Of a stretch of 34,627 nt of DNA, positions 1 through 34,627 are shown in pieces (position 1 is the first letter of the stretch; each line of letters starts with the position of its first letter). The notes beneath the pieces were generated by a model. It had not been told where the DNA came from and ran no database searches. It saw only the letters and a program-made list of their open reading frames with translations. This DNA comes from an uncultured delta proteobacterium. GTDB taxonomy: Bacteria; Myxococcota_A; Polyangia; Haliangiales; Haliangiaceae. The translations under genes were made by a program, and so were the position numbers. The DNA lies in contig CAADGB010000261.1 in NCBI GenBank assembly GCA_900696455.1, positions 1 through 34,627 of the forward strand, in the 5' to 3' direction.

Positions 1-50
1 ACGGCGTCGGCAAGCGCCCGACATCATTCGCGCGACGACCGCGGCTTGTC

Positions 51-92
51 GGCCTTCGACACGCCCTCGCTGGCGCTCGGGCGGCTCAGGCC
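51..92. repeat. Interrupted inverted repeat (REP-like hairpin)
   Basis: Two nested stems are visible: GGCCT at 51-55 with AGGCC at 88-92, and CGCCC at 62-66 with GGGCG at 79-83 around a 12-base loop. The phrase 'ttcgaca...gctcagg' resembles short palindromic intergenic repeats common in GC-rich bacteria. Only one copy is in the window, so repeat status is an inference. The remainder of 1-154 holds no gene I can support. Confidence 0.3.
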
Positions 93-132
93 GACCGGAG
101 AGATGCAGCTCGCCGTTCGTTTCCCGCGACCT

Positions 133-146
133 CCGACCGCGGTCGG
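133..146 (-). terminator. Perfect 14-bp palindrome after the small secreted gene
   Basis: CCGACCGCGGTCGG is a perfect palindrome 9 bases beyond the stop codon of the minus-strand gene ending at 155. It could form a cruciform or a weak terminator or mark a binding site. There is no loop and no T-run, so terminator function is uncertain. Confidence 0.2.
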
Positions 147-154
147 TGAAGAGC

Positions 155-760
155 TCAGGGCAGGCGGTTCGAGCCGTCGAAGCCGGTGGTGCCGGTGGGG
201 ACGAGGCGGCCGCGCACGCGCACGGTCCCGCCGAAGGTCCAGAAGCTGCTGGTCGCGCTCGCGCACAGCCGCGCCGTGCTGCCCATCAGCGGCCCGACCG
301 GGAACGCGGCGACCCGGGTCTGGGCGGCCGGGCTCACCCGCTCGCCGAGGTCCTCGAGCTCGGCGCCGTCGTCGGCGTAGGTCGAGGCGTTCTGGTACCG
401 GCCCATGAACACCAGCGTGCTGGCGCCGCCCGCGCGGCGGCGCAGGGTCAGGTCGAGCGACTGCACGTAGGACTTCGCCCACGGCGTGTAGTACGGCGTC
501 GTGTACTCGACGCTGGTGACCTCGAGGTACTGGTTCGAGGGCACCTGGAACTCGGTGGACTCCATGGTCTGGCTGCCGTCGGGCTGCTGCAGCACGCGGC
601 GGAAGCCGAGCGCGCCGGTGCCGGTGCAACCGTAGGCGCTGCCGGTCACCAGCAGCACGCGATCGGTCACGACGTCGGCGCGGGCCTCGTCGGCCGCCGC
701 GGCGGCGGTGACGAGGGCGAGGGCGAGGGCGAGGGTGGTGGCGAGGAGGGTCCTGGTCAT
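155..760 (-). CDS. Small secreted protein of unknown function
   Basis: This 201-residue protein starts with a clear Sec signal peptide: MTRT, a long Leu/Ala hydrophobic run, then an Ala-rich cleavage region near residues 20-28. The start is supported by a Shine-Dalgarno-like GGAGGGG five bases upstream of the ATG. The mature part is about 170 residues, mostly predicted beta strand, with one Cys at residue 45 and one near the C-terminus that could form a disulfide after export. There is no lipobox, no C-terminal sorting signal and no motif I recognise. It lies downstream of the M81 hydrolase gene on the same strand, but a 99-bp gap containing a strong inverted repeat separates them, so it is probably its own unit. 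Being a real exported protein is well supported; its function is unknown. Confidence 0.75.
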   Translation of the reverse strand: MTRTLLATTLALALALVTAAAAADEARADVVTDRVLLVTGSAYGCTGTGALGFRRVLQQPDGSQTMESTEFQVPSNQYLEVTSVEYTTPYYTPWAKSYVQSLDLTLRRRAGGASTLVFMGRYQNASTYADDGAELEDLGERVSPAAQTRVAAFPVGPLMGSTARLCASATSSFWTFGGTVRVRGRLVPTGTTGFDGSNRLP

Positions 761-788
761 GCCGGCCCCTCCAGCACGCGACGTGCCA

Positions 789-840
789 GGGCGGCGCCGC
801 GCGCAAGCCCGCGTCTCGCCTGCGCTCGGCGGCGCCGCCC
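789..840 (-). terminator. Putative terminator hairpin of the FadL-SPL-M81 operon
   Basis: GGGCGGCGCCG at 789-799 is exactly inverted at 830-840, giving an 11-bp GC-only stem around a 30-base spacer. It lies 20 bases beyond the M81 stop codon on the minus strand. There is no T tract, as is common in very GC-rich genomes. Each arm also contains the self-complementary GGCGCC, so other folds are possible. Confidence 0.35.
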
Positions 841-859
841 GCGCCTCGACGCGCGCTGC

Positions 860-2401
860 CTAGGCGAACTGTCCAGGCGAGCCGTCGAGGCCGCGGCGGG
901 AGCGGTCGCGGGACCGCCAGTCGTCGACCGGATCCCGGGGGTACATGGGCCCGTCGAAGCGCAGGCGGAAGGCGGCGTCGAAGTCGGTGACGCCGCGGGT
1001 GCGCACGAAGATCGTCTTGCGGCTGTAGGGCAGGAAGAACAGGAGGAAGGGGAAGAAGTTCTTCACGACCACGATGTCGGCCTTCCAGATCGACAGCCCG
1101 ACGTCGGTGTAGAAGGACGGCCGCATCACCATGGCCGGGCCCTCGGTGACGACCAGGCGCAGGTGCTCGACCGCGAGCACGAGCGTGCGCCCGAAGCCGG
1201 GCCGATCGTGCTTGCTCACCACCGTCCCGGCCAGCGGCAGGGGCGGGCTCGACGACGGATCGAGGCCGCCGCCGACCGTCGCCGTCACCCGGTCGCCCTC
1301 GGCCCGCGGCCACAGCGCGGCCACCGCCGCCGGATCGCGGACCGCGGCGTAGGTGAGGAGGCCGTCGCCCTCCTCGAGCAGGGTGCGGATGAGGTGGGTC
1401 GAGTCGCCGGGCGCGCCGGCGGTGACCACGTCGGAGGCGTCGGACAGCGTGACCACGCCGACCTTGCGGCGGACCCGCGCCGCCCGCGCTCGCGCCACCG
1501 CCTCCGACCCCGAGGCGAACACCGGCGGCTGCTCGAGCCGGCGCGCCCAGCACATCTCGGCCAGCTCGTCGGCCAGCGCCTCGGCGGCGGCCTGATCGCC
1601 GTCGGTGATGGCCATCGTCGACCAGCCCAGCGCCGGGTCGTCGTTCCAGGGGTGGACCATGAAGGTCGAGACCGACAGCGCCTGACCCTTGCGCTCGGCG
1701 GCGCGCATGCGGCGGAAGACCGCGCGCATCGGCGCCAGGAAGTCGACGGTGCGGCCGCCGCCCAGGAGCAGCGGCAGCGTCCGCCACGCCCGGGTCAGGC
1801 GGCGCTCGCCGGCCACCGTCGCCATCAGCAGCTCGCCGGCCTTGCGCCCGGTGCGGGCGTGATCGCGGTGGGGGTTGGTCTGGTAGCCGACGATGGCGTC
1901 GGCGGCCTCGACCCGCTCGCGGGTCAGGTTGGCGTGGAGGTCGTGGCTGGTGGTCAGCGGCACGTCGCCGGCGGCGGCTCGCACCCGCTGCAGGAGCAGG
2001 GTCTCGGGATCGCGCACGCCCTCGACGCCCATCGCGCCGTGCAGCGCCAGGTAGACGCCGTCGACGCCGCCGCGCCGGCGCTCGCGCTCGATGGCCTCGA
2101 CCACGCGGTCGCCGAGGGTGTCGAAGCAGGCGCGGGTCAGGGGACCGCTCGAGGACGCCCACGCCGAGAGCAGCGGGACCGCCTCGAACTCGGCGGCCCG
2201 GCCCGCGACCGCCTCGACGAAGCCGCTCAGCTCGGCGTGCTTGAAGAAGCCCTCGACCTCGTGGCCGCGGCGGCTGACCGCGCGCTCGAGCACCTCGCCG
2301 GTCAGGTAGTGCTGGCTCTCGAAGTCGGCCAGGGTGGTGACCACCGGCGACAGCGCGTTGGTCTCCTGCATGACGCGGGCGCAGAGCAGGCGGCGGGTCA
2401 C
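860..2401 (-). CDS. M81 family metallohydrolase (MlrC-like)
   Basis: This 513-residue protein matches the M81/MlrC family (COG5476), zinc enzymes named for hydrolysing linearised microcystin; most members have no known substrate. The N-terminal MQETNALSP (residues 11-19) is the family signature. Asp154 and His156 in SHDLHANLT plus His178 in QTNPHRDH keep the family's D-x-H then 22-residue-later H spacing of metal ligands. LHGAM with His121 is also present. Length is normal for the family and there is no signal peptide, so it is probably cytoplasmic. I place the start at GTG 2401 because it overlaps the preceding gene's stop as GTGA, giving translational coupling. It is the third gene of a FadL-SPL-M81 operon. 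An amidase-type role on the same substrate is inferred from context; the family call is secure. Confidence 0.9.
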   Translation of the reverse strand: MTRRLLCARVMQETNALSPVVTTLADFESQHYLTGEVLERAVSRRGHEVEGFFKHAELSGFVEAVAGRAAEFEAVPLLSAWASSSGPLTRACFDTLGDRVVEAIERERRRGGVDGVYLALHGAMGVEGVRDPETLLLQRVRAAAGDVPLTTSHDLHANLTRERVEAADAIVGYQTNPHRDHARTGRKAGELLMATVAGERRLTRAWRTLPLLLGGGRTVDFLAPMRAVFRRMRAAERKGQALSVSTFMVHPWNDDPALGWSTMAITDGDQAAAEALADELAEMCWARRLEQPPVFASGSEAVARARAARVRRKVGVVTLSDASDVVTAGAPGDSTHLIRTLLEEGDGLLTYAAVRDPAAVAALWPRAEGDRVTATVGGGLDPSSSPPLPLAGTVVSKHDRPGFGRTLVLAVEHLRLVVTEGPAMVMRPSFYTDVGLSIWKADIVVVKNFFPFLLFFLPYSRKTIFVRTRGVTDFDAAFRLRFDGPMYPRDPVDDWRSRDRSRRGLDGSPGQFA

Positions 2402-3861
2402 GACGCCCTCCGCAGGCGGGCGCGGAGCGCGGCCACGCCGTCGAGCGCGCGGTCGAGGTGAGGGCCGACCCGCTCCAGGACCTTGCCCACCACGCCGTCG
2501 CCGGCGGTGGCCTCGAGGTCGGGCACGATCACGCCCGGCGCGTACATGGCCTCGAGCACCTTGCGCACGCTGTAGGCGACCATGCCGCGCACCGGCACCT
2601 TGGCCATCATCCCGTACATGGCCGCGCTGCCGCTCTTCGCCAGCGACGGATCGGCCACGACCTCGGCCACCGCCGCGGCGACGTCGGCCAGGTAGCGGTC
2701 GGCGATCGCCTTGTGGTTGGCGGTGCAGGTCAGGTGCACCGTCGCCGGGTGCTGGCCGCGATCGATCGACCAGCCGCGCGCCTCGAGGCGATCGGCGACC
2801 GCGAAGACGTCGGGGCCGCCGGGCGCCGCGCCCCAGGCGACGACCGTGCCGAACGAGTCGCCCACCACCTTCAGGCCGGGGATGGCGGCGACGCCGGCGC
2901 GGATCTTGTCGGCGGTCTCGAGCGTGTCGCGGGTCAGGCGCAGGAAGCCGTCCTCGCCCAGGCCGTGGAGCGCCGCCCACGCCGCCGCCACCGGGCCGCC
3001 GGGGCGGGTGCCGATCATCGTCGGCGAGGCGTAGATGCCGCCCGGGAAGTCGGTGGCGATGAAGAACTGGTGGCGCATGTCGGCCATCGACCGCCACAGG
3101 AGCAGCGACGCGCCCTTGCCGGCGTAGGCGTACTTGTGGAGGTCGGCCGAGATCGAGGTCACGCCGGGCACGCGGAAGTCCCACGGCGGCACCGGTCGGC
3201 CCAGGCGCTCGACCCAGGGCAGGGCGAAGCCGCCGATGCAGGCGTCGACGTGCAGCGGCAGGCGGTGGCGCACCGCCAGCTCGCCCACCGCCTCGATCGG
3301 ATCGATCACGCCGTGGGCGTACTGCGGCGCCGACGCCGCCAGGGCGATCGTGCGGCGGCAGATCGCGCGCGCCATGGCCGCGACGTCGACCCGCATGTCG
3401 GCGTCGACGTCGACCTTGCGCAGGGTCACGCCGTAGTAGTGGGCGGCCTTGTCGAAGGCGGGGTGGATCGTGCGCGGCGCGACGATCACCGGCCGCCGGA
3501 TCCACGGCCGCTTGCGGCGCGCGCGGTCGCGCAGGGCCGCCACCGCCACCAGGATCGACTCGGTGCCGCCCGAGGTCAGCGCGCCCACCGTCGACGGCGG
3601 GCCGTGGAACAGCGCGGCCGCGGCCTGGGTGACCTCGGCCTCCATGCGGCGCAGGCTCTGGAAGGCCATCGGGTTGAGCAGGTTGCCGCTGGCGTACATG
3701 GCGTGGGCGCGCTCGAGCAGGCGCGCGTGCTCCTCGCCGGCGTGGTAGACGAGCGAGAACACGCGCCCGCCCTTCCAGTCGGTGTCGGTCTGGCGCATGG
3801 CGGCGAGCTCGGCCAGGACCTGATCGACAGGCTGGCCGTGGGCGGGGATGCGGACGGTCAC
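2398..3861 (-). CDS. Sphingosine-1-phosphate lyase-like PLP enzyme (group II decarboxylase fold)
   Basis: This 487-residue fold-type I PLP enzyme closely follows eukaryotic and bacterial sphingosine-1-phosphate lyases. TSGGTESIL (96-104) binds phosphate, His133 in the HPAFDKAA segment stacks on the cofactor, VDACIGGF carries Asp206, and TSISADLHKYAYAGKG has the Schiff-base Lys243. QFFIATDFPGGIYASPT and GTRPGG are also typical of SPL and not of glutamate decarboxylases. SPLs cleave phosphorylated sphingoid bases to a long-chain aldehyde and phosphoethanolamine. The eukaryotic N-terminal membrane helix is absent, as in bacterial SPLs. The start is GTG 3861, overlapping the FadL stop as GTGA. 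No sphingoid-base kinase is present here, so the real substrate could be another phosphorylated amino alcohol. Family placement is confident; substrate is inferred. Confidence 0.88.
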   Translation of the reverse strand: MTVRIPAHGQPVDQVLAELAAMRQTDTDWKGGRVFSLVYHAGEEHARLLERAHAMYASGNLLNPMAFQSLRRMEAEVTQAAAALFHGPPSTVGALTSGGTESILVAVAALRDRARRKRPWIRRPVIVAPRTIHPAFDKAAHYYGVTLRKVDVDADMRVDVAAMARAICRRTIALAASAPQYAHGVIDPIEAVGELAVRHRLPLHVDACIGGFALPWVERLGRPVPPWDFRVPGVTSISADLHKYAYAGKGASLLLWRSMADMRHQFFIATDFPGGIYASPTMIGTRPGGPVAAAWAALHGLGEDGFLRLTRDTLETADKIRAGVAAIPGLKVVGDSFGTVVAWGAAPGGPDVFAVADRLEARGWSIDRGQHPATVHLTCTANHKAIADRYLADVAAAVAEVVADPSLAKSGSAAMYGMMAKVPVRGMVAYSVRKVLEAMYAPGVIVPDLEATAGDGVVGKVLERVGPHLDRALDGVAALRARLRRAS

Positions 3862-5213
3862 GGGGTGGCTCCTGGGGTGCCGAGCGTGGCCTCGATCGAC
3901 ACCGTGAAGATGTTGTTGACGCCGTCGCCCTTCACGTTGGACGGCGGCGAGGTGATGCTGTCGGTGATCGTGGGGATGAGGTACCAGTAGTGGAGGTAGC
4001 TGGCCCCGAGGCGGTAGCGCCCGACCTGGTAGCGCAGGCCCGAGTGCAGCCCCCAGTGCGAGAAGGTCGGCTGATCGAGGGTGACCGTGCGCGCCGGCGC
4101 CGGCGTCTCGTCGTAGTGGACGCCGAGCATGAGCTCGAGCCCGGGCGCCTGCGGCAGGTCGTGCACGCGCACGCCGCCGGCGAGCTGCCACGAGTCCTTG
4201 TAGTCCTTGATGGTCTCGAGCTCGCTGACCAGGAAGATGTCGTTGATCTCGGTGCGCTGCCGGTCGTACTGGCGGTAGAGGTAGTAGCGGAGCTCGGCGC
4301 CGAGCTCGACGTGCGGGTGGACGTCGTGGTTGGCGCCGGCGAGGAAGGTCCACGGCAGGAGCAGCGCGGTCGACTGCCGCGCGTTGAGGGTGTCGCCGGG
4401 CTGGGCGGCGTCGTCGCCGTAGACGACCTTGACCGGACCCTGGAGCTGGGCGTCGACGCGGCCGATCACGGTCGCGCCCACGCTCAGGGTGGGCGTCGGC
4501 CACGCCAGCACGCCCAGGTTCCACGACGGCACCCAGTCGCTGCCGTCGAGGGTCAGCTCCGGCTCCGAGCCGACGAGCTGGCTGACGTCCATGCCGTTGA
4601 CGATCGGGAACACCTTGCGCTGGCCGCGGACCCGCACGTTCATGAGGCCGAGGCTGCCGCCCACCGACAGCCGGGGACCGACGCGGTACGCCCCCGACAG
4701 GCTGGCCAGCGGCGAGATGATGTAGCCGTCGATCAGGTGGTAGCGGGTGACGCCGTCGGGCTCGAAGCGGGCGCCGGTGGCGTTGGGTACGTAGAGCGAC
4801 AGCGCGGCGAACGCGCGATCCCGCCACACCGGCGCGGTCGCGACCAGCATCGGGATGACGCCCATGGCCCGGGTCGGCCGCGTCGCCGGGTAGTAGCCCT
4901 CGGCGTCGACCGGATCGTCGATGAAGCGATCGCTGTCGGGCCAGGGCTGGACCCGGAACTCGGTCGAGAGCAGCGCCAGGCCGAACGAGGCGTAGACGTG
5001 GACGCCGGGCAGGAGCGTGAGCCCGGCCGGGTTGTGGAAGACCGCGGCCGGCTCGTCGGGGCGACCGATCACCGCCGCCATCGCGGTGCGGCGGACCCCC
5101 ATCTCGGGGACGCCGAAGCCGCCGGCGGCCGCCGGCCGGGGCGCGGCCGGCACCAGGACGGCGACGGCCAGGGCGGCGACGGCGGTCGTCGCGAGGGGCG
5201 GGTGCGTCTGCAT
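3858..5213 (-). CDS. FadL/OmpP1-type outer-membrane transport protein
   Basis: This 451-residue protein has a signal peptide over about residues 1-30 ending in AAAGG, then the FadL/TodX family hallmark NPAGL at 61-65 in VFHNPAGLTLLPG. The rest is alternating strands typical of a 14-strand barrel, with aromatic girdle residues (YLHYWYLIP) and a C-terminal strand region similar to FadL family ends. FadL proteins carry long-chain fatty acids and other hydrophobic compounds across the outer membrane. It is the first gene of the operon, followed by the SPL-like enzyme with a 4-bp overlap, which suggests it imports the lipid-like substrate those enzymes act on. A GATCCT hexamer seven bases before the ATG could be a -10 for a leaderless message. 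A divergent TetR gene lies 215 bp away. Confidence 0.88.
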   Translation of the reverse strand: MQTHPPLATTAVAALAVAVLVPAAPRPAAAGGFGVPEMGVRRTAMAAVIGRPDEPAAVFHNPAGLTLLPGVHVYASFGLALLSTEFRVQPWPDSDRFIDDPVDAEGYYPATRPTRAMGVIPMLVATAPVWRDRAFAALSLYVPNATGARFEPDGVTRYHLIDGYIISPLASLSGAYRVGPRLSVGGSLGLMNVRVRGQRKVFPIVNGMDVSQLVGSEPELTLDGSDWVPSWNLGVLAWPTPTLSVGATVIGRVDAQLQGPVKVVYGDDAAQPGDTLNARQSTALLLPWTFLAGANHDVHPHVELGAELRYYLYRQYDRQRTEINDIFLVSELETIKDYKDSWQLAGGVRVHDLPQAPGLELMLGVHYDETPAPARTVTLDQPTFSHWGLHSGLRYQVGRYRLGASYLHYWYLIPTITDSITSPPSNVKGDGVNNIFTVSIEATLGTPGATP

Positions 5214-5220
5214 CCGACCC

Positions 5221-5226
5221 AGGATC
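5221..5226 (-). promoter_or_regulatory. Possible -10 element of the FadL operon
   Basis: On the minus strand GATCCT lies seven bases before the FadL ATG, matching the position of similar hexamers elsewhere in the window. The first base is G, so it is a weaker match than TAnnnT. Confidence 0.3.
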
Positions 5227-5393
5227 CAGAATCCGGGCCCCGCTGGCTACTCGCGGCGCGCGCGACCGCGCCGGCCCCGATCCTCGACGGAGCGCCGGCG
5301 CGCGGCCGAGCGCGCCGCGCCGGTTGCTCGCGGCGGGCACCGCGCGCTCCTCCACTGGCCGGACCACCGCGCGCCCCGGGGACGGCCGCCCGT

Positions 5394-5399
5394 TGTACC
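5394..5399 (+). promoter_or_regulatory. Possible -10 element (TACCCT) of the TetR gene
   Basis: TTGTACCCT in the divergent 215-bp gap is one of its few AT-containing spots. The next start codon is 29 bases further, so the TetR message would have a short leader. The rest of 5214-5428 is GC-rich and shows no gene and no clear TetR-type palindrome. Confidence 0.35.
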
Positions 5400-5428
5400 C
5401 TCGCCGCGGGGCGCGCCGCCCCGACGCC

Positions 5429-6043
5429 ATGGCCTCGCCACCCGATCCGCCGCGCCCTCGCAAGCGCCCGTCGACCGCGGCCGGCTCGGCGATCCTCGAC
5501 GCCATCCTCGACGCCGCCGAGGCGCTGATCGAGGAGGACGGGCTCGACCGCTTCACCACCAACCGGGTCGGCGAGCGCGCCGGGGTCTCGGTCGGCTCGC
5601 TCTACCAGTACTTCCCCAACAAGGAGGCGATCCTGGCCGAGCTCGGCCGCCGCCTCGAGCGCCGGGTCCAGGTCCGGCTGGTCGAGATCCTCGAGGCCTC
5701 GAGCGCCGAGCCCATCTCCGAGACCGCGGCCCGCGTCGTCGACCTCCTGCTCGGCGGCATCGGCGGCCTCCGCTTCCGCAGCGTGCTGCAGCAGGCGGTG
5801 CCCGCGGGCTGGACGCTCGACACCACCAGCGCGATCGACGCCCAGATCCGCGACCGGGTCGAGGCCGAGCTCAGCCGCCGCGACGACGTCCGTCCCGGCC
5901 CCTACCCGCTCATGGCCTGGGTCGTGGCCCACGCGGTCGAGGGCGTGATCGAGGCCGTGGTCCGCACCGATCACCGCATGCTCGAGACGCCGGCCTTGCG
6001 CGCCGAGCTCATCGCCCTGGTCACGCGCTACCTGGCGCGCTGA
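5429..6043 (+). CDS. TetR/AcrR family transcriptional regulator
   Basis: This 204-residue protein has the TetR N-terminal helix-turn-helix: ILDAAEALIEEDGLDRFTTNRVGERAGVSVGSLYQYFPNKEAIL, about residues 25-70, with the diagnostic YQYFPNKEAI. The all-helical C-terminal part would form the ligand-binding and dimerisation domain. An Arg/Lys/Pro-rich leader of about 20 residues precedes the domain. The start at ATG 5429 is chosen because upstream in-frame codons read as low-complexity non-protein sequence. It is divergent from the FadL-SPL-M81 operon, a classic arrangement for a local repressor, so control of that operon by a lipid-like ligand is the simplest inference. No operator was identified. 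Confidence 0.9.
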   Translation: MASPPDPPRPRKRPSTAAGSAILDAILDAAEALIEEDGLDRFTTNRVGERAGVSVGSLYQYFPNKEAILAELGRRLERRVQVRLVEILEASSAEPISETAARVVDLLLGGIGGLRFRSVLQQAVPAGWTLDTTSAIDAQIRDRVEAELSRRDDVRPGPYPLMAWVVAHAVEGVIEAVVRTDHRMLETPALRAELIALVTRYLAR

Positions 6044-6102
6044 GCCCGGCGCGCGCCCGCCGTGGCGCGCGCAAGCGAGCCGCGTTCGCCGCGATGACCG
6101 CG

Positions 6103-6108
6103 TATCAT
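6103..6108 (+). promoter_or_regulatory. Likely -10 element (TATCAT) for a leaderless start at GTG 6115
   Basis: TATCAT is followed by six bases and then the GTG at 6115. It overlaps the codons that an upstream ATG (6094) would use, which favours the GTG as the real start. Confidence 0.45.
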
Positions 6109-6114
6109 CCGAGC

Positions 6115-7423
6115 GTGCGCATCGCCGTGCCCGCCGCGCCGCTGGCGCCCGTCCTCGCCCTCGCCGCGCTGCTCGCCGCCGGTGACCCGGCGCCGGCGCG
6201 AGCCAACGGCGTCAACACCCACGTCTGGATCTCGTTCCACGCCATCGACCACCTGCCCGACGGCGAGCTCAAGCGCCTGTTGTCGGACCCGGCGCTGGCG
6301 CCGATGATCGTGAACGGCAGCATCTTCCCCGACGGCGGCTACGCCGTGCAGCACGACTTCGGCGAGGCCGCGCACTGGGGGCCGTTCCACGCCGCGCTCG
6401 TGCGCTGGATGCAGGCCGAGCTGCCCACGCCCTACGCCCGGGGCGCGGCCCGGCCCTACGTCGCGTTCCTGATGGGCGTGGCCTCGCACGGCATGGCCGA
6501 CCAGATCTTCGACTCGACGTTCATGGAGGCGGCGCGCGGCTACGACGCCGCCGGCTGGTCCGACACCCTGCTCGACGGCTTCGACACCGCCACCGACGTG
6601 CTCCTGGTCGCCGCCACCGGCGTCGACTACCGCGGCACCGAGCCGTGGCTGCCGGCGGGCGCGCTGCCCGGCGTGTTCACCGAGGTCGGGATCACCGTCG
6701 ACGACGGCACGCTGCTCGACGCCCAGAGCGCGATGCACACCTTCATCCTCGCCTACGGCGCGGTCAACGGCCGCGACCCGGCGGCGGTCGCGCGCTACCG
6801 CGATCAGTACCCGTGGGCGGCGGCGCGGCTCATGGATCCGCACGAGCCCGGCTCGCCGCCATGCGAGGCCGAGGTCGTGGCCGCGTACTGGCTGACCCTG
6901 TGGGACCGCCTGCACGGCGTCGACCCCCTCGAGAACCAGATCATCGCCACCTACCCGCCGGCCGGCTCCGACGGCCACCCCACCGACCACACCCGGGTCG
7001 AGGCCCAGGTCGTCGTCGTGTTCGGGCGCGGCATCGCCGACGGCGTCGCCGACAAGCTCCGCATCACCGACGTCACCGGCAAGGCCTACGGCTTCACGGC
7101 GCGGCCGTTCTACCGCGAGGCCAACGCGGTCGCGATCCGGCCGACCGAGGACTGGGCAGCCGACGAGACCCTCACCGTCGAGCTCCTGCCGGGCATCGCC
7201 ACCGTCGACGGCGCCACCTACGACCAGGGCTGGTCGTTCGACTTCAGCACCCGCCCGGCCAGCGGCCCCCGCGATCCCATGTCGGATCCCACGCCCCACC
7301 CCGGCGAGCCGTGGACCGCGCCGCCCGAGGGCGCCGGCTGCGACGGTGGCTGCGACGCCGGCGGCGGCGCCGGCCTCGGGGTCGCGCTGGCCGCGCTGCT
7401 GGCGCGACGCCGGCGGCGGCGCT

Positions 7424-7425
<2 letters not shown>
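6115..7425 (+). CDS. Exported zinc-dependent phospholipase C-like protein with MYXO-CTERM-type tail
   Basis: Read from GTG 6115 this is 436 residues; an ATG at 6094 would add seven. A signal peptide ends near residue 30 (PARA). The mature part resembles the zinc-dependent phospholipase C/nuclease fold, rich in His/Asp ligands: NTHVWISFHAIDH (34-46), GSIFPDGG (68-75), QHDFGEAAHW (79-88) and GVASHGMADQIFD (121-133). These are the expected helices for a multi-zinc site. From about residue 280 an SbsA/Big_5-like Ig domain follows (TYPPAGSDG, FGRGIADG). The end has Cys/Gly-rich GCDGGCDAGGG, a short hydrophobic stretch and six Arg, a MYXO-CTERM-type sorting signal, so it is probably surface-anchored. 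It is convergent with rocD. Lipid cleavage is inferred from the fold; the substrate is unknown. Confidence 0.8.
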
Positions 7426-7461
<36 letters not shown>

Positions 7462-7473
<12 letters not shown>

Positions 7474-8664
7474 GAGCACGGGGATCGCGACGTCGAGGGC
7501 GGCGTCGAGGTCGGCGGGGTCGATGACCAGCGGCGGCATGAGGCGGATCGTGACGCCGCGGGTCTCCTTGGCCAGGACGCCGGCGGCGGCGAGGGCGTGG
7601 GCGACGTCGCGGGCGACGGGCTGTCGATACTCGACCGCGACCATCAGGCCACGGCCGCGGACCTCGGCGATCTCGGGCGAGCGCAGCTCGGCGCGCAGGC
7701 GGGCCAGGACGTGGGCCCCGAGCCGCGCCGAGCGCTCGACCAGCCCCTCGTCGACGATCACGTCGAGGGCGGCCACGCACGCCGCCGCCGCCAGCGGGTT
7801 GCCGCCGTAGGTCGAGCCGTGGGAGCCGGGCGTGAACACGCCCATCACCTCGTCGTCGGCGCACAGGCACGACACCGGGTAGACGCCGCCCGACAGCGCC
7901 TTGCCCAGCACCAGCAGGTCGGGGCGCGCGCCCTCGTGCTGCCACGCGAACATGGCGCCGGTGCGGCCGAGCCCGGTCTGGATCTCGTCGAGGCAGAGCA
8001 GCACGCGGGCGGCGGCGCAGGCGCGCCGCGCCGCGGTCAGGTAGCCGTCGGGGGGGATGATCACGCCGGCCTCGCCCTGGATGGGCTCGAGCAGGACGCC
8101 GACCGTGCGCGGGCCGATGGCGGCGGCGAGCGCGGCGGCGTCGCCGAAGGGCACCCGCACGAAGCCGGGCGTGGGCGGGCCGAAGCCGCGGCGGTACGCG
8201 GGCTCGTCGGAGAAGCCGACGATGGTCGTGGTGCGGCCGTGGAAGTTGCCGGCGGCGACGATGATCTCGGCGGTGTCGTCGGCGACGCCCTTGTGCTCGT
8301 AGCCCCAGCGCCGCATCGCCTTGATCGCGGTCTCGACCGCCTCGGCGCCGGTGTTCATGGGCAGCACCTTCGCGAACCCGGTGAGGCCGGCGAGCCGCTC
8401 CAGCATCTCGCCCATGCGGTCGTTGTGGAAGGCGCGCGACGACAGGGTCAGGCGCCGGGCCTGCTCGATCAGCGCGCCGACGATGCGCGGGTGACAGTGA
8501 CCCTGGCCCACCGCCGAGTACGCGCTCAGCAGGTCGACGTAGCGGCGGCCCTCGACGTCCCAGACGTGGGCGCCCTCCCCGCGGGTCAGCACCAGCTCGA
8601 GGGGCGCGTAGTTGTGGGCGCCCCAGCGCTCGGCCTGGGCGATCAGCTCGTCGGTCCGGGTCAT
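7462..8664 (-). CDS. rocD: Ornithine aminotransferase (ornithine-oxo-acid transaminase)
   Basis: This 400-residue class III aminotransferase transfers the delta-amino group of ornithine to 2-oxoglutarate, giving glutamate semialdehyde and glutamate. Subfamily features are the start [45 protein letters not shown] (residues 35-61) and [26 protein letters not shown] supplies the PLP-binding Asp, and [10 protein letters not shown] carries the Schiff-base Lys255. [13 protein letters not shown] is the usual phosphate loop. Length is normal for OAT. The ATG follows the stop of the NTPase gene by 22 bases on the same strand, so the two form an operon with rocD second. No arginase or P5C dehydrogenase gene is nearby. 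The related acetylornithine aminotransferase is less likely because of the N-terminal OAT signature. Confidence 0.93.
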
Positions 8665-8686
8665 CGTCGACGGTTGTACGCCCCCG

Positions 8687-10033
8687 TCACGTGGCGGTCC
8701 AGGTCGGTGGCGGCAGGGCGGCGAGGAAGCCGGCCAGCTCGTCGGCCAGGGTCGGCGCGCCGTGATCGGCCAGCTCGTAGCGCACGCGGGTCGACGGCCG
8801 ACCGAGGGTGAGGACGTGACCGAGGTCGGCCGGCGTCGCGACGATCACCGTGTCGCACGGGGTGGCGCGGATCGTCGCCTCCAGATCGCGGAGCTGCGCC
8901 GGCGAGTAGCCGACCGCCGGCAGCGCGGCGCCGAGGTGGGGGTAGCGGCGGTAGAGCGCCGCGATGTCGCCGACGGCGTGGGGGCGCGGGTCGACGATCG
9001 CCGCCGCCCCGTGCTGGCGGGCCGCCACGAAGCCGGCGCCGAACGGCAGCTCGCCGTGGGTGAGCGTGGGGCCGTCCTCGACCAGGAGCACGCGCCGGCC
9101 GCGGATGAGCGCCGGGTCGTCGGCGGTGACCTGGGAGCGCGCGATCACGAGCCGCGCCCGCGGGTTGACCTCGGCGGCGGCGGCGCACAGCCGCTCGATC
9201 GTCCCCGGCGGCGCGGTGTCGGCCTTGTTGACGAGGATGACGTCGGCGGCGCGGAAGTTGACCTCGCCGGGGTGGTAGGCGAGCTCGTGGCCGGCGCGGA
9301 ACGGATCGACCACGGTGATCCACAGGTCGGGACGGACGAACGGCGTGTCGTTGTTGCCGCCGTCCCAGACCACGACGTCGCTCTCGGCCTCGGCGGCGCG
9401 CAGCACCAGGGCGTAGTCGACGCCGGCGTGGACGACGCTGCCGGCCAGGACGTGGGGCTCGTAGTCCTCGCGCTCCTCGAGGGTGACGCCGGCAGCGTCG
9501 AGGTCGGCGATCGAGGCGAAGCGCTGGACCCGCTGCGCGGTCAGGTCGCCGTAGGGCATGGGATGACGGCACACGCCGACCCGGTAGCCGCGCCCGCGCA
9601 GGAGCGCCGCCAGGTAGCGCGCGACCTGGCTCTTGCCGCAGCCGGTGCGCACCGCGGTCACGGCGATCACCGGCCGGCTCGCGCGTAGCATCGTGCGCGC
9701 CGGCGCCAGCAGCCGGAAGCCGGCGCCGGCGGCCAGGGCGCGGCTGGCCAGGTGCATGACCGTGGCGTGGGCGAGATCGCTGTAGGCGAGGACGACCTCG
9801 TCGACGCGCAGCTCGGCGATCAGCCGCTCGAGGTCGGCCTCGGCGTGGATCGCGATGCCGTCGGGGTACCGCGGCCCGGCCAGCGCCGCCGGGAAGCGCC
9901 GGGCCTCGATGCCGGGGATCTGGGCGGCGGTGAAGCCCACCACTTCGATCGCCGGGTCGTCGCGCAGCGCGACGGCGAAGTCGTGGAAGTCTCGCCCGGC
10001 GGCGCCGAGCACGAGCACGCGGGTGGCGGTCAC
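8687..10033 (-). CDS. Cyclic 2,3-diphosphoglycerate synthetase-family NTPase (COG2403)
   Basis: This 448-residue protein resembles archaeal cyclic 2,3-diphosphoglycerate synthetase and its bacterial 'predicted GTPase' relatives. An N-terminal Rossmann-like domain ([19 protein letters not shown]) precedes a P-loop domain whose [12 protein letters not shown] (125-136) is characteristic of the family; the first P-loop position is Val instead of Gly/Ala. [19 protein letters not shown] and the base-recognition-like ILVNKAD also fit. The archaeal enzyme makes an intracellular thermolyte and phosphate store, but the role of bacterial members is unsettled. The GTG start at 10033 sits six bases after a TACCCT hexamer on the minus strand, suggesting a leaderless message. 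It heads an operon with rocD, hinting at a link to amino-acid or carbamoyl/acyl-phosphate chemistry. Family is secure, function open. Confidence 0.88.
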
Positions 10034-10039
10034 CCCCGC

Positions 10040-10045
10040 AGGGTA
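10040..10045 (-). promoter_or_regulatory. Likely -10 element (TACCCT) of the NTPase-rocD operon
   Basis: On the minus strand TACCCT is followed by six bases and then the GTG start at 10033. A TTCACG at 10065-10070 could be a weak -35 with a 19-base spacer. It overlaps the divergent promoter region of the lipoprotein gene starting at 10070. Confidence 0.5.
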
Positions 10046-10057
10046 GCGCGGGCGTGC

Positions 10058-10063
10058 GAGGAT
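10058..10063 (+). promoter_or_regulatory. Possible -10 element (GAGGAT) of the Pro-rich lipoprotein gene
   Basis: GAGGAT lies in GTGCGAGGAT, six bases before ATG 10070. The identical 10-mer recurs before the gene at 12970. Confidence 0.35.
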
Positions 10064-10069
10064 CCGTGA

Positions 10070-11023
10070 ATGAGCGCCCGCCGGCCGCGTCCCAGGATCA
10101 TGCTCGTGCGCTCGCGCCCCTGGGGGCTCGTCCTGGCCGCCGCCGCCGCCACGGCCGCCTGTGTCGCCGCCGACCCGCCGCCCGGTCCCCGGCCGGCGCC
10201 GCCCCGCCCGGCCGAGGGACCACCGCCCCGCGACGAGCCAGCGCCGCCCGCCGCGCCGACGCCCGTGACGCCGACGCCGTCCCCCGCGCCGGTGGTCGCG
10301 CCGACGCCGGCCCCGACGCCCGCGCCCGGAGGTCCCGGCGTCGCGCCGCCCCCCACGTACCCGGTCGGCGCCCTCGACCTGCCGTGCACCGTCCGCGCCG
10401 AGCTCGAGGCGAAGGTCGTGAAGGGCGAGCTGCGGCTGCGCTTCGTGCTGGTCAACCTCGGCGCCGACGCGACCACGGTGACGCTGGCGGGCCGGTGCCC
10501 GGGAGGGCCGGTCGCGCTGCGCGGCCTGCCCGACGGGTTCGATCCGATGCACACCTGCCGCGCCGGCGCCTGCGCCGACCCGACGCCCACGACCACCCAC
10601 ACCCTCGGCGGCCGGAGCTCGATCGTCCTCGGCGAGACCGTGCTGTCGGCGCGCGGCGACGCCTGCAACCCGCCGCTGCCCGCCGGCTCGACCTTCCTCA
10701 CCGCCGCGGTCACCGCCGCGCCCGCGCGCCACGACGTCTGCAGCGGGGCGCCGCTCCACCTCGTCCGCGATCCGGAGAGCGGCGCCCTCCGTCGCGCCGG
10801 CCCGAGCGAGCCGCCGGTGCCGGCGGGCCCCGGCGCGCCGGCGCCCCGCCCCCCCGCGAAGCCGACCCCGCCCCCGCCCACGCCGCCCGTGAAGCAGCCG
10901 GTCAAGCCACGCGCGAGCTGCCCGGCCTGCGGCATCGGCTGCCCGGACGGGATCCCGTCGAGCAAGCGCGGCCCCGACGGCTGCCCGGTGTGCGCCTGCG
11001 AGCGCTTCGACCTCCGGCCGTGA
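10070..11023 (+). CDS. Pro-rich lipoprotein with C-terminal antistasin-like Cys module
   Basis: This 317-residue protein has a basic n-region, an Ala/Leu hydrophobic stretch and a plausible lipobox with the lipidated Cys at residue 31 (ATAAC). Residues about 33-100 are a Pro/Ala/Thr linker that could span periplasm or exopolymer. A central domain of about 150 residues (FVLVNLGADATTVTLAGRCPGG...) looks like a beta sandwich resembling BsuPI-type or other Ig-like modules, with paired Cys. A second Pro-rich linker leads to a terminal module, CPACGIGCPDG...GPDGCPVCACE, whose Cys spacing and DGCPVC signature match antistasin-like domains of protease-inhibitor proteins. The start at ATG 10070 is favoured by the GAGGAT hexamer; ATG 10100 would also keep the signal peptide. 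Convergent with the sirtuin gene at a 13-bp gap. Function unknown. Confidence 0.8.
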   Translation: MSARRPRPRIMLVRSRPWGLVLAAAAATAACVAADPPPGPRPAPPRPAEGPPPRDEPAPPAAPTPVTPTPSPAPVVAPTPAPTPAPGGPGVAPPPTYPVGALDLPCTVRAELEAKVVKGELRLRFVLVNLGADATTVTLAGRCPGGPVALRGLPDGFDPMHTCRAGACADPTPTTTHTLGGRSSIVLGETVLSARGDACNPPLPAGSTFLTAAVTAAPARHDVCSGAPLHLVRDPESGALRRAGPSEPPVPAGPGAPAPRPPAKPTPPPPTPPVKQPVKPRASCPACGIGCPDGIPSSKRGPDGCPVCACERFDLRP

Positions 11024-11036
11024 CCGGTCCCCGCGC

Positions 11037-11768
11037 TCAGGCCGCGAGCAGCCCCGGCAGGAGCTCGCCGGCCTTGCCGGTGTGGACCTCGTCGAACTGG
11101 CTGGCGTTGGCCGGGGCCTCGAGCCCGACGTAGATCGTGCGCACGCGCTCGCCCATCGAGCGCCGGTACTGCATCTCGCCGACCAGGCCGGCCGCCGGGT
11201 AGACGACGCCCGAGCTGCCGACGCACAGGAAGACGTCGGCGCGCTGGACCTGGCGCTTGATCCGGTGCATCTCGAACGGCACCTCGCCGAACCAGACGAT
11301 GTGTGGGCGCTGGAGCGCGCCGCAGGCGCAGCGCGGCAGCTCGGCCTGGTCGGCGAGGTCGGCGCGGGTGTCGACGAACGGCGCGGTCGGGCACGCCGGA
11401 TCCGAGCACCGTGACTTCATCAGCTCGCCGTGCATGTGGAGGACGCGCACCGAGCCGGCGGCCTCGTGCAGGCCGTCGACGTTCTGCGTGCACAGGAAGC
11501 AGCGCTCGCCCAGGCGCGCCTCGAGCGCCGCCAGCGCCCGGTGGGCCGGGTTGGGCGCCACGGTCAGGGCCTGGGCCCGGCGCTGGCCGTAGAACCGCCA
11601 CACCAGGCGCGGATCGGCGGCGAAGGCCTCGGGCGTGGCCACCTCCTCGACGCGGTGGTTCTCCCACAGGCCGTTGGCGTCGCGGAACGTGGCGACGCCG
11701 CTCTCGGCGCTCACGCCGGCGCCGGTCAGGACGAAGACCTCGAGGTCGGGGGTGAGGCGGAGCGACAT
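11037..11768 (-). CDS. cobB: NAD-dependent protein deacylase, SIR2/SIRT5-like
   Basis: This 243-residue sirtuin removes acyl groups from protein lysines using NAD. The NAD-binding GAGVSAESGVATFRD is at residues 16-30, TQNVDGLH at 94-101, and the catalytic His113 in HMHGEL. A zinc site is formed by Cys121, Cys126, Cys147 and Cys149. Tyr60 and Arg63 in RFYGQRR match the Y-x-x-R pair that lets SIRT5 and bacterial CobB accept succinyl and malonyl lysine, so desuccinylase activity is likely. Length is typical and there is no export signal. Start ATG 11768 gives the standard N-terminus; longer frames upstream read as intergenic. A 15-bp palindrome sits just upstream. With a full zinc site and stand-alone form it looks like a deacylase and not a SIR2 defence effector. 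Confidence 0.93.
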   Translation of the reverse strand: MSLRLTPDLEVFVLTGAGVSAESGVATFRDANGLWENHRVEEVATPEAFAADPRLVWRFYGQRRAQALTVAPNPAHRALAALEARLGERCFLCTQNVDGLHEAAGSVRVLHMHGELMKSRCSDPACPTAPFVDTRADLADQAELPRCACGALQRPHIVWFGEVPFEMHRIKRQVQRADVFLCVGSSGVVYPAAGLVGEMQYRRSMGERVRTIYVGLEAPANASQFDEVHTGKAGELLPGLLAA

Positions 11769-11769
11769 C

Positions 11770-11784
11770 GTGTCAACATGACAC
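11770..11784. promoter_or_regulatory. 15-bp palindrome at the cobB start (operator candidate)
   Basis: GTGTCA at 11770-11775 and TGACAC at 11779-11784 form a perfect inverted repeat with a 3-base spacer, ending one base before the cobB start codon. The size and position suit a dimeric repressor such as a TetR-family protein. It also overlaps CATGTT, six bases before the ATG on the minus strand, which could be the -10. The rest of the divergent gap up to 11981 contains no gene I can support. Confidence 0.5.
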
Positions 11785-11981
11785 GAACAGACCCGGGCCG
11801 CAAGCGCGGACTGCAAGCGCCCCGGCGCCGGTTGCGGCCGCACGCGAGGGCCGCGCAAGCCGTGCGCTCGTCGCCGCGGACGTCACCCGAGCGCGATCGT
11901 GTAAGCGCGCGTGCCGCCGGCCTCGCGCGAGTCGCGGTCCGGACGCCGGCCGCCGGCACGACCGATGCAGTCCCGACGGGC

Positions 11982-12851
11982 ATGTCCACCGCCGCACGGA
12001 TCAGCGCCGTCCTCGCCGGGGCGATCGTCCTCCTCGCGGGGCCGACGCTCGCCGCGGCCCAGTACTGGTACTACGAGTGGTCGTGCACCGGCCGGTGTGC
12101 GCCCGGCGAGCTCGTCCGCAAGGGCCGCGAGGGGCCGTTCCCGACCGAGGAGGCCTGCAACTGGGCCCGCGACAACGACGGCCGCGCGACCGAGTTCGTC
12201 AGCGAGGGCAACCTCGGCGGCCTGTCGTCGTGCTTCGAGATCAAGCCGTCGGGCAGCGGCGGCGGTGGGGTCGTGGTCGGCGAGGGCGCGCCGCCGCCCA
12301 ACAAGGTCCGCATGGTCGCGCTCGAGCTCGGGGTGCTCGTCGGTCCGGCGTGGGCGGCCACCGGCGAGGACGGCATGACGCGGCGGGGTACCGGCACGAT
12401 CGGCCTCGAGCTCGACTCGCACTCCGGCCGCGACCTCGGCGGCGGCGCGATCCAGCTCGGCCTCCACGCCACCTCGCTCGACGCCCCGCTCCTCGGCGGC
12501 GAGCGGCGGACGCTGATGACGGTGCCGTTCAGCGTCGGCATCGTGCTGTCGCCGCGGCTGGCCGGCGGACGCGACTGGACCGTCCGCGGCGATCTCGGCG
12601 CCAGCCTCGGCGGCCTGTGGCTGGCGAGCTGCTCGGGCTGCGCCGGCGCGGTCTTCAGCGAGACCCTGATCTTCGGCTACACGCTCAAGGCCGGTGCCGA
12701 CATCTACACCTCGCGCAACGGCGGCTTCAGCGTCGACGTGATCTTCCCGCGCTGGCGCGCCGGCGCCGCCGGGCCCGGGAACCTCCTGCTGGAGAGCCCG
12801 ACCTGGATGCTGCGGCTGTCGATGCTGGTCAAGCCGCCGCCCGAGCCGTGA
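11982..12851 (+). CDS. Secreted protein with probable outer-membrane beta-barrel domain
   Basis: This 289-residue protein has a signal peptide at about residues 1-26 (ISAVLAGAIVLLAGPTLAAAQ). The mature N-terminal part, residues 27-90, is Cys-containing (CTGRCAPGELVRKG, ACNWARDN, SSCFEI) and may be a small disulfide-bonded module. A Gly/Pro linker follows (GSGGGGVVVGEGAPPP). The rest, from about residue 105, alternates polar and hydrophobic residues with short strands ending in aromatic or hydrophobic residues and no long helix (VALELGVLVGPAW, LGLHATSLDAPL, WMLRLSMLVKPP), as in small outer-membrane barrels. I recognise no specific family. ATG 11982 is chosen because it begins the signal peptide. 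It is divergent from cobB and followed directly by a tandem repeat array. Confidence 0.75.
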   Translation: MSTAARISAVLAGAIVLLAGPTLAAAQYWYYEWSCTGRCAPGELVRKGREGPFPTEEACNWARDNDGRATEFVSEGNLGGLSSCFEIKPSGSGGGGVVVGEGAPPPNKVRMVALELGVLVGPAWAATGEDGMTRRGTGTIGLELDSHSGRDLGGGAIQLGLHATSLDAPLLGGERRTLMTVPFSVGIVLSPRLAGGRDWTVRGDLGASLGGLWLASCSGCAGAVFSETLIFGYTLKAGADIYTSRNGGFSVDVIFPRWRAGAAGPGNLLLESPTWMLRLSMLVKPPPEP

Positions 12852-12919
12852 CCGGCGCCGTGACCGGCGCCGCGACCGGCGCCGCGACCGGCGCCGTGAC
12901 CGCCGCCGTGACCGGCGCG
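12848..12919. repeat. Tandem 12-bp repeat, 6 copies
   Basis: Six consecutive 12-base units of the form GTGACCGGCGCC run from the stop codon of the preceding gene into the gap. Units 1 and 2 are identical, 3 and 4 start GCG, 5 has GCCGCC and 6 ends in CG. The first unit supplies the TGA stop. Each GTGA phase could act as alternative stop or restart sequence. The array is outside any credible gene. Confidence 0.9.
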
Positions 12920-12954
12920 GCGCGCGGCCTCACGCCCGGTGCCCGGGTCCGTGC

Positions 12955-12960
12955 GAGGAT
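12955..12960 (+). promoter_or_regulatory. Possible -10 element (GAGGAT) of the FGE-fold lipoprotein gene
   Basis: GAGGAT in GTGCGAGGAT lies nine bases before ATG 12970. It is the same 10-mer as at 10054-10063. Confidence 0.3.
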
Positions 12961-12969
12961 GCGGATCGC

Positions 12970-13779
12970 ATGCCTCGACCGCCCGGGCGCCGCGCGTTCG
13001 TGATCGTCGCCGTGGTGACGGCGGCGGCCGCCGCGTGCGGCGCGCGCGACGGCGGCGCCCTCGACGCGGCCGGCGCCGACGCCGTGGCCGCCGACGCCGT
13101 GGCCGACGACGCCGCGCCCGACGCCTGCCCGGACGACATGGTGCCGGTCGGCGAGACCTGCATGGATCGGTACGAGGCGCCCAACCTCGCCGGCGCGCTG
13201 CCGCTGGTCATGTACACGTTCGTCGAGGCCGAGGCCTGGTGCGCCGCCCGGGAGAGACGCCTGTGCTTCGACGACGAGTGGCAGCGCGCCTGCGCCGGCG
13301 CCGGCGGCGACCGCTACCCCTACGGCGACCAGCACCGCCCCGGCACCTGCAACGACGACGCCACCTGGCGCACCTACGACCAGTCCCGGCTCAACGGCTG
13401 GCCGGCCAGCGCCAGCGCGCCCGCGGTCGGGTCGCTGGCGGAGCTGTTCGCCGCGGCGGCCGCCGTGTCCACCGCGGGCGCCACCGCGGCCAGCCACGTC
13501 GAGGCCCTGTACCAGGGCACCGGGGGCGGCGCGCGCGCGGGCTGCGTGCGCGACGGCGTGTTCGATCTGGTCGGCAACGTCGAGGAGTGGACGCGCCGCC
13601 GCGACGGTGGGCAACCGCAGTTCCACGGCAACCTCAAGGGACGCTACTGGGCCGAGGCGCGCACCTGCCAGAGCTCGGTGCTGGTCCACGGCGACACCTT
13701 CCGCTTCTACGAGATCGGCTTCCGCTGCTGCGCCGAGCCGGGGCGCGGCCGCGACGAGCGACCGCCCCCCGCGCGGTGA
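12970..13779 (+). CDS. Lipoprotein with formylglycine-generating-enzyme (FGE/SUMF1) fold
   Basis: This 269-residue protein has a signal peptide with the lipidated Cys at residue 23 (AAAAAC). An Asp/Ala linker follows, encoded partly by a near-repeat of GACGCCGTGGCC. The domain from about residue 50 has the FGE/SUMF1 landmarks: MVPVGETCMDRYEAPN, AEAWCAARERRLCFDDEWQRAC, YPYGD, GVFDLVGNVEEWT and the closing IGFRCC. These proteins often serve as export-associated structural or binding modules. The two catalytic Cys of true formylglycine enzymes, in a C-x4-C segment before the terminal GFRC, are not in the expected place here (VLVHGDTFRFYEIGFRCC), so I do not expect sulfatase-activating activity. 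It is followed by the lactate permease gene after 13 bases, possibly as one transcript. Confidence 0.85.
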   Translation: MPRPPGRRAFVIVAVVTAAAAACGARDGGALDAAGADAVAADAVADDAAPDACPDDMVPVGETCMDRYEAPNLAGALPLVMYTFVEAEAWCAARERRLCFDDEWQRACAGAGGDRYPYGDQHRPGTCNDDATWRTYDQSRLNGWPASASAPAVGSLAELFAAAAAVSTAGATAASHVEALYQGTGGGARAGCVRDGVFDLVGNVEEWTRRRDGGQPQFHGNLKGRYWAEARTCQSSVLVHGDTFRFYEIGFRCCAEPGRGRDERPPPAR

Positions 13780-13792
13780 GGGACACGGCGCG

Positions 13793-15424
13793 ATGTCGTC
13801 TGGCCTGGCCTCGCTGATCGCGGTCGCCCCGGTGCTGGTGGCGCTCGGGCTCCTCCTGGCCCTGCGCTGGCCGGCGGCGCGGGCGATGCCGGCGACCGGG
13901 GCCGCCACCGCGGCGCTGGCGATCGCGGCCTGGCAGGTCGCGCCGGTGCGCGTGATCGCCGCCGCGCTCGAGGGCCTGGTGATCGCCGCCAGCATCGGGC
14001 TCATCCTGTTCGGCGCGCTGCTCCTGACCGGCCAACTCCGCCGCGCCGGCGCCCTCGCCCGCATCCAGGGCTGGATCACCGGACGCAGCGCCGACCGGCG
14101 GCTCCAGGTCGTGCTGGTGGCCTGGCTCCTGGGCTCGCTGGTCGAGGGCGCGGCCGGCTTCGGCACGCCGGCGGCCCTGACCGCGCCCTTGCTGGTGGCG
14201 ATCGGGTTCTCGCCGCTGCAGGCGGTCGTGCTCGCCCTGGTCGGCGACAGCGTCGCGGTCTCGTTCGGCGCGGTCGGGACGCCGATGGTGGTCGGCATGG
14301 GCGAGGCGCTGGCCGGCGTCGACGGCGCGCCGACGGCCGACGCCATCGCCCGGCAGGTGACGCGCCTCGATCTGGTCGCGGGCTCGGTGATGCCGCTCGT
14401 GCTCGTGCTCACCGTCACCCTCGGGGCGCGCGGCCGCGCCGGCCTGCGCGACGGCCTGGGCGCCGCGCCGTTCGCGCTCGCGGTCGGCCTCGCCCACACC
14501 GCCGCCGCGATGGGCGCGGCCCACCTCGTGGGCCCCGAGCTGCCCAGCCTGATCGGGCCGCTGGTCGGCTTGCTGGTGGCGCAGGGGCTGCTCGCCACGG
14601 GCTGGCTGGTGCCACGACGGCCGTGGCGACTCCCGGACGATCCCGCGCCCGACGGGCTGGCGGCCGCGGCGCCGGCCCCGGACCAGGCCGGCGGCGCCGC
14701 GACGCCGTCGCTCGCGCGCGCGGTCGCGCCCTACGTCGGGTTGATCGCGCTCCTGGTCGTGACCCGGGTCCGCGAGCTGCCCGTCGGCGCGTGGCTGCGC
14801 GCGGTCGAGGTGGGCGGGCGTGACCTGCTCGGGGCCGGCATCGACGCCAGGCTCCAGCCGCTGTCCTCGCCCGGCTTCGTGCTCGTCGTCGTCGCGGTCA
14901 CGACGGTGCCGTGGTTCGGCGGCGGCGCCGCCGCGCTCGCCGCCAGCGCCCGCGACGCCGCGCGCGTGCTCGGCCGGGCCGGCCTCGCGCTGGCCGCCGC
15001 CGTCATCACCGTCCGCGTGTACCTCCACTCCGGGGTCAACGACGCCGGTCTGCCGGCGATGCCGCTCGCGCTCGCCGACGCCGCGGCCGGCGCCACCGGC
15101 GCGGCCTGGCCGGTGGTCGCGCCGTGGATCGGCGCCCTCGGCTCGTTCCTCGCCGGCAGCGCGACCTTCAGCAACATGCTGTTCGCCCAGGTCCAGCACG
15201 CGGTGGCCACCGCCACCGGCCTCGAGCCGACCCGCGTGCTGGCGCTGCAGGCCATGGGCGCCGCCGCCGGCAACCTCGTCGCGATCCACAACGTGGTCGC
15301 GGCCTCCGCCGTCGTCGGGCTCGTCGGGGCCGAGGGCGCCGTCATCCGCCGCACGCTCGCGCCGATGGCGATCTACGTGGTGCTCGCCGGCCTCGTCGGC
15401 CTCGCCGCCGGCGCCCTCGGTTGA
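13793..15424 (+). CDS. lctP: L-lactate permease family transporter (LctP)
   Basis: This 543-residue inner-membrane protein is nearly all hydrophobic helices, with about 12-14 membrane spans, typical of the LctP family (usual length 530-560). Family signatures are GSLVEGAAGFGTPAALTAPLLVAIGF, LVGDSVAVSFGAVGTPM, the late LGSFLAGSATFSNMLFAQVQ and GAAAGNLVAIHNVVAASAVVGL. The family imports L-lactate, D-lactate or glycolate with protons. The start ATG at 13793 lies 13 bases after the FGE-fold gene, so cotranscription is likely. No lactate dehydrogenase (LutABC, LldD) genes are adjacent, so glycolate or another 2-hydroxy acid remains possible. The central loop, about residues 278-305, is an Ala/Pro-rich cytoplasmic or periplasmic linker. 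Confidence 0.92.
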   Translation: MSSGLASLIAVAPVLVALGLLLALRWPAARAMPATGAATAALAIAAWQVAPVRVIAAALEGLVIAASIGLILFGALLLTGQLRRAGALARIQGWITGRSADRRLQVVLVAWLLGSLVEGAAGFGTPAALTAPLLVAIGFSPLQAVVLALVGDSVAVSFGAVGTPMVVGMGEALAGVDGAPTADAIARQVTRLDLVAGSVMPLVLVLTVTLGARGRAGLRDGLGAAPFALAVGLAHTAAAMGAAHLVGPELPSLIGPLVGLLVAQGLLATGWLVPRRPWRLPDDPAPDGLAAAAPAPDQAGGAATPSLARAVAPYVGLIALLVVTRVRELPVGAWLRAVEVGGRDLLGAGIDARLQPLSSPGFVLVVVAVTTVPWFGGGAAALAASARDAARVLGRAGLALAAAVITVRVYLHSGVNDAGLPAMPLALADAAAGATGAAWPVVAPWIGALGSFLAGSATFSNMLFAQVQHAVATATGLEPTRVLALQAMGAAAGNLVAIHNVVAASAVVGLVGAEGAVIRRTLAPMAIYVVLAGLVGLAAGALG

Positions 15425-15483
15425 TTCCCCGCCCCGCACTTGATCGTCGTCAACGCGCCCCCGGGTTTGGCGCGGCCACCCCC

Positions 15484-15511
15484 TTGGCGGGATTCGCTGA
15501 CTGCGTATCAC
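15484..15511 (+). promoter_or_regulatory. Candidate promoter of the TetR-rSAM-membrane operon
   Basis: TTGGCG at 15484-15489 and TATCAC at 15506-15511 have a 16-base spacer, with seven bases from the hexamer to ATG 15519. The 94-bp gap is less GC-rich than its surroundings. Confidence 0.45.
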
Positions 15512-15525
15512 TGACTGCATGTCAG
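15497..15525. promoter_or_regulatory. Direct repeat plus palindrome over the TetR start codon (operator candidate)
   Basis: CTGACTGC occurs at 15497-15504 and again at 15511-15518. The second copy also starts an inverted repeat, CTGAC-tgcat-GTCAG (15511-15525), that spans the ATG at 15519. This is the size and position expected for autoregulation by the TetR protein encoded immediately downstream. Confidence 0.5.
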
Positions 15526-16130
15526 CGAACCTCACCGCCGTCAGCGGCCGGCGCGCGCAGAAGGCGGCGACGCGGGCCGCGGTCAAGGCCGCCGCCCGGC
15601 GGTGCTTCCTCGCGCGCGGCTACGCGGCGACGGCGATCGCCGACATCGCCGCCGCCGCCGGGGTCGCCCACGGCACCTTCTACGTCCACTTCGCCGGCAA
15701 GGAGGCGGTGCTCGACGAGCTGCTCGCGGACTTCAACGCCGCCTTCGCCGAGCGCCTGGCGCCGGCGCTGGCGCGGGCGGCGCGGGCGCCGGTCGGCGAG
15801 CTGGTGGCGGCGGCCGCCGACGCCTTCCTCGATCACTGGCGGGCGCACCGCGACTTCATCGCCTGCTACGCCGAGCGCGCGGCCGGCGGCCTCGCGCCCA
15901 CCACCCTGCGCGACGGGCTCAACCCGCCCATGGCCCACCTCCTGACCGCCGCCCTGCGCACCGCCGGCGTCGCCGACGCCGAGCTGGCCACCCACGCCCT
16001 GCTCGCGCTGTGGCTGCGGGTCGGCATGCAGTTCTTGTTTCACGGCGGCGTCACCCGCGCCGCCGCGCGCCGGACCCTGGTCGCGATGACCGTGGGCGCG
16101 GTCGACGCCGTCCGAGGAGCCCCCCGATGA
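15519..16130 (+). CDS. TetR/AcrR family transcriptional regulator of the rSAM operon
   Basis: This 203-residue regulator has the TetR helix-turn-helix at about residues 15-66, with AARRCFLARGYAATAIADIAAAAGVAHGTFYVHFAGKEAVLDELL; FYVHFAGKE is the diagnostic end of the DNA-binding domain. The C-terminal helices form the effector domain and contain two Trp and several His that could line a pocket. ATG 15519 follows the TATCAC hexamer by seven bases, so the message may be leaderless. It heads an operon: its stop overlaps the radical SAM start as ATGA. Cotranscription with its targets plus a palindrome over its own start suggests autorepression of the whole unit. The ligand is unknown. Confidence 0.92.
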   Translation: MSANLTAVSGRRAQKAATRAAVKAAARRCFLARGYAATAIADIAAAAGVAHGTFYVHFAGKEAVLDELLADFNAAFAERLAPALARAARAPVGELVAAAADAFLDHWRAHRDFIACYAERAAGGLAPTTLRDGLNPPMAHLLTAALRTAGVADAELATHALLALWLRVGMQFLFHGGVTRAAARRTLVAMTVGAVDAVRGAPR

Positions 16131-17359
16131 CCCCGCGGCCCCCGCTCACCGAGGCCTTCGCCCTCTACCGTCCCCGCCCTCGCCATCCCGACTGGGGCGC
16201 GCTCGCCGCCGAGGCCCGCGCCATCGCCGCCGAGGTCGGCCCCGGGCTCGAGCCACCACGCGCCGGCCGCGCCGAGCGCCGCCGGCGCCGACGCGGCCAG
16301 CTCACCGCCCTCCGCAACTACCTGCGCAACCGGCGGCTCGAGCGCCGCGGCCGCCACGACCTGCGGCCGCTCTACTTCATCTGGACGCTCCTGCGGACGT
16401 GCAACTTCGACTGCACCTACTGCGACGATCACCGGGGCGCGAAGTACCCGGCGCTGCCGACCGAGGGCACCCTCGACACCGCCGGGGCGCGGCGCCTGCT
16501 CGAGATCATGCGCACCGGCACGTCGTCGGTCTACTTCGCCGGCGGCGAGCCGACCCTGCGCAAGGACCTGCCGCTGCTCACCCGGGCCGCGCGCGACCTC
16601 GACTACTACCCGATCATCATCAACACCAACGGCAGCACCGTCGACCGGCGGCTCCGCGACCCGGCGTGGCGGACGTGGCTGGCCGACACCGACGTGGTCG
16701 TGGTCAGCCTCGACGGGCTCGAGGTGTCGGCGCTGCGCCAGATGTGGTCCTACAAGCGCGCCCACGAGGTCCTGCGCAACCTGCTGGTGCTGCGCGAGCT
16801 GGCCCAAGTCCAGCGCTTCAAGCTGATGGTCAACTGCGTGATCCAGCCCGGCCAGCTCGACCACGCCCGCGACGTCCTCGACCTCGCCAACGATCTGGGG
16901 ATCTGGTTCTGCCCCGTGCCGGTCAACGTCGGCCCGACCGTCCACGCCGGGCTCGCCGCCGACCCCGCCTACGACGCGCTGGTCGAGCTGATCCTGGCCC
17001 GCAAGCGCGCCGGGTATCGCATCACCGGCTCGCTGCGCATGAACCAGCGCCTCCTGCGCTCGGCGCCGCTCGACTGCCGCAACACGCTCAAGCCCCACGT
17101 CGACGCCGACGGCGCGCTGCTGTGGCCGTGCAAGGCCGCGATCGCGGTGCCGCCGGCGCGCATCGACGTCCTCGACTTCGCCGACGTCGACGCGCTCTAC
17201 GCCCACGCCCGCCGCGCGATCGACCCCGATCGCTTCCAGGACCGCTGCGGCGCCCGCTGCAACTGGGCCCAGAACTACTCCACCGACGCCTACGTCGATG
17301 GCCTGCGCCACCCCACCCGCCTCCTCGCCGACGTCGGCGAGCTGCTGCGGGGGACCTGA
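16127..17359 (+). CDS. Radical SAM protein with SPASM-like C-terminal cluster domain
   Basis: This 410-residue enzyme begins with about 80 basic residues (RRRRRRGQLTALRNYLRNRRLERRGRHDLRPLYFIWTLLR), then the radical SAM motif C-x3-C-x2-C at Cys92, Cys96 and Cys99 (CNFDCTYCD), which holds a [4Fe-4S] cluster that cleaves S-adenosylmethionine. YFAGGEPTLRKDL is the SAM-binding GGE motif, and NTNGS plus VVSLDGL are usual barrel motifs. Four later Cys (317, 335, 374, 378; DCRNTLKPHVDADG, LWPCKA, DRCGARCNW) form a short SPASM/twitch-like site for an auxiliary cluster. The ATG overlaps the TetR stop as ATGA; a membrane protein gene starts one base after its stop. No small precursor peptide gene is visible, so a lipid- or small-molecule-modifying role is as likely as peptide modification. 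Confidence 0.9.
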   Translation: MTPRPPLTEAFALYRPRPRHPDWGALAAEARAIAAEVGPGLEPPRAGRAERRRRRRGQLTALRNYLRNRRLERRGRHDLRPLYFIWTLLRTCNFDCTYCDDHRGAKYPALPTEGTLDTAGARRLLEIMRTGTSSVYFAGGEPTLRKDLPLLTRAARDLDYYPIIINTNGSTVDRRLRDPAWRTWLADTDVVVVSLDGLEVSALRQMWSYKRAHEVLRNLLVLRELAQVQRFKLMVNCVIQPGQLDHARDVLDLANDLGIWFCPVPVNVGPTVHAGLAADPAYDALVELILARKRAGYRITGSLRMNQRLLRSAPLDCRNTLKPHVDADGALLWPCKAAIAVPPARIDVLDFADVDALYAHARRAIDPDRFQDRCGARCNWAQNYSTDAYVDGLRHPTRLLADVGELLRGT

Positions 17360-17360
17360 G

Positions 17361-18182
17361 ATGCGCGCCGTGCGCGCCGTGCGCGCCGTGCGCGCCGCGA
17401 GCCGCGCCGCGGTGACGCGCGTCCCGGCGCTGACCAGCACCAGCGATCGCGCCGTGGCCATCGACCTCGCCGCCACCGCCGCCATCGGGGTCGCCGTGTG
17501 CGCCGTGGCCGACGCGCTGGTGGTCATGAGCGCGCTGGTGCCGCTGGTCGTCGCCCTCCGCTTCGCCCTGTGGTGGCGCCTCCCCGCCGGCGGGCGCGGC
17601 CGGCCCCGGGTCGAGCTGGCGCTGTTCGCGATCTGCACCGTCGTCGGCGCCGCCAACGACTGGAACACCGTCGTCGGCCACGGCGTGTACCGCTACGAGG
17701 TGCCGGCCGACCTGCCGGCGCTGTCGACGATCCCGACCTGGATGCTGCTCTACTGGGGGCTGATCCTGCGCCTCGTGCTCACCCTCGCCCGCTGGCGCCG
17801 CCTCGGCCCGCGGACCCCGCCCCGCGGCGGCGCGGTCCGGCTCCTCGGCCTCCTGGCGCTCGTGCTGGTGACGCGCCAGCTCATCTACCGCCACGCCACC
17901 GATCCCTGGCTGTCGTGGCTGCCGTTCGCCGCCGCGCTCGCCGTCTACCTCGCCGCCTTCCGCCCCGCGCGCGCCGAGCTCCGGCTGATGGCGCTGGCCG
18001 CGGTCGTCGGCCCCCTGGTCGAGGTCGCCTTCATCCAGCTCGGCGGCCTGCACCGCTACCCGCTCGGCTGGCTGGCCGGCGTCCCGGTGTGGATCGCGCT
18101 GTGGTGGGTGCTGGCGGTCGCGATCTGGAGCGAGCTAGCGGCGCACCTGGTGGCGCGCCTGCCCCGGGCCGGCTCCCTCTGA
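17361..18182 (+). CDS. Polytopic membrane protein of unknown function in the rSAM operon
   Basis: This 273-residue protein has about seven to eight hydrophobic spans and conserved-looking polar patches on loops: AANDWNTVVGHGVYRYEVPADLPALSTIPTWMLLYWGLILR and GPLVEVAFIQLGGLHRYPLGWLAGVPVWIALWW. Trp, Tyr, His and Glu near membrane edges suggest an enzyme or carrier for a lipid-like substrate. The pattern vaguely recalls carotenoid-pathway membrane enzymes, but I cannot assign a family. The ATG at 17361 lies one base after the radical SAM stop, so the two are translationally coupled. The first codons come from four tandem 9-base units, giving MRAVRAVRAVRAA, so the exact start and N-terminal length may vary between strains. 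Confidence 0.82.
   Translation: MRAVRAVRAVRAASRAAVTRVPALTSTSDRAVAIDLAATAAIGVAVCAVADALVVMSALVPLVVALRFALWWRLPAGGRGRPRVELALFAICTVVGAANDWNTVVGHGVYRYEVPADLPALSTIPTWMLLYWGLILRLVLTLARWRRLGPRTPPRGGAVRLLGLLALVLVTRQLIYRHATDPWLSWLPFAAALAVYLAAFRPARAELRLMALAAVVGPLVEVAFIQLGGLHRYPLGWLAGVPVWIALWWVLAVAIWSELAAHLVARLPRAGSL
17362..17397 (+). repeat. Tandem 9-bp repeat (TGCGCGCCG) x4 inside a start region
   Basis: Four perfect 9-base units encode the Val-Arg-Ala repeat at the N-terminus of the membrane protein. Unit gain or loss stays in frame and would change only the basic N-terminal tail. Confidence 0.85.
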
Positions 18183-18262
18183 CCGCGCCGCTACCCGATC
18201 GATGCCCTCCGCCGGCGTCCCCGCCCCTGTCGGCCGCGCGCCGCCGGTCGACCCGGGGCTCG

Positions 18263-21200
18263 ATGCCGACCTCCGCGCGCGCGCCGTCCCTCCCGGGTCA
18301 CCTCCTCGTCGTCGCGGCCCTGGCCGCCGCCGCTACCGCCTGCGGGTCCGACGACCCACCTCCGCTCGGCACCGACGAGCAGGAGGTCTGGGTCAACGGC
18401 GACTTCGAAGCCGACTCGATCGGGACCACGCCGCCGTCGGGCTGGTCGATCCAGGCCAACCTCAACCCCGGCATCACCGACACCCGCCCCAGCCCGCAGA
18501 CGCTGGCGAGCCTGAACCTGCAGACCGGCGGCACCCTGATGACGTCGGTGGTCGGCGGCGCGCCCGAGAGCCAGCTCGACCCCGACATCGGCACCAGCGG
18601 CACCCTGCGCTTCCCCAAGTACGGGCAACGCGCCGCGCGCGTCAACTACGGCAGCGCCTCGGCCAAGGGCACCGGCCGCAACGTCAACCGCCTGCGTCAG
18701 ACCATGACGATCGGGCTCGGCGATATCGACCCGACCGACAACAAGGTCCACGTCCGCTTCGCGGTGGCGCCGGTCCTGCAGAACCCCGGCCACACCTACC
18801 ACGAGCAGCCCTACTACTACGTACGGCTCCACAACCTGACCACCGGCCAGACCGTCTACTCCGACTTCAACGCCAGCGGCCAGCCGGGCGTGCCGTGGAA
18901 GAACTTCACCGACCCCTCGGGCCAGCAGGCCCAGTACACCGACTGGCAGATGGTCGACGTCTCGCCCGGCCCCGGCGTGCTGTCGGTCGGTGACCAGGTC
19001 GAGCTCACGGTGCTCGCCGCCGGCTGCTCGCAGAGCGGCCACTGGGGGCGGGTCTACGTCGACGCCGTCGGCTCCGGGATCCCCGGCCTCTACGCCTGGG
19101 CCACCGGGCCGCAGTCGGCCAACGCCGGCGCGACGATCGCCTACACGGTCAACTACAAGAACGGGGGCACCACCACCACCACCGGCACGCGCCTCGACTT
19201 CGTCACGCCGCCCAACACGACGTTCCAGGCGGTGAGCCTGGGCGGTGCCTGCACCACGCCGGCGGTCGGCGCCACCGGTACGGTGTCGTGCGACCTCGGC
19301 ACCCTGGCTAACGGCGCCACCGGCTCCCTGCAGCTCACGGTCGGCATCCCCGCCGGCACCGCCGCCGGCACGCTCATCACCAACGGCAACTACGCGATCT
19401 ACGCGACCGGCATCTCGGCCCTGGTCGGCCCCAAGGTCTACACCTCGGTCACCTCCTCGGTGCAGTACGCCGACCTCGGCGTCACGATCGGCGACGGCGT
19501 GCCGGCCCTGGCCTGGGGTCAGCCCACCACCTACACGATCGTCGTCACCAACCACGGCCCGGTCGCCGCCGGGAGCGTGACCGGGAGCGCGCCGCTGCCG
19601 GCGCAGCTCACCGCCGCGACCTGGACCTGCACCGGCAGCGGCGGCGCGACCTGCCCCGCCAGCGGCGCGGGCGGGATCGCGAGCAGCGGCGTGTCGATCC
19701 CGGTCGGCGCCAGCATCACCTACGTCCAGCAAGCGACCGCGATCGCCGGCAGCGGCAGCGGCCAGGTGATCAACACGGTCACCGTCAGTGTGGGCGGCGG
19801 CGGCAGCGACCCCGACACCAACAACAACACCGCCCTCGATACCAACGCCCTCGGCACGCTGCGCCTGCTGTCGGTGACCAAGACCGGATTCACCGCCGGC
19901 GGGACGATCAGCTCGGTGCCGGCGGCCATCGCCTGCGGCCCGGCGTGTGCCGACGACGGCGCCGAGTTCCTCGACGGCGCCCAGGTGGTGCTGACGGCGG
20001 CGCCGGTGACCGGCGCCACCTTCACCGGCTGGGGCGGCGCCTGCAGCGGGACCGCGACCACCTGCACCGTGACCATGACCGGCGCGCAGAGCGTGACCGC
20101 GGCCTTCGTCGGCGCGCCGACGACGGTGACCATCGTCGGCGGCTCCGACCAGGCGACCGCGGTGAGCACGGCCTTCGCCACGCCGCTGTCGGTCGTCGTG
20201 ACCGACGCCGGCGGTCGCCCGGTCCCGGGGGTGGCGGTCGGGCTCACGGCGCCGGCCAGCGGCGCGGCGACCAGCCCGAGCGCCGGCTCGGCCACCACCG
20301 ACAGCAGCGGCGTCGCCAGCCGCGCCGTCAGCGCCAACGCGATCGCCGGCGCCTACGTCGTCACCACCACCGTCGTCGGCCTGGTCGGCACGCCCTCGTT
20401 CACGCTGTCGAACCTCGGGCCGCCGGCGACGATCGCGGTCCACGCCGGCAGCGGCCAGACCGCGACCGTGGCCACCGCCTTCGCCGACGAGCTGGTGGCG
20501 GTGGTCCGCGACGCCGCCGGGCAGCCCCGCCCCGGGGTGCTGGTGACGTTCAGCGCGCCCGGCGCCGGCCCCGGCGCCAGCCTCACCCCGGCCACCGCCG
20601 TCACCGACGCCGCCGGCCTCGCACGCGCCGGCGCCACCGCCGGCACCGTCGCCGGGAGCTTCGCCGTGAGCGCGAGCGTGGTCGGCGTGGCGACCCCGGC
20701 CAGCTTCGCGCTCGTCAGCACTGCCGGCGCGCCGGCCTCGATCCAGCTCGCCGCCGGCAGCGGCCAGGCGAGCGTGGTCACCGATCCGTTCGCCGCCCCG
20801 CTGCGCGTCCTCGTCCTCGACGCGCACGGCAACCCGGTGCCGGCCGCGAGCGTCACCTTCGGCGCGCCGGGCGCCGGACCGTCGGCGCTGATCGCGCCGG
20901 CGGTGGCGACCACCAGCGCCAGCGGCGAGGCCATGGCCAGCGCGATCGCCGGCACCGTCGCCGGCACCTACCAGGTCATCGCCTCGATCGCCGGCGGCGC
21001 CAGCGCCAGCTTCACGCTCACCAACCTGGCCGGCGCCCCCGCGGTCCTCACCGCGACCGGCGGCGGCGGCCAGAGCGCGGTGGTCGGCAGCGCGTTCGCC
21101 GCGCCGCTCGCGGTCGGCGTGGTCGACGCCCACGGCAACCCGGTGCCGGGCGCCAGCGTCACCTTCGCCGCGCCCACCACCGGCGCGACGGCGACCGTGG

Positions 21201-24200
21201 CCGCGACGGTCACCACCGACGCCAGCGGCCTCGCCGCGACCACCGCGGTCGCCGGCAGCGTCAGCGGCGACTTCCTGATCGTGGCCGCCGTCGAGGGCGC
21301 CTCGCCCGTCGCGTTCGCCTTGGCCAACCTGCCGGGCGCGCCGGTGACGATCGCCGTCGTCGGCGGCGACGGCCAGTCGGCGGCCGTCACGACGACCTTC
21401 GCCCAGCCGCTGCGGGTCGTGGTCCGCGACGCCTTCGGCAACCTGGTGCCGGGCGCCGCCGTGACCTTCGCCGCCGCCGCCACCCGCGCCACGCTGGCGC
21501 CGGAGGCCGCGATCACCGGCGGCGACGGCGAGGCCGAGACCTCCGCCACCGCCGGCCCCCTCGCCGGCGCCCACCAGGTCACGGCGTCGCTGTCCGGAGG
21601 CGCCGCGGTCACGTTCACGCTGACCAACCTGCCCGGCGCGCCGGCGACGATCGCGCTGCTCGGCGGCGGCGGGCAGGAGACCGCGATCACCACGGCGTTC
21701 GCGCAGCCGCTCGTGGTCGAGGTCCGCGACGCCCACGACAACCTGATCGCCGACGCCGTCGTGGCCTGGACCGCGCCGTCCGCCGGTCCCCGCGCCGCGG
21801 TCCCGGCCTCGAGCGCCACCGGCGCCGACGGCCGGAGCAGCGTGAGCGCGACCGCCGGCACCGTCGCCGGCGCCTACACCGTGAACGCGACCGCGGGCGC
21901 CGCCACGGTCGCCGTGCCGCTCGTCAACCGACCGGGCGCCGCGGCCCACATCGCCGCGCTCGGCGGCGGCGGGCAGATCACGATCGTGGCCAGCGCGTTC
22001 CCGTCGCCGCTGGTGGCGATCGTCACCGACGCCCACGGCAACCCCGTGCCCGGCGCCACCGTCACCACCAGCGCGCCGCTCGCCGGCGCCTCCGCCACCC
22101 TCGCCCCCGTCCAGCCGGCCACCGACGACGACGGCCGGATCGCCTTCGCCGCCACCGCGGGCACGGTCGCCGGCGGCTACACGGTCGCGGCGCACCTCGG
22201 CGACGCGTCGGCGACGTTCGCGCTGACCAACGCCCCCGACGCGCCGGCCGCGATCGCGGTCGTACCGGGCGGCACGCCGCAGGCGGCCACGGTCCGCGCC
22301 AAGTTCGCGGCGCCGCTCGCGGTCACGGTCGTGGACCGCTTCGGCAACCCCACGCCCGGGATCACCGTGGCGTTCGCCGCGCCGGCCTCCGGCGCCACCG
22401 CCAGCCTCGACGCCGCGACCGCCACCACCGGCGCCGACGGCCAGACCGCGGTCCGGGCCACCGCCGGCGCGTTCGCCGGCGGCTACGCGGTGATGGCCTC
22501 GGTCGCCGGGGTCGCCACGCCGGCGACGTTCGCGCTCACCAACCTCGCCGGGGCCCCGGCGACCATCGCGGTCACCGGCGGCGCGCCCCAGGCCGCCGTG
22601 GTCGACCACGACTTCGCCGACGCCCTCGAGGTGATCGTGCTCGACGCCGACGACAACCCGGTGCCGGGCGCCGTCGTGTCGTTCACGGCGCCGGCGACCG
22701 GCGCCACCGCGATCCTCACCGCGACCGCGGTGACCAGCGATGGCGATGGCCTGGCCGCGATCGGCGCCCGCGCCGGCACCGCCCGCGGCGGCTACGTCGT
22801 CCTGGCGACCGTCGCCGGCGGCGCGGCGCCCGCGACGTTCGCGCTCACCACCCTGCCGGGAGCGCCCGCCGCGATCACCGCCGCGGCGACGTCGACCCCG
22901 CAGGTCACCGAGGTCGCCTCCCCGTTCGCGCGTCCGCTCGTCGCCGAGGTCCGCGACGCCTTCGGCAACCCGGTGCCCGGCGTCACCGTCGACTACGCCG
23001 CGCCCGCCAGCGGCGCGACCGCGACCCTGTCGGCCGCGACCGTGATCACCGACGACGACGGCCGCTGCGCCGTCACCGCCACCGCTGGCGCCGCCGCCGG
23101 CGCCTACGAGGTCCCGGCGTCGATCGCCAGCCTGCCCGAGCCCGCGCGCTTCGCGCTCACCAACGTCCACGGCGCCGCCCACCGGATCGTCGCCGTCGAC
23201 GGCGACGACCAGCGCGCGACCGTGGCCGCGGCCTTCCCCGACCCGCTGGTGGCCCGGGTCGAGGACGCCCACGGGAACCCGGTGACCGGCGCGGTGGTGA
23301 CGTTCGACGCGCCGGGCGCCGGCGCCACCGCGACCCTCACCGACGCGATCGCGACCAGCGACGCGGACGGCCTGGTCTCGGCCGCCGCGGTCGCCGGCAC
23401 CGTGTCCGGCGGGTACGCCGTGACCGCCGCCGCCGCGGGCGCGACGGCCCCCGCCGCCTTCGCGCTCACCAACCTCGCCGACGTGCCCGCGACCGTGGTC
23501 GCGGCGGTCGAGGCCACGCCGCAGAGCGCGCAGGTCCTGCACGGCTTCGCCCACGCCCTGGCCGTCACCGTCACCGATCGCTTCGGCAACGGCGTCCCCG
23601 GCGCGACCGTCGCCTACGCCGCGCCGACGAGCCCGGGCGCGACCCTGGCGGCGCCCACCGCCGTGACCGACGGCGGCGGCCACGCCGCGGTCGCCGCCGT
23701 CGCCGACGCTACCACCGGCGCCTACGTCGTGACCGCCACCGTCTCCGGCGTCGCCCCGGCCGCGTTCGCGCTCACCAACACCGCGGCCGCGCCGGGCGCG
23801 ATCGCCGTCGCCGCCGGCGGAGGCCAGCGGACCCTGGCCACGACCGCCTTCGGCGCGCCGCTCCGCTTCCAGGTCGTCGACCCTCACGGCAACCCGGTGC
23901 CAGCAGCGGTGGTGTCGTTCGCGGTCGCCAGCAGCGGCGTCGCCGCCACCCTGGCGGTCCCGAGCGCGTCCACCGACGCCGCCGGCCAGGTCGCCGTCGC
24001 GGTCACGGCCGGCCCCGCCGTCGGGGACGTCGTGGTCGTCGCCAGCGTCGCCGGCGCCGCGGCCCCCGCCACCGCCACCCTCGCCGTGGCGCCGATCCCC
24101 ACCACGCTCCGCGTCGTGGCGCCGGCCGCGCGAGCGATCGATCGCCCGCTCGAGATCACGCTCGAGGTCGACGCCGACCTCGGGATCCCCGCCGGCGAGG

Positions 24201-25393
24201 TCGAGCTGCTGGTCGACGGCCACGTCGCGGCGGCGGCGACGCTGACCGGTGGCGCCGCGACGGTGGTCCTGACCCTGAACCGGCGCGGCGAGCACGAAGT
24301 GAGCGCGCGCTACCCCGCGCAGGGCTCGCACGGCGCCAGCGCGAGCGCCGCGGTCACGATCGAGCTCCTCGACGACGAAGGGACCCTGTCGGGCGGCGGG
24401 ACCGGCTGCGCCGCGGGCGGCGGTGGGACGCTGCCGCTGGCCCTGGGCCTCGCCGCCCTGGCCCTGGCCCTCGTCCCGCGCAGGGCCCGCGGCCGCCGCC
24501 ACGCGCCGGCGCTGACCGCGGCCATCGCGATCGCCGCCGGCCTGGCCGGGGCCGCCCACCCCGCCGCCGCCGAGGATCGGGGCGCCCGCGCCATCGAGCG
24601 CTACGACGCCGCCAGCGCCGACAGCGCCTGGTTCGCGGCCGACTCGCTGTCGTTCGCCGGCGACTGGGACGCGGCGATGGCGATGACGTGGCACCACGCC
24701 CGCCGGCCGCTGGTCAGCTACGACGCCGACGGCATGCGCCGCGAAGTCATCGTGGCCGACGCGGTGGCGTTCCAGGCCGGCGTCAGCCTCACGCTGCGCG
24801 AGCGTCTCCGCCTGACCGGCACCGCGCCGATGACGGTCTACCAGCGCGGCGACGGCGGCACCTACAACGGCATGGAGCTGGTGGGGCCGACCTACGCGTT
24901 CGGCGACGTGCGCGTCGCCGGGGACGTCCGCGTCGTCGGCGACGCCGACGGGCCGCTGCGGCTCGCGGCCGGCCTCGCCCTCACGCTACCCACCGGCTCG
25001 CGCACCAACTACACCAGCGACGGCACGTTCGCCGCCGAGCCGCGCGCCGCCGTCGCCGGCCGCCTCGCGCGCGTCGAGTACGCCGCCGGCCTCGGGCTGC
25101 GCCTGCGCGAGGCGACCGAGCTCGCCGGCCTGCGCTTCGGCAGCGAGCTGCGCTACGCCGCCGCCGCCGGCGTCCGGCTCGGCGCCGGCCGCGTGCTGCT
25201 CGGGCCCGAGCTGTTCGGGTCGACGGCGCTGCGCCGCGGCAGCGCCAGCGGTCACCCGCTCGAGCTCGGGCTCGGCGCCCACGTCCGCGCCACGCCCTCG
25301 CTCCAGCTCGGGCTCGGCGCCACCCGCGGGCTGGTGAACGCGGTCGGCGCGCCCGAGCAGCGCATCTTCGTCGCGGCCTCCTGGAAGCCCTGA
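18263..25393 (+). CDS. Giant surface lipoprotein: DUF11, InlB-type, 13 Big_1-like repeats, internal MYXO-CTERM-like segment and C-terminal barrel
   Basis: This single frame encodes 2376 residues. In order: lipoprotein signal with Cys27 (ATAC); a beta-rich domain to about 270; two DUF11-type domains (about 273-400 and 403-530, ending DPDTNNNT); an InlB B-type repeat (about 533-617; GATFTGWGGACSG); 13 Ig repeats of about 102 residues (618-1944) with the Big_1-like core D-[AR]-x-G-N-P-V-P-G; one Big_3/5-like Ig domain to about 2040 (GEVELLVDG). Then comes GGTGCAAGGG, a hydrophobic stretch and RRARGRR (about 2044-2079), matching a MYXO-CTERM signal, followed by a second signal-like Ala stretch and a barrel-like region (about 2105-2376) that resembles the N-terminal barrel of myxobacterial OmpA-type porins (AMAMTWHHARRPLVSYD). 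It looks like a fused surface adhesin and outer-membrane protein. I see no alternative start between the halves. Confidence 0.88.
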   Translation: MPTSARAPSLPGHLLVVAALAAAATACGSDDPPPLGTDEQEVWVNGDFEADSIGTTPPSGWSIQANLNPGITDTRPSPQTLASLNLQTGGTLMTSVVGGAPESQLDPDIGTSGTLRFPKYGQRAARVNYGSASAKGTGRNVNRLRQTMTIGLGDIDPTDNKVHVRFAVAPVLQNPGHTYHEQPYYYVRLHNLTTGQTVYSDFNASGQPGVPWKNFTDPSGQQAQYTDWQMVDVSPGPGVLSVGDQVELTVLAAGCSQSGHWGRVYVDAVGSGIPGLYAWATGPQSANAGATIAYTVNYKNGGTTTTTGTRLDFVTPPNTTFQAVSLGGACTTPAVGATGTVSCDLGTLANGATGSLQLTVGIPAGTAAGTLITNGNYAIYATGISALVGPKVYTSVTSSVQYADLGVTIGDGVPALAWGQPTTYTIVVTNHGPVAAGSVTGSAPLPAQLTAATWTCTGSGGATCPASGAGGIASSGVSIPVGASITYVQQATAIAGSGSGQVINTVTVSVGGGGSDPDTNNNTALDTNALGTLRLLSVTKTGFTAGGTISSVPAAIACGPACADDGAEFLDGAQVVLTAAPVTGATFTGWGGACSGTATTCTVTMTGAQSVTAAFVGAPTTVTIVGGSDQATAVSTAFATPLSVVVTDAGGRPVPGVAVGLTAPASGAATSPSAGSATTDSSGVASRAVSANAIAGAYVVTTTVVGLVGTPSFTLSNLGPPATIAVHAGSGQTATVATAFADELVAVVRDAAGQPRPGVLVTFSAPGAGPGASLTPATAVTDAAGLARAGATAGTVAGSFAVSASVVGVATPASFALVSTAGAPASIQLAAGSGQASVVTDPFAAPLRVLVLDAHGNPVPAASVTFGAPGAGPSALIAPAVATTSASGEAMASAIAGTVAGTYQVIASIAGGASASFTLTNLAGAPAVLTATGGGGQSAVVGSAFAAPLAVGVVDAHGNPVPGASVTFAAPTTGATATVAATVTTDASGLAATTAVAGSVSGDFLIVAAVEGASPVAFALANLPGAPVTIAVVGGDGQSAAVTTTFAQPLRVVVRDAFGNLVPGAAVTFAAAATRATLAPEAAITGGDGEAETSATAGPLAGAHQVTASLSGGAAVTFTLTNLPGAPATIALLGGGGQETAITTAFAQPLVVEVRDAHDNLIADAVVAWTAPSAGPRAAVPASSATGADGRSSVSATAGTVAGAYTVNATAGAATVAVPLVNRPGAAAHIAALGGGGQITIVASAFPSPLVAIVTDAHGNPVPGATVTTSAPLAGASATLAPVQPATDDDGRIAFAATAGTVAGGYTVAAHLGDASATFALTNAPDAPAAIAVVPGGTPQAATVRAKFAAPLAVTVVDRFGNPTPGITVAFAAPASGATASLDAATATTGADGQTAVRATAGAFAGGYAVMASVAGVATPATFALTNLAGAPATIAVTGGAPQAAVVDHDFADALEVIVLDADDNPVPGAVVSFTAPATGATAILTATAVTSDGDGLAAIGARAGTARGGYVVLATVAGGAAPATFALTTLPGAPAAITAAATSTPQVTEVASPFARPLVAEVRDAFGNPVPGVTVDYAAPASGATATLSAATVITDDDGRCAVTATAGAAAGAYEVPASIASLPEPARFALTNVHGAAHRIVAVDGDDQRATVAAAFPDPLVARVEDAHGNPVTGAVVTFDAPGAGATATLTDAIATSDADGLVSAAAVAGTVSGGYAVTAAAAGATAPAAFALTNLADVPATVVAAVEATPQSAQVLHGFAHALAVTVTDRFGNGVPGATVAYAAPTSPGATLAAPTAVTDGGGHAAVAAVADATTGAYVVTATVSGVAPAAFALTNTAAAPGAIAVAAGGGQRTLATTAFGAPLRFQVVDPHGNPVPAAVVSFAVASSGVAATLAVPSASTDAAGQVAVAVTAGPAVGDVVVVASVAGAAAPATATLAVAPIPTTLRVVAPAARAIDRPLEITLEVDADLGIPAGEVELLVDGHVAAAATLTGGAATVVLTLNRRGEHEVSARYPAQGSHGASASAAVTIELLDDEGTLSGGGTGCAAGGGGTLPLALGLAALALALVPRRARGRRHAPALTAAIAIAAGLAGAAHPAAAEDRGARAIERYDAASADSAWFAADSLSFAGDWDAAMAMTWHHARRPLVSYDADGMRREVIVADAVAFQAGVSLTLRERLRLTGTAPMTVYQRGDGGTYNGMELVGPTYAFGDVRVAGDVRVVGDADGPLRLAAGLALTLPTGSRTNYTSDGTFAAEPRAAVAGRLARVEYAAGLGLRLREATELAGLRFGSELRYAAAAGVRLGAGRVLLGPELFGSTALRRGSASGHPLELGLGAHVRATPSLQLGLGATRGLVNAVGAPEQRIFVAASWKP
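20114..24094 (+). repeat. 13 tandem about 306-bp Ig-domain coding repeats
   Basis: Thirteen units of roughly 300 bases each encode Big_1-like domains. Each starts with A-P-x-x-I and a GGxGQ-like turn, has a central GACGCCCACGGCAACCC-type core (D-A-H-G-N-P) and ends F-x-L-T-N-x-x-G. Unit sequences have diverged apart from the core, so the array is old and not recently expanded. Confidence 0.85.
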
Positions 25394-25398
25394 GCGAC

Positions 25399-25427
25399 CG
25401 GAGCGTGTGGTCCCTCCCCACGCTCCG
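25399..25427 (+). terminator. Intrinsic-terminator-like hairpin after the giant gene
   Basis: CGGAGCGTG at 25399-25407 pairs with CACGCTCCG at 25419-25427 around an 11-base loop, starting five bases after the stop codon of the giant gene. No T tract follows. A partial third copy (CACGCTCCGCGG) occurs near 25453, just downstream. Confidence 0.5.
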
Positions 25428-25449
25428 CGCCGAGGCGCCGGCGACGCGC

Positions 25450-25478
25450 TTCACACGCTCCGCGGCGCGGGCTACCCT
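25450..25478 (+). promoter_or_regulatory. Promoter of the PH-like gene (TTCACA-17-TACCCT)
   Basis: TTCACA at 25450-25455 is one mismatch from the housekeeping -35. It is separated by exactly 17 bases from TACCCT at 25473-25478. Seven bases later comes ATG 25486, so transcription probably begins at or near the start codon. Confidence 0.6.
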
Positions 25479-25485
25479 GGCGGCC

Positions 25486-25941
25486 ATGGCGGCCGAGCTC
25501 CGGTGGTACCCGTCCAAGGTCGACTGGTGGGTCGCGGTGCTGCTGGCGGTGGCGCCGCTGTCGTGCCTGGTGGCGCTGGTCGCCACCCTCGTCGGCGGCG
25601 AAGGGGTGCTGGCGGCCGCCGGCGGCGCCGCCTTCCTGGTCCTGGTCTACGGCGGGCTGGTGCTGCCGGTCCGCTACGCGGTGGCCGAGGACGCGGTCGT
25701 GGTCCGCCACGGCGTGGTCCGCCAGCGCATCCCGCTGGCCGAGATCCGGTCGGTGACGCCGTCGCGCAGCGTGCTCAGCTCGCCGGCCCTCTCGCGCGAC
25801 CGCCTCGACATCGAGTTCGGCGACGGCCTCTTCCGGCACGCGCTGATCTCGCCGGTCGACCGGGGCGCGTTCCTCGCCGAGCTCGCGGCCCGCGCCGGCC
25901 TGGTGGCCGACGGCGCCCGTCTGGTCCGCCCCTCCGCGTGA
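25486..25941 (+). CDS. Small membrane protein with bacterial PH-like domain
   Basis: This 151-residue protein opens with ELRWYPSKVDWWVAVLL, then two membrane spans (about residues 14-35 and 41-60). A cytoplasmic bacterial PH-like domain of the PF06713 type follows, with Y-A-V-A-E-D-A-V-V-V-R-H-G and IPLAEIRSVTPSR, then strands LDIEFGDG and a closing helix RGAFLAELAARAG. Such proteins are usual in size and gene-context neutral; their role is unknown. The start is supported by a promoter-like TTCACA/TACCCT pair with seven bases from the -10 to the ATG. It is followed by the PP2C gene 63 bases downstream, possibly cotranscribed, which would suggest a regulatory or envelope link that I cannot test. 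Confidence 0.85.
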   Translation: MAAELRWYPSKVDWWVAVLLAVAPLSCLVALVATLVGGEGVLAAAGGAAFLVLVYGGLVLPVRYAVAEDAVVVRHGVVRQRIPLAEIRSVTPSRSVLSSPALSRDRLDIEFGDGLFRHALISPVDRGAFLAELAARAGLVADGARLVRPSA

Positions 25942-26004
25942 TCTCGCCCCCCGACCTGTGCGACCATGCTCGCACCGGCGCGGCGATCGCCCGCCGGCCC
26001 GGCC

Positions 26005-27129
26005 ATGGCGAACGTGAGGATGCTCGTGTCCGCGCTCACCGACGTGGGGCGCGCGCGGACCACCAACGAGGATGCGTACGCGGTCACCGCCCTCGCCACC
26101 GGCGCGCGGATCGAGGCCGAGGCGGGCGATCACGCCCTCGACGTCCACGATCACGGCGTGCTCCTCGCGCTGTCCGACGGGATGGGCGGCCACCAGGCCG
26201 GCGAGGTCGCCAGCGCGCTGGTGCTGGAGTCGCTGCAGGCGGCGATGCAGCAGGCGGCGCGGGGCTCGATCCAGGAGCACCTCGAGGCCGCGGTGCTGCG
26301 GGCCAACCTGACGGTCATGGACGCCGCGCGGGCCGAGAACCGCCGCGGCATGGGCGCCACCCTCACCGCGGTGTTCGTGCGCGGGGCCGAGGCCTACATC
26401 GCCGAGGTCGGCGACTCGCGCGCCTACCTCCTGCGCAACGGCCGGCTCCGCCAGATCACCCGCGACCAGAGCCTGGTCCAGCTCATGATCGACCACGGCG
26501 TGATGTCCGCCGAGGAGGCGCGCCACTCGGCCAGCAAGAACGTCATCCTGCAGGCGATGGGCCTGGCCGCCGACGTGCGGGTCGCGATCGCCCGCCTCGA
26601 GCTCCGCCGCGGCGATCGCTTCCTGCTCTGCTCCGACGGCGTCACCAACGAGGTCAGCGACGACGAGCTCAAGGAGATCCTCAGCGGCAGCGAGCCGCGC
26701 GCCGCCTGCGACACGATGATCGCGCTCGCCAACGACCGCGGCGGCCGCGACAACCAGACCGCGATCGTCGCCGATCTCGGCGGCGGCGGCCTCGATCCGC
26801 CCGACGAGTTCGAGACCGTCACCTCGACCTACGAGGTCCTGCAGGCCTTCGAGGCCCGGCTCGGGAGCGCCGCGCCGACGCCGGCCGGCGGCGCCGCGCC
26901 CACCCCCGCGCGCCACGCCGAGCCCTTGCCCGACCTGCCCGACGAGCCTGCGGCGCCCGCGCCGCCTGCGGCCGCGTCGACCGCGCCCGCGCCGCCCGCG
27001 CCGGAGCCTCCGGCGACCGCCAGCCGGACGATGAAGCTGCCCCGGACCGGCCCGACCTGGCGCACGGTGGCGATCGTCGCGATCGTGCTCGTCGCGCTCC
27101 TGGTCCTCATGGTCGTCCTGACCTGGTGA
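26005..27129 (+). CDS. PP2C-type Ser/Thr phosphatase with C-terminal membrane anchor
   Basis: Read from ATG 26005 this is 374 residues; ATG 25966 would add 13 residues with no clear purpose. It has the PPM/PP2C metal-binding motifs in order: RARTTNEDAY, LALSDGMGGHQAG, AEVGDSRAYLL, LLCSDGVTNEVSD and GGRDNQTAIV, all with their Asp ligands, so it should be an active Mn/Mg-dependent phosphatase. The domain ends near residue 255. A Pro/Ala-rich linker of about 70 residues leads to a single C-terminal membrane helix (VAIVAIVLVALLVLMVVL), so the catalytic domain faces the cytoplasm. Such enzymes oppose Hanks-type kinases, abundant in myxobacteria. No kinase gene is adjacent. It is convergent with the histidine kinase gene at a 24-bp gap. 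Confidence 0.92.
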   Translation: MANVRMLVSALTDVGRARTTNEDAYAVTALATGARIEAEAGDHALDVHDHGVLLALSDGMGGHQAGEVASALVLESLQAAMQQAARGSIQEHLEAAVLRANLTVMDAARAENRRGMGATLTAVFVRGAEAYIAEVGDSRAYLLRNGRLRQITRDQSLVQLMIDHGVMSAEEARHSASKNVILQAMGLAADVRVAIARLELRRGDRFLLCSDGVTNEVSDDELKEILSGSEPRAACDTMIALANDRGGRDNQTAIVADLGGGGLDPPDEFETVTSTYEVLQAFEARLGSAAPTPAGGAAPTPARHAEPLPDLPDEPAAPAPPAAASTAPAPPAPEPPATASRTMKLPRTGPTWRTVAIVAIVLVALLVLMVVLTW

Positions 27130-27153
27130 GGCGCGGGCGTGCGGGCCCGAGCG

Positions 27154-28854
27154 TCAGCCCGGTTCGGGCGCCGCGCGCGGCAGGTGAACGGCGAAGGTGG
27201 TGCCCGCCCCCGACCGGCTGTGGACGTCGATGCGGCCCCCGGCCTGGCTGACGATGCCGGGGCAGATCGCGAGGCCGAGCCCGGTGCCGAGGTCGCCCTT
27301 GGTCGTGAAGAACGGCTCGAACACCTGCGCCGCCACCTCGTCCGACATGCCCTGCCCGGTGTCGCTCACCTCGATCACGACCCAGCCGCCCGCCGGATCG
27401 ACGTCGGCCTGGTTGCGGGTCGCCAGCCGCACCGTGCCGCCGTCGGGCATCGCGTCGCGCGCGTTGATCGCGAGGTTGACCAGCACCTGCTCGAGCTGTC
27501 CGGGGTCGACCTCGACGGTCCACGGCGCGGGCTCGAGCGCCAGCTCGAGCGTCACCACCGATCCGACGGCCTGGCGCAGGAGCCCCTCGATCCCCGCCAC
27601 CAGGACGCTCACGTCGACGGCGCGCGGCCGCACCCGCTGCTTGCGCGCGAACGCCAGGAGCTGGCGGGTCAACCCCGCCGCCTTGTCGGTCACCTCGTCG
27701 AGACCGGTGAGCTCGTCGTCGACCGGCCGCCCCATCGGCAGCTTGCGCCGGATGACCGCGACCAGGCTGACCAGCGCGGTCAGGTAGTTGTTGAAGTCGT
27801 GGGCGATCCCGCTGGCCAGGCGACCGACGCTCTCGAGGCGGACCGCGCGCTGGGCGTCGCGGGCGGCGGCGTTGCGGGCGGTGACGTCGCGGGCGCTCAC
27901 GATCCAGCCGCCGATCGCCTCGTCCGCGCGGCGGTCGGTGAGGGTCAGCTCGAGCTCGGCGCCGCCGGGGAGCGTGACGTCGATCGTGCCAGGGATGCTG
28001 GGCGCGGCCAGCGCGGCGCGCAGGTGCTCGACGCCGTCGGGCGCGAGCCAGGCGAGGAGCGACGTACCGACGAGCGCGCCGGCGGCGGCCCCGAGGAGGC
28101 GGGCCAGCGCCGGGTTGGCCCACCGCACCACCAGGGCCGCGCCGTCGACGATCGCCACGCCCTCGTCGATGGCCTCGAGCAGCGCCTGGCTGACCGCGGC
28201 CTGCCGCGCCTGCTCGGCGCGGCCGCGCTCGCGATCTCGCTCCGAGCGGGCGAGGGCGTGGGCCTGGTGCCGGAACGCGTCGAGGAGCGAGGCCGCCACC
28301 TCGCCACCGGGTGCGCCGACGGCGGTGGGCGGCGGCAGCGCGAGCCGACCCCGCGCGCGCCGCGTCGACTCGACGGCGAGCTCGATGCCGGCGACGCGGA
28401 GGCCGAAGGCCGCGGGCAGCGACTCGGCCCCGCCCAGGAAGATGCGGAGCCAGGCCTCGGAGCCGCGGCGCTCGGCCGGCACCTCGACCTCGATCTCGAC
28501 CATCCCCTCGCTCGGCCGGACGGCGATGCGCGGCACGCCCAGCAGGTGCGTCGGCACCCACTCGAGCAGGCCGAAGGCCCGCTCCGGGCCCACCAGCTCC
28601 ACGATGCTGGCGGTGAGGACCTCGAAGTCGGGCGGCGCGGTGCGCCGGCCGAACCCGGTGCACTCGTCGAGCCCGATGCGGGCCGCGATCCGGTCGGACA
28701 GCTCCATCAGCAGCTCCCAGTCGAGGCGGCGCTCGGGGTCGCACAGCACCTCGAGCGGGACGCCGAGGTCGGCGATCAGCGGCTCGATCGCGACGCCGCG
28801 CGCGGCCAGCGCGCCGGCGTAGGAGGCGAAGACCTTTCCCGAGACCTCGTGCAC
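27154..28854 (-). CDS. Sensor histidine kinase with AraC-type N-terminal sensor and PAS domain
   Basis: This 566-residue kinase has no membrane segment. Residues about 8-155 resemble the arabinose-binding-type N-terminal domain of AraC regulators (ALAARGVAIEPLIADLGVPLEVLCDPERRL). A coiled-coil linker leads to a PAS domain (about 220-330; ALLEAIDEGVAIVDGAALVVRWANPA). The HisKA domain has the phospho-acceptor His352 in GIAHDFNNYLTAL. The HATPase has VNLAINARDAM, DTGQGM, FEPFFTTKG and GTGLGLA. There is no receiver domain. In-frame ATG codons are missing near the frame's end, so I choose GTG 28854 (VHEVSGKV), with GAGGACGA upstream and TATAAG further back as a good -10. It is divergent from the monooxygenase gene. 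No response regulator is adjacent, so it is an orphan whose partner must be elsewhere. Confidence 0.9.
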   Translation of the reverse strand: MHEVSGKVFASYAGALAARGVAIEPLIADLGVPLEVLCDPERRLDWELLMELSDRIAARIGLDECTGFGRRTAPPDFEVLTASIVELVGPERAFGLLEWVPTHLLGVPRIAVRPSEGMVEIEVEVPAERRGSEAWLRIFLGGAESLPAAFGLRVAGIELAVESTRRARGRLALPPPTAVGAPGGEVAASLLDAFRHQAHALARSERDRERGRAEQARQAAVSQALLEAIDEGVAIVDGAALVVRWANPALARLLGAAAGALVGTSLLAWLAPDGVEHLRAALAAPSIPGTIDVTLPGGAELELTLTDRRADEAIGGWIVSARDVTARNAAARDAQRAVRLESVGRLASGIAHDFNNYLTALVSLVAVIRRKLPMGRPVDDELTGLDEVTDKAAGLTRQLLAFARKQRVRPRAVDVSVLVAGIEGLLRQAVGSVVTLELALEPAPWTVEVDPGQLEQVLVNLAINARDAMPDGGTVRLATRNQADVDPAGGWVVIEVSDTGQGMSDEVAAQVFEPFFTTKGDLGTGLGLAICPGIVSQAGGRIDVHSRSGAGTTFAVHLPRAAPEPG

Positions 28855-28876
28855 CTGGGCGTCGTCCTCGTGCCAG

Positions 28877-28882
28877 CTTATA
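28877..28882 (-). promoter_or_regulatory. Likely -10 (TATAAG) of the histidine kinase gene
   Basis: On the minus strand TATAAG is the most AT-rich hexamer in the divergent gap. It sits 22 bases before GTG 28854, leaving room for a short leader. The 72-bp gap to the monooxygenase start holds nothing else I can assign. Confidence 0.4.
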
Positions 28883-28912
28883 CCGATCCGGACCCGCCGG
28901 CGGCGGCCATGC

Positions 28913-28918
28913 GATGAT
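28913..28918 (+). promoter_or_regulatory. Possible -10 (GATGAT) of the monooxygenase gene
   Basis: GATGAT lies eight bases before ATG 28927. It is embedded in ATGCGATGAT, similar to the GTGCGAGGAT elements upstream of other genes here. Confidence 0.3.
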
Positions 28919-28926
28919 GGCCGGGC

Positions 28927-30465
28927 ATGGTCGCGCCGACACCGACCGCACCCCGCGCTCCCGACGCCCCGCTCGACGCCCTGATCGTCGGCGCCGGGCT
29001 GTCGGGGATCGCCGCCGCCTACCACCTGCAGGCCACCTGCCCGGCGCTGCGCTACGCCGTGGTCGAGGCCCGCGACGCGATCGGCGGCACGTGGGACCTG
29101 TTCCGCTACCCCGGCATCCGGTCGGACTCCGACATGTACACGCTGGGCTACTCGTTCGCGCCGTGGCCGAGCGATCAGGGCATCGCCGACGGGGCCAGCA
29201 TCCGCGCCTACATCGAGGACACCGCCCGCGCCCACGGCATCGACGCCCGCATCCGGTTCGGCCTCCGCGTCGAGCGCGCGTCGTGGTCGAGCGCCGACGC
29301 GCGGTGGACGGTCACCGCCCGGCGGACGAGCGACGGCGGCGCGGTGACGCTGTCGTGCCGCTTCCTCTACATGTGCACCGGCTACTACGCCTACGACGCC
29401 GGCCACGATCCTCCCTTCCCCGGCCGCGAGCGCTTCTCCGGTCGGGTCGTCCACCCCCAGCACTGGACCGACGACATCGACCACGCCGGGCGCCGGGTGA
29501 TCGTGATCGGCAGCGGCGCCACCGCCGTGACCCTGGCCCCGGCCCTGGCCGAGCGCGCCGCCCACGTCGTCATGCTGCAGCGCTCGCCGACCTACGTGGT
29601 GTCGCGGCCGGCGGTCGACCGGGTGGCGCGTCGCCTGCGCCGGACCCTGCCGCCGGGGCTGGCCCACGATCTGGTGCGGTGGAAGAACGTGCTGCTCGGC
29701 TCGGCGTTCTACAACTTCTGCCGCCGCTTCCCGGCCCAGGCCCGCCGCCTCATCACCCGCGGCGTGACCGCCCAGCTCGGCCCGGACTACGACGTCGCCA
29801 CCCACTTCAACCCGAGCTACGCGCCCTGGGATCAGCGCCTGTGCCTGGTGCCCGACGCCGACCTGTTCCGCGCCATCCGCGCCGGCAAGGTCGAGGTCGT
29901 CACCGATCGCATCGAGACCTTCACCGAGCGCGGCGTCCTCCTCGCCTCCGGCCGCGAGCTGGCCGCCGACCTGATCGTGACCGCCACCGGCCTGCGCCTG
30001 CGCTTCCTCGGCGGGCTCGCCCTCGAGGTCGACGGTCGACCGGTCGTGCCGGCCGAGCTCAAGGTCTACAAGGGCGCGATGCTGTCGGGGGTGCCCAACC
30101 TGGCGCTGGCCGCCGGCTACACCAACGCGTCGTGGACGCTCAAGTGCGAGCTGACCGCGCAGTACGTGGCCCGGCTCCTCCGCTACATGGCCGACCGCGG
30201 GCACCGGGCGTGCGTGCCGGTGGCCGGGCCCGACGTCGGCGACGAGCCCCTGCTCGACCTGGCCTCGGGCTACGTGCAGCGGGCGCTGCCCGAGCTGCCG
30301 CGCCAGGGCGCGCGGGTGCCGTGGAAGCTCTACCAGAACTACGTGCGCGACCTGATCATGCTGCGCCACCGCGCGATCGCCGACGACGCGCTGCGCTTCG
30401 ATCCGGGGCCGGGGCCGGGGCCGGGGCCGAGGCCGGCGCCGGCGCCCGCGCCCGCGCCACGGTGA
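28927..30465 (+). CDS. EthA-type Baeyer-Villiger (class B flavin) monooxygenase
   Basis: This 512-residue FAD/NADPH enzyme has the N-terminal FAD motif GAGLSG at 22-27 with IGGTWDLFRYPGIRSDSDMYTLG, the Baeyer-Villiger fingerprint F-x-G-x3-H-x3-W at 170-180 (FSGRVVHPQHW), and the NADPH motif IGSGATAVTLAP at 194-205. The pattern PQHW-x-DD-x-D-HAG-x-RV and the ATGLRLRF region closely follow mycobacterial EthA. It should oxidise ketones or sulfur compounds, inserting oxygen next to a carbonyl; native substrates of EthA homologues are mostly unknown. The last about 25 residues are a low-complexity Pro/Gly/Ala tail encoded by GC-only hexamers. A crotonase gene follows after 89 bp on the same strand. 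It is divergent from an orphan histidine kinase. Confidence 0.92.
   Translation: MVAPTPTAPRAPDAPLDALIVGAGLSGIAAAYHLQATCPALRYAVVEARDAIGGTWDLFRYPGIRSDSDMYTLGYSFAPWPSDQGIADGASIRAYIEDTARAHGIDARIRFGLRVERASWSSADARWTVTARRTSDGGAVTLSCRFLYMCTGYYAYDAGHDPPFPGRERFSGRVVHPQHWTDDIDHAGRRVIVIGSGATAVTLAPALAERAAHVVMLQRSPTYVVSRPAVDRVARRLRRTLPPGLAHDLVRWKNVLLGSAFYNFCRRFPAQARRLITRGVTAQLGPDYDVATHFNPSYAPWDQRLCLVPDADLFRAIRAGKVEVVTDRIETFTERGVLLASGRELAADLIVTATGLRLRFLGGLALEVDGRPVVPAELKVYKGAMLSGVPNLALAAGYTNASWTLKCELTAQYVARLLRYMADRGHRACVPVAGPDVGDEPLLDLASGYVQRALPELPRQGARVPWKLYQNYVRDLIMLRHRAIADDALRFDPGPGPGPGPRPAPAPAPAPR
30405..30458 (+). repeat. Hexamer array encoding the Pro-rich tail of the monooxygenase
   Basis: Nine consecutive GC-rich hexamers: four GGGGCC, one GAGGCC, two GGCGCC and two CGCGCC. 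They sit in frame just before the stop codon. The G-rich units could form G-quadruplex structures. Gain or loss of a unit changes the tail by two residues without a frameshift. Confidence 0.8.
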
Positions 30466-30542
30466 CGTGGCCTCGGCCGCGGTGCGTGCGTGGGGCGATC
30501 GCAAAGAAAGGCGGAGCAAGCCCGGGGCGCGGGTCACCGCGG

Positions 30543-30548
30543 TAGGCT
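30543..30548 (+). promoter_or_regulatory. Likely -10 (TAGGCT) of the crotonase gene
   Basis: TAGGCT is followed by six bases and ATG 30555, or three bases and an in-frame GTG at 30552. The spacing supports the ATG and a leaderless message. Confidence 0.45.
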
Positions 30549-30554
30549 GCCGTG

Positions 30555-31256
30555 ATGAGCGAGCCCGTCCGGTACCGACTCGAAGGCAAGACCGCGGTGG
30601 TGGAGATGGACGACGGCAAGGCCAACGCCCTGTCGGTGACCATGATCGACGCGCTGCTGGCGGCGCTGGCCCGCGCCGAGGGCGAGGCCTCGGCGATCGT
30701 CCTCGCCGGCCGCCCCGAGCGCTTCTGCGCCGGCTTCGACCTGCGGGTCATGATGAGCGGGCCCGAGCACGCCAAGGCGCTGCTCACCCGCGGCGCCGAC
30801 CTCCTGCTCGGCCTCTACGCCACGCCGCTGCCCCTGATCGTCGCCTGCACCGGCCACGCCCTCGCCGGCGGCGCCCTGGTGGTGCTGACCGGCGACGTGC
30901 GCATCGCCGCCGCCGGGCCGTTCAAGCTCGGCCTCAACGAGGTCGCGATCGGCATGCCGGTGCCGCTGCTGGCGATGGAGCTGGCCCGCGACCGGCTGAG
31001 CGCGGCGGCCCTGCCCCGCGCCACCCTGCTGGCCCAGGTCTACGATCCCGCCGGGGCGGCGATCGCCGGCTACGTCGACGAGGTGGTCGCGGCCGACGAG
31101 GTCCTGCCCCGCGCCCTGGCCGAGGCGGCGCGCCTGGGCGCGCTCGGCCGCATGCCGTACCGCGCCACCAAGGAGCGCCTGCGCGGCCCGACCATCGCGC
31201 ACATCCGCGCGTCGATGGAGAGCGACATGCGCGCGCTCATGTTCCCGGGCGCCTGA
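30555..31256 (+). CDS. Enoyl-CoA hydratase/isomerase (crotonase) family protein
   Basis: This 233-residue protein follows the crotonase fold: ALSVTMIDALLAALARAEG, the oxyanion-hole segment RPERFCAGFDLRVM, and CTGHALAGGALVVLTGDVRIAA. The later catalytic Glu position is kept in GLNEVAIGMP, but the first Glu of true hydratases (in the GGG-x-E region) is replaced by a hydrophobic residue (AGGALVV). It is also shorter than the usual about 260 residues, ending at MFPGA with a shortened C-terminal helix. Hydration of enoyl-CoA is therefore doubtful, while isomerase or another crotonase reaction is plausible. The start ATG 30555 is chosen for its spacing from TAGGCT. It lies after the monooxygenase gene and may process lipid-like products. 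Confidence 0.9.
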   Translation: MSEPVRYRLEGKTAVVEMDDGKANALSVTMIDALLAALARAEGEASAIVLAGRPERFCAGFDLRVMMSGPEHAKALLTRGADLLLGLYATPLPLIVACTGHALAGGALVVLTGDVRIAAAGPFKLGLNEVAIGMPVPLLAMELARDRLSAAALPRATLLAQVYDPAGAAIAGYVDEVVAADEVLPRALAEAARLGALGRMPYRATKERLRGPTIAHIRASMESDMRALMFPGA

Positions 31257-31272
31257 CCGCGGCCCGCGGCGG

Positions 31273-31306
31273 CCGGATCGCCTGGGCAGTTCGCCTGGGC
31301 GATCGG
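31273..31306 (+). terminator. Putative terminator hairpin after the crotonase gene
   Basis: GATCGCC at 31276-31282 pairs with GGCGATC at 31298-31304, extended by CC/GG with one bulged G. The loop is 15 bases. It begins 16 bases after the crotonase stop. No T tract follows. The rest of 31257-31400 contains no gene I can support. Confidence 0.4.
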
Positions 31307-31400
31307 CGCGCGGCCCCGCGCCGAGGACGGCGTGGGCCGCGCAAGCCCGCGACCTGGCTGGAACGGGTGCATGGCCCGTCGCTGGCAATGGCGCGGCGCC

Positions 31401-34400
31401 ATGGTCCGCCCATCCCCCGCCCTCCTCCGCGTCGCGCTGACGCTCCCCTTCTGCCTCGCCGCGTGCCTCGAGCCCGGTGACCCGGACACCCCGGGTGACG
31501 ATCCGGCGAGCGACGAACCCGCAGGCCCCGACGCCGGCGACCTGGTCAGCACCGGCGAGGTCGCCGGCGTGGCCTATGGCCCGGGCGGGATCTGCCTGCC
31601 GCGGGTGTGTGGCCTGCCCGGCACGGCCGAGGGCTGCGGCCTCCAGGACGACGGCTGCGGCGGCATCCTCTGGTGCGGCTCGTGCTCGTGCGGCTCGGGC
31701 ATGACGGCGTGCGAGCTCGACCTGCCGGTGATCGCCGAGGCCGCGGTCTACCTGGGGCCGTCCCAGACCCTGACCGCCGAGATCACCAGCCTGTCGAGCG
31801 GCGCCGACAGCGTGCTGCACATCCTGACCAGCTCGGGCAGCCAGCTCGCGATGAACGACGATCGGGCGGCGGGCGACCCGCGCTCGCGGGTGACCTACAC
31901 GGCCCCGTGGTACGGGGCGAGCGTGCGCATCGTCGCGCGCGCCCGGACCGCGAGCACGACCGGCACCGCCGCCCTGCGCTACCTCGGCAGCTCCTACCTG
32001 GTCACGCTGTCGTACCCGGCGCGGGCGATCACGTCGAGCCGCGCCGGCGACCGGCTCGAGACCGCGCCCCTGCCGGGCGCCAGCGCCACCCACGTCATCT
32101 ACCGCATGAGCGGCGCGAACATCGTCGCGCGCGCCGCCGGCACCGCCGCCACGGTCGGTGCCGCCGGCGTGGACGTGCCGTCGTCGGGGACCACCACCTA
32201 CCTGGTGGGACAGACCGGCCTGACCGGCGCGTCGGTGCCGGCCCGGCTGCTCCGCAACGACGCCGCCATCACCGGTCGCGACGCCGACGGCGACGGGCTG
32301 GGCCGCGATCTCGAGGCGGCGCTCGGCACCTGCGATGCCCGCTCCGGCACCGCCGTCGATCGCTTCGGCGTGAGCTTCAGCTGCTCGCTGGCCGCCGACG
32401 CCGCCGACACCGACGGCGACGGCCTGCGCGACGGCTGGGAGGTGCTCGGCCGCCGCGACGTGTCGCCGGCCCAGGCGCTACCGCGCTGGGGCGCCGATCC
32501 GCGCCACAAGGACCTGTTCGTCGAGGTCGACTTCGGCCAGTCGTCGAGCGGCGAGGCCGAGGTGGCGGTGACCGAGGCCGAGGTCGTCATGTGGGCCGAC
32601 TACTTCGGCGATCGCGTCGGCAACCCGACCGCGGCCCAGCGCGCGGCCCACGCCGCGTCGCTGCGCAACCCCGACGGCAAGCCCGGCGTCCGCCTCCACG
32701 TCGACAGCGGCGTCGCGCCCAGCAGCGCGCGCCTGCGCGCGCTCCACGGCGACTGGGGCGGACACGGCGTGGTGCCGCCGGCGGCGGGTGGCGGACCGAC
32801 CCACTACAGCGATGCCCGGGCGGCGCACCTGGCGCCGGCGCGGCGCGGCCTGTTCCGCTACGCCCTGCGCCTGGCCAGCGGCGCCGGGCAGAGCGACGCC
32901 CACCTCGCCTTCGTCTACGGCGGCAGCGGTCGCACCGCGGCCCACGAGACCGGCCACACCACCGACCTCATGCATGATGGTGTCCGGAACCCGGTCATCT
33001 ACCTCAACTGCAAGCCCAACTATCCGTCGCTCATGAACTACGCCTTCGACGCCCAGGCGGTCGGCTTCGCCGACGGCGCCGGCGCCCCCACCCTCGACAA
33101 CGCCGCGCTGGTCGAGACCGGCGTCGCGAACCCGGCCACCCAGGCCGCCTTCCTGCGCGTGCTCGACGACGTCTTCGGCTACCAGGTCGACCACGCCACC
33201 GGCAGCGTCGACTGGAACCGCGACGGCCTGTACGCGCCCGCCGGCCAGACCGTGCGCGCCGCCGCCAACGCGCGCGCGCAGGACTCGTGCGAGACCACGC
33301 GCTCCGGCTCGACCTGGCGCGCCGGCGCGATCACCTCGCAGCTCGCCCCGGCCCTGGCCCGCCACGGCAGCCGCCTGTTCATCTTCAGCGCGCAGGCGGC
33401 GACCGTGGGCTGGACCTACACCGCGTCGCCCCTCACCTGCGGGGTCCCCGACGGTGAGGAGTGCGCGACCTTCGCGACCAGCGGCCAGCTCGCCGGGCTC
33501 GACAGCGCGCGCGGCGTCGACGCCGTCCGCCTGCCGGCGACCGGCGAGGTGCTGGTGGTCGGCCTCGGCGCGAGCTACACGCTGCGCTGGAGCCTGCTCA
33601 CCGGCGTCAGCGCGGGCGCGCCCCAGTTCGGCCCGGTGCGCACCCTGGGCGTGAACGCCGCGCTCGATCAGCCGACGCTGGCCCTCGCCGAGGACGGGGT
33701 GCCCGAGCTGTTCTATCGCGACGCCGCCGGCGCGCTGTTCTCCCGCCGCTACCTGCGCCACGCCGACGCCTGGGGCGACGCCCAGCCGCTCCTCGACGCC
33801 GCCGGCGCCCCGGTGCGCATGTCGCTCCTCGGCGCGCCGGGCGCGAGCCTGGCCCCGCCGCTCGATTCCCCGACGACCACCCCGCGCATGCACCTGGTGT
33901 TCGGCGCCCAGCCCCACGACTGCATGCAGCTCTGGTATCGCGCGCCGGCCGGGCACTGGGTGCGCGAGCCGCGCCTGCCGTCGTGTGGCGCGACCCACGG
34001 CGACCTGCGCAAGGTCCAGGGGCGCCCCGCCCTCGCCTGGGTCCCCGATCCGGCGCAACAGGTGCTGGGCGGCCGGCTGCACGTGGTGTGGACGCCGAAG
34101 TACCACGACCCCGACCGGAGCTCGCTGCGCCAGCTCGTCAGCGTGAGCGACGAGGGCCGGGGCGTGCGCCTGGATCAGGAGGCGCTCTACGACAACGACT
34201 GGGCCCATGCCTACGGGATCGACCTGCTGTTCGAGGCCGGCGTCGACGACAACCTGCGGGCGGCGTGGGTCTACAGCGACGCGTTCGCCGACCCGGACCC
34301 GGCCAAGGACAAGGCGCGGCGGGTGCGGTTCGATCCGGTGGCGGACGGCATCTCGAGCTTCCGCTACGGCGGCGACGACGACTGGCGGACGATGCGGCGC

Positions 34401-34460
34401 GGGGTGTGCCGCGCCCTCGCCACCGAGCAGTCGCCGGCGGTGACCTGTCCGGCGCCGTGA
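31401..34460 (+). CDS. Large lipoprotein metzincin-like zinc protease with TSP3 motifs
   Basis: Read from ATG 31401 this is 1019 residues; ATG 31371 would add ten. The signal peptide has a lipobox with Cys22 (LAAC). An Asp/Pro linker and a Cys-rich module (CGLPGTAEGCGLQDDGCGG...) follow, then two calcium-type TSP3 motifs, DADGDGLGRDLE near 294 and DTDGDGLRDGWE near 336. The catalytic motif HETGHTTDLMH (515-525) has three His and the general-base Glu516, and SLMNY gives the Met-turn at Met545. The metzincin Gly at position 8 of the motif is Asp522. The C-terminal about 400 residues are repetitive strands, perhaps a propeller or substrate-binding domain. It is likely an exported, membrane-tethered protease acting on extracellular protein. 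Confidence 0.9.
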   Translation: MVRPSPALLRVALTLPFCLAACLEPGDPDTPGDDPASDEPAGPDAGDLVSTGEVAGVAYGPGGICLPRVCGLPGTAEGCGLQDDGCGGILWCGSCSCGSGMTACELDLPVIAEAAVYLGPSQTLTAEITSLSSGADSVLHILTSSGSQLAMNDDRAAGDPRSRVTYTAPWYGASVRIVARARTASTTGTAALRYLGSSYLVTLSYPARAITSSRAGDRLETAPLPGASATHVIYRMSGANIVARAAGTAATVGAAGVDVPSSGTTTYLVGQTGLTGASVPARLLRNDAAITGRDADGDGLGRDLEAALGTCDARSGTAVDRFGVSFSCSLAADAADTDGDGLRDGWEVLGRRDVSPAQALPRWGADPRHKDLFVEVDFGQSSSGEAEVAVTEAEVVMWADYFGDRVGNPTAAQRAAHAASLRNPDGKPGVRLHVDSGVAPSSARLRALHGDWGGHGVVPPAAGGGPTHYSDARAAHLAPARRGLFRYALRLASGAGQSDAHLAFVYGGSGRTAAHETGHTTDLMHDGVRNPVIYLNCKPNYPSLMNYAFDAQAVGFADGAGAPTLDNAALVETGVANPATQAAFLRVLDDVFGYQVDHATGSVDWNRDGLYAPAGQTVRAAANARAQDSCETTRSGSTWRAGAITSQLAPALARHGSRLFIFSAQAATVGWTYTASPLTCGVPDGEECATFATSGQLAGLDSARGVDAVRLPATGEVLVVGLGASYTLRWSLLTGVSAGAPQFGPVRTLGVNAALDQPTLALAEDGVPELFYRDAAGALFSRRYLRHADAWGDAQPLLDAAGAPVRMSLLGAPGASLAPPLDSPTTTPRMHLVFGAQPHDCMQLWYRAPAGHWVREPRLPSCGATHGDLRKVQGRPALAWVPDPAQQVLGGRLHVVWTPKYHDPDRSSLRQLVSVSDEGRGVRLDQEALYDNDWAHAYGIDLLFEAGVDDNLRAAWVYSDAFADPDPAKDKARRVRFDPVADGISSFRYGGDDDWRTMRRGVCRALATEQSPAVTCPAP

Positions 34461-34464
34461 TACT
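34459..34464 (+). promoter_or_regulatory. Possible -10 (GATACT) of the last lipoprotein gene
   Basis: GATACT overlaps the stop codon of the protease gene and lies ten bases before ATG 34475. A Shine-Dalgarno-like GGGAG also precedes this start, so it may instead be read in an operon. Confidence 0.3.
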
Positions 34465-34474
34465 CCCTCGGGAG

Positions 34475-34627
34475 ATGCGCCTCGATCCCTCGCCGGTCTC
34501 CTCCCCGTTCGCTCCTCCCCGGCCGGCCCTCGTCGCCGCCGCGCTCGCCGCGCTCGCCGCGCTCGCCGGCGGCTGCGGGGGCCGCACCTCGCCCACGCCG
34601 GCGCCCGCCGCCGGCAGCGAGGCCCCG
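34475..34627 (+). CDS. N-terminal part of a lipoprotein gene, cut by the window end
   Basis: The first 51 codons give MRLDPSPVSSPF, a hydrophobic Ala/Leu stretch (LVAAALAALAAL) and a lipobox with Cys34 (AGGC), then the start of a Gly/Ser/Thr/Pro linker. GGGAG lies just before the ATG. It begins 14 bases after the protease stop, so the two genes are probably cotranscribed. The gene continues past the window, and the domain content is unknown. Confidence 0.7.
   Translation, partial: MRLDPSPVSSPFAPPRPALVAAALAALAALAGGCGGRTSPTPAPAAGSEAP

Follow-up and report, generated by a model that had tools for sequence, protein, structure and literature searches.

An internal MYXO-CTERM-like segment between adhesin and barrel in one open frame of a myxobacterium, and its recurrence in related genomes

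The adhesin-barrel gene and its domains

The window analysed here is the whole contig CAADGB010000261.1 (34,627 nt) of a draft myxobacterial genome (G000). An open frame spanning positions 17498-25393 of the plus strand contains the fused gene, which occupies 18263-25393 and comprises 2376 codons plus stop. The ATG at 18263 was taken as the likely real start because a lipoprotein-like signal comes directly after it; from this codon the protein begins with MPTSARAPSLPGHLLVVAALAAAATAC/GSDD, a lipoprotein-type export signal encoded at 18263-18343 (+) (LAAAATAC, lipobox judged by eye). Pfam comparisons place DUF11 (best stretch at about 19472-19834) and Flg_new_2 (about 19964-20110) in the N-terminal domain that follows (18344-20110, +), and the next part is an Ig-like array at 20114-24361 (+, left edge approximate) which consists of 13 Big_1 stretches and then Big_3_5 (24119-24361).

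Three further observations concern this part of the window. With the NCBIfam model TIGR04134 (radical SAM-associated putative lipoprotein) the fused protein scores 56.9 bits, above the cut-off of 39.8; this may be mere domain likeness since the match lies inside the Ig array. A radical SAM gene is located at 15602-17359, upstream of the fused gene with one gene in between. The minus strand carries an open frame of 2168 codons (18191-24697) antisense to the fused gene, most likely as a by-product of the very high GC content at third codon positions.

The C-terminal part (24572-25390, +) encodes an outer-membrane barrel of 273 residues, after which the frame stops at 25393. An AlphaFold2 model based on a 56-row alignment gave a barrel of 12 long strands with high confidence (pLDDT 90.3, pTM 0.85), in agreement with a preliminary description of this DNA that had proposed a barrel of about 270 residues. 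The closest solved structure by fold is FapF (5o65, Z 22.9, rmsd 3.1, 232 aligned residues), followed by a COG4313 channel (4rl8, Z 22.2). FapF and the COG4313 channel (PF13557) thus share the 12-stranded barrel fold with the window protein at Z of about 22-23; sequence identity is 11-13%, however, and the common fold implies no function in amyloid export or transport. The score with PF13557 itself varies with the slice used (22.1 or 21.4 bits) around the gathering score of 22. By sequence the barrel is TraB-like: the TraB-family model NF033763 matches with 33 bits (E 1.7e-8), far under its cut-off of 700 bits. No TSP3 repeats and no OmpA domain follow the barrel, a point absent from the preliminary description. 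Most relatives run on past the barrel into TSP3 repeats and OmpA-like sequence; one homolog (L149) ends at the barrel like the window protein.

The junction between adhesin and barrel

Between the Ig array and the barrel lies an internal MYXO-CTERM-like signal (24392-24499, +) that reads GGGTGCAAGGGG-TLPLALGLAALALALVP-RRARGRR and was aligned with 16 other fused junctions. The MYXO-CTERM signature of Gly/Cys, hydrophobic helix and Arg-rich end is present, with a GGGTGC motif (Cys codon at 24407-24409), a hydrophobic segment TM1 (about 24431-24475) and the Arg cluster RRARGRR (24479-24499). Model TIGR03901 matches over profile positions 1-33 of 34 with 17.3 bits (E 0.0045), below the 20-bit cut-off. 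The segment is not C-terminal, as about 300 residues come after it; its position mid-protein corresponds to residues 2044-2079 given earlier, a numbering that fits a protein of 2376 amino acids.

The Arg cluster is directly followed by a second, internal signal-peptide-like segment (TM2, 24500-24571, +), which reads HAPALTAAIAIAAGLAGAAHPAAA/ED and is the signal-like stretch ending in PAAAED that had been noticed before. Signal peptides were assessed by composition, motif and comparison, and on this basis a signal peptidase I cut is predicted at 24571/24572 (HPAAA/ED), behind an AxA site. This part has low confidence in the AlphaFold2 model, which is silent on cleavage. The frame is open throughout the junction and has no ATG there, as already stated in the preliminary description; from the Cys codon to the AxA site GTG and TTG are absent as well. 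GC content at third codon positions stays at 0.92-0.98 across the junction, unbroken in the fused frame. Promoters and terminators were also sought at the junction; none was found, a result that carries no information given the GC content here.

The order of passenger and barrel recalls type Va autotransporters, in which a passenger also stands ahead of a 12-stranded barrel, and the fold search returned the autotransporter barrels of NalP (Z 18.4) and EspP (Z 17.4). One might thus envisage an uncut surface protein with the barrel anchoring or exporting the joined Ig array. We consider this improbable: the autotransporter barrels rank below FapF and the COG4313 channel, which are not autotransporters, Pfam gave no match of the fused protein to an autotransporter model (E up to 1), and no helix enters the pore in the AlphaFold2 model. 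Moreover, unlike in autotransporters, a MYXO-CTERM-like segment and an internal signal peptide lie between passenger and barrel, and these two hydrophobic segments with their basic loop should halt transfer in the inner membrane. Of the earlier suggestion that two genes have fused into a surface protein with its own barrel anchor, the fusion is supported, the halves being separate elsewhere and fused copies widespread (see below), whereas the autotransporter-like anchor is less likely.

Recurrence of the fused layout and separate-gene relatives

A search with the barrel only, independent of any junction model, gave 150 listed matches in 56 related genomes, of which 52 coincide with in-frame fusions to an upstream MYXO-CTERM; from this proportion among the matches listed we conclude that fusion occurs beyond chance. 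Using a junction model, and counting as fused those loci in which the Cys motif, TM1, Arg cluster, TM2 and barrel are in one frame without a stop, 71 one-frame fusions were found in 35 of the 56 genomes; for loci that are themselves part of alignment A1, among them the window, the E-values of the A1 model are circular. By the same criterion, a survey of 377 genomes of the phylum showed the layout in about 20 groups at family level (counted by eye), and it is also present in the single-contig genome G198. Searching named genomes with alignment A2 gave 29 loci, mostly in Kofleriaceae, Myxococcales or Deltaproteobacteria metagenome genomes, and the same-genus and same-family relatives of the window genome include metagenome genomes of Kofleriaceae type. 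The translated junctions of some 60 loci were inspected. In the fused layout the barrel is usually followed by TSP3 repeats and an OmpA domain. Anaeromyxobacter sp. PSR-1 (L199) was rejected as a candidate fusion, its barrel gene being separate.

The window genome itself harbors a second fusion (L043, G000:C48:25500-36500), an open frame of 2037 amino acids that includes TSP3 repeats and has an OmpA-like end; its junction lacks a start codon from which a signal peptide could begin.

It is very unlikely that two genes were joined here by an error of assembly or sequencing. The window is a single draft consensus, and one frame over at the junction there is a TGA that overlaps a CTG at 24512; against this stand the unbroken third-position GC and the same arrangement in the related genomes, including the single-contig one, and an assembly artefact was rejected on the grounds that the layout recurs in many genomes.

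Measurements on 55 fused loci showed that the layout of the junction is conserved. Cys, hydrophobic segment, basic loop and AxA site are kept in all 55, although AxA motifs are easily met in Ala-rich stretches and the count for this site is weak by itself. The basic loop has a net charge of at least +2 (median +4), and the AxA site lies at a median of 46 amino acids past the Cys and 23 past the Arg cluster. The hydrophobicity of TM2 resembles that of the signal peptides of stand-alone barrels (2.26 vs 2.17, p 0.28) and is lower than that of TM1 (2.26 vs 2.70, p 3e-7). In the alignment the Gly and Cys motif is retained across the fused junctions; some fused loci have a degenerate form of the Cys motif.

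The resemblance of TM2 to an ordinary signal peptide raises the question whether the barrel is a hidden second gene, its translation starting from a weak or non-standard codon within the junction, in which case two proteins would arise with no polyprotein cleavage. The barrel segment indeed has the full set of signal peptide parts, the separate relatives start with ATG or GTG (in L132 with a GTGA overlap), and at least one ATG, GTG or TTG is present in 49 of the 55 junctions. In the other six, to which the window belongs, no such codon is usable. The CTG at 24512 is placed where a start could be, but the signal peptide made from it would lack a basic n-region. A Shine-Dalgarno scan scored junction start codons no better than background windows, a weak test as stand-alone gene starts were missed too. 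More telling is the frame: of 63 pairs in which a MYXO-CTERM end was seen immediately ahead of a barrel, about 58 are in one frame and 5 are split (judged by eye in seven and three cases, respectively). Tested against one third, the binomial p is 2e-22; this value ignores shared ancestry and indicates no more than a large excess. Were the barrel restarted, intervening stops and frameshifts would be harmless and, at 20-30% identity, expected to be common; we therefore conclude that translation runs through the junction. Such continuous translation is well supported, and the hidden second gene is an unlikely explanation. Between the two options named in the preliminary description, an unusual internal start or an internal cleavage, the start is unlikely given the lack of a standard codon in the window copy and a frame kept in relatives, and cleavage is the better supported.

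Separate adjacent genes for the two halves, whose existence elsewhere had been put forward as a point to check, were found at several loci. In L128 (G053) a lectin-domain gene ends with GGSGGCGFGGG...LRQRRG and a stop, followed by a separate barrel-OmpA gene. Among the relatives, this barrel has the highest identity to that of the window (about 33%); it matches TraB with 238 bits and is followed by TSP3 repeats and OmpA, which are also visible in the translation of L129; the MYXO-CTERM model returned no match at the end of the lectin gene, where the tag was judged by eye. At L132 (G039) the MYXO-CTERM-like end is in a different frame from the barrel, and in L126 and L127 a stop and then an ATG separate the halves. 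The fused and split forms carry the same signals. At a further locus (L201, G016:C470) a strong MYXO-CTERM-like end, scoring 28.3 bits with the junction model, immediately precedes the barrel in a different frame; the pair could be truly split, or the frameshift could be an error.

Homologs of the N-terminal half were searched with the first 552 residues. A separate protein of 864 amino acids (L247) is 45% identical to the first 615 residues of the window protein over 591 aligned columns; in this protein and in L248 a stop follows the Arg tail, and their ends match MYXO-CTERM with 14.6 and 22.3 bits, respectively. Homologs ending at the Arg tail, which had been named as a case that would speak against the fusion, thus exist in other families, whereas the N-half homologs of the same genus (G004, G005) and of the same family (G014) are fused. 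In another N-half homolog (L250, G006:C12:126500-135500) masked sequence and a break of the frame occur within TSP3-like repeats, immediately upstream of the fused frame L094; the two probably belong to a single gene disrupted by the assembly.

In a tree of 81 barrels, which was obtained by a quick search and has many weak branches, the window barrel groups with one split and two stand-alone genes (SH-aLRT 99). The fused state requires 11 changes on this tree, at least three of them on strongly supported branches, from which it follows that fusion or fission happened repeatedly. The fusion in the window is probably not the founder of the large fused clades.

Relation to known systems and proposed processing

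The preliminary description held that no described architecture has this order, which is wrong. Guo, Haft and Wall (2025) described MXAN_5598 of Myxococcus xanthus, in the published account an atypical single case, as an adhesin with an internal MYXO-CTERM and a barrel (PMC11980579). Compared by this description, both proteins have a large adhesin region, an internal MYXO-CTERM and a barrel in the same order in one open reading frame, and to the extent of that account the window protein is of the MXAN_5598 type. Unlike the window barrel, that of MXAN_5598 is followed by an OmpA domain, and an internal signal peptide is unmentioned in the published description as far as it was available. MXAN_5598 is expressed, as it is among the outer membrane vesicle proteins listed (PMC4158809). 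Processing of its N-terminal part was proposed in analogy to the MYXO-CTERM of TraA, which is cleaved by MrtX (PMC11980579). With the architecture known from this one published protein, what is new here is the breadth of the layout, the reading of TM2 as an internal signal peptide and a copy without OmpA; in the literature searched, the layout was found published for MXAN_5598 and its phylum-wide breadth was not found.

A second comparison is offered by the outer membrane exchange pair TraA/TraB, in which a MYXO-CTERM surface receptor is encoded beside a barrel protein to which the window barrel is related. The differences are that traA and traB are two genes with an overlap of four bases (PMC3325183) while the window has one frame, that TraB has TSP3 and OmpA, both missing after the window barrel, and that TraA has a variable domain where the adhesin half of the window is an Ig array. 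In M. xanthus TraA and TraB occur in a 1:1 ratio (PMC12045341), which is what a polyprotein would guarantee.

We favor, with a probability of roughly 0.6, an in-frame fusion of genes for a TraA-like adhesin and a TraB-like barrel that yields one precursor, which myxosortase and signal peptidase I would then cleave. The fused gene would be translated into a single polyprotein, of which the N-terminal signal would take the Ig array through Sec. TM1 would then halt in the inner membrane with the Arg cluster in the cytoplasm, where this cluster may double as the n-region of the second, internal signal peptide (TM2) and thereby re-start export. Signal peptidase I would cleave at AAA/ED and free the barrel for insertion into the outer membrane by BAM. 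The Cys of the MYXO-CTERM is expected to be lipidated, with MrtX cleaving after it and the adhesin moving to the cell surface. The products would be the adhesin and its presumed barrel partner in equal numbers (1:1).

The myxosortase step invites the objection that only one cut takes place, either by signal peptidase I, leaving the MYXO-CTERM tail on the adhesin, or by MrtX, leaving TM2 on the barrel. The weak MYXO-CTERM score of the window agrees with this, as does the lack of a clear MrtX in the window's own draft genome (95% complete), where the MrtX model NF040593 matches weakly (E 2.4e-5), probably owing to the incomplete draft. In all six same-genus genomes NF040593 matches strongly, with E of about 1e-35 to 1e-40, though all under the cut-off. 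MrtX-family matches are present in 53 of the 56 genomes, with none of the relatives reaching the NF040593 cut-off. This near-universal occurrence and the maintained Gly and Cys motif argue against a single cut, which we regard as unlikely.

Whether two-cut processing extends to the phylum as a whole, with polyproteins in which a sorting tag and a signal peptide stand back to back, share one Arg cluster and are cut twice to give a fixed 1:1 ratio of adhesin and barrel, is in our estimate an even bet. If so, a layout called rare would be common in the Myxococcota, with about one third of the barrel matches listed in relatives being adhesin-fused, and polyprotein processing would fix the stoichiometry of surface adhesin/barrel pairs in myxobacteria. 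Natural fusions would then link unknown barrels to their adhesins and would provide a direct test of myxosortase on an internal tag. Annotation that expects a C-terminal tag would misplace such proteins.

Internal tags are not rare in the genus of the window genome: an internal MYXO-CTERM in a fused frame accounts for at least 4 of the 45 TIGR03901 matches in one genome (G003) and at least 3 of 31 in another (G006).
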